DNA from: Hesseltinella vesiculosa
Taxonomy: Eukaryota > Mucoromycota > Mucoromycetes > Mucorales > Cunninghamellaceae
Direction: 5' to 3'
DNA length: 64,000 bases
NCBI GenBank assembly: GCA_002104935.1
Contig: MCGT01000051.1
Span: forward strand, 62,001-126,000
Position numbers and translations under genes: made by a program. Positions 1 to 64,000 of the stretch are shown in pieces; positions within the stretch are counted from its first letter, which is position 1; the number at the start of each line of letters is the position of its first letter. Under the pieces are notes generated by a model. That model was not told where the DNA came from. It saw only the letters and a list, made by a program, of their open reading frames with translations, and did no database searches.

Positions 1-1867
1 CCTAAAGAGGGTCTCTTCCCAAAAAAAAAAAAAAATAAAGGCAAAGGTCGGGAGAAATTTTGTCATGAGCGTGATCTAGCCCTCAAGCCATATCTAAGGA
101 GGTCATAATTTGGATACAGGCCAAAGCTCACCAAGGACTACCAAAGCAGCACAGCTTAAAGTAAAACCATTGAAGGCTGTGCTTGGATTCAGCTTACGGT
201 AGGGAACGTAGTGTTCAAGTTTCAGCAGCAGTGCCTTCCATCTTTGGTTTGGCCTAGCTCTGGCGGAAATCAGCGAGGAAAGTCATAACACTGGTCAATT
301 CTCATTATAGGCTGGCAGCCTGAACAGTTTGGACGTGGACGTTGCCTTTTAGCCCTCCCTCGATGAACAGAGCTACGTCGGACATTGCAATAATTTTTGC
401 CTGGCTGGGGAAGGAGGTGCCAAGAGTTACTGTAGCTTCAGCAAAGAGACAGAGAGCGAGCATCACTCGCACATAAACTCTGGCATACGCTTTCTCTGGC
501 CTACCAATCTTACCTTTTCTTCCGCTTACAAGCCCACCGACTTTCGTAGCCATGTCTCCTCAACCACTCATTGTACAGCCCTAGTAAAACTATGCCTTCA
601 CTCACTCACCCTGCCTCTACGTTGACCAACCATACACTCCTTTTTATCTCGCATCATTCACACTTCCATTTTTCCTGTTGACCTTTTCCTTCCAAATCGG
701 AAATTGTACCTTCGCCTGAAGACGCTGTTATGCATAAAGTCGACACCAGCATTCAGCCAAGGTTGGACTGCTTCCTTGCATATGGTGCTGGCGTCCTTGC
801 TACTTCGTGGGTATTAATGATAAGTGTTGTAAGTGAAGCTTTTCATGTAACTTTTAACAGATGGCTGGAAGTCACTGGTCGTTGGATGACAAAGAGAAAA
901 AGCAGTCGATTTAGTGCCCATGGGGGAAAAGGCAAGACCCAGAATAAAAAAGAAACAACTGAGCGGAAATTGAATATGACGCTCTCTTCGTTTCGTAAAA
1001 AAATAAAAATAAAAAAAAGCAATCACTGCACAGCACTTTTGGGTAGTCAGATCAATCTGCAATTATGCAAAAGTGCCCAAACCAATGAATGATGATGATC
1101 CTGGAAAATCCACGTCGATTGATGAAGATCGCTCAGCCAACTTTTGATCCGTTTCGTTTCGACTCCTCCGCTTCCCCAGCTAAAAAATTAACCATTTTCA
1201 CCAGGGGGACTGACTCCCAGTTGATCAGTTCAAATGCCGAAGTGGCATTTTGCTACAAGCCAGCTCTCCCGGAAATTGTGTCTATCAGTGCAAAGTAATG
1301 CGAGCTGGCATTGATTCAATTGAAGCTCTCTCAGACACTGCAGGGAAAGGCACGAAAGGTGATTTCGCACGCACCCAGTTTTACTCTCTGGCGCACTTGA
1401 AATGATGCAGTTCGTCCGTTTGATTCACCCACAAGAAATATTTATTCACAGCTTGAATAAAAACCTGGCATCAAATGATGATGGAAGCCCGGTAGCGTAT
1501 AGCATTTTAGATTGTATATATTTTCGTATGGCTTGTTGACCACGGCTCATTGAACTGGGGCAACTTGGAAGAAAAAAGGATTAGCTGACGGTGGACAGCT
1601 AACTGGCAAGGAGTGACGTCGACGGGATTGCAGCATATGATTATCAGTACTGTTCATTTTCTCATTATTACTACGCTCTAGCGGCTTTTCTCTTTGGAGA
1701 GCGAGAATGCCTTTGGATGATGCAAACCAAACAAGGAAAGTGGCTTTTGATTGGCCACAGGTTTTTTTTTTTTTTTTTTGAGGCGGTTGCGCCTGCGCAT
1801 CAAAAAAAGTTTTTCTTCACCGCCCCTTCCTTTTCGCTTCTTTTACATTCATATTTTATTGCACAAC
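1..1867. other. Left flank without a firm gene
   Basis: No ORF here shows a recognisable domain or a clean multi-exon model. A short minus-strand ORF (553 to 305) has a hydrophobic stretch after a basic N-terminus, but there is no supporting family. Positions about 1010-1400 hold one copy of the dispersed repeat listed separately. A 17-base T run at about 1763-1779 lies some 90 bases upstream of the La start codon, like the poly(T) runs before other genes in the window. Confidence 0.5.
1010..1400 (+). repeat. Dispersed decayed repeat, copy 1
   Basis: Aligns by eye, with few gaps, to the minus strand of about 53960-53370 and more weakly to the minus strand of about 63060-62830. The best block is near 1124-1175 (CAGCCAACTTTT, then GTTTCGTTT, then TTCCCCAGCT). 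Upstream, ACTGCACAGCACTTTTGGG matches ACTGCACAACACTTCTGCG of copy 2. The translations also align but are broken by stops, which suggests an old coding sequence in decay. No terminal repeats were seen. Confidence 0.6.
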
Positions 1868-2850
1868 ATGAGCGACCTCAATGCCAAGATCCGTAAACAA
1901 TTCGAATTCTACTTTAGCGATGCCAACTTGCCTTTTGATCGTTACTTGTGGAACTTGTCAAAGGAAAACGATGGCTGTAAGTCTATTTTTCTGTTTTTCC
2001 AAGACGTGTGGCGTTTTTTTTTTTTTTGTAATGGTGTCGGACACGATGATCTTACTTATTTCTATAATTTGCAGGGATCCCTGTGAGCAGCATTGCTAGC
2101 TTTAAAAAGATGCAAACCTTGACCAAGGATCTTGACGTTGTGGTTGCCGCTTTGAAGGAAGGACCTTTGGAATTCATTGAAATCAACGACGAAAAGAACG
2201 TGCGCCGCAAGGAACCTGTCAAGGATTATGACCACAATGCTCAAACCGTTTACGCTGTAAGCCCATGGAAACAGCTAATGGCAGGAGAACGAAAAAATCT
2301 CATTGTTACTTTCTTTTTCTTGGCAACTCTTAGAAAAGCTTCAACCCTGACCGAAAGAAGCTCGACGCCGGCGAGGTGTTGAAGCTCCAGGACGATATCC
2401 AAGAGTTCTTTGAAAAGCACGGCAAGGTGTTGGCTGTGCGCATGCGCCGTTTCTCTGGAGGCCCGCTCAAAGGTAAATTCAAGGGCTCCGTTTATGTGGA
2501 ATTCTCCTCTCCTGAGGAAGCTGAAAAGGTAGCTGCCATGACCTTGGAATACAACGGTTCTACTTTGCAGCTGATGACCAAGTAAGTGGCCTTGCCTAGA
2601 GCTTTGCGCAGCTCATCGTTTATTTTCCACCAGGGCTGCTCACATTGAAGAAAGCAAGAGCGAAGCCGCCGGAAAGAACCGCCCATACATCGATGAAGAT
2701 GCCAAGCAGTTCTACGCTTTCCGCCCACAAACCGACAAGAAGCCCAAGGCCGGTGACAAGCGAAAGCCTGAAGCTGATGCTGCCGAAGAAAACAAAAAGT
2801 CCAAGACGGAAGAAGTCGAGGCTGATGAACCCAAGGCTGAAGCCAACTAG
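1868..2850 (+). CDS. La protein (Lhp1/LARP3 type RNA chaperone)
   Basis: La proteins bind the 3' oligo(U) end of new RNA polymerase III transcripts, protect them and help them fold in the nucleus. Four exons, 1868-1976, 2075-2256, 2334-2581 and 2634-2850, close in frame to 251 residues. The N-terminal La motif (about residues 1-85) shows [20 protein letters not shown] and later a [13 protein letters not shown] segment. An RRM follows (about 105-185) with AVRMRRF and GSVYVEF as the RNP-like strands. The C-terminus is acidic and lysine rich with KRKPE, as in the short fungal La tail. The length matches yeast Lhp1 (about 275 residues). The gene converges on the GATA-finger gene, with about 200 bp between stop codons. 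Confidence 0.93.
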
Positions 2851-3048
2851 ATTTCCTCGTCATCTCATTTTTTTATTTTTATCTCAGTCGCCATCCTTCC
2901 TCTTTGCTGCTCATTCTCTTGACATTATATTTTATGCATCTGATTTCCCTTCCATTGTGTCTTTCGCAGTGAGAAAAAAAAAAAAAAGTAAAACCTATAG
3001 TCACCCATCGTCATTTATTTACACTGAAGTTGATGAAAAAAAAGGAGA

Positions 3049-5386
3049 TCAAGTTGTCTGGAGCCAACGCTGGATGATCTTCTTCACAAGAGGCTGGCCA
3101 GTAGATGGGTCCAGATTCTCTAAAAAGCGGATTTTCAAGATGGCATTCTGAGGATTCTTGGGGTCGTAGAGGATGTGTTTGGTGCCCTGGACGGAGACGG
3201 TGAGAGGTGGCACGTCTTTTGGGTGGCAGGTCATCAACAATAGGTCGCTTTCGGTGTCGACGGCCTTTTTATCTACCATGGTCAGGTCGGTGTGACCAAC
3301 CAGGTGGGCCCGAGGAATGGCAATGTGAGCCAAGGTAGATGTATCGTCCTTGTGTTTTAATTGCAGGCAAAGCAGATCCTTGTCGATGCTAGTGGTGCAG
3401 TGGGGATGGTAATACGCCTGCTGGGCAAATTCCACATTGACTGTCGGTAGCGAGATACTGTTCAGAGACTCTGTGCTGTCTGGCGTTTCAGCACTGGCTT
3501 CCATGCTGCCACCTAACAAAATATAAAAAAGGTAAGCCGGTGCTTATCGTCTGTAGCAAATCGATTTCTTGCCGCGGGAAGCCATGGTCATGGTGGTATC
3601 TTGAAGGTCATTGGACGGCTGACGGGTGGCGGTAGCTGTCCAGGGACGGAATGAAGAAGGTGAGAAGAGAGGGGGGCGGCTAAGATCATGCTAACATTTA
3701 CCTGTTGGTCTGTGTGGGGCATCGTTAGAGGTATCAATGGGTGAAGCAGAGTGGGAAGTGGGGTTGGTGCTGGGAGGAGGAGTGGATGAAGGAGATTGGG
3801 ATTGGGCGGCAGGCTGTTTCTTGTGGTCCAGCTGTTGCTGGAGCCAGTCATGATAGGATTGGCGCTGGGAATCCTTGTTGTTGGCCGGTTGGTCGTTTGT
3901 GGACAATCCTTTTTTGTTGGTGGGTCGACTCCTTTTGTTGCCTTGGAGGATTTTGCCTTGTTTCCAGAGCAGACCACAGCCATTGCACAAGGAGCCTTCG
4001 CCCAATGGACCCTGCCGCCGCATGGCTGTTGACCGGGTGCCACAGTAGCTACATTTCCACAGTTCACCTCCGCCTTTTGGCCAGCACTTGTTTCCTTTGT
4101 CACCTATGTGTCAGCAAAAGTGAGTGCCAAGTCGTCCTGTTTGTTTCCTTGTACCTTTCGACACGGAATCGGCTGGCCGTTTGCCCAGGTAGACAGAAAA
4201 ATTCATTTCGCTGCGTTTTTTCTCCGCATTGTTAGGGCCTGGCTGCAAGTCAGGAATGGTATATAGTCGTTGGACAAGTCCCTGAATCGCCTTTCGCTGA
4301 TCTTGGTCTACATGGAGATCAAGATAGTGTTGAGGTGATAGATTGGCCGCCTGGAAAGAGAGAGACGGGGAGGTAAGGACCGGTTGTTGATCGGGGACGT
4401 TCGTACCTGGTGGCTGGCACTCGCACAGACTTGGTCATGAGAATAGACAGAGGCTTCCATAGCATGCCATAGTTCATCCGACGCGCCCGAGATGCAGAGT
4501 TGGACAGCTTCAGCGTGTTGATCCACGTCCATAGCCGGGGCTGGTGACATGGTTGTGGCTAATTTCTCAACCTCAACGATGCCAGAGGTTGGACCAAAGT
4601 GCTGAATCTTTTGCTCGGCTGGCCAAAAGAAAGCATCTGTAGGCTCGTCCAAGGGTATCATAAAGGACACCACGATCTAACCATCAGAGCAGAAGAGATG
4701 AATGGCTGAGGAAAAGTGGGCATTTCTCTACCTTGTGAGGAGCGCGGTCGGTCAATCGTTGCAAGAGACAGTTTTTTGGAAATACAAAGCGATCATGGGA
4801 CTGTTCACTGAATTCAAAAACAATATCACTGAACACGAGGCTGGGTACGGTGGTTGGCAGGTCTAAAAAAAAGGACGTCAGTGTTGATTTGTAAAGGAAA
4901 CAAAAAACGGAGGGAGCTATCACCTGAAAGAGCATTGACTTCGGTCATGGCTTGATCAGAATCAGAGAGGTGGGTGCCCAAGGCTTTGCACAAGTCTGGC
5001 CAGGAGTTGGCGCGATCGGCTCGAAAAAAGGCAGTGTCCCATCGATGGGGTCCCAATTGCATCGCGGCATGGCCAAGAGCCTGCATGCAAGGAAATCGAT
5101 GACGAAGAGCTGCCTTTCGTTTGGGTTGTTGGTCAGGATCAGGCGTGAATTTTGGAAAATAGGCCATCCAGTTGAGACGAGACTGGCAAAGGGATAAACA
5201 CAGCTCGTCACTAGAGAGTATTAAAAATGAAAGAATCGGACATGTCAAATGGACGTGCCACGGTTTGAATGACTTGTTTTACCCAAGGTGGGTGGTCACT
5301 GGATCAGGGGTGTCGCGTGTCGGCAATGGGTATTTCCTGACAGACAGCTCTGTTTTCTTTTTGGTGGCGAGAACAGCACTGGACAT
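3049..5386 (-). CDS. GATA-type zinc finger protein
   Basis: Seven exons (5386-5283, 5210-4924, 4862-4732, 4676-4407, 4350-4155, 4103-3702, 3512-3049) close in frame to 617 residues. Around residues 345-375 a single GATA finger reads CSYC, 18 residues, CNGC, with MRRQGPLGEGSLCNGCGL. The 18-residue loop is like plant-type or class IV fingers. About 330 residues of unrecognised, well-conserved-looking sequence precede the finger; a Ser/Pro/Gln-rich linker and a C-terminal domain of about 155 residues follow it. That architecture looks more like a chromatin or co-regulator subunit than a classic nitrogen GATA factor, but this is inference. The intron before the last exon (about 190 bp) is longer than its neighbours. 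The gene diverges from eL20, with 189 bp between start codons. Confidence 0.8.
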
Positions 5387-5575
5387 GACAACAATGAAAA
5401 ACAAAAGGAATCAATACCAAAAGTAAAAAAGAGCAAGGTTTTTTCTTTTTTTTTTTTTTTTTTGGCGGAGGCGGAGTTTCATGGCGTATTGAAAAAAAAA
5501 GTGGCAGGTTGCATCAGACCCGTTTTTTTTTTCCCTCTTCTTCTTCCTCAATTTTCTTTTATTTAAACGAGAGTC

Positions 5576-6243
5576 ATGGCTAGAGTAAGTAGACCACCAG
5601 CGACGATAATAGAGAACGAACAATGTAGAAGCAACCTTTGACAATGGATGGATGGATTTAAGAAAAGATGGATGGATGGATGAACAGGACGACAGGACCA
5701 TGCTCACCCTCATTTTTAATGTAGTTCCACGAATACCAAGTGATCGGACGAAAGCTTCCCTCGGAACAAGAACCCGTGCCCAAGTTGTTCCGCATGCGTA
5801 TCTTTGCTCCTAACGATGTGATTGCCAAGTCCCGTTTCTGGTACTTTTTGAGCAAGGCCCACAAGCTCAAGAAGGCTGCTGGTGAAATCGTCTCTGTCAA
5901 TGAAATCTTTGAAAAGCGTCCTGAGCAAATCAAGAACTTTGGCATCTGGCTCCGTTACGACTCTCGCTCCGGCACCCACAACATGTACAAGGAATACCGT
6001 GGTATGTCCCGTGTTGAAGCTGTCACCACTTGCTACCAAGATATGGCTGCTCGTCACCGTGCTCGTTTCGGCTCTGTCCAAATCATCCGTGTGGCTGAAG
6101 TTGCCGTTGCCGATATCCGTCGTCAATACATCAAGCAATTGGTCACCCCCAAGCTTACTTTCCCCTTGCCCCACCGTCTCCAACGTGTCGACAAGAAGCA
6201 CCGTACTCTCTACCAAGCCAAGCGTCCCTCTACTTTTTACTAA
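5576..6243 (+). CDS. 60S ribosomal protein eL20 (L18a)
   Basis: Structural protein of the large ribosomal subunit. Exon 1 is only nine bases (5576-5584, Met-Ala-Arg); the rest is 5725-6243, giving 175 residues, close to yeast Rpl20 (172). The joined N-terminus reads [12 protein letters not shown], as in the family, then [14 protein letters not shown] and AKSRFWYFL. The C-terminus has [20 protein letters not shown] start at the internal GTG near 5740 would remove conserved residues, so the spliced start is preferred. The 140-base first intron holds two GGAT repeat blocks, which also occur in the first intron of the uS19 gene. Confidence 0.96.
5646..5682 (+). repeat. GGAT tandem repeats in eL20 intron 1
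   Basis: Three GGAT units at 5646-5657 and a GATG/GGAT run at 5667-5682, both on the coding strand inside the first intron. The same motif lies on the coding strand of the uS19 first intron. Confidence 0.8.
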
Positions 6244-7170
6244 GTGCACTCCATTTATAGTGAACTTTGTAAAATAAAATAAAGAATCTCTCTCTCATAA
6301 TACAGCGTCATCATCTTGGATTTGTAGAGGTCTGTGAAGTCGGGATTTGTTGATTGGTTTGTCCAATGTGCTCGAGCCAAACACTGCTGCGAGCTGCAGT
6401 CGATGAATCGGGGAAAGGGGAGATCCTTTCTTGTGATCCACGCTTTTTTACCTACCATCTCCATGGGGTTGTTCAGGGAATTGGGAACGTTCTCTTTTAT
6501 AAAAAAAAAAAAAGGAGGGAGGGACTTGAGGCACGTGAGGTCAGGCTCTCTTTTTCAGCAAGGCATTGAGATGTTGCCATGACAACAATCATGCACTCAG
6601 CATTTTATTCTCGAGAAATAGCCAAGTAAAAATAAGTGCATGGAAAAGGAGAAGCTTATCTTGGCGATCTTTTTGGAGTATCCAACGATTGAAACGTTGT
6701 TTATAATAAGAGAGTGCAAAGGAGAAGTGGAAAAGGAGTCCTATGGATATAGGAGAGCTGCGTCTGAAAAAAAGGGTGGCGAAAAAAAAAAAAAAAAAAG
6801 CAGCCATGCTTTAAATGAAGCAAAATGAATCCATATGAAAACTGCAATGCAAAAAAACGATGACACGCGAGGTCATTGGTATCAACAAGGGGGGTCAACA
6901 TGCATTTCAAAAAAGAGGGATTGTTGTTTTGTCAAAAAGAAAATGTAAACATGGTTTTGCATGAACCAATGCGCCCCTCGTGACTTTTTTCATAAGCATG
7001 TCTAACCCCCCTCCAAAAACAAACCCTTTCTGGAGGGAATTTTTCAAGTATAAATTAAGAGCAAACCCCAGAAGTGGTTTTTTCTCTCTTATCATTTCAT
7101 CGTTCATCGGAGTGTTCACTTTCCTGCTACTCTTGCCCCTCTTTCCAAAAAAAAAAATATCTATTTCATT
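6244..7170. other. Intergenic, no supported gene
   Basis: Holds the eL20 3' end with an AATAAA-like AATAAAATAAAG near 6272-6283, then AT-rich sequence with several A runs. A plus-strand ORF near 6354-6569 begins with a CPMC pair but has no second metal-binding pair and no family match that I recognise. A TATAAATT stretch at about 7050 could serve the downstream gene. Confidence 0.5.
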
Positions 7171-7617
7171 ATGCGCCACCCTCAAAGGCCATCCCTTTAT
7201 CACTCTTCTAGTACCAGCTCCTCTAAATCTAGCTTTAGATCCATATGGGGACAACTGTCGCAATGGATCAAACCTCATCAGCATGACCAGCGGCAACCTC
7301 AACTTTCCTTTTTGGATACTCGATCGCCAAGCACGCTGAGCAATGCTTCCTCCGCCAGCTCGACTTCCTCTTATCGCTCTCGTGAATCACCCACACAACT
7401 TCACCACCACCGTCTACGCAAGAAACAGTGGGTCGAGCCTGACACCGCCCTGACAGGCGTGGCTATCCCGCCTTACAGCCCTACCTACTGCAAACCAAAC
7501 GAGTTTCCCTATTCTAATTTTTACATCAAGCTTCCCAATGGAAAATGGATGGTACGCTATCGATCGGGTCAACGTGATATCCTTGGCACCGATGAAATCG
7601 AAGGTTATTTGATTTAA
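7171..7617 (+). CDS. Small hypothetical protein
   Basis: Single-exon ORF of 148 residues. The first 95 residues are Ser/His/Arg rich and probably disordered. The last 50 residues are ordered and carry GVAIPPYSPTYCKPNEFPYS and LPNGKWMVRYRSG, ending IEGYLI. Composition and third-position bias look like the real genes of this window. I do not recognise the family; it may be specific to Mucoromycota. The aromatic-rich C-terminal block is the part most likely to find homologues. Confidence 0.6.
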   Translation: MRHPQRPSLYHSSSTSSSKSSFRSIWGQLSQWIKPHQHDQRQPQLSFLDTRSPSTLSNASSASSTSSYRSRESPTQLHHHRLRKKQWVEPDTALTGVAIPPYSPTYCKPNEFPYSNFYIKLPNGKWMVRYRSGQRDILGTDEIEGYLI

Positions 7618-9227
7618 CCTTTTATCTTGCCCCCTTTTCTCCCCAATGGAACTTCGTTGGATCGTCATCTAGTGCCATTTTTTTTTTTTTTTACCTAGTT
7701 TCCCCATTCCCATAATTTTTTTTTCTTAAACCATGTCAAATTCATTCTAAATAGCTTATTCATATTCTCTTCTTCACCTCCCTCTTTATATTTATTGTTT
7801 ACATTGTCTGCATGCTTCTTTTTGTTCTTTTTTTCGAAAGTGAAAAAGGAAAATCCCTTTTTTTGCCTCCCCGCACGGGGTCCTTCATGAGAGTCATTGG
7901 TCGAACCATCTTGTTTGAATCCCAAGTGGCCATTTCTCGATAAAATAAATGCCCCTTCTTGGCAAGGTCCATCCTAAATGTGCTTATTTTTTATTGTTGA
8001 GCGGGTCTCCTTTCACTTTTTTATTGTTCTTGCATTGCGGGGCAGCCATTGTAAACTCCGCCGTTCATCAAACATTGCCAGAGGCGACTTTTTTTTTTTT
8101 TTTTATCAGCTTCCTTCCTGTTTTCGTCAATAAAAATGTCATGATCAGACTACGAATGCATCATTATTTAGATTCAAGGCATGTCAATAAAAAAAGGAGG
8201 GCAGCGACGTTTTGGAAGTTTTTTTTCATTTTCATTGAAATTCTTCACCTCTTCTCAAAAGGTTATTTTACAAGGGGGACCTATCCGTCAAGAAAGCAGA
8301 CGGAGAGGCGCGTTTTTTTTTTCCTCCCCAAGATACCTCCTTGTACGTATAAAAGGTCAGTGACAATGCGTTGTGCCTTCCCATGGGTTCTCCTACGCAT
8401 GATATCAACAACGTCGTGTCATGTGTTTTCTCCCCAAGCAATCCTACATAACGGAATGGTTTCGAACATGCCATTTGTTTCATCTGACGGCTTCAGGTTT
8501 CCAGGGCTCCAACTGGGCTTAAAGCTGTTCGAGAGGTCTGTGCATTGGATAGTGACCATTGCTCACCATGGTCTAGCTACCTTCCAATTTTGGAAGAAAT
8601 CGGGGGAGATTGGGTTTTCAGACCAGATCGCCAGGGAAGCCTCCACGTAATATCAGGCAAAGGTCATAAAACAAGGCCATATTACACGACTTTTTTGAGC
8701 TAATGGCAAGTCTGTTCGGCCGCCGAATCACTTCTACCGTAAAAAAAAAAAATCGACGGACGCCAATGGCTGGGCTGAAATTTTGCAGGCATGATGAAGG
8801 CCTACAGTACGTGATGAAGAACCTCTCCTACGCTGTGGGGCTGACTTTCGGGAAAGACACGAAAAAAAGAAACAAAGCGAGAGGGGCACACGGCCATTCA
8901 AGCACAAAAGCGGTCAGCTTGTCCCAGGGCCAGCCGAAAAAATAGCTTGTGGGCGGAGATTCGCGCCTTGCCTCTGGAAGACATCAGTTTTCATTGTCTC
9001 TCCATCTTGCTGCTTGTATTGATGCTTCCATGTAACGAAACCCTTGGGGCTATTGAGTTTAATAAATTAATGTATTTTGTAGCAGGGTGCCTTGGGGGAG
9101 GAAAATGAGTGGCGGATGGTGAAGGGCAGAAGCTTCTAAACAGGGGATCAAAGTGCAAAATGGGGATGATGGGGAAGAGGGATGCTTTCTAATGAATCAA
9201 AAATAAAATAACAGGGAAGTCTGGTGC
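7618..9227. other. Long gap, no supported gene
   Basis: AT rich, with T runs at about 7679-7692 and 8089-8104. A 233-codon plus ORF (7949-8650) has poor composition and is mostly phenylalanine and lysine from homopolymers. Its last part, from an ATG at about 8366 downstream of TATAAAAG (about 8348), is the only piece that looks somewhat coding. Another ORF at 8703-8945 is Lys/Arg rich with no recognisable motif. I call no gene. Confidence 0.45.
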
Positions 9228-10596
9228 TTAATACAAGGGAGGTTTTCGAGCAGCAAAGGCACCAAGCTGAACAATGAGGCCGGATTGTTCACATTCTTGA
9301 ATATATCGATCAATAAAAAATGGGTAATCTTCTTGTTGGCGGAGCAGTTTTGGGCCGAGGAGAGGTTTGAGCGATTTCATGGCCATCTTCCAGTTCCACA
9401 ACATTTCTTGCGAGATGGGATTGCCGCGTTCGCCGTAATTGACCGTCTTCAGTTGCTTGTCCAGCAATTCAAATCCGCCATCGACCAACAAGCCTTCCAG
9501 ATGTTGTACAATGAATGGATCATGGCCACGTTCTTGCAGGGTGGAGACCACTAGGAGAGAAAAAAAAAAATAAGGTCAATGGTGGCACAATCTAAAAAAG
9601 ATGGAGCCGAGGCAATGGCACCAATTTTGTGACTCAAGACTTACAAATCTTATTGAAGTGTTCCACCATGGGGTGATTTTGTGCTTCCTGCAGGGCATGA
9701 TTGAAAAAAAAAAAGTGAATTAGACTAGCAGTGGCAAATGGGTCACGTCATTACAGTGAAATTGGACTCGACGAGTTGCACAAAGCCGCCGGGTTTGAGC
9801 ACACGGTAGATTTCTTTGAGAATGTAAGCCCATTCGTCGGCGCGCCAGCCGGCAATCAAGAGGCGCATGTGGACAAAGTCAAATGAGTTGGTAGGATAAG
9901 GTAGGCCATCCAGGGCATTATGCAGATCAAATTCTACATTATGGGGTCGAATAGTGGCTGGGAACATATCTGCCATGTCAAGACCTCGGATTTTGGCGCG
10001 AGGATATTCAATGGCCATTTCCTGTGTGAAAAAAAAGTCACATGGGTGAGTAAGGGTTCTTTCCTTTTCAAAAAAGGGCGCTTACCAGGCACCACGTGGA
10101 TGAGCCACAACCCACATCTAGCATAAGAGCTTCCGGCGTTAATTTTGACGAGATGACAGGTAGGACATTTCTTTGTTTTTTTTAAAAAAAAAAAAAAAAA
10201 CGGGGAACGTCAGCAAAAAAGGATATTTCTTTGTCCTTGGTCTTCTCGAGCTTACCCATCGAAAATCACCTTGAGGGAAAAGTGTTGCTATGGTTTTCGA
10301 AGAAAGAACAGATGAGGCATTCTTTGTCTTACCATAACCTTATTATTATTTTTTTTTTTTTGAAAAAAAAAATGGGACAAAGAAAGAGAATGGCTTACCG
10401 AGTTTAATCGATCCTGTTCTAGTTCATCTCGTGGTAAACAATAAGCGCTAGAACCAATATCATGGTAAGTCCGCCCATCCACAACAATGGAAGGACTTGA
10501 TTGAATTTGTTGTTGTTGAATGGCTGCCACAGCTGAGGCTGCGGGTCTTGGTCGATCTTCTTTAGCTGAGAGTGACTTGCTATGTTTTGTGCCCAT
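9228..10596 (-). CDS. SAM-dependent methyltransferase (UmtA/LaeA-like)
   Basis: Six exons (10596-10399, 10287-10256, 10170-10086, 10021-9755, 9687-9645, 9550-9228) close in frame to 315 residues. After a disordered N-terminus comes the segment DELEQDRLNSQHFSLKVIF, typical of this fungal class. The class I Rossmann fold follows: motif I LDVGCGSSTWCLEMA, then AKIRGLDMADMFP, the FDFVHMRLL loop and YRVLKPGGFVQLVE. Such enzymes methylate small molecules or proteins, but the substrate cannot be read from the sequence. The start MGTKHSKS is a possible N-myristoylation signal (Gly2, Ser6). The exon 3 acceptor would be AAAG rather than CAG or TAG. Confidence 0.88.
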
Positions 10597-10950
10597 GATG
10601 AGTGATATGAATGAAAAGGTTGGGGTATCGATGGTTGTTAAATAGTCTCGGCGGGTTTCCTCGTTTTTATCAAGAAAAAGCGGTTTCTTTCTTCGAGCAA
10701 GGGCTGGACGAGGAAAGTGTCAGAAATGAGGATGCCAAAGGAAGGGTGAAATGGGGAAAGAAGAATAAAAAAGGGATCGACTTTTTTTGAAGAAAAGGAA
10801 AAAAAAAAAAAAAGGAAAAGGGAATTAAAAAGAAAAGACAGCGAGAAAAAGGTTGATTTGCCCTTTTTTTTCTTTTCATTGTCTCTGTGCAACGTTTCAG
10901 AAAAAAGATTGGAGAGGATTCAAATGTTGCGTGTCCTGCTTTTCAACATT
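10597..10950. other. Intergenic, no gene seen
   Basis: About 350 bp between the methyltransferase start and the small membrane protein stop, rich in A and T runs (for example about 10800-10813). No ORF of interest. Confidence 0.6.
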
Positions 10951-11412
10951 TCATCCTCCGTCGTAAGATCCCCGCTTGCGGCGGCTGAAAACTGAGCGCA
11001 CTTTGTTACTTGGCATTTCCATCTCCATCTTTATGACTACCTGTAAAGTTAGAGTTAGGAAAAGGAGAGAACCGATAACAATAGACCCAATAGTAACAAT
11101 GCACGCTTTTTCTGTTTGAGCCTCCTCCAGGCGATGCAAGAACGCCCCATCAGAAAGCCAGCCTAACCAGCTCCATGCAATATAATCAATAAGCATTGGC
11201 AAAATGAACATGGTCATGTACTATTTACTGATGCCATTGAACTTTGGAAAGCTCATTTAACTCACCACTTCATTTCGTTGTGCGGCACGGATGTTACATC
11301 TACATCGCATGAATGGTGCCCATGCCCATGCCATGGCGTATTGGATGGACTGGATCAAGCTTCCTTCACGCCACTTGGTTACGATTCGTACATACGAAGC
11401 CCTGCAACACAT
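10951..11412 (-). CDS. Small two-pass membrane protein, unknown
   Basis: Two exons, 11412-11266 and 11220-10951, joined by a GTGAGT...AATAG intron in phase 0, give 138 residues. Exon 1 reads MCCRASYVRIVTKWREGSLIQ with a Trp/Ala-rich hydrophobic helix. Exon 2 has two predicted membrane segments, around FILPMLIDYIAWSWLGWL and IVTIGSIVIGSLLFLTLTLQVV, separated by a short acidic loop (HRLEEAQTEK). The C-terminus is basic (FSRRKRG). No family recognised. The even phase, splice sites and hydrophobic patterning support a real gene. Confidence 0.6.
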
Positions 11413-11761
11413 CCTACGCGATGTCTAACGATCAAACGGCGCGTGTTTGATGGCCAGGGGTAAACAGATTTGTGGACCATTTGGAACTCAATGTCCATCG
11501 AGAGCAACCGGCCTCCCCCAAAAACTCTAATTTTTAGTCAATCTAAAATAAGACCCTCAAAAATCAAAAGCTTATTCTGATGGTTTTGGGGGAAGGTAAA
11601 AGAGACAGCTTGATGAAGGTAAGGAGTATTTTTTATAAAGAAAATGGGATCTCTACTATAAAATAGGGAGGAAAAAAAATGGATGCTTAAAGAATTTGAA
11701 ACAATGAAAAAAAGAAAAACTACCAAAATACACAGATGATGAACATGCAAAGAAAATGCTT

Positions 11762-13975
11762 TTAAGCCGAGGACCCTTTGACCTTGATGCCTTTTCGCTT
11801 TTTGAGTAACTTGACCTTGGATTCTATTTAAAAAAAAAAAGTGTGAATTCATTGTACTCCGATTGTCATGATCGATACAAAAGAGAAGCCCGAAGAAGCT
11901 AAAATCTCCCCCCCCCCCATTTTTCCTTGGCTTCCTTACCTTGAATCAATGCCGCATCTTCATCGTCGTTAAAGGTTGTTTGGTCTTCTTCTTGGTCTTC
12001 TTGTTCCATGTCCACGTCGTCCGAGGCAGCTTCAGGCTTGTCCTTGGCTTCATCCCATTTGTTGCTAAGCTTCTTGAACTTGGCAACAAAGAACCCATCC
12101 ATGTTGTGAACATGAGGATAGAATCTTCTTGTCAATTTTACTGAAGGGTGGAAAGATTTTCCACGGTATCTGTCAAAAAGTCAGGTTAGTTTTTTTTAGT
12201 CAATGGTCCATGTGGGTGAGTTTCTTTTTGGTCCCTGGAATTTATTTTTCCAGGACCTTTTTTTTCAAGGGAGCCAACTAAACTTACGAAGGGAAGCCTT
12301 CACGACCAAAGTCCAAGGTGGTGGAAACAAGTTTGACATTGGGGCGTTTCTTCAGGGCATAATCCACAACAGCTTCATTTTCATCGACAGTGACTGAACA
12401 GGTCGAGTAGACAATGTACCCGCCGGTCTTGGACTTGGCATCGACAGAGTCAATAGCACAGAGCAACAATTCCTTTTGCAACCGAGGGATATCAATAAAG
12501 TCCTTGTCGGTCTTGTTCACCTTGACCGAAGGATCTTTGGAAATAACGCCGGTGCCGGAACAAGGGGCATCCAACAGCACGCGGTCAAAGCCACCAATGA
12601 CCTTTGGGAATTCACGACCGTCGTAATTGCACACCACGGCATTTTTGACGCCCATACGATGAATGTTGGCTGTTAGACTCTTCAAACGGTCCTTGTTGGC
12701 ATCATTGGCAAAGACTGTGCCGGTGTTCTTTTGCAAAGCAGCAATGTAGGTGGTTTTACCGCCAGGAGCTGAGGCCATATCCAGCACCCGCTCGTTGGGT
12801 TGCGGAGCCAAGGCCATGACAGGCAAAAAGGAGGAAGCAGCCTGCAGCATGTAATGGCCGGCCAAATATTCAGGAGTGGCACCTAGAGGTGAAACAAGAG
12901 AAGGAAGGGTAAGCGTGTGTTCGAGTTTCGGTTTGTCAGCGCTTACCAATGGGCACAGAAGAATCAAAGACTTGCAAGCCGACCTTGGTCCATTTGCCAA
13001 GGGGGTCGAGGTTCACACCACGGTTGATCAGGGCTTGGGCGAGATCACGACGGCGGGTTCGCAGGGTGTTGGCTCGGATGGTGACGGGGCGAGGCACTTC
13101 GTTGGCTTCGAAGAATTCGATGGATTCAGCCACAGGGAACAGGTTGAACAGCTTTTCGGCCAAAAAGGCAGAGTAGCCGTAGTAGTGGCAGATATCCTTG
13201 AGCAGGCGATCGACATAGTCCTGGCGTGACCGGTCGGGCTGGCGCAAGTTTTTAAAGTCGTTGAGCACATTGACGATTTCCTTGATGCGGTGGTTGACTT
13301 TGGTGATGTCGCCCAAGAGTTCGTCTTCGTTGGCTTCTTCGTCAGGCAATTCAAATCGTTCGCCATCTTCGCCAGCAATGTTGGTTTGCAGAGCAGCATC
13401 CTTCAATTCGGCTTCGGCCAAAGCTTCTTGCTTGGCTCGACGGGCTTCAATCTTGCGAGCCTTTTTTTCATCCAAAGGTCCAGCCGACATCTGGGAGAAA
13501 CGAACGGTGAGTATCAAGCAGGGTGAGCGTTGTGAAGAAGTCAATGAAAAAAAAAAAGGAGGAGGGGGGGACTTACATTGTCATTGTCGCTGTCGTCAAC
13601 ATCGTCACTGTCATCTTCCTCTAGATCCTCATCTTCTTCTTCCTCGCCACTGGATCCAAGGAAATCGTCGGTAGCCTTGGGGAACAAGTCTTGATCCGAG
13701 TCGGCATCCATGTCGAATTCATCGTCTTGAGGCTCATCATCGCTGGCCATGGCGACATTGTCCCAAGAATCTTCATTGTCAAGCGATACAAGTTGAGGAG
13801 CAGGTTCATCGTCAGATTCAGGTGCTTCTACACGAGGTCGTTTCTGTTGTTTTTTCTCGGCTTGCGCAGCAGCAGCTCGTTGGCGTTTGGCTTGACGACT
13901 ACGTTTGCTGGGATCGACAGGTTCTTGAAACAGAGGTTTGGGATCAGATTGTTTGTTCTTTTGGCGACGACCCAT
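11762..13975 (-). CDS. NOP2: 25S rRNA (cytosine-C5)-methyltransferase Nop2
   Basis: Nucleolar enzyme that makes m5C in large-subunit rRNA and is needed for 60S assembly. Five exons (13975-13577, 13490-12947, 12882-12288, 12169-11940, 11823-11762) give 609 residues. An N-terminal basic and acidic region (about 1-150) is followed by the NOL1/NOP2/Sun fold. Visible motifs are [14 protein letters not shown], the AdoMet loop [15 protein letters not shown], motif [11 protein letters not shown] and motif [13 protein letters not shown], so both conserved cysteines of the RNA:m5C class are present. [19 protein letters not shown] and [13 protein letters not shown] are typical Nop2 C-terminal blocks. 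The last exon is a short Lys-rich tail. Confidence 0.95.
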
Positions 13976-14297
13976 GGTTGAATGAAGAAGATCAAGAAAA
14001 AAAAAAGAGTTGTAAAAAAAAAAAAAAAAAAAAATCGGCGCCCTTTTTGAAAAGAAAATGGGTGGGCACAGCCTGAGTCGCAAGCCACAGTCCTTTGCAC
14101 AGCAGACCCATTTTTTTTTTTTTTTTGAATATGGTCAACTTTATTCAAATTCAAAAGTTATTTACAAACACGATGGATAAAGAAGAATAAACAAAAGTAG
14201 AGTGGGGGAAGAAAAAAAATTCCAAGCGAACCAGAGGGAAGAGCAATAAATAAAAAAGACGAGATCCAAAGCAAAGAAGAGGGAGAGGGGAGAGGGA
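13976..14297. other. Intergenic, no gene seen
   Basis: Between the Nop2 start and the Def1-like stop. Contains a 20-base A run at about 14014-14034 and a T run at 14111-14126. No ORF worth calling. Confidence 0.6.
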
Positions 14298-16541
14298 TTA
14301 CTGGTTCCAGTAGGGTTGCTGAGGATATTGTTGTTGTTGGTAAGAGAATTGTTGTTGTGACAAGTAGTTGGGTTGTTGAGGTTGGGAAACGGCGGAGCGG
14401 GAGGCGTCATTCTTATCCTGAGGTTGTTGTTGGGATTGCGAGCCCAAGAAACCACTATGCAATTGCTGACCGGCAGTGTAAGGGGATTTTTGATAGTCTT
14501 GCAGACCAAATTGTTGTTGCAGATCGTCATAGCCCGAGGATTGGTTGTACAGTTGCGAGTGCAGAGCATAGGGGGAAGCGTTGTTGGCGGAGGCGCCGTT
14601 GTAAGGGGATTGGGTGTTGGCGGAGGAAGGTTTGATGGAAGAAGGAGCTTGGGAGGAAGATTGTTGGCCGGGTTGTTGTTGGTGGTGGGGTTGGTGAGGA
14701 GGTTGGCCAGGTTGTTGGTACATGTTGGGGTACATGGACTTGTTCATCATGGGTTGGCCGTACATGGATTGTTGGTAAGCATTGTAGTGGTTGATGTAGT
14801 AGTAAGGGTAGTAAGGCATGCCAGGGTACATTTGACCGTGCAGACCTTGGGATTGGCCGGGAGCAGATTGGCCTTGACCCATGCCGTCTTGACCAAACTT
14901 ATCACGGGAAGGATAGGCGGAAGCATTGGAGACAGCAGGGGAGTGGTTGCCAAAGGCGGAGGGGTCGTAGTAACCCATGGCGGCGGCGGCAGCAGCACGT
15001 TGAGCGTCGGCGCCGTAGACGCCATAATCGGGGGCATTGCCCATGGGGTTCATGCCAAAGCCAGACATGCCGGTGGGGTGTTGGTAAGAGTTGTAAGCGG
15101 AGGTCAGATGGTCCATACCGAAAGGTTGTTGCTGTTGCTGAGGAGGTTGGGGCATTTGGGTTTGGGTTTGTTGGTAGGTGGATTCGGAGGCGGTGGGTGG
15201 TTGTTGTTGTTTCAAATAGGTTTGGTGGGCTTGTTCGACGGGTTCCTTGGCAGCATTGGTTTCAACCTTGGTATCAGTAAGACTAGGTCGTAAAAAAAAG
15301 GAGAGGGTGAGCGTGGGAGATTTTTGGTGGGTCATCCCTTTACGTTTCTTGGATAGGTTCAACGGGTTCAACGGGTTCAACGGGTTCGGGGACGGTTTCT
15401 TCTTTGGTGGGTTCCTCTTCCAAATTCAAAGAACCAAACTTGACATCGACGGAGGCGACATCAGTAACATTAGGGATGACAACGGGATCTTCTTGTTTCA
15501 AACGGCGGCTGGCTTTCTTTTCTTCATCTACGACAGGTTCCAAGGCATCCAAGGAGACGGCTCCCCAGGCATTGGTTGAGGGCTCGACAGGAGCAGTCCA
15601 TTCATCCTTTGGTTCTTCTGGTGCATTCCAGACATCATTGGCCGTACTAGGTTCTTCTTCAATAGGGATGTCAGCTTCTGGTTTGGCCGAGGCTCTAAAA
15701 ACGGGGGCGGACGGGGGAAGAGTTAAAAAAAGGAATGCCATTTTTCTCCTAAATTACTTGAGTAAACTGGCCCATGACTTGGGTTTATCGGAGCCGTCAT
15801 CCAGTAAGGCAGAAGAGGTGGTGGTTTCGGTAATGGTTTGTTCTTGGGCCGAGGTAGACCAAGAAGGAGATTGATTATCCCAAGTGTCGGTAGAGGTGGA
15901 CCACTCAGGTTCATTGGCGGGTTTGGTGGAAGCAATGGAAGCCCAGGAGCCACCGGATTCAGCAGCTGAAGAGATCTTATTCGAGGAATAACCCCAGGAG
16001 GTCGAAGGAGGATGGCTGGAAGAGCTTGATTTGGCAGGTGCTTTTTTGGAATAGGTGTTGGCGGTGGAAGTAGGACGAGGGGCTAATAGAAAAAAAAATT
16101 AGCATGCATCTTTTTTATCCTCCTGGTCTTTCCTTACCTCTTGATGGTTTGCTTGGTCTGGGGGCTGGTGTACGTTCGGATTTTTGGTATGAGGGAGCAC
16201 TGGTGGAAGAGGAAGAAGTGGCAGCCGCTGCTGCTACAGCTGCAGCCTTTGCTTTTTGTGACGCTTCTTTTTTTGATTTCTTCGTTTTCACTTCGCCCCA
16301 TTGATTGGCATGACCTAATAAAAGCCAAGTCAGATAAAAAAACAATGGCATTTCTTTTACCTTCACTAATGCGATCGACAGCCACTTCCAATACACCATC
16401 GGCTTCTTCCAGTACAAACAAAAGATCATCGTCTGTCCAATCTGCAAATAATTCTTTCAGTGTTGACAGTTTGTTTGCATGCTTGGATTTAAGTTTCTTC
16501 AGATCGTTCTGGTCTGTTGTTCGTGTTGCGTATGATGTCAT
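14298..16541 (-). CDS. Def1-like protein (RNA polymerase II degradation factor)
   Basis: Def1 helps to ubiquitinate and remove stalled RNA polymerase II; it carries an N-terminal CUE domain and a long Gln-rich tail. Five exons (16541-16361, 16314-16138, 16082-15758, 15694-15344, 15282-14298) give 672 residues. Residues about 20-58 look like a CUE fold: KLSTLKELFADWTDDDLLFV followed by LEEADGVLEVAVDRISEG. The middle is Ser/Trp/Pro rich with SWASLLK-like repeats. The C-terminal 300 residues are Gln/Asn/Tyr rich with poly-Gln and a Met/Tyr-rich patch, ending QQYPQQPYWNQ. The assignment rests on architecture; another CUE-domain Gln-rich protein is possible. Confidence 0.75.
15357..15391 (-). repeat. 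GTTGAACCC in-frame repeat
   Basis: Three near-identical nine-base units encode consecutive Val-Glu-Pro triplets in exon 4 of the Def1-like gene. Confidence 0.75.
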
Positions 16542-16933
16542 GTTTTAATAAGTTGTGAATCTAGTATGAAGGAAAAAAAAAAGTGAGAGGGAAAAAAAAA
16601 AAGTAAACAAAGAAAGAAAAAAAAAGTTTTTTTATACATCTCCTTTTTTTTCGCTGTTGAGCCATCGTTTACCTGTTTTGTCAATAAAGGAATCTTCACA
16701 GATGTATGAAAGATAATAAAAAGAGAAAAGAATAGCCAATATTGATGAGAAAAACAAAAGCACTTTTTCGAAGTTAAAAAGGAAAAAAATTTGCTTTGAA
16801 CAAACCACAACCACACAACATGATGCCAACTGCTGATTGCCTTTTTTAGACCAGACAAGTGACGTTCTCTGTCATTGAGAAACTTTTCAGTTTTGACTCC
16901 GCTCAACCCTGTTTCTTTTTTTTCATATTCGCC
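16542..16933. other. Divergent intergenic region
   Basis: Shared 5' flank of the Def1-like gene (-) and the glycolipid transfer protein gene (+). AT rich with A runs at 16571-16582 and 16592-16602. No ORF supported. Confidence 0.6.
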
Positions 16934-17746
16934 ATGGTGACTTACACAGATCTCATCACTCGTTCTTATCAAGATGTCCAGCTGTCACCAGGCATCTTGA
17001 CTGACCAGTTTTTAGAAGCAACCGATGGATTGGTCGCCATGTTTGGTAAATCTGCCCAGCTCAAAAATAGAAAGAGCGCTGAAGTTTCTTCCTAATGACG
17101 TAGATTTATTTCAAGCACCTGCCTTCTCGGTGGTTCAAAATGACATACGTGGCAACGTCCAGGTAATCCACTTTGTTCAGGATGGCTTCATGACATTAAT
17201 GACGTTGCCATGTAGAAAATCCGTGCTCGTTACGTCCTGAACACATCTGCCCAGCACACACTCGAGGCACTCTTGGCGCTAGAGCTTTTGGAGCCGGCAA
17301 AACCTAAAGCAACCGAGGCACTTTTATGGTTGGCAAGGTAAACAGCTTACTGCGCTTCATTGTTGGCTGATTTTTTTTTTCTCAAGAGGGCTGGACTTTA
17401 CTGCGCAAGGCTTGGACCACAGTTTACTTCATCCTCAGCAAGAATTGGCAACGTCTTTCCAACTGGCCTACGATAGTTCGTTACGACCCCATCATTCCTT
17501 TTTGGTTCGACCTGTCTTTCAGGTACTGTCAAATCAGAAGGGCCAGTCGTCTTGCTGATCCTTAATATTTCTTCCCAGCTGGCCATGAAGTCCTTGCCTT
17601 ATCGCCAAACGTTTTACGAATCCATTGGCGTTCAGACTAAAGAACAAGTGCAAGAAATGCAGACTTGGATCCATGCATTGAAGCTAGTTGTGGCTAAAAT
17701 TCAAACACACTTAAAAGACCATCCTGAATATACCAACCGACTATAG
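16934..17746 (+). CDS. Glycolipid transfer protein (GLTP)
   Basis: Cytosolic protein that moves glycosphingolipids between membranes. Five exons (16934-17045, 17104-17162, 17216-17337, 17387-17522, 17579-17746) close in frame to 198 residues, the usual GLTP length of about 200. Headgroup-binding residues are present: the Asp, Asn and Lys of VQNDIRGNVQKIR, the Trp of EALLWLARGLDF and a His in the RPHHSFLVRPVF helix. LSPGILTDQFLEAT and the C-terminal helix KIQTHLKDHPEY fit the family. The exon 4 acceptor must be AAG (17384-17386), because the next AG breaks the frame. Confidence 0.94.
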
Positions 17747-17826
17747 ATCTCCATTCCTACCTACACCATTAAATTCACTTGATTAATTTTTTCTGGTTCT
17801 TTTCCTACTCTTCTTCTTCCTTGATC

Positions 17827-19634
17827 ATGACTCAATTGATAACACCCCTCCTCTTCTTCTTGATCACCGTGGCCCAGGCTCTTCATAGTCCAGGCTACCG
17901 ATTTGGATTGGAAAAGTAAGAATTGAAAAAAAAAAAAAAGATGCGTGAGGGCAATCAGACAGAAAAAATATCCGACGCCCGTCTCCTCCTCTGCATAGCC
18001 GCCAGCGTGACACTGTAAAAGTGGATTCAAAATATGGGCCATTTTATTTCAATCAACGAGTGGATCATAGCAGCGACAACGCTACTACATTCCCGCAACG
18101 GATCTGGGCCAACGCGGACTGGTACAAGCCAAACGGCCCTGTCATTTGTAAGTAGCAGACCTGCGCCTGGCTTCAAGGAGATTGAAATCCATTGTTCTGA
18201 TCTATTTTTTTTTAAGTTTACAATGCTGGCGAGGTTGACGCTGATCAAACTGGCCGCTCAAACTACGTGGTCAATTCATCCATGGCGCTCCTTGCACGTG
18301 AACTGAATGGCGTGGTCATCGTGTTGGAACACCGGTTCTATGGCCAGTCCATGCCTGCGCCTGACTTTAGCACCGAGAACTTGAAGACCCTGACCATCCA
18401 GAACAGTATGGAAGACATGGTCAATGTGATCAAGACTTTCCAGGTACGGCATGGGAGGAAGACGAAAGAAGGAGAGGAAAGCTGGCTCACTCTCACGGTA
18501 GATCCCTACTCTTGGCCGGACCTTGCCCCCTCCTGAGACTCGATGGATCGTGTACGGAGGTTCCTACAGCGGCAACCTGGCAGCTTGGCTGCACCAGGCC
18601 CATCCTGATTTGGTCTATGCGACGGTCGTCTCCTCTGCGCCTGTGCAGCTGAGAATGGATTTTTATGAATATTACGACCCCATCATCCGCTACGGGCCAA
18701 CGTATTGCATTGACGCCTTGGAAAATGTCATTAGGTATGTCGACCAATTCATGTTTTCCAACAACCCTACTGCCATTGCCCAACTCAAGTCATACTTTGG
18801 CTTTGACACTACGATCGAAGATGATGATTTTGTCAGCCGCAAGTCAAACACAATCCTACTTTTTTTTTTTTTTTTTTTACCTCACTCTGACCCGCATCTC
18901 TCTCTCTCTCTTTTTTTTTTAATAGAGCTGACCGGTCCCTACGGTTTATGGCAACAGATGTCACCAACCTCTGATCCATTTGGGGATTTCTGCACCATTT
19001 TTAATGGCACAAGTTCCACTGCAGATCAGGTCCCCGCCTTTGCCGGCTATATTAGAAACCTGAACAGCCCATGCAGGGGTTACAATGATTATTGCTACAG
19101 CACTCATCATCCAAACAACTACATGTTCACCAATACTCAAAACAGTTACCGCGCCTGGATGTATCAAGTGTGCACAGACGTAAAGATAGGGAAGTTTGGA
19201 AGCAACCGTGGCCACTCAACTCCGCCCGTTTCCTTTTTTAGTTTGGTTACTGGCAATCGGGGAACGTGCCTGCTGGGCAGCCCACGATTGTCTCTCGAAA
19301 GTTGCAGATCGAGTTGAACATGCGCCAATGTGAGTATTACTTTGGATTGAAAGATCTTCCTGCGGTGGATGCCAACAATGAAAAATATGGCGGATGGAAC
19401 ATCAAGCTGAACCGTACCATTTGGGTCGACGGTGAATGGGATCCTTGGCGCACGCTTAGCGTCAACAGCGCCCAGGCACCTGAGCACAACACCACCGGTC
19501 TCGAAGTGCTCTACCACATCCTACCCAAGAGTGTGCATCATTGGGATTTCTTCACAGGCCCCTCTGTCGATGCAGACATCAAGCAATTCCAAGACACCAT
19601 GGTCCAGCTCATGAAAAAATGGGTTAGCGAATGA
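17827..19634 (+). CDS. Secreted serine peptidase, family S28 (Pro-X carboxypeptidase-like)
   Basis: S28 enzymes cleave at prolines near peptide termini and act in lysosome/vacuole or outside the cell. Exons 17827-17915, 17999-18147, 18217-18443, 18502-18831, 18928-19179 and 19242-19634 give 479 residues. A signal peptide covers about residues 1-18 (LLFFLITVAQA). Family blocks are FYFNQRVDH, the GEVDAD segment, VVLEHRFYGQS-like sequence (IVLEHRFYG), the nucleophile GGSYSGNLAAW, Asp in WVDGEWDPWRT and His in KSVHHWDFF. Several N-glycosylation sites are visible. The 18832-18927 intron is full of T and TC runs; its acceptor (TAGAG) was chosen to hold frame. The exon 3 acceptor is AAG. Confidence 0.93.
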
Positions 19635-20220
19635 GTCGGTCGTATAGCCTTAATTTAATAAAATAGGAGCCATGACTGGTCTCCCGTAGAACCACTTTGA
19701 TATTAGGCCAGGTGCAGAGCAGCAAGGGTTAATCTCCGGTTCGCTGTCTGGTATTTGCCAGTAAATCTAGCTCTGTAGCGACTTGCCTCTCTCTGATCTT
19801 TGATTCTCATACACTGTACAAAACGTCCTTTCTCATCGTAAAAAAACCAGCAAAGTCGGCATTGGCTCGGCGGAGTTCGCATTTGGCTGGGAAGAGCAGC
19901 CTTCACTGATTTTGTGATGAGAAAAAAACCATCCTGTTAAGCACAGGCGAGCACGAATGCCAGGTTCAGACGTGACCTCGCGGCTAGCAGTACTCCTCTG
20001 AGCCAATGATTGGCTACTGAATCGATCCTTTAAGAGAGCTGATTCATATATGATTTATTGGAGGGTGGGGGGAGGGGAAAAGAAGAGATGAGGAATATCC
20101 CAAGTCGTTTTTGATGCAAAAAAAAAAAAGACCAGCAAAAATTTACTTGAGAGGGACGAAACTAAGAGGAAGAAGTGAAATAAGCATCAAGGCGATTCTT
20201 TTTTTTTTTTTTTCAAAGAC
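19635..20220. other. Convergent intergenic region, no gene seen
   Basis: Lies between the 3' ends of the S28 peptidase (+) and uS19 (-) genes. One short minus ORF (19906-19703) has no recognisable feature. Confidence 0.55.
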
Positions 20221-20846
20221 TTACCGGGAAGAGTGGGTGGCACCAATACCGGGACGACCGTGACGGACGGGCTTGTAAGAGATGGAGAATTCACCCAAGT
20301 AATAACCAACCATTTCAGGCTTGATTTCGACTTGGTTGAAGGTCTTACCGTTGTAGACACCGACGACGGAACCGATCATTTCGGGGACGATGATCATGTT
20401 ACGCAAGTGGGTCTTGACAACAGAGGGCTTTTCGCCAGAGGGAGCATCAGTCTTGGCCTTGCGAAGCTTCTTGATCAAACCCATGGGCTTGCGCTTCAAA
20501 CCACGTTGGAAGCGTCTGCGGGCACGGCAGTGAACCAATTCCATGAATTGTTCAGAGGACAAGTCCAAGAGTTGGTCGAGGTCGACACCACGGTAGCTGA
20601 ACTTGCGGAAAGTACGCTTGCGAGCGGATTGTTGTTGATCAGCCTAGACAAAGAAAAAAAAAGGAACGAGATGGGTAAGTCGTCGATGAATGGAGCATGT
20701 CGTTTTTGGTCGGATCCATCCGTTTCTTTTTTATCCATCCATTCATGTTGCTTCATGGATCCATCCATCCATGATCCTTCCGTCGGTCATCCTGCTGTTA
20801 TCTATATCCTCTCATCATCCAAACGGGTGTCAAGTTTACTCACCAT
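20221..20846 (-). CDS. 40S ribosomal protein uS19 (S15)
   Basis: Small-subunit protein of the ribosomal head near the A and P sites. Exon 1 is the start codon alone (20846-20844); a 200-base intron follows, and exon 2 (20643-20221) gives [20 protein letters not shown], 141 residues in all, as in yeast Rps15 (142). Conserved blocks are [73 protein letters not shown] and the C-terminus [12 protein letters not shown]. The splice donor GTGAGT begins directly after ATG. Intron 1 contains GGAT repeats on the coding strand. Confidence 0.96.
20712..20782 (-). repeat. GGAT repeats in uS19 intron 1
   Basis: On the coding (minus) strand the intron holds several GGATGGAT blocks, including one around 20757-20774 and one near 20733-20742. 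Orientation is the same as in the eL20 intron. Confidence 0.8.
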
Positions 20847-21016
20847 GATAAACTAAAAAAGTAAAGGAAAGAAGAAAAAAAATAAAAAAAGCGCCAGTGC
20901 AAGCCAAGAAAAAAAAATGGCGGTGGTGCCTGCCAGGCGGAATTGAAAATCCGCTGCCTTTTTTTCTTTCTTTTTTATAGCAGGTGGCCATTCTTTTCTC
21001 TAAACAATCATTCGCC

Positions 21017-21423
21017 ATGGGAAAAAATGTCGAGACTGCCATGGTCAATCCGTTTTATAACGACAATCAAGTCCATGCATTAACTCGGAGCGAAGAAGAA
21101 GCATGTTTCAAGGAACTCAAGGAAAAGGCGCTTAAGAAATGCGACGATTATGTCAAAGGTAGGCAACGGGACGTCCTTGCTTGGCCTGACCTCTTCTTCA
21201 GAATTCGTTAGCTGCAGCAAAGAACATAATGTCACTGTCATGTGGACCTGCCGATCAAAACTCAAGACCATGAACACATGTTTGAATGAGTGGTGAGTCC
21301 AAACGTGACCAGGAGACCGACGGAGCACTGACCCTCGTCTTTGGTAGGACCTCGCGAGAGCAATTAGACAAGCTCAAACTGGACAAATTGAGGGCAAAGC
21401 GTGCTGCCATATCTAATGCATAG
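21017..21423 (+). CDS. CMC1: CMC1-type cytochrome c oxidase assembly protein
   Basis: Small twin CX9C protein of the mitochondrial intermembrane space that acts in Cox1/copper steps of complex IV assembly. Three exons (21017-21158, 21202-21292, 21348-21423) close in frame to 102 residues, near the family length of 106-111. The first pair is CDDYVKEFVSC and the second CRSKLKTMNTC, each with nine residues between cysteines, separated by SKEHNVTVMWT. The C-terminal helix is LDKLKLDKLRAKRAA. It diverges from uS19, with 170 bp between start codons. Confidence 0.93.
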
Positions 21424-22288
21424 AACCATTTATATCATAGTTTGTGGAAAGCATAAAAAAAGCTGTCATGAGTGTGAAACATGAGTGCCAAATCGAACAG
21501 AGTGTATGGAGCCGGTTCTCACCTGCAAAGGGCGCCTGATTTAAGCAGATGATAAAATAATCACCACGTAACCAAGATCCATTGGTAGTGTATAGACCTA
21601 AAAAAAAAGCTGTCCATGAAAACATGAGCTCACGTAAAACAATGGGAGGTCGGACGCTGTTGCCGAGGACCAGCAGGAGCTGGCCGTGCAAGACGAGAAG
21701 GCAGGTTCCAACGTTGAGCTAGCAGTCCAATCCATGTTATTGGATGCACAGCCATCCCCATCCCAAAATATGCAGCAACTTTTTTTATCCAATCATGCCA
21801 CCTTGGTCAATTGCAGCAACGCGGTCACCGCTGGCCCTCCCAGAAATGGAGTGTCTAGATAGAAGAAGAATACATAGTTTAACTGTCTTCTTGAAAAAGA
21901 AAAGCCTCGCTTCACTTGGAAGATACTCATCCGTGTGCAGGGCCAGAGTGAGTGGACGAGACTGGCGTTCCAATAGGTGTAAAAGGTCGATGTCCGTGCG
22001 TCCAGCTTGCATGTCCTCGGATTCTGGTACCGCCACAACCAATCGTTGCCTCATCAAACGCCACAAAGGCAGGACCTTGCTCTTGAGGTAGGGAACCATG
22101 GTGCTGTCGTCGTACGATCTTCAGAGGACTGGAAAGGGAAGAAAAAAAGTGAGCACTAAAAAAACCAGAGGTTGCCCAGTGGATCTGGAAAAACGATGTC
22201 ATTGGCTCGCTCGTCTTCGGCTCTTCCCTTTTCACGGTATTTTTCCTCGTTTCATTTTTTTTTTTTTTCGTTTCATTCATTGGGCGCT
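21424..22288. other. Gap with ambiguous coding signal on both strands
   Basis: A minus-strand model from ATG at 22099 would read MVPYLKSKVLPLWRLMRQ, then an acidic helix ending in ALHTDE, a GTATCT...TCTAG intron, and a 22-residue tail ending near 21804 (about 80 residues). A plus-strand ORF at about 21660-21861 also has coding-like composition (VAEDQQELAVQDEKAG). Neither shows a known domain, so no gene is called with confidence. Confidence 0.35.
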
Positions 22289-23162
22289 ATGCATTCGGTG
22301 GTCAACGCCATTACTGACCCACAGACGTATGGCACTGTATTGGCCATATACAAGTATGTACCTGTGTTCTTCTTGGTGGCTCTGCTAGTGGTCGATGCCC
22401 CCTATGGTAAGACATGCGCTTGTCAAAAACAGCAGCGGCAGACGAAGATTCATTTTCTACGTAGGACGCTTTGGAGCGAGCTTTGGTTTCGAGTTTGGAT
22501 TTAGCAAAAACACAGCAAAGGTTGCATGGGTGACGATGGAAATGGCATCGCCGCTGGTGTTGTTTGGCACCATCTTTTTGGTCCGATCGTCCTCTCCAGT
22601 CGAGTTGGCATGGAGCAGCGGACAATGGCTGTGCGTGACGCTCTGGGCGGGCCATTACTTCAATCGAACAGTGATTCATCCTTTACTGTGCAGCTCCATG
22701 TCGGCCATGCATATCTTTACCTGGCTGGTTGGCCTCGTCTTCAACACCATCAACGGCTACTGCAATGGCTATTGGCTAGCCAGCCACCCGTTCTCCGTCG
22801 ACCAACCTCGCGTGCAACTCGGGCTGTTGCTCTGGAGCTTGGGCTGTGCCTCGAACATCTATCACGACCACTTGCTGTTTGCCCTCCGCAGCTACAAGGG
22901 CAAAAAGCGCCAAACTGGCCGCCGCTACATGATCCCGGTGGGCGGCCTGTTCACTTGGCTGTCGGCTCCCAATTACATTTCAGAAGTGGTGGAATGGGTA
23001 GGATTCTACTTGATTTGTGGCAGCCAGCCGGCCCTGCTGTTTGCTCTCAGCACCATGGGCAATCTCTTGCCTCGAGCCTATCGCACTCACCAGTGGTATG
23101 GACGACAATTCCGTACCTATCACACCTACCATCGCAAAGCACTCATTCCCTTTGTGTTTTAA
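22289..23162 (+). CDS. Steroid 5-alpha-reductase family membrane enzyme
   Basis: The family reduces enone or polyprenol-type double bonds with NADPH in the ER membrane. Two exons (22289-22406, 22465-23162) give 271 residues, the usual size (255-270). The protein is hydrophobic with about six segments. Family signs are APYGRFGASFG near residue 40, NYISEVVEWVGF, and the C-terminal HQWYGRQFRTYHTYHRKALIPFVF-type ending (split here as HQWYGRQF and RKALIPFVF). The substrate is not readable; SRD5A1-like, polyprenol reductase and TECR-like roles are alternatives, with SRD5A1/2 the closest look. Confidence 0.88.
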
Positions 23163-23285
23163 CGGGTGCCACCTAACTTTTTTTTTCAGCGTTGCATTTT
23201 TCAGTTTTTTTTTTAAAATTTTATTGCGATCTAATGGCCTAATACAAGTAGGATATTATTACAAGCTGTGCTGGGGAGAGGGTGG

Positions 23286-24251
23286 TCATCCGGTCGAAGA
23301 GATCGTATGGCCGGCTTCGCGTGTCGCTTTCCTTCGCTTGGCAGAGCGCTGGCGAAGGGTGGCACAATGGTATCGATTCCACATGTCCTTTGGGTGGCGC
23401 TTGCTGGCCATGGTGTTCCTGACCTTGGTCATGTCACCGAGTTCATGATACAAGGAGACCAATCGGTCTTCCTCGCTCTGGGTCCAGGGGGAGCGGTCGT
23501 ACTGGGGATCCAGTTTATAGCGATAGTGCTGCGACAGGTGACGGGCGCTGCGGGGCGAGTTCATGGCTTGCTTGATCTTGAGAAAGTCCTTGTCGCCGAG
23601 GTGGGCAATGACTTTCAGCATCAGTTCATCTTCATGCTTTGAAAAGGTGCCTTTGACGGTTGGGACCAATTGCCAGCGGAAGCGCTCAAGACATTGTCGA
23701 GGCGTGCGGGAGCCCATGAGGGCAGAGATTTGTTCCCAGTTGCCACTACCACCAACGGTATCCATGATTTTGTCGAATTTGAGCTTTTCCTCGTCAGTCC
23801 AGCGGCCGCGATTGAAGCGAGGATTGATCGAGTGGAACCAATGGTTTCGGAGTAAAGGCAACGGACGAGGCTTTGGCATTTGCTGCTGGATGGCTACCCA
23901 GTCGATTTGATTTTCGTCAATGATCCCTTTGGTCAGTTCTGTTAGCTTGCTGATTTCGTCTTGTTCAAATGGACCGCGATAGAGGCTGTTGTCGAAGAGG
24001 AGTTTGCAGCGATTGAAGATGGTGACGACTGGGCGGGTGGGGAAATAAGTCTTGGTGATGTAAGAGTAGGCGGGCCCGTGTTCTTTGTAAGCCTTGAGCA
24101 GCAGATCGGTGTCTTCTTGCGTCCACTGAATGCGGGATCGGCCCTGATTGCCAATGTGTGCCAGTCTGGTTTCTGCGCTGATATATCGTTGCGCTTGGTA
24201 TCTACATTCTAGTCTACATGATGACAAGGCTGTGGCAAGCGACTTTAACAT
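23286..24251 (-). CDS. Multi-repeat Myb/SANT DNA-binding protein
   Basis: Single exon, 321 residues. At least four Myb-like repeats: RIQWTQEDTDLLLKAYKEHG (about 40-85), a diverged block with QIDWVAIQQQM, RGRWTDEEKLKFDKIMD with QCLERFRWQL (about 145-195), KGTFSKHEDELMLKVIAHLG with HYRYKL, and RSPWTQSEEDRLVSLYHELG with MWNRYHC. The first 30 residues (MLKSLATALSSCRLECRYQA) are rich in Leu, Ser, Ala and Arg and lack acids, like a mitochondrial presequence. Multi-Myb proteins are usually nuclear, so the target compartment is open. Ends in a basic tail (KRRKATR). Confidence 0.82.
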   Translation of the reverse strand: MLKSLATALSSCRLECRYQAQRYISAETRLAHIGNQGRSRIQWTQEDTDLLLKAYKEHGPAYSYITKTYFPTRPVVTIFNRCKLLFDNSLYRGPFEQDEISKLTELTKGIIDENQIDWVAIQQQMPKPRPLPLLRNHWFHSINPRFNRGRWTDEEKLKFDKIMDTVGGSGNWEQISALMGSRTPRQCLERFRWQLVPTVKGTFSKHEDELMLKVIAHLGDKDFLKIKQAMNSPRSARHLSQHYRYKLDPQYDRSPWTQSEEDRLVSLYHELGDMTKVRNTMASKRHPKDMWNRYHCATLRQRSAKRRKATREAGHTISSTG

Positions 24252-24533
24252 GTTTTCTTCTTCCAGATAAACAAAAAAATGAGAAAAAAGACCAGCTGCC
24301 GCGGGCCGAGGGATTTGCCTTTTTCATATGCGTTGGCCCCATTTTTTTTTTCTTTTCTTTTCTCTCCTTCTTTTTCTTCGTCACCTCTTCTTCTTTTTTC
24401 TAATTGACAGTAGACATTATTGTGTTTTTTTCTGAGAACATGTCCACTAGGTTAGTTTGTAACAGAGAGGATCAGATGGGCTCAGGCAGCTTATACCATC
24501 CATTTTTTTTTTTAATTTGAAATCAGCAAAACC

Positions 24534-25154
24534 ATGAACACGACACTCAACACCGTTTTATCGCAAGTCAAAGGTAAATGACACAGACAGCAAGACAATG
24601 ACTCACTTGGTTCTTCTGTCAGAAAACCCTTTGAATTGGGCCTTGCTTGCAGTGCTTGCCTATATAGCAAAGTCGTATGCTCAGTCGTCCCAGCCTGCTA
24701 AGCTGGAAGCTAAGCACCCGCCTGTGTTGCTGTTCAAAAACTACACCCCTGTCGACCTGTTACCTTTTGATGGCCTCAACAAAGAACACGATAACCGTAT
24801 CTTGATGGGCGTCAATGGCAGTGTATATGATGTGACCAAAGGCGCCAGTTTTTACGGTCCAGGTACAACCCACAGAGATCGGCAAATGGGAAAAAAAAAT
24901 CAGTGCTCACCAGATCACCCTTTTTTTTATATTATGTAGAGGGTCCTTACGCTAATTTTGCTGGTCATGATGCCTCTCGTGGGCTTGCCAAACATTCTTT
25001 TGATAAGGAAATGGTATGTGATCCCTACGGGCCTATCGACCGCTTGGAAGATCTCAATGCCGATGAATGGGACGCTTTACGTGAATGGGAGCAGCATTTT
25101 GCTACCAAATATTTACTGGTTGGCAAGTTGGTGGAAAACGAAGCTGAGCGATGA
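24534..25154 (+). CDS. Dap1/PGRMC-type haem-binding protein
   Basis: Membrane-associated progesterone receptor family; in fungi Dap1 binds haem and supports Erg11 and other P450s at the ER. Exons 24534-24573, 24623-24862 and 24940-25154 give 164 residues. One N-terminal membrane segment (NWALLAVLAYIAKSYA) precedes a cytochrome b5-like fold with [49 protein letters not shown]-type sequence, and DEWDALREWEQHFATKY near the end. The Tyr-rich haem site (FYGP, [8 protein letters not shown]) is intact. An alternative start at 24598 would skip the first intron and is less likely. Confidence 0.93.
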
Positions 25155-25386
25155 TGCTTTTGTTATGCCCTTAATTTGGTAAGTCAGGATGGCCAGAGGT
25201 AGTCATGTGCTCCCGCAGAGTTATAAAACGGTTGTCTCACTTTTTTTTTTTCACATTTTTCACAGTAGACCCTTTTCCTTCTCTCTTTCACTCCTTCACC
25301 CTTCTCTTTGTGTATCTCTGCTGTACCGACTCCTCTTATTTTCTTCTGCTTGCCTTGTATGTGAATAAACCCTATTGTTGTCAACG

Positions 25387-27317
25387 ATGACCGACGACTT
25401 GTTCCAGCCTCACACCTGTGCCTTGAATCGACTACCTGACGAACTTTTACTACAAATTCTAAAGCACCTGGCAGTCCAAGACCTTTTAAAATTAACTGGG
25501 GTAGGAAAATATCTTCTTTGGTATTTTATCAATCTGTCATGTACCCATTTGACTTTTTTTATGTTTCCAGATTTGCCGAAAATGGTATCACTTGGTCTAT
25601 GAAGGAAGTCTTTGGCAGACCATCGACAGTCAACCATTTTACAAAACCATTCCTGGCGACCAATTGATGAAAATGGGCGTTGCCGCCGGCCCATTCCTTA
25701 AAGTGGCCAATTTCAGGTGAGCCATAAAAAAAAAGGAATGACAACCCGTCTGGCGATGGGATCATTGGCGGGAAAAAAAAAAAGGAGGTGAGAGGAATGC
25801 ATGGCATTCATTCGTTTTATTTTTTTTCGGGGATCAGAGGTTGTGTTCAGCTGACAGGCTATATGCTGCGAGCATTATCAGACTATTGTCATCACGTGGA
25901 AGACTTGAATCTTCAAGACTGCCGAGGGTTATCAACGGCCAGCCTTGCTCGCTTCCTCAGCCGAGCCACCCGGATGCGATCCTTGAATCTGTCTGGCCTG
26001 GAAAGTGTCAAGGACACGACCCTTCATATCATTGGCCAATCACAACCACTGCTGACGCGGCTCAACGTGAGCTGGTGCCGCAACATCACAGGCCGTGGCA
26101 TCCAAGCCTTGGTGCAAATGGACGACTGGGATCAGGAGCTCGACATGGTTGCCGCCGTGCTGTCCGCCTCGACCCCTCTTCCTGGCCGAGGCTGTTGTCG
26201 TCTCCAAGTCTTGAAAATGAATGGCTGCGCCTTGGTCAACCAACATACCCTCATGACTCTGGCCATCTTCCTGCCCGACCTCCAACAACTGTCCTTGGCA
26301 GCCTGCTCTGGTATCCATGGCAACGTCTTTTCTGCCTTTTGCCAGGCCCTCTCCTCCGCTAAAGACCAACGACGGCGTCACTCCTTTGCCTCTTCCTCCA
26401 GTGCCGCGCGTCACTACCCCCGACATCACCAACCGTACTCCAAGAAAAAGCCCGCCTCCTCCATAGATCGTCCCTTGCACACCCTCTGGCTCGACAAATC
26501 CGCCGCATCCCTCTATACCTCTCTCCATACCGCCTTTGACAGCCTCCTGACCCACATCAACTTGTCCAATTGCACCCGCCTCAGCAACGCTGCCCTGCAA
26601 CAGTTGGTCGATTATTGCCCTGCCATCACACACCTGGAATTAGCAGGCTGTACTTATCTATCCGACGAGGCGTACATGCATTTGGCGCCCCGGCTACCCG
26701 CCCTGACCCACCTGGACATCGAAGGCAACGTCAGCATTACGAACCAGACCGTCCGGGCTCTGGCGAACCACACTGTTCATCTGCAACATGTGTGCTTGTC
26801 CAACTGCGTGCTTATCAACGACGAAGCTGTGCTCTACTTGGTCCTGCATGGCCAGTGTCGTCATGTGCTACAATCGCTGGAATTAGGCTTCACCGCCATC
26901 ACCGACCATTGCCTAGATACCATTGCCTCGGTCCTAGTTGACCAGCACCAACAACAGAAACAAAGCCTCGCCTCCGCTTTCTCGTCCTCGTCCTCCTTAC
27001 CGTTCCCCTCTGAACCTTCGCCCGATCCGACCCGCCGTGCCTCTACAGAAAGCGATGCCACCTTGATGCCGCCCATCGCTTTCCATCGTCCCCATCTCAC
27101 CCTGGAGGTGCTGGACTGTGCCCACGTCACCGAAGCCGGCGTCCGCAAAGCCCTGGCCAAAGCCGCACCCTTTCTCACCATCAAAAACTTTTATTCTTGG
27201 CGTGACGAGCAACGACAATTGCAGTCCTCGCCTTCCGAACCCACTCCTCGATGGCACTCGCCTACCCCCCGACCCAGGCATCATACGCGATCGCCGCAAA
27301 ACTGTATCATTCTTTGA
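25387..27317 (+). CDS. F-box/LRR protein with C-terminal CaaX box
   Basis: Substrate adaptor of an SCF ubiquitin ligase. Exons 25387-25500, 25571-25716 and 25838-27317 close in frame to 579 residues. F-box at about 12-55: LNRLPDELLLQILKHLAVQDLLKL then ICRKWYHLVYEGSLWQTID. At least nine AMN1/FBXL-type LRRs follow, for example LNLQDCRGLS, LNVSWCRNIT, LKMNGCALVN, INLSNCTRLS, LELAGCTYLS and LDCAHVTEAG. A Ser/Pro-rich insert lies at about 235-270 and another at about 455-480. The final residues are NCIIL before the stop, a CaaL prenylation motif as in animal FBXL2 (CVIL). That points to membrane anchoring by geranylgeranyl, which is inference. Confidence 0.92.
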
Positions 27318-27391
27318 TTTTTTTTTTTTTTTTTTTGCACAATAAAGGTGTGCTGGAGATCACCCTTTTTATTTACAGCCGAGTTGGTTTG

Positions 27392-28009
27392 TTATGGGTC
27401 ATGAGGATGAGTGTGTTGGCTGGAAGCATCCTTGACCCGTTGTAGGCTGTGCTGATTGCCATACTTCTTGGCATCCATTCTTGCGCGGCGCAAGTCTTCG
27501 GCGCTCTTTTCATGATGGGCATCCAAGGCTCTTATCCAGCGAGAAGCAAAGGGGGTATACATAAAATTGGTGGCTGCCAGAGTGACCATGACCCCAGACA
27601 GGATCAAAAACATAGTGAGATTGCTGGTGTAGCGAGTGTTCTGATGACTGGACCAAGGACCATCTTTGTAGGTCACGTTGTCGCCTGGCACATGGTCAGT
27701 GGGGGTCTTGCCCCCCGTTTTGGGGGTTCCCCAGGGCCCAGGAGCACCGTTGAACGGCGTCTCCCAACCTTCTCCAGTGTCTAGGTATCGCTGACGTTGA
27801 TAGGGGTTCTTCAAAAACTGGTAGGCCTCCAGAACTTGTTGGAATGCCTTGGCATTGCCTCCAGGTTTGGCATCAGGATGCAGTTGCTTGGCCAGAATGA
27901 GGTACTGCTGCTTAATGTCGGTGCTTGTGGCTGTTCTCTTGACATTCAAAATGTCAAATGGGCTCCGTCGTCTTGCGCTATTGCTATACCATCGATAAGA
28001 TCGCCACAT
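27392..28009 (-). CDS. J-domain protein, probably mitochondrial, one membrane pass
   Basis: Single exon, 205 residues. N-terminus MWRSYRWYSNSARRRSPFD resembles a mitochondrial targeting signal. The J domain spans about residues 17-80 with intact HPD in LAKQLHPDAKPG and FQQVLEAYQFLKNPYQRQRYLDTG. A membrane helix follows at about 133-152 (LTMFLILSGVMVTLAATNFM), then a charged tail. It should stimulate an Hsp70; the partner is unknown. Its stop codon faces the F-box gene stop codon, about 75 bp away. Confidence 0.87.
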   Translation of the reverse strand: MWRSYRWYSNSARRRSPFDILNVKRTATSTDIKQQYLILAKQLHPDAKPGGNAKAFQQVLEAYQFLKNPYQRQRYLDTGEGWETPFNGAPGPWGTPKTGGKTPTDHVPGDNVTYKDGPWSSHQNTRYTSNLTMFLILSGVMVTLAATNFMYTPFASRWIRALDAHHEKSAEDLRRARMDAKKYGNQHSLQRVKDASSQHTHPHDP

Positions 28010-28202
28010 GGTGATATAGAAAAAAGGCGTATTGAAACATTTTCACTCCACTATGGAAAAAAAGAAAATTCCGTTACCAATCAGAACTTGTGTAAAGTGT
28101 TGGCTAAAAACACCAATTACCGGATAAAAGCATTAAACGCGTTCTTGCCAGAGCAGACGGTAACCCTTTTTGCGGGGTTGCTTTGGTGAATAAAAATGAA
28201 AG
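28010..28202. promoter_or_regulatory. Short gap: J-protein 5' flank and Fanzor 3' flank
   Basis: Only 193 bp separate the J-protein start codon from the Fanzor-like stop codon. In TnpB/Fanzor loci the guide RNA is usually encoded at or past the 3' end of the nuclease gene, so this stretch and the last exon are where an omega RNA would lie; no structure can be proven by eye. GGTAACCCTTTTTGC at 28159-28173 resembles GGTAACACTCTTTGC at 31712-31726. Confidence 0.4.
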
Positions 28203-31200
28203 CTAAACGATAGGAGAGGTAGGAGGGCGTCGGCGTGGGCAAAAGGCCAGGGGGCGTTGCTTGTGTTGGAAAAAGTGTTGACCAATGGAGATCATGTTGC
28301 AAGCTGCCATGACATCCCGGTCAAAGATGGCCGCACAGGAGCTGCAGCGCAGAAGTCCATAAATCTTGCCCCCATTCATGACTGGGGTTTTGGTTGGGCC
28401 ATGGCAGACAGAGCAGAGCTGCATAAAGAAACAGAATGAGCCACTTCGTTGCGGTTGCCATGCCTTTTTTTTTCACCCACCTTGCTTGTTTTGAAGTCAT
28501 TCAGTGAGATAACAGCAAGCTTGCCCTGACGTTGTCGGTTTTCCAATTGGTCAAACACCAGGGAAGACGAGCCAGGAAGCTGCTTTTTGAGCGGGGCGGC
28601 GACCTTCCGGCCCTTGAGGCCATCACCAAAGAGTATTAATGGAACTCTTTCGCTGGGAAACCTTGTCACACCGTGACGAAGACGTGTGCTTGGCTTCATT
28701 TGCGGCGCAGGTCTACAACAAAAAATAAGCCCGCCTGGACCTCTTGAATACTACGACGACTTGCCTCTTTTCTTCCATTTCATTGATCAGATCAATGCGG
28801 TGGTCACGGTCCAGGTCGCGTTGGGTGCGCTTGGTATGTAATGTTGCTTCCCATAGATCCATCGTCCCATGCAATATCAAACCAGCACTGCATTTCAGCA
28901 AATCTTCGATCTTCGTTATTGCCATGTCCATTGCAGCAAGGTGTTTTCGCATCGCCTCCTTGGCCTTGCTGATCCTGATGGCCCTTTTCTTCCGAGCTTT
29001 CTTCTGACGCTTGCGCCGATTGCGGTGGGTACGCTTACGGTGACCGCGCACATTGCGCTGGGACTTGACATACTTCTTGGACAGGCCAGCAAGAACACTG
29101 GCAACGTATGCCACGCCCCGCTGACGCCCTCTGTAAGCATTGAAGCGGTCGATGGAGTGCTGGAGGCCATAAAAGTCGAAAAAGAGCGGGAGACGATCAA
29201 GCAGGTACTGGATTCGTGTGGCATATTCAGTGGGGCTGGTGGTTTGGTGGGAAGGGATGGCGGCTTCCATCTGATCGAATGGTATTTGCTGACCTCGGAA
29301 GAAGTATGTTGTGGAAACCTTGCGTCGTTCCAATTGTTGGATTCGTCGCTGCGTTCCACATTGCGAGCGGTATTCCTTTGCAGAAACTTTGATGACTCGG
29401 TAAGGCAGATGGTGAGACTGGGGGGTCGGGGTGGTAGGATCGGCATCGTCAATCATAGGCATAGAGAGATTTCCTTGTTCCATATCTGTGCTGCCAGTGG
29501 CGTTGTCAAAGTCCCTATGTTGATGTGCAGGCTGAGCAGTACGAATAGGACATGGGGTGTCGATAGCCATTTGTTCTTCGTCATTATCGTTATCGGGTTC
29601 ACCTTCACTTGCAGAGTCTTCGTCATCCCGGGTTTCAGGGAGCATAGAAAGTGGATAAGGTGTGCCATAGCTTCCGGTGACGATGGCACGGCGGCCTGGA
29701 TCGACGGCGACCATGTCGAAGCGTTCTACCAGTTCGGTATCCCAGTGGTCCAGGCTGGGCAGCTTCATCGTTGGGCGATGCGTGGTTGGCAAGCGAACAA
29801 ATTCAAAGCAGCACGAAACGCCATCACACCAAATGTGGCAAGCAAACAGTGGACGGTTGTATAGTATACCCTCAAGCATGTCCTGGACACTAGGTGAGAA
29901 GAAGAAGAAAAAAGTTGGAAGTTGTTCTTTTTTTTTTTTTTTTGGTGTCTGCAAAACTTGCCTCCCGAACCCAGGCTCGCCAAAGTTGAACTTCTCCATG
30001 TGGAACACCTTGAAAAACATGGGCAAGGCATGGATGAATGCGGCGTCGGGTACACCAGAGTTGTCGTTGTTTGTTTCAATGGCATCGCATTCGGCTAGAT
30101 ATTTGATCGTGTCGGGTAAGATGGGGATGAATCGGCGTCCAAAGTGAGGCTCAGGAAGGATGGTAAGCTTCGGGCATTTTTTAGGGTTGGCATTGGGCTG
30201 GCACTTGTATTGCTCGTAGTGCTTGTTGATGTTGATGTAGACAAGCAAGGCACTGCTGGGGTTTCGGGACAGGGTTGTCGACGTCAATTTGCCAACGTAG
30301 TGGGGTTTCAAGGCCAGTGTTTTCGCCTTCACACTGGCAATGGCCGCTTCTTCGGTAGACACACCAGGGACATTGCTTGTGGCCGATCCAGGTGTGACCC
30401 CTGATTGAGGATGGGAAGGTCTCTCTGCAAAGCTCGTGTAGATATCATCCACCTGCCGGTCAATGTGAGGGATCTGAAAGAGACAAAAAAAAAGTCAGAA
30501 CATATCCCTTGGTTCTTTTTTTTTTTTATAAAACCTATGCTGAGATCCGTGATGGCAAAGGAGAATCGAATAAATTTCTTGACCTTTTTCTCAAAGTCGA
30601 TCACCAAACAATTGGAGTAAGCTGTGGCAAGTGTTGACAAACATGGCCCAAAAGTACCTCCATGAAATTTATGCGGGTGGTGGAAATGAAGGCTGCGATC
30701 ATCAACAGGGATGAGAAGGGCTGCACTGTCGAGTGGGCTCAAGCCTTGGTGGTCGTTGGGGCTGTAGGTGATGTTCGGGTGGTCACGGACGAACTGGTTC
30801 CAGTGAGGCAGGAAGGTGGGAGGAAGGCTTCGTAGGACATGAGCGTTGGTAATCCCTGGTCGACGCGGGTTGCGGGGATAGACGAGTTGCGAGATGGACA
30901 GGAGACCGTTCTGGCTGATCATGATGCTTTTAAAGTCAGACGGGTGGGTGAGAGCGAAATGGTTGAGAAATAATTGGAGGCGGAAAAGGATGTTCTTGTT
31001 GCAGGCGCTGGTCGACTCTATGTTGCGCTTCAAAGCGAGCTTGAACGGTTGCCGGACGGCATCTTCAAAGCTTTTTTTTATCGTGTAGCGCTCACCACCT
31101 GGCATCATTTCGTTGATGTAATCCTTCTTGTTCATGCGATAGTAAGGACAGAGGCGGCTGGCAGACGAACAGTGTCCCATTTGGCCGCATGTGGCACACG

Positions 31201-31516
31201 GTCCCACAGCATCAGGATTTCGCTCATCTTCTTGGCGCTGCCGTCTCCCCTCGGCGCGATCGTTTTGTTCCTGTTGTTGGGCACGTCGTTGTGGCATGGG
31301 CCCAGTTTCCCGTCCTACGAAGATGGGTAAAGAAAAAGACATGATTGAAGTGATGGATGACTTACGTTTGCGATAGATTTTTGCTTGTGACCAAACAGTG
31401 TAGAATTGTTCGGTGGTCATCCAAGCTTGGCCCAACTGATCAGCCAACGCCCGGCGGAAATCTTCTTCAGGGATGTGGCACAGAGTTACGTAGACGGCTT
31501 GAAGAAGCGATTGCAT
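28203..31516 (-). CDS. Fanzor1-like RNA-guided nuclease (eukaryotic TnpB relative)
   Basis: Exons 31516-31366, 31314 to about 30584, 30473-29962, 29889-28765, 28712-28481 and 28418-28203; about 988 residues if the first uncertain donor is used. The N-terminal part has a CCHC zinc knuckle (CATCGQMGHCSSASRLC). The C-terminal part shows a RuvC-type split nuclease: RuvC-I VAVDPGRRAIVTG (Asp codon 29700-29702), a strongly basic helix region KRTHRNRRKRQKKARKKRA, LILFGDGLKGR, SLNDFKTSK, then a zinc ribbon (LCSVCHG and LRCSSCAAIF) and RuvC-III DRDVMAACNM (Asp codon 28314-28316). Fanzor proteins are guided DNA nucleases carried by transposons. Two introns use GCAAGT donors. Exon 2 to 3 phase is unresolved (see findings), so function is not certain. 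No transposase lies beside it. Confidence 0.85.
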
Positions 31517-32150
31517 CAGGGAAAGATAGAAATAAAGAAAAAGATAGAAGAGCCTAGATAAACAAACAAAAAAAAGAATCGCGTGTTGCGGATGATCAAA
31601 CCTTTGCCAATGCCAGCGAGAATGACCGCCAATCACATCCTTAGCCCTTTTTTTTACTACGTACCTTTCTTTTTGAAATATAAAATGAAGTAGCGTACCA
31701 TCAATGATAAAGGTAACACTCTTTGCCTATCTCTATTGCTCATTTTACCGTGCTTCTTAAATAAAAAAAAAATTCAGGCCCCAGAGTCATACTCAGTTAA
31801 ACAAAAATGCTCCAGATTGAAGAAATTGCGACTATCCATACCATTCTGTCTATTTCACGCACGCCTCTCCCTATGCCTTACCATGTTTGGTCTATAAATC
31901 CAAGGTGGTAAAAATAACATGCTTTGCAGAAAGATGCGACAAATTCTTTTCTGCAAAGCGGATCATGTTAGTGCGCTTAGTAGCGCATATGCAACTGGCT
32001 ATGTGATTGGTTGCACTGTATGGGCGGAGACACAAGATGAAATCCAGCCAATCAGTGTTGCTTTCCAGATAGAAAATGGCTTTTTTTTTTTTTTTTCATT
32101 TTTCATTCCCTCTCCTCTCTTTCTTACGATTCCCTTTTATTCATTCCAGC
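31517..32150. promoter_or_regulatory. Divergent 5' region of Fanzor-like and choline kinase genes
   Basis: About 630 bp without an ORF. Contains a perfect 12-base inverted repeat (31921-31932 with 31948-31959), a CCAAT-like GATTGG/CCAATC pair near 32005 and 32050, and a 16-base T run before the choline kinase start. No terminal inverted repeat of a transposon could be matched to the other side of the Fanzor gene. Confidence 0.5.
31921..31959. repeat. Perfect 12-bp inverted repeat
   Basis: GCTTTGCAGAAA (31921-31932) and TTTCTGCAAAGC (31948-31959), with a 15-base spacer. Could be a dimeric regulator site or a hairpin; function unknown. Confidence 0.75.
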
Positions 32151-33611
32151 ATGCCTCCTGACACCACGATTGCCACGCCTGCCACAGATGCTTTGGATAC
32201 CAAGAAAGAAACTTGGATTGACCAAGTGATCAACACTACCCGCTTCATTGACATTGAGGTCGTCTCGACCGATTTATTTGAAGGTGCCTGGAAAGTCGTC
32301 AAGGCCATTTTCCCTGCGTGGAACAGAGACCAAGTCAAGTTTGTTCAATGCAAGGATGGCATCACCAATCAATGTAAGCAATGAAAAGCTGAAGAATTCT
32401 GTGACGCTTTTAAATCCTGATCCGGCCTTTTCCCCGTATTTGTTTGATAGTGGTCCGAGTGACCGAACTTTCACAACAGTTCTCTGTCTTGGTACGAGCC
32501 TATGGCCGAGGATCTGAACGTATTATTGACCGACGACAAGAAATCATTGTAAGTCAGGTCAACGGTAGTGGACAAGAAGGACTCACTCGTCGCTTTATTT
32601 TAAGAACTTGATTACACTGTCGCAAAAGGGACTGGCTCCACCATTGTATGCTCGCTTCCGCAATGGATTGGTATATGGGTTTATCGAAGGTCGGGTATCA
32701 CATGTGAATGATCTCGGCAACCCCAAGATGGCAAGCTGGATTGCGACTCGCTTAGCTCAGTGGCACAAGGTCGAGCTACCCAGCTCGTCGGATCAGCCCG
32801 TCACTCGTGATCAGCAGCTGTGGAAAACGATGCGGTCCTGGTTACAGCAAGGTACATCCATAAGCTACAAAAGATAGGTGACACAGGTGCCCATTGACCA
32901 CGTTTTCTCTATAGTGCCTGAACGTTACAGCGATCCCAAAACTCAAGCCGCCTTTGAAAAACACTTCGATATGAAATACATTACGGAAGAGGTAACATCA
33001 CACCGCACCCCTCCTATCCTCACTCTATTTTTATTCGCTTCTAGCTGGAGCAGCTGATCCAGCAATTGGAAAAGTTGGATCCACAGGTAGTGTTTTCTCA
33101 TAACGATCTCTTGTATGGCAACATCATTTTCAATGATGACAAAGGTAGGACAAGTTTCACACGTGACCTCTTTTTTTTTTTTTGGAGCTGACCCCACATG
33201 TCTTCATGCTCAACCTTTTCACTTTTTCTTTAAATAGAGGAGGCTGCATTTATTGATTATGAATATGGGTGCTACGGCTTCCGAGGTTTTGACATTGGCA
33301 ACCATTTCAACGAATACGCCGGCTTTGAATGTGACTACTCGCAGTACCCCAGTCCCGAATTCCAACGCGAATGGCTCACAGGCTACTTGACGGCCAGCCA
33401 CGACGGCAAAACCCCCGAGGTAAGCGAAGTAGAACAGCTGTACAGTGAAGTCAATGGGTTCTCTCTGGCCTCGCATTATTACTGGGGTCTGTGGGCCTTG
33501 CTGCAAGCCATGGTGTCCGACATCGACTTTGACTATATGGAATATGCTGTGCTGCGATTTAACGAATACGAAAGGAGAAAGGAACAAGTCTTGACCTCGC
33601 TGGCCGTCTAA
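32151..33611 (+). CDS. Choline/ethanolamine kinase
   Basis: Cytosolic kinase that starts the Kennedy pathway by phosphorylating choline or ethanolamine. Six exons (32151-32373, 32451-32548, 32605-32851, 32915-32991, 33045-33144, 33238-33611) close in frame to 372 residues. Motifs: SVLVRAYGRGSERIIDR in the N-lobe, the Brenner motif VFSHNDLLYGNIIF with catalytic Asp, and the choline kinase motif AFIDYEYGCYGFRGFDIGNHF with the Mg-binding Asp. The C-terminus is HYYWGLWALLQA. The family signature does not separate choline from ethanolamine; the rather short form fits ethanolamine kinases slightly better. The exon 3 acceptor is TAAG. Confidence 0.93.
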
Positions 33612-33730
33612 ACGTGAAGGCCTCTGCTTGGCCAAGGCGCGCGTTTCTATTTTAATAAAGTTCTTCATTTTTTTCTTTTTTTGATCTGATTGAAGCAAGG
33701 GCAAATAAAAATAAAATGAAAGAGAAAGAA

Positions 33731-34739
33731 TCAAGTATGCTTCCATTTGATGGAGATGCTGCCATGACTGAACTGGCCGATCTTTTCAAAGGCTATAAAA
33801 AATAAAAAGAGCATGAGCCACTGTCGAGGGCTTTCCTACGGGGTTTACCTGCTGGGCTCAGATCCACGCCGCCGTCTTCACAGGTGTCGCAGACGTCGAC
33901 GATGGTCACGTCCACAGTGTTGCCGGTGGGGCCGGTCACTTGCACGGTTTTACCACAGTTGGGGTTGTCCGACGTCTTGGCACCAAACTGCTTTGTGTTC
34001 AAGGCAGCAACAAGGTCCTTGTTGGACACCTTGGTTCCGCACACGTTGCTGCGGGTTTCAACATCGTAGTAGGTGCCTTGGCCGGTGAGGAAGCCGTCGC
34101 CAGGGTCGACGGTGCTTGTCATGCGGATGTTGCGAGTGATATCAAAATCTTCGTCGTGGTAGCCGCGGTCCACAAACACAGTGCCTTTGAGCATGGGGTT
34201 GGTCCAGTCAATGCCACCGTTGCGGTTGTACTGAACAGGGTCCAGCTCGGAACCGGCAGGGATGGCCATGCGCCGGCGAGTGGCGGCATCGCTATAGCCA
34301 ATGTCAAAGTAGGCAGGACGGTGGTTCATGCGTCGCGTAGCTCGGTTTCCTGTTCGGAAGTAGGGACTATCTTGTACATAGTTGTCATAGCCTTGGTCGG
34401 CCAAGTTGCGGCCATAGACTTCATAATCGTCCATCTCGCTGCGGAAGCCACGAGGCGGGTGGTTGTCTTCAGGATTCCAATAGCCGTACGTGGATCCATC
34501 ACGGCCACGATAGGATTTCGTAGGTCCATAGTCATCTTAAAAAAAAACGAGGTTAGTTTGGCAATGGCTTTAAAAGGAGCCTTACCTTGGGTTTGAGCAG
34601 CTCTTGCCGCCATGGCCAATTTACGAGCTTGGGTAGGATGATGGTGCAAGTACATATCATTCAATTCCACTGGCGCACGGTTACCATGGGCCAAGCTGGC
34701 CATGGTAGCCATCAAAGCAAAGAACAAGACTGACTTCAT
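33731..34739 (-). CDS. Secreted RlpA-like double-psi beta-barrel protein
   Basis: Three exons (34739-34586, 34535-33849, 33792-33731) close in frame to 300 residues. A signal peptide covers residues about 1-19 (MKSVLFFALMATMASLAHG). The middle 150 residues are Arg/Asp/Tyr rich, unrecognised and probably exposed. The C-terminal 110 residues form the DPBB fold: GQGTYYDVETRSNVCG, DLVAALNTKQFG, NCGKTVQV, VTIVDVCDTCEDGGVDLSPAAF and HGSISIKWKHT. Relatives include expansin/barwin-like wall proteins; the catalytic Asp of VDVCDTC and DLS is present as in RlpA and loosenins. Role in the wall or outside the cell is likely but unproven. Confidence 0.88.
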
Positions 34740-36146
34740 GAAATATAGTACAATGATATATATTAAAAAAAAAAGAGAGAAAAGAAAAATGAACAGCCAA
34801 AAAAGGCGTTAAAAAAAAATAGGCAGGGGCCGATCCGCTGTCAAAGCCTGGTTTTCTATTGGCGGCTGTTTCAGAAAAGCGTGGGCTCTCCGCCATTTGG
34901 CGAATGAGGCAATTCAAAAGCTGACTTTTTCTTTTAGATGCCTTTTTTTTTCTTGGCTTGTTTCAAACCGCTCACATCACTTCATGGCTACCTTGTACAG
35001 GAACTTGAAAGTCTCCATTTTACCCCTTGTTCAAATGCACGCCTGTAAAAGCGAGCACTCGGCCTTTTTTTTTTTTTGCCTTACTCCTCGTGGGTTGCTT
35101 GTCGTATGAAGCCACAGTCACCTGCTAATAGACAGCCAAGGATGGCAGGTCAACTTCTTTTTTTAACAGAGGAGCTAGGGTCTTGGCCGCTACGTAGAAT
35201 GGACGTGATCTTGACCTGAGGTAAGCTGAGGAGTGCTTTCATTGTAAGAAAAAGATAGTTCATATCTGTTTTGGCGGTCGTTGACCGCTGTAACCTTGGG
35301 AGATGTCAAGGCAAAGGCTTGCCTTTTTGAATTCCGGAGACACTGCGCCTTTGCAGCCCAAGAGAGAAAACGGGTCAGCTTGCAAATGTCGCGCGCACAA
35401 ACTGAGGACGTCTTTGATGGGGTGAATGGCGCGTAGAAAAAAAAACGACCTCCGTCCTGCAAGATGGTTTATGAGGATACCAGCGGCGCAACGGAACGCC
35501 AGGGATGACGGCTCATCATTTACATGTGCTCAGCTAACTTCATATTTTCTGATCCCAGGCGCAATCATCCGATCAGATTCTGAACAATCGATTCAACCTA
35601 CCGAAGCAAGAGCAGTCTTGCACGAATCGATTGGTTTAGAAAGATGATAAAACCGAGGAAATAAACGATGGCCCGTCCCTGCTGGGCGTTACCAGTCTGC
35701 TTGTTGTAGGCGTCCTGGTGAATACTGGTAAACCCAAAGTCCCAGCGAGACGCGGGCTTCAACCAAGCTGGACGACCGCACAGGACAGCATGAACTTTTT
35801 GAGCCCAAGCGTGGGTCCTCTCTTTCTTTTTTTTTTTTCAGGCCACCCAGGGCAATCTGAACAAAATGAAACTTCAAACAGATTCACTTCAAAATTGTCG
35901 CATAACTAGCTTGGATCTGGTGAGGTTCCCAACAGCACAGGAAGATCAAATCTCGTAACCGGAAAACAACAGCCATTCATTGGCTTAAAGCCGATAGGCT
36001 AGCATAGTTGAGCCTTGCTATTGGCCATGGACGCCGAAAACAGAACAAAAAAATGAATTTTTTTGCCCCCCTTCTTCTTCTCTCAGTTCCGTATTTTTTT
36101 TTATTGGGACTCTTTGTCTATTCAACAGCTTGTTGATTTGTAAACA
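34740..36146. other. Gap of 1.4 kb, no supported gene
   Basis: Several short ORFs (for example 35462-35190 minus, 35426-35647 plus) lack domains, splice models and coding bias. Short T runs occur near 34946, 35066 and 35826. Nothing else recognised. Confidence 0.5.
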
Positions 36147-37617
36147 ATGGAACAGGTAAGGAGCCAATGGATAGGAAATCGAGCTGTCATGCGAACAAAA
36201 TCAAGAAAGCGATCCTCTGCCATTTTTTTTTTTGGCACAAGCTGACACCCTGCTCTCATTCGATAGTGGATATTCACAAAGGACGAGGTGTTGAATTCTC
36301 CTTCCATTACGCATGATGGACTGTCTGCAGCTGAAGAACAACAGACAAGGTCAAAGGGTTGCTTGTTCATCCAAGCCATAGGATGTCAACTTGGATTGTA
36401 AGTGGTAAACGAATGAAGAAGCAAGAGGCAGGTACTGACATGGTTTGTATTCGACTCTCATTTGTAGACCCCAGAACACTGTTGCTACCGCCATGGTGTA
36501 CTTCCATCGATTTTATATGCGCTATTGTTTTAGTGACTTCAGCAGCGATGTAGGACAAGAACGAGTGGACGAGCTCAACCTCCCTTATTGATGATCCACG
36601 CCTCGGCTTTTTTTTATTATTATTATTCTTTCTAGTATTTGGCAGCAACGTGTATTTATCTGGCATGTAAAGTTGAGGAATCATCAAGAAAGGTGAACGA
36701 CGTGGCTACCGCTTGTATGATGAATCGTTGTGTCCAGGACGCTCGGAACGAAGAGAAGCAAAAGGCAAGTCAATCAAGGAGAGGCAGATAGAATCCTGAC
36801 AAAGAAAGGGGCTGGTTTTTTTTTTTAGGTGCATCAAGCTTTCCGAACCGCCACGCTTTGGCACGAACGTTTGCTGCTGGAAACCCTTTGCTTTGATTTG
36901 ACCGTCGACCATCCACATCAGCTTGTTCTCGAATTTGCGAACGAATTGGAAGGTAAATGAGTTGCCTGTGGGTGTGATCTTGTCGCTCATTTTTTTTTTA
37001 CAGCACCTGACAATGTAACACAGGCTGCTTTTGGCTTTGCTAATGATTCGTAAAGTCACCGTCTTTTTTTTTTAAAACGTGGGTGGGAAGGACACACTCT
37101 CATTTCTGTCTCTCTCTCTCTCTCTTAATAGCTTACGACGACCCCTATGCTTGATTTACGATCCTCAGATGATAGCTGCTGCATGTGTATTGTTAGGATA
37201 TCGACTGTCAAGCGTCAGGTTACCACTCGGCGCCGACACGATTTGGGGCAAAACGTTGCAACAGCAATCTGACCTGCTGGCAGGTATGGCGTATTCAAAA
37301 AAAAAAAATCGGAAACGGGTCAAGATCTTATCTGGTTTTCTGCTCATAGATATCGTTGGGGACATGATGACCGTGTATTCTGACACCTCGGTAAGAAAGG
37401 ACACTAGGCTACATGAAGTCGGTCACCGACTTTTTTTTTTTTCGTCACATAGATCGAGCTCTCTCCTAATTCAAATAGCCCGAAGACGAGACTGACACCA
37501 TCTTCCTATTCTTCACCATCACACCGACGCACCAATGGCCACCACAAATCCTCCTCTCTTCGCAATGGTTACACGGATAATGCGAGGCGCCCTCAAACCA
37601 CCACCTCCGAATCTTAA
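36147..37617 (+). CDS. Cyclin K/T-like cyclin (transcriptional CDK partner)
   Basis: Nine exons; the first is nine bases (36147-36155), then 36267-36397, 36468-36549, 36636-36764, 36829-36952, 37004-37049, 37132-37283, 37350-37390 and 37453-37617, 292 residues in frame. It resembles cyclin K: WIFTKDEVLNSPS, EEQ..RSKGCLFIQAIG, TVATAMVYFHRFYMRYCF, AATCIYLACKVEES, RLLLETLCFDLTVDHPHQLVL and the second fold FANDSLRRPLCLIYDPQMIAAACV. Such cyclins pair with Bur1/Ctk1/Cdk9-type kinases that phosphorylate RNA polymerase II. The intron after 36764 has a GCAAGT donor. The last exon has two possible acceptors; the one at 37451-37452 gives a Ser/Thr-rich tail and is preferred. Confidence 0.85.
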
Positions 37618-38528
37618 TACCCACGTCCTTTCTACCTTGTACCATAATGTTTTACTCTATCTCAATATCTCTATTGTATTGCCATCTTTGTCGTACTGTT
37701 CAGCAGTGATGTTCCCGGCTCGCATCAAATAAACAAAGCGTCGTCTCTCCCAGCGATGGACCCCGTCCCCCCCGCTCAGGGTACCTTCGTCGATGAAAAG
37801 TTGTCTTGTTCCGTCGTTTGTCTCTGTCTCGAAATACTGCATCCCTACAATGTAATAAATAAGTGCAGCGCTGCCTAAAGGGCCGACGTGTCATCATCTC
37901 CATCGCCACGCGATGGCTTTTGCAGGCTGAGGCCCATACAATCAATATCACCCGCACACACACACGCACATCCATCCTCTCCCGATTGACAACACACTGC
38001 GCGTGCACCCGGGCACTTGAGGTGTGATGGTCAGTGGCTACATTGTTGCCAGATCTTGTTTGCTCACAACGTAGCACGATTCTGCCCAGAATGGTTTGCA
38101 ACCATAATATTCGTATCATCCAGGCACACCGCCCTCATCCAAGGCGTCGTCCATCACTTCGTTGTCGGTTATTTTCATCAAAGGCACGTTTCATGAATAT
38201 TGATCTCATCGTTTTTCTGTTCCTCGACGATAAACGGATGAGGCCCAGTAGGCTCGTCATTACAATCTCATTCCATACGATTTAAGACGCTCTATTTTGC
38301 ATATATACCTGCATTTTTATGGTCCAGCCCAGATCCTACCCTGATCGCCATCGGCTGGGCCAAGCCATTCCAAGGGTGACCATTGAACGATTTGAATACC
38401 CTATCGCGATTGCAGATCTGTCCTTGTTGACAGACCAAGTACACCCAAAGGAAATACCACTCTCACGTTCAATAGCTCCAAAAAAAAAAAAAAAGAAGAA
38501 TAAAGTACATTCGCTTTTTTTATTATTA
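37618..38528. other. Region with coding-like fragments on both strands
   Basis: Minus ORF 37842-37657, after a TTGTAG acceptor-like site, reads MQYFETETNDGTRQLFIDEG and ends NTIEILR, and looks like a real terminal exon. Upstream on the same strand, a Cys-rich reading (CPGARAVCCQSGEDGCACVC near 38010-37940) and a WD-like piece (SFGCTWSVNKDRSAIAIGYS near 38460-38400) lie in other frames. The plus strand from 38319 also reads as coding. No consistent gene model could be joined. Confidence 0.35.
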
Positions 38529-41262
38529 TTAGGCTTTTACTTGTCGTGCTTTTTGGCTGGTCATTGTTGCGTCGTCGTCAGTGTTGTCAAACTCGTCAAA
38601 GTCGTCAAAAGCTGCTTCTTCATCATTTTCTTCCACAATAGCAAAACGGTTGGTCTTGGCGTTGGTGGTATGGAGAGGATTGCGAAATTCGTCGTCATCG
38701 TCCAAACCATGCTCTGCCGCAGAAAACATGGCTGGGCTATCGATCACCAGCTCATCCCTTTGGCAGTGAGAAAAGTCGATGAGAGGTCAGATGCGTCCCA
38801 GTCTCTGGTGACTTACAGCTCGTTACTTTCGTCTTGATCTTCCAGGCGCAAGGGGCGGGCGCCTTGTCGATGGTCGGGACGGCCGAGCCAGCCTTTCATA
38901 CGGTCGACCATGCCACTGCTGTCATGGGAAGGACCATTGCTTGTTTGGCGCTTGGGTCGGCAGTAGCAGCAGCCAAAGACCACGATAGCCAGGAAAAGAA
39001 CCAGTGAGCCATAGGTGCCTTTGGATTTCATGGATGCAGTGAGGCCAGTAGCATCGACATCACTGGCGTCCATGTCGGCTTCCTGGGAGGTAGGTGGTTG
39101 TTGATCCGAGTGTTGCTTCTCGGCTTCAAACGGTGTCTCCATATCGCCTTTTTCTTCCACCGGGTCGCTGCTCGTGGTTGGAATGGACGAGCCCACAAAG
39201 GAAGGCTTGCCGCCTACTTGGTTGGCACCCACGTGCATAAATCGGTTGATCATGTCCAGGGTCTCCAGGGGTTTGTCGTACGGCACCATGTGGCTGCCGT
39301 CCTTGATCAGTACATATGTCAGGTTGCGTTCCTCAGTATAGTGGCCGACCACCTTGTCACCAATCACCCATTCCAAAGGCTGGGCCTTCTGCGCCATTGA
39401 AATAATAACGTGAGCGATGAACGAGCCTGCTGTAGAATTACCTTGAACCCAATGGCGCCGTTCCAGGTCATGTTGCCAATCATGTATTCCGTGCCGATAT
39501 AATTGCAAATCAAATCATACTCCCCGCTAAACAAAAGCACTCTGATTTCGCTTATAATGCCAGGCATGAGCTAAAAAAAAAAAAAAAAAAAGTCAGGTAG
39601 TGCATACGCGGGTGATGATGTTACATTGAAAGCGGGCTTGCTTTGATCGCCAGCCAGAGCTGCGGACACGCCATGAGAACATTCTTCCCATCCCAACCCT
39701 TTCTTGCTAGCATGGATGGCATTGACTAAGCCTTGTTGCTACGAGTAAAGAAAAAGTAAGTGCTGTGAAGAACCGTTTGTTAAAAAAAAACATACGCGAA
39801 GATAGGTAGTGACGTCGGGGAGATCATAGGGCCAAGACATGCCACAGTCTGGGTAAGACTCATTGCGCAAGCGGATATCATACATGTTGATGCACACGGG
39901 GTTGCCTTCATTCTGACCATCGATCCTAGGAAGCGACCATCAATGTCATGCACATGCTTTTATCCAGCCAGGCAACTTACACTTTTTTGCTCGAATCAAG
40001 TATGTCATCTAACACCAGTTCACAGTTGCGATAGTGGATGGTTGAGGTGAGGTCCATTTCCTTTCGGCAACTGGCGAGATGGCGCTGGGCATCTTTTAAC
40101 AGCGAGTCAGAGAAAAGGTTATTCTGGACGCCAAAGTCGTAATAAGCTTCGTACTGATGTACGGGGGAGATCCAGCCATTGCCGATGGCAATGCCTTGAA
40201 GGTTATACTGGTTATTTTTTGAAAAGAGGGCATTGTGAGTGCCTACGGATGGTTTTCAGCTTCTATTTACCTTTGCCTTTCCTTCCCGATTCAATAACAG
40301 CATACGATCGGCAAAATAGGGGATATAGGTCCCGGCAAAGCTTTCGCCGGCAATGTACAGCTATGAGAAACGAAATCGTCAGCAACAGTACGGTTAGAGT
40401 GCTGGTATTACCTCTTGCTCATTGAGAGATGGGAAGAGATCAAAGAGCTTATCCAAAAAGGTTGTGAATTCTTCAGACACCTGAGTAAAAAAAAAAAAAA
40501 AAAGGCGTAAAAAAAAAGGATTTGTTTGTCTTTTTTTTTTTTTTTACCTGGGTCATGTTATGCATGTAGCCATTGCCATCGCTAAAACTAAACCCAGTAC
40601 CAACAGGTTGATCGACAAACACCACCGTCGCATGTTGGTTCCATCCACCGTCATTCAATTGTAATTTCAAGTCAGGCGTGACTCGGTAGGGCCCATTTTC
40701 CATAAATAAGCCATCCATACTAAAGAACGACACGTCAGTGACGGCCCATAGAAGTCTCTATTTAAAAGCAACTTACCTAGAACAGCCAGGCCCACCGTTT
40801 AACCAAATGATCTATTTTCACGCAAAAGAAGTACCCAGAGAAAGAATGCGCATGAAGCCATTGAGCAACGAAAAGGCGGGGCATGTCATTTTTTTTTCCG
40901 TTTGTTTCTTACCAGTCTCTTTGTAGGTGCATCATTGATAGCATCGATTTTCCAAAAGAAAATATTTGCATCGTGCTCAGCGGCAACTTGGATATGACTG
41001 CATGCCAAAAAGATGATGATTAGAGCGCATACGTAGAATGACAAGTCCATTACCCAGCATATTGCTCAAAAGGGATAGTGGAGAAATCCACTCCCGGTAA
41101 GCTGGTCACTTTGTACTTGTTTGCTAGCTCTAAGGAAATGAATGGTTTAGCAACTGATGAGGATGAACGAAAATGAAGATTACCTTGTTGTGCAGACACC
41201 CTTGAAAGTATCCAGAATGCTGATAACAAGCACACCCAAAGACCAGACGTTTGTGACAGCAT
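38529..41262 (-). CDS. Kex1-like serine carboxypeptidase, type I membrane protein
   Basis: Golgi enzyme that trims C-terminal Lys/Arg from processed proteins. A multi-exon gene of about 640 residues. Signal peptide in exon 1 (LWVCLLSAFWILSRVSAQ). Family blocks are VTSLPG, YAGHIQVA, the oxyanion loop [31 protein letters not shown], nucleophile GESFAGTYIPYFA, GNGWISP, Asp in FSGEYDLICN and His in KDGSHMVPYD. After an acidic Ser/Pro linker comes a membrane helix (YGSLVLFLAIVVFGCCYC) and an acidic cytosolic tail of about 120 residues with repeated Asp/Glu, as in Kex1. Introns are short and T rich (for example around 39569-39587 and 40481-40500 on the plus strand as A runs). Confidence 0.92.
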
Positions 41263-41877
41263 ATGAAAGAAATCAATCGAGAAAAAAAAAAAGAGGTAAT
41301 GTTTTTTTTAAAAAAAAAGGGTAATGTATGTTTGGAGACAGATGAGAAAGATGAGAGATGAGGAACGAATCAAGCAGCCAACCGTTGGATTTGCCACCTC
41401 CAAACAACAAATTCAGCAAGGAAAAAAAGGAGTAACGAAGGAAAGGAAAAGGGGCGCTTTTTTATTTTTTATTTTTTAGCAGTAGGCGGTGTTTGAAAAC
41501 GGCAGCATGATGGGAGGATCAAAAGGGAGGTTGTTTGTGCAACTCGCGCCCCGCCCAAGACTGTTGGATGATGGGGAGCTATTTAAAAAATAAAGCATCT
41601 GCTTTCTTTATTCTAGCAAGCCATAAAAGCAAAGAGACAACAATGGGAATGAACGTGACAAAAAGAGCACCTGTTTAAAGAGTGGGATGGGGGGGGGGCA
41701 TTGGCAAAAAAAAAAAAAAAAACGTCTGAAGCTAATTGGGATAATGAATGGGATGGGCACAAAAAAGGGAAGAGGCAGAAAATGGATAATGAATGAAAGG
41801 GGATATAAAAATAAGTGTACAAGACCGTAAGAACAAAAAAGGGAATACATAGATAAAAGGAGAGAAGAGAAAAGGTA
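41263..41877. other. Intergenic, no gene seen
   Basis: Kex1 5' flank and the 3' flank of the CC1-box gene. Low-complexity A-rich sequence, an 8-base G run near 41690, and A run 41705-41722. Confidence 0.55.
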
Positions 41878-43726
41878 TTAATTTTGCAAAAGCATGTGAT
41901 CAGGACCATTCCAGACGCTGATGAGGACGGCTGTGGTCAGGACAATGGCAAAGCGGCACCATCGCCAAACAGCACGGAATAAATTACGCGCAGTGGATTG
42001 GATGCGGCCAGTAAAAGAGCGAGGTGTGGTGGTCAGGTCGGTGCATGGTGATGGGCGCGTCACCCAGCCCTGGGGCGTTCGGGGAGGGAGCAGCGACATG
42101 TTTGGGTAGAGCTGGTCACGTGGCAGGTCCAATGCATTCACCAGATCGCTATAGTGATCATGGTCGTCGTCCTGGCTCGTGGTTGAGTGAGGATGGGTGG
42201 CAGTGGAGGAGGAGGTGGCGTCGTCGGCGTCGTCGCTGTAAGGATCAGGGGTCATCAGGCTGGTTTCCAATCGATTGACAAATTGGATGGCTTCGTCCAA
42301 GGACTGTTGATCGACGCCAGCAGCTCTTGCGAGCATGGTTTCGAAATCAGCCACGGAGGCGGCTTGTGTCCAGGACGGCAGGTCTTGCAAGGACAGATGG
42401 GACAGGGACATGGGTAGCACGGAGGTGCTTTTTTTGCGGCTGCTGCTGGAGGAGGCAGACGAGGATTGGGGCCGGTGTGTGGGTGTGGAAGTGGAGGCGG
42501 TCAAGGCAGGCTGCTGCTTGCGCCACTCATTTTCGAGCTCGGCCAGGAGGGTTTGGCGGCAGCGGTCGCCCATCACGGTGTGGATGTCATCGCCGGCACA
42601 GCTTGGGGCGGGTGTGGTGTTTGCGGAATGGATGACGACGCCTTGGTCCTTGAGCCGTTGAAGAAGCGAGCGATGTTCTTCAACGGTGGCGTTCAGCTCG
42701 TCAATGTGGCGGAACTGGCGTTCATAGGCTGTTTTGAGCTGTTCATGATCATCACGTGTGAATTGGAATTGGTCGAATTGCGACTTGAGCTGGCACAGAT
42801 CTTGCAGAGTGGAAGCCAGTTTGGTTTCGAGTTCTTGCTTGGATTTGGAGGCCAGATTGTTTTCAGACTGGAGGCGGTCGATCTTGGTGAGCAAGGTGTC
42901 TACGTCGTCGTCGTCGTCGTCGTCGGTGTCATAGCTTCTTGCGCTACTTGAGTTGGGGCTGGCACGGGTGCGACCGGCGTCGGTTCTTTTTTTCGAGCGG
43001 TCGAGGGGATGGGAGCGGCCGTTCATGGCCTCGAGTTCTTGGATCTTGTGGGTGGCCATGTCCAGTGTGCTGGTGAGATGCTGGATTTCGTCTTCCAGGG
43101 CTCGATGCTGGCGCACCTTGTTTTTGTTCATGACGGATTGCTCGTCCATCAGCGAATCCAGCTGGGCGGTTAGTTCCTTGTTCCTTGATTCCAGCACTTC
43201 AATCATGGCTTCACGGGTGCTTTGAGACGACACGAAGCCCATGGTGTCGTCGTCGTCTTCGTCGTCTTGGTCACTGTTGAATTCTTGTAAGCTTGCATCA
43301 TCATCGGCGGTGTGGCTGGTCAATAAGGAGGACGAGGGCGTGGGTAGAGCATCAGGTAAAGGAGCACGTGAATGTGTCAGGAGCTGCTCGTATCGTTGTT
43401 TCATCGCAATATTATTTTCTAGGAGCGACTTTCCAATTTCAGCCGCAAGTAGCAGGTCTAGATAGGTATGTAGAGACAACAGCGTGAGTGTTGTTGTTCA
43501 TGGGAGGACCATCAGCCGATGGGCATTTACCTCGCTCCTTGTCTTTCAGATTGTGGTAAGCATTCTTCAAAAGGGGAATGAGTTCTGCCGACGACTTTTC
43601 CGCCAGCCAAGACATGGATGACATGAAGGAATTAGTAGACATGGTGGGGGAAGGTGGAGCAGCCATCTCAGGTGCAAGATCAGGGCGGTGCACACTGATA
43701 GCAGGCGGTGTTATATGGCGTTGCAT
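41878..43726 (-). CDS. Coiled-coil protein with CC1 box and C-terminal membrane anchor
   Basis: Two exons (43726-43531, 43457-41878) close in frame to 591 residues. The joined exons give LKDKERDLLLAAEIGKSLLE at about residues 60-80. This matches the CC1 box of dynein adaptors (BICD, BICDR, Spindly, TRAK/HAP1: D-L-x-L-A-A-x-x-G-x-x-L-L). Coiled-coil segments follow, with SREAMIEVLESRNKELTAQL, EDEIQHLTSTLDMATHKIQELE and LLTKIDRLQSENNLASKSKQ; an Asp-rich linker is encoded by a GTC/CGT triplet run (42902-42925). The C-terminal 25 residues hold one hydrophobic helix (FAIVLTTAVLISVWNG) near the end, as in tail-anchored proteins. A cargo-membrane adaptor for dynein is inferred. Confidence 0.78.
42902..42928 (-). 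repeat. Triplet repeat coding for poly-Asp
   Basis: Eight CGT/GTC-phase triplets on the plus strand encode a run of aspartates in the linker of the CC1-box protein. Confidence 0.8.
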
Positions 43727-44792
43727 GGGTGGAAATGAATGGAAAACGAGAAAAAAAAAAAAAAGGAAAAAAGGTTTGCTGCCCCTTTTTTGAAGGTTCC
43801 CCGACTTTTTTTTTTTTTTTTTTTTTTTTTTGATGGTGCATGTGATTGTGAGTCCGATGTACTACCAACAAACATAGTTTTTATTTCTTGTTTTGAATCT
43901 GTTTTGGACGTATATTGAATGTTGAAACTACTCTACTTGTTGGGGCACAAGCCCAAGGAGCCCAAGATGTCGATTGGCGGTGTTCTCTCCAGCCTCTTTG
44001 GCTGTTACTGCTCTCCCCCAATTTGATCAGTCCAAGGCAGCCACGTCACACACAGACAACTCGGCCTCGTCCCTGCTTTGCCGTGACCGAAGAATGTTGG
44101 CAAAAGGGCGATCATTGGCACCGTCATCTACCATTGTTTCACGGCCAGCTTTTGCCCTTGCACGAGGCAAAGCCTTCTTCGCCCGACACAGGCTGCTGTT
44201 CTGGCTTTTTTCAATAAAAAAGTATGTTCGCGTTCCTGTTGGCCAGTCTCGAGGCTCTGCCGAGTCCATGGATTGGCCGTCCTTTGTGACACCTGCAACC
44301 TGTTCCCCACAAAAAAAAAAAAAAAACGTGCGTCATTGTCATGATTCATTTTCAGCTTTGCCTTGCTTCCCGCTGGCTGGCACTGATTTTCACCAACGAC
44401 CTACGATAAAGAGGGAATAAAAGGCCCACGGAAGTACCAGCCGGAACATGGCCGAGGACACAGGGTCGTTGGGTAACGCTTGACAGTGTCAATGTAACCG
44501 ATTTTGATAAGGACTGGGCGTTGAAGGGGAGAGGTCGCATGACCACGAAAAAAATGTTAGACAAGCTTGGGGCTGTCTAAACTGCATTTCATCGTCGTTG
44601 CACAATGTCAGTAAACACCTCCAAAGGCCACGATTACTTCCTTTCCCTCTGTGCCTTTGCTCCGGGGTTCAACAGCGAAAGGACACCCTCCGTGGCATTT
44701 CGCTTTGTTTCGCACCGCATCACCGGTTTAGGATGGAAAAGAGATGAATTCAAGTCCGACGAGATGCCCGTCCACAAGGTTCATTTTATTGT
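43727..44792. other. Gap of about 1 kb, no supported gene
   Basis: Contains a 26-base T run near 43806-43831. Plus ORFs at 43915-44420 and 44605-44817 have no recognisable domain and no splice context. The minus ORF 44269-44027 overlaps them. None is called. Confidence 0.45.
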
Positions 44793-45839
44793 TCACTGGA
44801 GTTTCCAAACTTCTTGAGATGATAAACCCAGCGACGCCAGCATGCCAGCTACTGGGCCTTGCGCATCGGGCCTTGGCTTTTGGCCGCACACAGCTTGCAC
44901 CATGGCATCCGGGCCACAGACAAACACCCGGCGTTGCCGTGGCTTTTCCTCAGGCGCGTCGTACGACTGGAGCATGGAAGAGATCATCGGCAGCGTCACT
45001 CGGCCTTGCTGTCCGGGCCAATCGGCAGGCGTTTGCTCAAGCACATAGACCACCTTGAATCGGCCAGCATGCTTCTCTGCTAGTTGATCAAGCTCAGTCT
45101 TTAGTAGGATGTCATGCTCTTGCTTGTTGGCGTACAGCAGCCAGATCTTGGTTGTGTCGTTGTCGTTGTCGAGGATGTGCCGGATCAGTTGGTACATGGG
45201 CGAGATCCCGGTCCCACCAGCAATCTAAAACAGCGGGTGTCAAACCTAGATGGCCCATCTCTTCATTTTTTCTTGGCTTACCATGCCTACTTCATCTAGG
45301 GTGTCGGGTTGGTATTGGTATTCTTCCACCATGGGGCCACGAATAAAAATAGGCTCCTGGAGAGGGTGGCCGGAAAGGGTGCGCGAGACCGAGCCGTTTG
45401 GGTACCGCTTGACAAGCAGGTCGATATAGCCGTCTTGATAGGGATTGGGGTTGAGTGGTGTATAGGGCCGCATGACCTGGATGGCGTCGTCCTTGATGAA
45501 CAGGCAGGACGGCACAGGGTAGCTCTGGCCGGCAATCTTCTTGGTCCGGATGCGCAGCTGCACGGTGTCAGGCGACAGCTGTTTCTTGGCCAGGAGCTCC
45601 ATGGGAATATACCAGTCGCTGTCGAGTCGTTCCTTTCGCTGTTCCGCATCCCATTGGTGCCATCCAATAAAGCCGATCGCCGTCGTAGCAAGGATCCCAG
45701 CGGGCTTTGCCCATCGCTGCGATCTTGCATGGCCATTCTGCTTTTGCTGCTGGCTTGTGTACGATCGCACCATGCTGCACCAGCGAGGCGAGCGGTGGAT
45801 CCAATACTGGCATGTGTTGTTCATCCTAGGCAACATCAT
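44793..45839 (-). CDS. Mitochondrial NADH-cytochrome b5 reductase (Mcr1-like)
   Basis: FAD enzyme that passes electrons from NADH to cytochrome b5-type acceptors. Two exons (45839-45282, 45224-44793) close in frame to 329 residues. The N-terminus is basic with a presequence look, then a membrane helix (AGILATTAIGFIGWHQW), as in Mcr1. FAD motif RPYTPLNP, GYIDLLVKRYPNGSVSRTL, and RGPMVEEY follow; the NADH part has IAGGTGISPMYQLIRHIL, WLLYANKQEHDILLKTEL and FVCGPDAMVQA. The C-terminus ends LGLSSQEVWKLQ; families usually end in F. The start chosen is the first of two adjacent ATG codons. Confidence 0.94.
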
Positions 45840-46968
45840 GGCTGCTACGAAATCCAAATGGGAGGAGGAGATCAACAAAAAAAAAAAAAAAAAAAAAATA
45901 CCAGGGCTGGAAAGCCAGCGGTTGAATTTTTTTTTTTTTTTTTTTTGGCTGGGAGATTTGAGGTTGGAACGATTGTCAAAGCTGGCTGGGAGAAATCTGT
46001 CAAACAACTTGCTTTTTTCAGCACCATCCTTCATGAGTTGGCGGAGCCATGAAAAACTTGGTTTGATCGGTTTGTTTAAAGGTGTTGGACGAGTGGCTTT
46101 CTCTTGAAAGATGACCGACTTCCCCCTCCACACGATCAGCTTAGAGTTACCTGGGTAAGACTTCCTACATTAGCTCACATCAAATTTTGCGTACGAGTAG
46201 GAGTAGGAGTAAAACCTGATGAGAATGAACCGAGGTTAAAACCACAGTCCTCCCACACGTTGTGGCCACGAATCAGCATACGAATCTTACCGCACGATTG
46301 GCACAGCAAGGGAAGCCGGCGGTAGTACTCAACCATTCTAAAGAAATGGTATGATGCTTGCAAGGTCAGCGTGATTGAGCGTGGTCGTAAAAATTTGAGG
46401 CACCCAATCATGTAGTGGCAAATTTTACCGAGGCGACAGTGTTCAAAGTGTGCCAAAATGGTCTTTTTTTCTCACGCTTTTCATTTTCACAGCAGCCTAC
46501 TGAAAGAAGGGCATACTTGATGAAAAGCGCCATCAAGGGCTTTTTTTTTTTTTAAAAAAAAAAACATCCCTCAGTGATCGACAGCCGACTATCTGTTGCA
46601 GTTCAACTTATCGTAGCCACGCTTTTAAAACGTAGCTGTCAAAACGCAAGCCCAGGCTTTCTTTCACGTGCGATTTGGCAAAGCAAAACTAGACAAGACA
46701 GGAAGAAAAATGACATAAAATAAAAATACCAGGAAAAGGAAAAACACTGCGCATCACGCTTTTGTGAGCCCACTGTTTGCTGAAGCAAATCATTGGACAT
46801 TGTTGTGACGGGCAAAAGGGCAATGAAGAATAGGCTATTGCATAATGGTTTTCTTTCACACGTGAATTTTATTGTTTGCCAATAAAACGGGCGGCCCTGG
46901 CCAACCCCGCATTTTTTTCATTTTCTTCCACTTTCTTCCAACACAACAACAAAGAACAACCGATAACC
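45840..46968. other. Gap of 1.1 kb, no supported gene
   Basis: Divergent flank of the Mcr1-like and ECI-like genes. A-run 45878-45898 and T-run 45927-45946 lie close together. A minus ORF at 46456-46175 includes LLCQSCGKIR and WEDCGF, which could be half of a zinc site, but no full domain is visible. A TAGGAG trinucleotide-like repeat is at 46196-46211. Confidence 0.45.
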
Positions 46969-47972
46969 ATGGGTCTCGACGGTATTCATGTCCAAAGCGA
47001 ATTCCCTGTGCAACTTCCTTCAAAAGAAGATCCTCAAATGACCCTCAGCCGTGAAGGCTCCTTGTTTATCTTGCACTGGCACCACAAGGACAATCGCTTC
47101 AACGTTGTGTCGTGCAAGGCGCTGCTGGAAGCTCTCCAAATCGTTGAAAACATCTACATCACTGCCGATGAGCCCGAAGAGATGGCCCTGATCACCACTG
47201 GCGATGGCAAGATCTTCAGCAATGGCTTGGAGCTGATCTACGCCGCCGCCTATCCTCCCTTTATGGACCTGTACTTCTCCGTGCTCAAGAAGATGCTTAC
47301 TTTCTGCATCCCCACCATTGCCGCCTTGAATGGGTAGGTGGCTGCCAGCCAGGGTTTGCCCTCGACTGACTTTTTTCTTTTTTTTTTTTGTTAGTCACGC
47401 CTTTGCTGGCGGTTGTTTGTTTGCCATGACCCACGGTACGTACACCCCCCAAAGCCAAACGATTTATTCTAACGCCTCTTTTTTCTCTTTTCCATTCGAT
47501 AGATTACCGTGTGATGCGCTCCGACCGTGGTTTCCTTTGCATGGTAGGGCGAAAAACGAAACGCTGGCCTATGGCTTTGGACTGACCTTTCCTTTGTAGA
47601 ACGAAGTTGAATTTGCTGCTCCTTTGAGCCCTGGCATGAGCGCGGTGCTGCAATACAAGCTGACACCTGTGGTGTACCGTGACATGGTCCTCCGCGCCCA
47701 CCGATTCCCTGCCAAGGAAGCTTTGGAAAAGGGCATTGTCGACCACATCGTGCCCGAAAACGAAGTGCTGCCTTTTGCCAAGGAATTGGGCAACAAGCTC
47801 GCTCCTCTGGCCAAGTCTGGTTCAGTGGCCTACAAGCAATTGAAGGATCAAGTAAGCCTGCATACTCTCTAAAGAGACCCAACCACTCACTTTCTTCTTT
47901 TCTTCGTAGATGTACAGCGAAATTGTCGAGCGATTGGGCCAACCTTATCACCGCTTGGCTGCCCGCATGTAA
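46969..47972 (+). CDS. Enoyl-CoA hydratase/isomerase family protein (ECI-like)
   Basis: Crotonase-fold enzyme, most like delta3,delta2-enoyl-CoA isomerases that feed unsaturated fatty acids into beta-oxidation. Five exons (46969-47333, 47395-47435, 47503-47543, 47600-47851, 47910-47972) close in frame to 253 residues. Seen: LHWHHKDNRFN, LITTGDGKIFSNGLEL (oxyanion segment 1), IAALNGHAFAGGCLFAMTHDYRVM (segment 2), then FAAPLSPGMSAVLQYKL and KEALEKGIVDHIVPE. Two exons are only 41 bases each. The C-terminus lacks a clear peroxisomal SKL; it ends LAARM. Isomerase rather than hydratase is inferred from general resemblance to plant and fungal ECI. Confidence 0.9.
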
Positions 47973-48061
47973 AAAATGACCGTCTTCTCTGCTCTCTACG
48001 TACTGCATAAAAAAAGGTGTACTTTTAGGAAATCACGGGGCTGTTTTATTTCTCTGTCAAA

Positions 48062-50896
48062 TCAATAATAAGAATTAGGAGGCACCAGCCTGATGGCTTC
48101 ATCCTGGTCATCAGCAAGTGGAGGCGGGCTGGGGGAGTCGGCAAACGGCTGGGCGGGGGACAACTTCATAAAAGAGTCCTGCTGGGAAACCGCGATGGAG
48201 GAGGAAACGGACGACGGAGTGGAGGACGACGACGTAGGCTGGATAGTCTGGGATGCGAGGGGTGAATGCGTTTGAGGAATGGCGATGGCAGGCGTGGTGG
48301 CTGGAGGCGGATGCGAGGGATGATTGGTATCGAGGAGAGAGCTATAAGGCAGGTTGTCGAACAAGGCCGTGGCTTGTTCATAGCCACTGAAGATCATTTC
48401 CGTCATGCCGTCATTCAACAGACCGTCAAGGTCCGAGGGCTGAGCGATGGTAGGCATGGACGAGGTCGGATCGGCACCGTTGGCGATGAGCGCACCCGGC
48501 GACGTGGCATGGGTGGCAGGTGGCGGTGGATGGTGGCCAGGGATATTCCAGGGCGAAATGGCTACGCTTTGCAGGAAATTGGTCGAGGAGATGACGCCCC
48601 GGGGCAACACCGACAAAAGCAAAGGCGATGGCAGATGAGGAGGCGGAAGTGGGGTGAGGCTGGCGTGCAAGGGAGATGTGGTGGTGGCTGGCATGGACGT
48701 GGGCAGCATGTGCGGGACAGTCGATGTTGGCGGCGGGCTGTGGGAAGCCACCGAGGACCGGTCGTGCTGATGCGGATGCGCTGATGGAGGAGGAGGAAGA
48801 AAGGGCGAAGCTGGGATGCGTGGTGTGCTGGCTGTGGCTGGCAAAGGCTCGGTGGGCTGGCGCGCACGTTCCAGAATCAGCTGCGTCATGCCCAGCTGGT
48901 TTTTGGAGCGGAACGCATCGGTGAGGACCAGTTTACAGCGGTTGGTCAGGTAGCGGTCCAGCAGGCGGTCAAAGTCCATCTTGGACATATACGAGCAGTT
49001 GGCTTCCTTGAGCACACGCATGGAGCGACCCAGGCGGTCTTTGAGGTGGGCCGAGAGCGGACGCAGTGCCATGGTCAGATCAAGGTGAATCGAGGCGGCC
49101 AAGGTCACCGACATGGTGAAGATGTTGTACACATTCAGCTCTTCGTGTGACTGGAGCATCTGGTCGGCAATGTGGATGATGCCGTCGGCGGCTCGGCGGC
49201 ACACAGCCAGGCTGCTCTGCTGGTCAAGACCCGCCAGCCCCGATTGGTGCAAAATGATTTGAGCAGTATGGTACAAGATGCGGATGGTTTTGGCGATCGG
49301 GGCAGGCGGCTCGTCCTGAGCGGTGTGCTGTTGCTCGTTGTCGACCTCCATCAAATCACTCGGTGGCTGGGCCGGGTCCTCGGGTCGGTTGGGCTTGTCC
49401 GAGGACGTGGGCGTGTCGCGTCGATCCACCGGTAGCTGCTGGGGTGTGGCAGGCAGGGCTGGGTTATATTCGAGGTACGAGGGTAAATGCAAAAACCAGT
49501 CGTTCAGGCGGGGTTCCAGGTGACTAGCGTCCTTTGTCATGGCTGAGGCGTGGCGGCCATAGCGGTGGCATTCGTACATGTCGCCCATGATGCCGGCCAG
49601 CTCGATCAATTCAGTGAACGAGGCCATCTGCAGAGAGGCTTCCGTGGTTTCTTCACGCAACGCTGCAGGCTGCGGCATTGTCCATTTCAGTTCGCGGTGG
49701 TCCACCTTTTTCAGCTGGTCGTCTTCCAAGATTGGCTTCTTAATGTCCCAACCTTCCTTTTCCATGTTGATCAGGCGCATGTCGGTATAAAACGAGAGAA
49801 GGCCATCGGTGACATAGATCGACCAAAACGTACGGCGGCGAAGTTCTTGCTGGGCCATTGTCAACGTCGGCTCGGCATTCTTTCCTAGGCGGAGCAGTCG
49901 CACCAGCCGTACCAAGTGACTTTGCAGCTCGGCGCTTTTTTTAAAATCACCCATTAAAAACGTGTACCAGCACATGATCACCACGGCCTGGAAAAAGTTG
50001 GGTCGTCAGCTCATGACCAATTTTTTTTTTTTTTTTTTTGGTTACCTGAAGACTTGACAAGGTCACTTGATCATCTTTCAAGTTGTCAAAGTGGGCCATG
50101 CACTGTTCAAAATAGAGCCGCTCCAGGTCATCACGGTATTGGAAATATCGGGTTCCCATGGCACACACCGCGTAACAGAGCATTGGGTCCATATGGTCAG
50201 GGTGGTGCATCAACCGATAAAAGAAATGATGTTTGGACAGCAAGGGCAAAAACAAGTTGAAATTGTTGAAATATTTTTCAGCCAGCTGGATCTGAACGCT
50301 ATGAGGGACAACGGTATTGTTGGACGTGGGCTGAAAAAAAAAAAGTGAGTGATCTTGTGGAATCTGGGCGTTCCCAACGTTACCAGAGGACCACCTGTCA
50401 GCAAATAATCAGCCTCCCATTTGTCCTTGATGGCCTTGACTGCCCCCATGACAAGCTGGAGCATCGCATTGTCTTTGGTTAAATGATAAAGCGTCAAGGA
50501 AGGCGGCGAGCGAGGTTCGACTGGCGAGTGCGTTGCCACAGCGTCCTCTTGATCCAAAGGTTCGGCATAATGGCTGCTTTTGTTGCTGTAGCTAGGCGGC
50601 GGGGTAGGCGAGGCGGCAATCGTCAAAGGAGAGTGGCTGTCGAGAACAGATCGATTGTGGGAATGCAGCTTGGCGACTCGTTTGGCTCGGTTTTCAATGA
50701 TGTCGCCATGGCGTTTCAGAGGTCCGCGCCGTTGGTTGCGTTCAATGTATTCGCAATCAAGGCCTTTGGCTTCACAGCGAGAACAGTTTGGCTGTGCACC
50801 GTTACATTTGACCTTTTTCTTGCGACACATCAAACACGCCAGCGTCACCTTGATTCTCTTCTTCTTGATGCGAGGGTCAGGACAAGGCTCAGACAT
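48062..50896 (-). CDS. Zn(II)2Cys6 transcription factor
   Basis: Fungal binuclear cluster regulator of about 900 residues in three exons (start 50896; introns near 50390-50330 and 50045-49990). The cluster is CLMCRKKKVKCNGAQPNCSRCEAKGLDC in spacing (C-x2-C-x6-C-x6-C-x2-C-x6-C) at about residues 21-48, followed by a basic RNQRRGPLKRHG linker. The middle homology region (Fungal_trans) includes YYTFLMGD-like WYTFLMGDFKKSAELQ, RRRTFWSIYVTDGLLSFYTD and LPSYLEYNP. The C-terminal 300 residues are Pro/Ser/His rich and probably an activation region. Target genes cannot be read from the sequence; it converges on the ECI-like gene, but that is weak evidence of a link. Confidence 0.9.
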
Positions 50897-53228
50897 GAGA
50901 TTTGTGTTTTTATAAATATAGTTTGATCAATGAAAGAACAAGACAAATTAATTAAAAAACAAGAACAGGAAAGGCGATGGATAAAGAAGCAAAGGAAAAC
51001 TGAAAAAAAAAAATTTGGGAGACCAAAAAAAGAAAAAAGCAAGCCGCGGTTTTGGATTTTCATTGGTCGAATATGTCGATAGGTTCCCACCACCACGCAA
51101 GAGCCAAGTTTTTTTTTTTTAGCACTATCTCAAATTTAGACGCATTTAATCAAGACGTAATAGATGTGGTATGAAGAGACAACGCCTTGTAAAGGCATCA
51201 TTTGAAAATATTAAGGAGGTAGGCATGATGACGAAAAATCAAAAAAAAACAAAAAAATATTCGATGGAGAACCAAACGTTGGAAGCTGCATTGAAACTGC
51301 CTGATGCCAAAATCAGCTTATTTGCATCTTCCATCTGGTGACCCCAAACAAACATGGTCGTGCAAAATCATTTATCCGTTTCTTACTCTTCTTCCGTGAA
51401 TCGGCGGAGAGTGAATCGCCCACCCCACAAAAAGTCAAGATTTGAGTTCTTGCTGCTTCCGGCCTCGCAACCTGATGTTCCTACGGGACTGCTCAACCTT
51501 GTTTGTTTCTACCTGTGCATGGCCAAACTGCCTGGAAAGGATACAAAGGCAACAGAAGGACTCCGCTTGATCGGACCACATGCTTTTTATTGTTGACCAT
51601 TCTGCAGACCCCACTAATTATTAGGTTTACGGAGGTGGCGGACACCCATTCCATTAGCATAAATCCCATGGACCCTTTTTTTTTATTATTTATTTTTGCC
51701 AATTATATGAAAAAGCGGGAGAGATCGTGTCATGGAGCGTCATTTGAGTCGCAGGTGATTTCCGTGATCTGGTTGCCACGGAAGAAAAACCGACTGCCCT
51801 CGGCCCCTTTGCGATTGCCGCCTCTGTGCCTTGATGCCATAGCAAATTCGGTTACCGCTGCTTTTTATAACATTTAGGCAACGGATGGAACTGGATTCAT
51901 CTTACCTACGAGGAAGCTTTTCCTCTAACCTGCGACTTTTTTTTTTTTTTTTTTTTAATGCATTGAGAGTTGGAGCCGAGATGAGATCGCGTTGTGTCGT
52001 GAAATTCTGGCAAAGCCCGACGCCCAGCACCGCCACCATTCGTCTGTCAGAGTTCACCATATAATTATATTTCCATTGTCTTATCCGTCTTACCAAGACA
52101 GAGGTGTCTGTGATGTTAACCATGCCACTTCCCACCCTACACGAAAGATCGGTCAAGTAAGGGGCCCAGCCGGTGAAGGTCGGCTGTTTTTATGATTTTT
52201 GGCCCGACCGACTAGGCCTGGAGCTGCTGTAAATAATAGAAGCGGACCAATCCCTGTGAAGAAAGTCGAAGCTGAGAGAAGGTACGACTGGAAGCCTGTA
52301 CTTCTTCTATTTTAAAACTACGCTCTGGGCCACGAGACTGTCAATTTTTTTTTCTCCTTTTCCGCTACGCCACCACCACCACTGTCCATTGGATACATGG
52401 AAGAAAACAAAGTAAAAAATACTGGAAACTCTTTCATGTTTGAAAACTTGTCCGATTTTCAAACCTGCCGGGTGGGTAGTGCGCCAAACCATAAGAAATG
52501 AGCAAAACCCGCAGGCCCAAGGCATACTCGCACCCTGAAAGTTTCTGGAGCAAAAAAAAAATAACGCCAGCTCGTGAAGAGAAAGGCAAAAAGTGAAGTG
52601 GACTGAGCCGATTGTGAACCGGCAAACAAGACTTTGAATTTCCATGATTCATAATTGATGAGCTAAGCTACCAGTCCGTCTGCCTTGTTGGCGCAGTTGC
52701 CTTGTACTAAATAAAATTTCCTTTTATGGAATTATTTTTTCCTGAATTGGCTACTCGCGCTGCGGCAATCGTCATGGTGGCCCATCAGTGTTTGACGCAA
52801 TCACGCTCCCATGAGTCACTCCCCCCCCCCACCTTAGAAAGCGATGGCGCTGCAGTCATCGTTGTGGTGTTGGTGGTATGTCTTTGGCGTATCCCTGTTA
52901 TTGTGCCTGTTACTCTCGTCTTGGTTGTCCAAGGTCGTATACCTGTAAAATAGGAGGTCAAGCACTCAAGCCTGCAGGCTGGGAGTCTGGCAGTCCATAT
53001 TATGCATGTCTCTCGCCTCTGACCACAAAGGTTGGGATATCGGTGGCTTTAATCACAGCCAGATTGGGTATAGATCATACGATAAAAACTGACAACTTTT
53101 TTTTTTCCTGATTGACAAAATTGGTTTGCTTATATCAATAAGCTGCCCAGCGTTTTTGAGCAAGTTCTTAGTAGGATAGGTGGATGAGTAATTGTAATCC
53201 AGCCTCTCTTTCCGTTTGGCCGCCCTGC

Positions 53229-53261
<33 letters not shown>

Positions 53262-54349
53262 GAGGAAAAGAGGTTTAACCAAGAAGCATTGCTTTTTCTT
53301 GACCACAACCCAGGAAGCCCCCTTGGAGAATAAACTCCATTCAGTAATAAATAAATAAAATAAAAAAAACAGTTTAATAATGACAACGATATTGAAATAA
53401 GCAAAGTCTTCCAGCCAACTTTTTTTTTGGCCCGAATAGGCGCGCTTTTGTGCGGTGAATCCATTGGCCGATATTTTTTTTCAAGGTATGAGTCAACCCA
53501 TGTTGTATGTAGCCCTTTCTGCTGTCTGAAAAAGCTATCGTTTTAATCATAGCCATTCTTCATCGTATTGAATCAGTATACAAAATTTGGTGTGAAGTGA
53601 CCCGACCAATTCTGCGCTGCAGTTTTTGATCAGATTGTCTGGGGGTCCTCTGAGGAAAAGGACGGATTTTTTCATTTTTTAAGCTGGGGAATCGGAGGTG
53701 CCAAAACGAAACAGATGAAAAGTTGGCTGGGCAACCTTTACCAACCGACCTGATATTTTCAGCACTCTCATCATTCACGTATATGGGCATTTACACAGAA
53801 TTTCACCTTGATCCAGTCACGCAGAAGTGTTGTGCAGTGTTTCATTTTTTTTTCAAAATGGAGAAGAGTGAGCTGAAGTGAGTTGGGTGGCCATATTCCA
53901 TCTCCGAACAGTGCCTTCAATGCCTGGCTGGAGCATGCACGGCCATGGTCAATCCTCACCTCTAAAAAAATAATCCAAACAGACAGTCAATCCAGACGCC
54001 CGAAATCTCCCATCTCCCTTTAACTTAATCATCAAAAGACCCGGGCTCCATCTTTTCCAAGGCAGCCCAAGCATACGGACTCTCAATTTAAAGTGCCATT
54101 CACATGGCCTTGATCAATGCTGCACTTTCAGTCCGATCCACGTCGGTCAAGATAGCACCTACCATGCTTTCAACAATAATCTATGACATTGCCCTAAATG
54201 GTTTCTCGTGCGCTTGCCTAACTCACCAAAAAGACTTTTTTACGGCTCAAAAAAAAAAAAAAAAAAAGGAGCATCGTCTTATCGGCTCTGCTCAGGAAAC
54301 GCCTCAGCGCAAACGAAGAGTAAAAAAAAAGAGGGTTGTATGTTTATTT
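50897..54349. other. Gene-poor stretch of 3.4 kb
   Basis: No ORF with a known domain or spliced model. Notable items are a 31-base A run (53230-53260), poly(C) near 52821-52830, T runs at 51110-51120 and 51938-51956, and the dispersed repeat copy 2 (about 53370-53960). Short ORFs at 51354-51596, 52726-52953 and 54104-54367 have no coding support. Confidence 0.5.
53370..53960 (-). repeat. Dispersed decayed repeat, copy 2
   Basis: On the minus strand this copy has the longest open pieces: KKMKHCTTLLRDWIKVKFC, then PANFSSVSFWHLRFPSLKN, then KTIAFSDSRKGYIQHGL. These line up with KKSNHCTALLGSQINLQLC, SANF-SVSFRLLRFPS and DSIEALSDTAGKGTKG of copy 1. Pieces are in different frames and separated by stops. 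This looks like a relic of a coding element rather than a simple repeat. Confidence 0.6.
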
Positions 54350-55342
54350 CTATTGTTCAAAGGTTAACACCAAACGGCCATCGGTGCGCTCGTTCCAGAC
54401 TTGCTCGACTTGGCTGACATCTTTTTCAACAATGGGGAAATCCAGTGTGCCGACACCCAGGTGTTGGACAAGCTCGGCAAGCTGCTGTTTCATTTCGGTA
54501 GGCGTGATGGAACCAAGGCCACTACCGGAGACATAGAAGTTGGCAGAACGCAAGGCAGAGGCTGGTACTGTCACGTCGGGACCGGCCATGCTGCCGATCT
54601 GGACAAAGTCCAAGCGCTGCTGTTTGTCTTGACGGAGAGGCACCATGGAACGGAGGCAGAGCTCGGCGGGGTGGCCGCCCAAGTAGTCCAAGACCACGTC
54701 AACCTTTGTGGTTTCCTGGCCAATGCGTTCCTGGAAAGCAGCCTCGTCGTCGTCAGTGGCGGGCAAAGGGATGGCAACGTCGAGACCGTTGGAAGTGTTT
54801 GCAAGCTCGTTCAATAAAGTTGCATTGCGAGCTGTGCCGATGACGCGTGAAGCTCCGAGCTGGCGAGCGATTTGGATGGCCAGTTGGCCAGAAGCACCGG
54901 TGGCGCCGATGATCAAGACTTGGAAATCGCGCGGTAAAGGTTGAGCTGCACGACAGCGGAGCGCCAGCCACGACGACATGGCAGGGTTGGCCAAGGCAGC
55001 CACTTTCTTCAGATCGGCGTTGGGTGGCACGGGCAAGCAGCAGGATTGATCGATGTTGATCAGCGATGCCATAGCTCCAGTCGATTGTCTGTCCATGAAG
55101 GAGATGAAATAAACAGGGTCGCCATTGGGCAAGTAACCACTACCATCAACGCCGGGAACCATTGGCAGCTGGCCACCTGCAGCGTAGTGCTGGCCAGAGG
55201 CGAGGGCTTTGACAAGCTGGTGCACACCTGAGGCTACCACCTTGACTTGGACTTGGTTTGGTAGGCGTTCTTTCAAGGTTGTGGTCTCGCAAACAGGAAG
55301 GCGACCTACTTCCTTGACAAGAGCAGCACGGATAGTTGTCAT
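54350..55342 (-). CDS. MDR-family NADP-dependent oxidoreductase (quinone reductase-like)
   Basis: Single exon, 330 residues. N-terminal GroES-like part with VQVKVVASGVHQLVKALASGQHY and GVDGSGYLPNGDPVYF; Rossmann part with VLIIGATGASGQLAIQIARQLGASRVIGTARN and VDVVLDYLGGHPAELCLRS. No zinc-binding cysteines, so it belongs to the zinc-free quinone oxidoreductase/enoyl reductase branch. Ends GRLVLTFEQ. The substrate is unknown; an alkenal or quinone is likely by family. Confidence 0.9.
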   Translation of the reverse strand: MTTIRAALVKEVGRLPVCETTTLKERLPNQVQVKVVASGVHQLVKALASGQHYAAGGQLPMVPGVDGSGYLPNGDPVYFISFMDRQSTGAMASLINIDQSCCLPVPPNADLKKVAALANPAMSSWLALRCRAAQPLPRDFQVLIIGATGASGQLAIQIARQLGASRVIGTARNATLLNELANTSNGLDVAIPLPATDDDEAAFQERIGQETTKVDVVLDYLGGHPAELCLRSMVPLRQDKQQRLDFVQIGSMAGPDVTVPASALRSANFYVSGSGLGSITPTEMKQQLAELVQHLGVGTLDFPIVEKDVSQVEQVWNERTDGRLVLTFEQ

Positions 55343-56173
55343 ATTTTTTTAAAAAAAAAATGATCAGAGGAGAGGGAGAAAAAAACTTGAAAAGTAAAGA
55401 AAAAAAAAAAAAAAGGGAAAATTGTCAATTTATAGGTTTTTCCGTCGACGCGGCAGTAAAAGCTCAGCCTGAAATGGCCCAATGACACGTGTTGGACCAA
55501 GTTGATTCCTTGAGCCTCATCCAAGGCAGTTTATGTGGCAAATTTCATTGTGTTTTGTTGATGGCCCATGGTGGACGGTGCCTAACAACCTCGACCTACT
55601 TTACAATGAAGCAGACTTTTTGTCTGAAACCCCTTGCTTATTTTTTTTCTTGGTTTTGCATCTCACGCTCGTTAGTTGTGGCGTTGAGCAGTATCATACA
55701 AAAAAGGATCAACGGATTGATAATCCATTGTCAGCATTAGCAATCGAGCAGGTTGTGCCATTGTAGCACAAAGAAGGCGATCCTTGGAGGGTTCACCCAA
55801 CTTTTTGTCAAGAACAAATCAAGTAAAAAAAAGAACTGCGCACCGCCACCCTTGGAGAAACGAATAAAATGAGAGACCGGTCGAACCGGCCAATCAGAGA
55901 GCCAACCAAGAAGGAAGAGCAAAACTGGCCCTGAGGGCAGCATTCTCAACAATGAGTCAGTACAACAAAAAACGTCATTTGTGATTTAGTTTGGTTCTCT
56001 TCAAACTTGACAACTGAAGATCAGGATGCTGAACAGATAGGAAGGGCATGTGACGTAAAAGGAGTAGAATGAAAAAAAAACCCCGAAGCAAAAAAAAAAA
56101 AAAAAAAAAAAAAAGGGCGCGAGGGCGAGTTGTTTTTTTTTCCCTCCTTTCCTTGGCTAGTTTTAAACAACAC
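55343..56173. other. Divergent intergenic region, no gene seen
   Basis: 5' flanks of the MDR oxidoreductase and the TPX2-like gene. A 27-base A run is at about 56089-56114. A palindrome-like ACCGGTCGAACCGG lies at 55874-55889. Confidence 0.55.
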
Positions 56174-58361
56174 ATGAATTATTTACACTCGCCCAGTCGA
56201 TTGGCTGATTTGCCTGTCACTAGTCCTACGATCATGACAAGCCCATCATTTAGCTTGCAGCCTTATGGTGACCAGTATCAATCACTGACCAATGAATCCC
56301 CACCCCCGAACTTTGACGATCTTCGCACACCTGTTCATCATCGACGAAGTGATTGGCTAACGAGGCGCTCACATGAATCGCCTGGACGTCTGTATGCTAA
56401 TCCATCCGATGCCCTTTCCCCTCTTCGGCACGAACAGAAACCGCCAGCATCCCCATCTACGGAGCGGACCAGCGCATGGGTAGAGCAAACACAACAACAA
56501 TCTCATCATCCCTCCCCTCTGCCTTCTCATTGCAACTTTGACGATACCCATGAAGATCAAGAAAACATCACCACTCCAGCCCAGGTATCCCATTGGGCGG
56601 ATCTGCCTAAGCCCAAGTCTCCTCGTGCTTATGAATCCCCAATAGCCGATAAGAAACTCTCGCCTTTTGATGTCAAGCTGCCTGCCCCGCCTCCACCTCG
56701 TAAACCATTGGAATGGGTTCAAAACACAGCATCCCCTCCACATCTTACTCACCCTTCACCAAAGTCCGCTACGTCCCCCGTCTCCTTGGCTGTCTCGACT
56801 ACCTCGTCCTTGCCTCCTTTATCAGTCACCACCGCTAAGCTCTTGGCTCGCTCACCTCTGCGTCGTCCATCTCTTTCACAGGCGCCCGTTCCAGCCTCCT
56901 CTCCTTTACGTACAACTACAGTCTCTCCTCACCTCGTGAACCCTCCCACCTCACCTTTACTCCACCCCACCACCCCTCACGACGAAGACGATCTGGAAAA
57001 GCCTGCGCCCATGACTCGCTCGCCTATGACCGTTTCGTTGCCGTCTTCCTCCCACCAGGAAACAGAGCCCCAGTCATCGCCTGCTGCCTACCGTAGCCCA
57101 GTTTACAGCTCGTCGTCGTACTCTCCCACCGAAATGAAACTTGTCGCCGCCAAGCAGGCTTCGCCCGTGACGGTGGTTTGCTCCAAATCGACGCCCGTTT
57201 CGTCCCCACTTGCGTCTTCATCAACCACTATCCATCCTTCGCGTTCTGTTACTACTGCTGCTACGTCGCCTTTGTTGTATGTGTCAACGCGGTCGCCGGT
57301 GCGTCGCTCGTCACCACCACCTGATCCTCCTCTGTCTGTACACCGGCCATTACCATCGAGCCAACCCCTGCCGACGCGACCGCCGTCGTCGAGCCGGCCA
57401 TCGTCCTCGAGCCAACCTGTCATGAGGATGTCGCGGCTCTCGACGCAGTCGTCTTCTTCGGCGCAACGTCGACCCATGGCTACGCCCGTCTATCGTCACC
57501 CTCGTCCTGCTCGCTCTCATTCGCCAGCTGTCCGCCCCACATCCTCCATGCCTCTCGTTCGTTCTGCTGGACTTCCCCACTACATGCAAACCACGGAATC
57601 CTATGTGAACCGGGTCCAGTCTACCTTGGAGGACAAGCCATCCCAACGTCCGCGATCACGAGCTGGCTCGGTGACGGTAAGACTATTTGCATTCATCATG
57701 ACATTCTTGGCTCATCCCTCTCTTGTCATTGTAGAGACGTGCCCCCGTACCTCATATTCGATCGACTACCAAGATCAATGCAAGTGACGAAATTCGTAAT
57801 GAGATGGCTCCCGAAGATGACTATGTGCCCTTGGCGGCTCGTGTCAAGCTGTTCGAAAAGGAGCTTGGCAACCGTTCCAATGCGCCTTCGACCTCGTACC
57901 ATGTAAGCAGATCTTCTTTGGCACAAAACGGTGGCTGATTTCTTTTTTAGATGATGATCACCAAGCCCAAATCTCCTAATCTTCTGACGCGTGCTCGCTC
58001 TCTGTCTTCAAGGTAAGATGGAAAAAATCGGCTCAAAGGGCTGAAGCTGAAGTCTTCCTTTTTTTTTTATGCCAGTCATCGACATGCGCATGCCCAACTG
58101 GAACAGCAGCAGCCCGAGCCATCCCGGTTCAAGCGACCGTCTCAAGCCATGGAGGAATCTACTGCAAAGCGAATGAGACCCAATGAACAACGTGCCCCTT
58201 TACAGACCAAGGTAAAACAGGAAAAAAAAAAAAGATGGCTGAATGATGGATGAATCTCAGTTTTCCTCCAGCCATTCCATTTTAACACAACTGACCGGGC
58301 AGCCCGATACCAACACCTATTCCAAGCCAAATTAAACCATTGGAAAGCAAAGGAAAAGTAG
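56174..58361 (+). CDS. Ser/Pro-rich protein with TPX2-like C-terminus
   Basis: Five exons (56174-57676, 57735-57902, 57951-58012, 58076-58211, 58272-58361) close in frame to 652 residues. The first 500 residues are low complexity with more than 40 Ser-Pro/Thr-Pro sites, suggesting heavy CDK or MAPK phosphorylation. The conserved end has VPLAARVKLFEKELGN, RFKRPSQA, and the last 30 residues TKPFHFNTTDRAARYQHLFQ, followed by KLNHWKAKEK. The P-F-x-F-x-T-x-x-R-A pattern is that of TPX2-type microtubule/spindle motifs. The ATG at 56174 is used because the longer ORF starts in a poly(A)/poly(Lys) run. Function at microtubules is inference. Confidence 0.72.
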
Positions 58362-58702
58362 CCCGCTGGATTGCTGTTATCTGACACCGTTTTATGAGTA
58401 TTCGCTATTGATTTATTTCCCTCTTTGAAACAATAAAAACGTGGCCATCGTGTGATTGCTCTTCTTGACCAGTGTCGCCTGTTCAAATGAAAAAAAAAAA
58501 TGTAAAAAGAGATTTTTTTCTCTCTCTCCACTTTATTTTTTTTTTTCATTTTCATCCTACAAGCTCATTTTTCCAAAGACGTTCAGATTTAGCTGCAACT
58601 CTTTTCATCTGTGTTCATTTCATCTATCCGTTTCTAATTGCGTGTGTGTGTGTATCTCTTCATTTTTCTTTAGTTCTGGTATAATTACCCCTTGTCATTT
58701 TG
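58362..58702. other. Intergenic, no gene seen
   Basis: Between the TPX2-like stop and the Mei2-like start. AATAAAA at about 58431 may be the polyadenylation signal; a GTGTGTGT run lies at 58643-58652. Confidence 0.6.
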
Positions 58703-60550
58703 ATGCAACAAGAAAGAGACCAATTTTCAGGAGGACCCATTCGCAAAAATCATCGTGATCGTCATGCTGGTAAGATCCAACAGCTAGAAGTCTCCCAATT
58801 TTTTTTTTTTTCATTGATTTGTTGTCTTCAGGTGCCCCGTATAGACCAAGACAGAAACCACACGCTGACGATCAAAATGAAAAACCAAGCCGGTCCTTGT
58901 TTATTCGAAACATTGCCGTAAGTAGGATCAGAAGGATGCTTCAAGTCACCAGGGCAGCGCTCTGACTTTCTCCATCTCCAATCATTTAGTATGACACAAA
59001 GGCTGACCATATTCTGGATTTGTTCCGTCCTTATGGTGATATAAAAGATACTTATGATCAAATTGCTGGGCGAGGGATCTTGTTCATTCACTTTGTAAGT
59101 TCAAACAGAAGCTGTTGGAAAAAAAAGTCTCCTTACCTGTTCTTTTCCAGTTTGACATTCGCGCCTCTGAACAAGCCAAACGAGATGCTGCTGACAGACT
59201 TGTTGGTGACCGGCCTCTGGATGTCCATTTCTCTGTTCCCAAGGATGACATTCGGGTCATCAAGTGTGATCAAACCAAAAATCAGGTAAGCCAGCTTCTG
59301 ATGCAAATCCAAGGAGCTGTTGTTTTGATATTCTTGTTTTATAGGGTACGCTTTTGCTCTCGCTCAATGGCTCCCAGGACATTCTCGTCGACAAGGAGCT
59401 TTATGAAGAATTCCAGCAATTTGGTGACATCAAGGTCATCCGTACACCCAACTTCAAAAAGGCCAGTGGGAGCACTGCCAAATGGTAAGCGTCAGGAAGC
59501 GACTGCGCCAATCTGTCTCACCCATTTCTTCCTAGGCAACGCTTTATTGAATTTTTCGATTCTCGCGCTGCCGTCGATGCTGCCAAAGCCAATCAGGGGA
59601 AAGAATACAAAGGTGGGATCTGGGATGTGCAGTACTTTTGGGACCAAGCCTTTGGTAAACCGTAAGGGCCTCTCTTACTCTTTATTACCTTTTGTTCATT
59701 TGTCCTTTTTTTTTCTGAAGTCGACACGAACAACCCCGCCATGACTATCGCCACCCCCGCGACCACCACCGCGACAATTACAATGATCCCTATCGATCTG
59801 ACCCCTATCGTCCCGACCACGCCTATCCACCTCCTGCCTATCGTCCTCAACCTCCACACCAACCACAGCATCAGCCGCCCCATCCCCCACCTCCACATCA
59901 TCAGCCGCCTACCAACCCCCCTCTGGATAAGCGTGACAAGGCCCAAAAGGTAACCGACCGCGGAAACCAAAGTCATGACTAAGACTCTCCTTTTTTTTGT
60001 TTTGATAGATGCTTGAATTGTTGAATAATCTGCAGTCCAATCTCCAAACGCAACAGAGCGGTCCTGCCGTTGCTCCCAATCACCTTCCCATGGATCAATT
60101 GGTCAACTTGCTGGTAGGAAAACCAGAGAGAAAAAGGCAATGCGCTGATCTTTTTATTTCCGGTCGATCTAGACCCAGTACACAGGCCAGCCAGCTCAAG
60201 CGCCACCACCACAACAACCTCCAGCTACCAATTACGGCTATGGCTACGGTTATCCTCCTGCGTCCAGCGCACCCATGACCAATCAAGGCTATTATCAACA
60301 ACCACCTGTTGCCAACCCACCCTACCCATCTCAACCATACCAGCCACCTGCATCAGCTCCTGCACCCAATCTCTCCAGCATTCCTGGCTACCCCACCAAC
60401 CTTGCCCAACAACAGCCTCCACAACAACAATACGCCTATGGTCAGCCACCCAACTACACTTATCAACGTCCAAATTCCGATCCTCGAACCCAACCCCGTG
60501 CTGACCCTCGTCCTGACCCCCGTTCTTACCATCCTCCTTACACCCCATGA
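58703..60550 (+). CDS. Mei2-like RNA-binding protein (two RRMs)
   Basis: Nine exons (58703-58769, 58832-58917, 58990-59094, 59151-59285, 59345-59484, 59536-59661, 59721-59949, 60009-60113, 60173-60550) close in frame to 456 residues. RRM1 (about 45-120) has RSLFIRNIAYD, FRPYGDIKDTYDQIAGRGILFIHF and the FDIRASEQAKRDA helix. The linker is the Mei2 signature-like LDVHFSVPKDD then NQGTLLLSL. RRM2 (about 127-205) has LYEEFQQFGDIKVIRTP and RFIEFFDSRAAVDAAK. The C-terminal 220 residues are Pro/Gln/Tyr rich, and no third RRM is present. Mei2 proteins control meiosis by binding regulatory RNAs. The exon 7 acceptor is GAAG. Confidence 0.88.
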
Positions 60551-60564
60551 TTTTTTTCCCTCGC

Positions 60565-60595
<31 letters not shown>

Positions 60596-61198
60596 CAACA
60601 AATGCATGGCTTTGCAGTTCTGGCCAAAGCAACTATATAAAATAATAAAAATAAAAAAAAACTTTGCATGTCGACTCTAAATTGCCTTTTCTGCTCCTCT
60701 TCATCGATACAACAATGAAAAAAAGACCTTCCCAGATTGCTCGAGGGGAGTCAAATTTCAAAATTAAAGTATCGGTGGGGCATTTGATCGATTTTTTTTT
60801 AACAATAGACTTTCAAGGAATGGAGAAGCTCTTTTTGCTCCTTTCTTTTTTTATTTTTCTGAACGCCTTTTCTTACCATTGGTCAGATCACCGATGGACA
60901 CCCGCACAAACACTAGGAAATAGGAGGCCCTGTACGTCCAAAAATGGTTAAATTCCTCTTTGAGAAGCTTAAAAAAAAGATCCCTTGGAGAACGCTTGAT
61001 TCAGGGGAAACCAAAAAAAACTAGCTGCGACCGGGCGCAATAGGAATTCGATTTCTCTTTATTGACGCAATGAACAGAAAAAATAACAAACGATGCTGCA
61101 AGGGTCCTTTTTCTTGACTCTTTTTTTTTTCTTCATCTTTTTTTTTTCTTTTTACCCTTTCCATTCCTTTCTTGTACCAGTTTTTTTTTTTTTATAAC
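60551..61198. other. Intergenic, no gene seen
   Basis: T run at about 60567-60591 directly after the Mei2-like stop and another before the next start. ORF 60664-60951 has no support. Confidence 0.55.
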
Positions 61199-61852
61199 AT
61201 GAGCGACATGACAGCGGAGTCACAATTGATCCAACGCACCATTCAATGGATTCGAATGACAGTGCTTGTGCTGTCCGTCCTCATCATCATGGCTTCTCTC
61301 AGTCAATATAGCCGGCAAACTCTACCCATCCTATCATTGTTCAAAAACGACGAGGATATGCCTCAAGCCGTTATTCACGACCGACGACTTATTGCCACTT
61401 TGGTCGCCTCTCAAGCTTCCATCTTTTGCCCCCTCTTTTTACTTATGAGTCAAAATGCTGACACGACCTCCACACCCACCACCATCTTCTCCATCGGCAT
61501 CCATCCTTCGTCTTCCTTTTGGCGTATCGCCTTTGATCTCTTTTGTCAGTTTCTCATGCCTCTGGGCTTGGTTCTCAGCTGGCTCTTCTGCATTTCTTTC
61601 GATCACAAAACCGCCTTGCTTCTCGACGGCCAGCACACCCCCATGTCCATGCTCGACTATTTATTGCTATGGCCTGGCCAACCCAGCACCAACCTGACCA
61701 TCCAAGGCGGTAAATATTTGGTTGTCTTTTCTCTCTTGTTGGAAATGATGTGCGTCACCATCGCATGGATCCTGCATTGCTGCCAATCACTCGTTTCCTC
61801 TCTCTCTAAACCTTCTGACCTCCCCACCACCATTGTTGTATCCAAAGTTTAA
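61199..61852 (+). CDS. Four-pass membrane protein, unknown family
   Basis: Single exon, 217 residues. Hydrophobic segments: about 19-38 (IRMTVLVLSVLIIMASLSQY), 66-85 (LIATLVASQASIFCPLFLLM), 109-131 (DLFCQFLMPLGLVLSWLFCI) and 172-194 (YLVVFSLLLEMMCVTIAWIL). Loops are short; there is no signal peptide and no known signature. Resembles small MARVEL-like or claudin-like fungal proteins in layout only. A poly(T) run ends six bases before the ATG. Good codon bias supports it as real. Confidence 0.65.
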   Translation: MSDMTAESQLIQRTIQWIRMTVLVLSVLIIMASLSQYSRQTLPILSLFKNDEDMPQAVIHDRRLIATLVASQASIFCPLFLLMSQNADTTSTPTTIFSIGIHPSSSFWRIAFDLFCQFLMPLGLVLSWLFCISFDHKTALLLDGQHTPMSMLDYLLLWPGQPSTNLTIQGGKYLVVFSLLLEMMCVTIAWILHCCQSLVSSLSKPSDLPTTIVVSKV

Positions 61853-62028
61853 AAAATGGATGATATCCCTTCTCTCCCTTTGAAAAGTTAATTGTATGAC
61901 CCTCTCCCCCCCCTTCCCCCTCCTGACTCCATTTTTTCATACCACATGCAAATTCCCCACCTCCCCATCCCTGCGCATCTTCTAAATAAAGACTTTTTTA
62001 ATTTTCATCAACCGCAGCGGTATAATTT

Positions 62029-62720
62029 TTATAGCTTTGCCAACACAGCTTCAGCCCCAGACACGGTGACACCCCGGACCTGTTCAACACCCACATAGGA
62101 CACCTTCAAATCGTCAATCACAATGGCAAATCGCTTGGATCGGATCCCCATGTTGTTCTTGGTCAAATCTTGGTCGAGGCCCAGCGCCTTGGTGAAGATC
62201 GCACTGCCATCGCCAGCCATCAGGATCTTGTCCTTCACCCCCGACACCTTGCCAAACGCATTCATCACAAAGCCATCTGTCACAGACAAACAGATCACCG
62301 TGTCCACACCTTTGGCACGCAGAGCATCATACGAATGCAAAAATCCAGGCACATGGGTTTCCGAACAAGCTGGCGTGAAAGGCCCAGGAATGGCAAAGAT
62401 CACTGCCCGCTTGCCCTTTAAGTTTTCGTGGATTTTAAAAGGCTGGGGCCTATCATAAAATAAAGAGCATGAGCCCATACTAGCTTTTGTTGTTTCATGT
62501 TCTCCACATACAAAGGGCACGCCTTTAGGTCTTCATTAGGCGTGTAGGGCACATATTGAAGAGTGCCATCAGGGATCTTTTTAAAAAAGGAGGTTGGTCC
62601 GATGCTTAGTCATGGTCATTGGCCATTACTTACAATATCACCTTGTTGAATCTATACAATAATAAAAATAAAAACAATAAGTCCTCAGTCTGTTTATGAT
62701 GAAATATGGGATCTTACCAT
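62029..62720 (-). CDS. Prx5/Ahp1-type peroxiredoxin
   Basis: Thiol peroxidase that reduces hydrogen peroxide and alkyl hydroperoxides. Exon 1 is the start codon alone (62720-62718), exon 2 only 18 bases (62651-62634), then 62576-62512 and 62449-62029, giving 168 residues, the family size. The joined sequence is MIQQGDIIPDGTLQYVPYTP, then ACPLPQPFKIHENLKGKRAV. Peroxidatic Cys is in PGPFTPACSETHVPGF; Arg is in the SKRFAIVIDD region. GDGSAIFTKALGLDQDL is typical of PMP20/Prx5. The C-terminus ends VLAKL, like a weak peroxisomal AKL signal. The exon 3 acceptor is AAAG. Other residues support a functional enzyme. Confidence 0.93.
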
Positions 62721-63613
62721 TGTTTAAGAGTTTGCAAGGAATAAGAAGAAAAAGTGGAGAAAAAAAGTTCGGTGGTGCCTCCCTTTTTAAACGCCCGCGG
62801 TGGGCTTGATGCTTAGTGGCGACGGCATCTGAAATGTTACTGTGAGGAGGAGGTTTTTTACGTTTTGGCTGGGTGAGCCGCAGGTGTCAAAACGAAGAAG
62901 TGATCAACTTGGCTGGACGATCAGAACCAATCGACTTGAATCATCCCCATTCATGGATTACTGCTCCCAAACAAAATGTCGAGTAGATCTGACACCTCCA
63001 AAGGTTCTGCTCAGCATTTTTTTTTCCAAGCTGGTCATCTCTCTCCACCGACTCGCTTCAACATCTGCAAAAACCGAGAATATCACGCGTCGCGTTCATG
63101 GCTTCTACCGTTTGTCTTTCGGGAGACGTGGCGATGAGCTAGGGTCATGCCAGAATACATTCTGCTTCCTACGCCATGGAATTTGGCGGTATCCTGTCAC
63201 TATTCCCTTCTATCTTTGTCTTGATCCTTGCTCCATAGTTAATGCAAGAGCGTTTGGTGGTAGGAGTTGGTAGGGTGAACAGAGCCACTTGATTTAGAAA
63301 AATGAAGGGTTTTCTATTCAGCGTCGATCTCAGGGACGTTTGGACAGTGCTTTTCTGTAGTTTATGTGTGATGTTCAAAGCAGCATCAAGTAGGCACTCT
63401 GGAAAGAAGAAGAAGAAGAAAAAGCACTCGTAGCTAAACCATGGTGGATCCTACACATATAAAGGGAGTTACATAATGGATGCTTGGTTTTTTTTCTACA
63501 AAAGACACTCTTCTCGTGCATGAGAATAAATAATAAAAAAAAAAAGCAGCAATTTCGTTCCCCTCTTTCCTCCTCTCTTTTCATTTCTTTACGCCTGCCA
63601 GAGTTTAGAAGCG
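62721..63613. other. Intergenic with repeat copy 3
   Basis: Apart from the repeat relic, no ORF here has support. An (AAG)n stretch at 63401-63424 and an A run at 63534-63545 are visible. Confidence 0.5.
62830..63060 (-). repeat. Dispersed decayed repeat, copy 3
   Basis: The most diverged copy. On the minus strand CCAGCCAAGTTGATCACTTC and TTCGTTTTGACACC (about 62915-62875) line up with the CAGCCAACTTTT...TTCGTTT block of copies 1 and 2. Upstream, ATGAATGGGGATGATT corresponds to ATGAATGATGATGATC of copy 1. Confidence 0.5.
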
Positions 63614-64000
63614 ATGACAAGGTAAAGAATAAATAGATAAATAATCAGCGATGGCCCATTACGCTAGGCACATTGACTCATTCCTATCCACAGGTCCAGC
63701 TTGCATTCCCAGATCTTATCCAAGCTGACTGACACGCTTCATGTTATGCAAGCAGCAGATACCGATCTGACACGTCTGATGTCAAAATGTCCCTTGCTAC
63801 CAGAAACGACATCCGAGATGGCCGACACCACCATTTACACACCAGATCAGAAATACACCCTTGCTCTTGGTCGCATGGTAATGTTCCATTGGCAGTGATG
63901 TTCCCCATTTACCCCACGTTCTCCCCTTTTTTTTCAGACTCTTCGGAAACAACAAAGTCTAGCTGCATTGTTAAAGTATGCTGTGTCAGCCGAACCTGAA
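63614..64000 (+). CDS. 5' part of an unidentified gene, runs off the right edge
   Basis: Exon 1 is eight bases (63614-63621), then 63694-63877 and 63938 to beyond 64000, all in frame: 85 residues so far. Begins MTRSSLHSQILSKLTDTLHV and continues with an amphipathic helical look (MQAADTDLTRLMSKC), then YTPDQKYTLALGRMTLRKQQ and LAALLKYAVSAEPE. The run looks like a helical bundle or coiled coil. No family recognised; the truncated end limits the call. Confidence 0.6.

Follow-up and report, generated by a model that had tools for sequence, protein, structure and literature searches.

Fanzor1 proteins carried by mucoralean transposons, Fanzor genes with many exons and omega-RNAs at the right end of the element are already known, as set out in the main texts of PMC3627910, PMC10432273 and PMC11423790. 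For Mucor, Rhizopus and Phycomyces, the main text of PMC3627910 describes multi-copy DNA transposons, some of them non-autonomous with inverted repeats, which are either MuDr-like with 9-bp duplications or unclassified; the words EnSpm and CACTA are both absent from that main text. PpFz1 of Parasitella parasitica, according to the text of PMC11423790, is a large mucoralean Fanzor1 that has a RuvC insert and a cyclophilin-binding domain and whose RNA measures about 75 nt. For SpuFz1 of Spizellomyces punctatus, the text of PMC10432273 reports a right-end scaffold of 75 nt with a guide taken from the flank, an RNA that is continuous through the right repeat, and short 'ghost' loci in which the ends of the element are preserved. 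In the papers cited here, Fanzor guides are made as continuous transcripts that run through the element end.

The locus described here lies in a window of 64,000 nucleotides (the whole stretch of DNA that was analysed) of the mucoralean fungus Hesseltinella vesiculosa. Like the elements of the related fungi, it belongs to a multi-copy DNA transposon that is non-autonomous and has inverted repeats; like PpFz1, its predicted product is a large Fanzor1-type protein with a probable RuvC insert, and it has a putative RNA of similar size; and, like SpuFz1, it has a predicted right-end scaffold, a candidate flank guide and short loci that keep parts of the ends. It differs from the Mucor, Rhizopus and Phycomyces elements in having CACTA-type repeats and, where these are clear, duplications of 3-4 bp; from PpFz1, to which PDB searches by sequence gave no match, in that the window copy, alone in its family, has lost the catalytic glutamate; and from SpuFz1 in that an intron-like stretch separates scaffold and flank. 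We conclude with good confidence that the window gene belongs to a decaying member of a multi-copy, non-autonomous family of DNA transposons which encodes a Fanzor1-type RNA-guided nuclease.

The gene occupies positions 31516-28203 of the minus strand and has six exons and five introns, as read from a gene model and an alignment of its copies:

31366-31516, minus strand: exon 1 (gene model, copy alignment)
30539-31314, minus strand: exon 2, which includes the CCHC-type knuckle (splice position taken from the family)
30583, minus strand: cryptic GTCAAG donor near intron 2
30474-30538, minus strand: intron 2, its donor lost, with AT for GT (GT in 19 of the 19 other copies)
29962-30473, minus strand: exon 3 (gene model, copy alignment)
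28765-29889, minus strand: exon 4, with WCDG, RuvC-I (AVDPG) and the basic patch (motif reading, copy alignment)
28481-28712, minus strand: exon 5, in which codon 28498-28496 specifies the RuvC-II residue (D927 in the window copy, E in 17 of the 17 other readable copies)
28203-28418, minus strand: exon 6, with the zinc ribbon and RuvC-III (DRD) (PF07282)

The positions of the introns were identical across all 20 aligned copies. Intron 4 (window 28764-28713) is of the GC-AG type, beginning with GCAAGT in 20/20 copies, and intron 3 (window 29961-29890) is of the same type, with GC at its start in 8/20; in one copy (L012:2475-5327), introns 1-3 are free of stops and in frame, giving a read-through frame of 950 residues. 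The GTCAAG site was considered as the regular donor of intron 2 and dropped, as the alignment places the family donor at the site that is mutated in the window copy. The gene is flanked by two genes that form a divergent pair, one for a DnaJ protein (PF00226 match; 27395-28009, minus strand) and one for a choline kinase (PF01633 match; plus strand, exons 32569-32874 and 33234-33608). A first-pass annotation of this DNA had placed the gene at the same coordinates, with at least five introns, a RuvC-I motif, a CSVC/CSSC ribbon, a DRD motif and an N-terminal knuckle, between genes for a J-protein and choline kinase; all of this was borne out.

To find relatives, we used the largest open frame as a query against the window's own genome (27,050,016 bases in 85 contigs), which returned 92 matching pieces. 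By our grouping, these comprise 23 near-full copies including the window copy, a set of remnants, and four more distant Fanzor groups, which we named families 2 to 5, the window element being family 1. When the 3' end was used as a DNA query, 41 places were found, 23 of them full-length over 372 bases (one over 371) at an identity of at least 89%. Twenty of the 23 near-full copies were fetched and aligned. Once the alignment had been used to transfer the gene model to them, 12 of these 20, the window copy included, showed an intact frame with neither stop nor frameshift. Pairwise dN/dS values had a median of 0.26 and a range of 0.14-0.68 (153 pairs among 18 copies, a set without the frameshifted L013 and L028). 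Two short internal-deletion forms, L040 and L041, keep parts of both ends and are comparable to the SpuFz1 ghost loci. Where the first-pass annotation had offered a choice between a solo mobile element and a host-captured nuclease, the mobile element stands; the 23 near-full copies of our grouping rule out a single captured gene, and they and three faults in the window copy disfavour a solo or captured one.

The limits of the element were taken from a comparison of the edges of these copies and exceed the gene span of 28203-31516:

28047-32019, minus strand: element as common to the other copies, its left terminal repeat missing here (BLAST, edge comparison of 20 copies)
28049-28060, minus strand: right terminal repeat, TTTTTCCATAGTG end (CACTATGGAAAA inverted) (edge comparison)

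All 20 fetched copies had the right edge in common, and the sequences beyond it differed. In family 1 the left edge reads CACTATGGAAAATTTGAG and the right edge is inverted TTTTCCATAGTG; the left repeat, sought as 21 bases with at most two mismatches, occurred at 11 places in the genome. The repeats begin in the CACTA manner, with CACTATGGAAAA in family 1 and CACTAC or CACTAG in family 2. EnSpm/CACTA transposons have terminal repeats that start with CACTA and produce target duplications of 2-4 bp. Here, duplications of 4 bp stood beside whole repeats in L019, L020 and L021, and common flanks of 7-12 bp were found in L014, L017 and L027, each of which is without the first bases of the left repeat; overall, a duplication was clear in 6/20 family-1 copies (L014 and L022 being read by eye from the edge comparison), and none was trusted in the other 14. 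The two left ends fetched for family 2 had a duplication of 3 bp in one case and 9 bp in the other. In L014, L027 and, in family 2, L036 with L056, target sequence replaces the missing start of the left repeat and the common flank is longer, as if the tip had been overwritten. Behind TAGTG, or a variant of it, GA follows in 19/20 copies (GG in L015). By eye, YGA lies a few bases ahead of the left repeat in 13 of the 17 copies with at least a partial repeat (not in L011, L013, L015 or L026), and it may be a target motif.

In agreement with the earlier remark that no transposase stands beside the gene, none of three further open frames, within the element or close by, had a Pfam match. An EnSpm transposase domain (PF02992) was found at seven places in the genome; no matching ends linked the EnSpm transposases of this genome to the element, and a short pattern of the ends was no commoner genome-wide than its reverse (53 sites against 76). 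A transposase encoded elsewhere would move the element, and the EnSpm domains are a possible source of it.

The identity of the protein was assessed from profiles, motifs and setting. Its C-terminus matched PF07282, the Cas12f1-like/TnpB zinc ribbon (E 4.2e-8; 33.7 bits, with the cut-off at 26.3), as did three of three family proteins, and its RuvC-I motif, AVDPG, contains the DPG of Fanzor1. According to the main text of PMC3627910, the Fanzor1 motif is [TS][TS]xx-C4-x(5,50)-RD, with 125-275 residues between the RuvC-I aspartate and the TS motif. In the window protein this pattern begins TSKLC..C, with a C4 spacer of 19 and RD after 5, and the distance is 386 residues, outside the published range (425 in family 2 and 329 in family 4), likely because of a large RuvC insert. 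The 'alternative' RuvC-II glutamate of Fanzor proteins, placed six residues ahead of the zinc finger in the text of PMC10711439, is replaced by D927 in the window copy and present in the other readable copies of the family; sister copies, like families 2 and 4, have an E seven residues ahead of the first cysteine, and an E is found at the RuvC-II site in families 2, 3 and 4 (L036, L037 and L029). For the TDG motif that the same text places within the WED domain of Fanzor1, a candidate site, its WED assignment putative, reads CDG in the window protein, SDG in family 2 and TDG in family 4. The N-terminal knuckle has the form CX2CX4HX7C, and zf-CCHC_6 (PF15288) was reached by one of three family proteins at E 0.0011.

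Matches in the profile libraries were confined to the ribbon with RuvC-III, with nothing over the rest of the protein. In the PDB, searched by sequence, the credible matches were likewise confined to the ribbon (four matches up to E 1), and the best 60 of 110 matches up to E 10 consisted of TranC/TnpB-like ribbons, a short match to GtFz1 at E 0.016 and many chance matches to coiled coils; these PDB searches gave no match to PpFz1. A large protein collection, queried with one region and with a three-member alignment, yielded no relatives. Matches limited to the ribbon were among the outcomes that the first-pass annotation, in calling the gene Fanzor1-like, had set beforehand against its own proposal, and this is what the profiles gave; the class itself is nonetheless supported, because the DPG motif, the glutamate of the sister copies, the RD, the setting inside a eukaryotic transposon (copies and edges) and a structured RNA at the right end, beside the 3' end of the gene (its structure taken from comparison), carry the Fanzor1 call beyond the ribbon. 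The evidence of motif and setting thus supports a gene that encodes a Fanzor1-type protein.

Besides the gene, the copies, the edges of the element and the damage to the window copy, sequence comparison shows a conserved structured RNA block between the stop codon and the right edge. The features of this interval and its flank are:

28121-28186, minus strand: predicted omega-RNA scaffold, 66 nt, three-way junction (family comparison, covariance model)
28051-28120, minus strand: predicted noncoding intron from scaffold to right edge, with donor GTAATT, branch CTGAT at 28084-28080 and acceptor CCATAG
28047-28050, minus strand: TGGA between acceptor and flank, of which GA is probably target sequence (GA in 19 of 20 copies)
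28027-28046, minus strand: candidate guide flank (first 20 bases), just ahead of the DnaJ coding region (by reference to Fanzor/TnpB systems and the edges)

A block of 63-66 nt behind the stop codon is common to families 1, 2 and 3 and ends with TTTAATGCTTTT plus 3 to 8 bases. Families 1 and 2 agree at 50/66 places, equalled by none of 1000 shuffles, and families 1 and 3 at 42/66, equalled by one of 1000. The block folds as a three-way junction with helices P1 (5 pairs), SL1 (6 pairs) and SL2 (8 pairs), in which 97.3% of cells are paired over ten distinct rows and 4/19 pairs are altered on both sides. These ten rows were our choice from 19 distinct scaffolds, the rows left out being two of family 1 (L021 and L040), five of family 4 and two of family 5. 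The start pattern is missing from two further remnants. Among 500 shuffles, the values for the junction were reached by 8 for pairing, 8 for the covariation score, 18 for changed cells, 28 for changed pairs and 28 for pair types; the structure was itself derived by folding family members, and this biases the comparison with slid controls in its favour. With 12 rows, including family 5, RNAalifold returned P1, SL1 and two stray pairs, SL2 being missing. A covariance model of families 1-3, built without family 5, matched 17 of 26 sources, including family 5 (L048 and L049) at E 0.0022; in these 26 it found no match in L052, in family 4 (L029, L030, L053 and L055) or in L032, L038, L042 and L058. 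Folded singly, 7/8 scaffolds had z-scores above -2 (L029, -3.3), and a search of Rfam gave one match, by chance.

Genome-wide, the scaffold motif TTTRATGCTTTT occurs at 88 sites against 11 for the reversed motif, and GTAA lies within 8 nt of it at 43/88 sites against none for the reverse, with the reservation that copies of the same family are not independent. Three sites with motif and GTAA lie away from protein matches (G000 C34:58665-58684, C40:154774-154793 and C34:368080-368101); it is possible that such sites are loci for a guide RNA only, or copies in which the protein part escaped scoring. Because of its position, its shape and its size, close to that of the PpFz1 RNA (75 nt in the text of PMC11423790), we read the block at 28186-28121 as a likely omega-RNA scaffold. 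The first-pass annotation had expected an omega RNA over the last exon and 28010-28202; its proximity to the 3' end holds, whereas the scaffold proves to lie entirely downstream of the stop codon.

Immediately after the scaffold stands an intron-like stretch that ends 4 nt inside the right edge of the element, and for this reason splicing may be what joins guide and scaffold. At the scaffold end, the donor reads GTAAYT in 19/20 copies of family 1 (GTATCT in L017), GTAAAA in 6/6 of family 2, GTAAGT in 1/1 of family 3 and 5/5 of family 5, and GTAAGA in 5/5 of family 4. The patterns used to locate it, which themselves included the first donor bases, matched 37/37 loci of families 1-5 and missed 3/8 remnants; of the five remnants in which the place was located, four have GTAA, and GTAA is also present in two of the other three (L034 and L041). 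In family 1 the stretch is about 70 nt long and closes with a pyrimidine run and AG in 19/20 copies (AA in L027), and in family 2 it closes with TAG in 6/6; the four bases between acceptor and flank are TGGA in family 1 (TGGG in L015) and TGCA in family 2. A full signature of donor at the scaffold end, CTRAY, pyrimidine run and YAG was found in four of seven representatives (L014, L036, L037 and L052) and failed in L049, L053 and L029. For each of the four it appeared at the same place in none of 1000 shuffles, counts that are flattering because the scan was written after the sequences had been inspected. Family 3 is a single copy (L037), for which the distance from acceptor to edge given by the scan carries no meaning. 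When spliced forms were folded, none of four kept all three helices; SL1 and SL2 persisted together only in L044, which also keeps both when unspliced. Within window 28126-28047, the bases ahead of the donor could pair with the last bases of the element, and they covary, as UCC/GGA in family 1 and UGC/GCA in family 2; this is a single case and may be chance.

Intact sister copies would make both the nuclease mRNA and an RNA with a flank-derived 3' part, the DNA just outside the right edge serving as guide. By analogy with TnpB and Fanzor, the nuclease would cut the empty allele beside the target motif, and repair would recopy the element. Splicing would join the scaffold end ...GCTTTTATCCG to TGGA and the flank. 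As a tentative proposal, to which we give somewhat less than an even chance, the spliceosome would complete the omega-RNA, using a donor at the scaffold end and an acceptor in the right edge, so that at each new insertion the flank is joined on as guide. A related arrangement exists in IStrons, which are TnpB elements that carry a group I intron of the self-splicing kind and in which splicing competes with the guide RNA. As in the elements studied here, an intron and a TnpB guide RNA meet at the right end of one element; IStrons, however, splice themselves and in competition with the guide RNA, whereas the signature seen here is spliceosomal and would help to make it. What is possibly new is the succession of a conserved scaffold and an intron signature that ends at the element edge. 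A spliced Fanzor guide RNA goes unmentioned in the main texts of PMC10711439 and PMC3627910, where neither 'splic' nor 'intron' occurs; in the text of PMC10432273 'splic' occurs only in a reference, in that of PMC11423790 only for cyclophilin roles and in a reference, and 'intron' is absent from both.

An explanation that falls just short of an even chance is that scaffold, intron-like stretch and repeat make up a single unspliced RNA that continues into the guide, the splice-like signals being by-products of the CACTA end (TAGTG) and a conserved GUAA. It has precedents in SpuFz1, whose scaffold of 75 nt extends across the right repeat and passes without a break into the guide (text of PMC10432273), and in the Fanzor1 of SfAV, where repeats and target duplications belong to the scaffold (text of PMC10711439). 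The AG is indeed inherent to a CACTA end, but families 3 and 5 retain an acceptor that is no CACTA end; that of family 5, on the other hand, lies about 56 nt inside the edge, in favour of an unspliced RNA. Similarly, the unspliced family-2 RNA folds a strong stem within the stretch, whereas families 1 and 2 resemble each other little in the middle of the stretch (22/40 places, with 23 of 1000 shuffles as good) and the scaffold and the end of the stretch are alike (for the end, 20/28 places and none of 1000 shuffles as good). An unlike middle between alike scaffold and end is the pattern that would be expected of an intron, and the joint occurrence of donor, branch, pyrimidine run and acceptor, correctly placed, in four of the seven representatives also speaks against a single unspliced RNA.

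It is unlikely that the intron is real and belongs to the nuclease mRNA, or to a transcript fused with a neighbouring gene, here DnaJ, independently of any guide. In the window, 37 bases separate the right edge from the DnaJ coding region, and therefore a read-through transcript would splice onto the DnaJ message; flanks differ among the other copies, however, and in every family examined the conserved scaffold stops exactly at the donor.

In the window copy itself, the left terminal repeat is absent, the shared part beginning at 32019, and the intron 2 donor and the RuvC-II glutamate are altered as listed above. The aspartate at RuvC-II was ruled out as a family trait, being private to this copy (L013 and L028 are unreadable at residue 927). 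The cryptic donor of intron 2 could yield a product of 988 residues, 15 residues short, and other families have similar residues at the place of those lost. Since the left repeat is gone, the donor lost and E changed to D, the window copy is probably immobile and inactive. It has 9 private changes that alter an amino acid and 5 that are silent (rough ratio 0.49), not enough for selection and drift to be told apart. Nuclease-dead relatives of TnpB act as repressors. That the host has captured the window copy as a non-cutting RNA-guided DNA binder is very improbable: the missing left repeat, the D for the catalytic E, a frame otherwise open and the position between divergent genes would fit, but the intron 2 donor is lost too, the cryptic donor would delete those 15 residues and the private changes do not separate selection from drift.

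Taken on its own, the window copy is a case of ordinary transposon decay. If the proposed splicing of scaffold to flank is true, it would provide a route to an RNA guide, by way of a spliceosomal intron that separates the two, which is open to eukaryotes only. Most of the terminal repeat would then stay outside the guide RNA, which would be freed from carrying the repeat of the transposase, and the activity of the nuclease would be tied to splicing.
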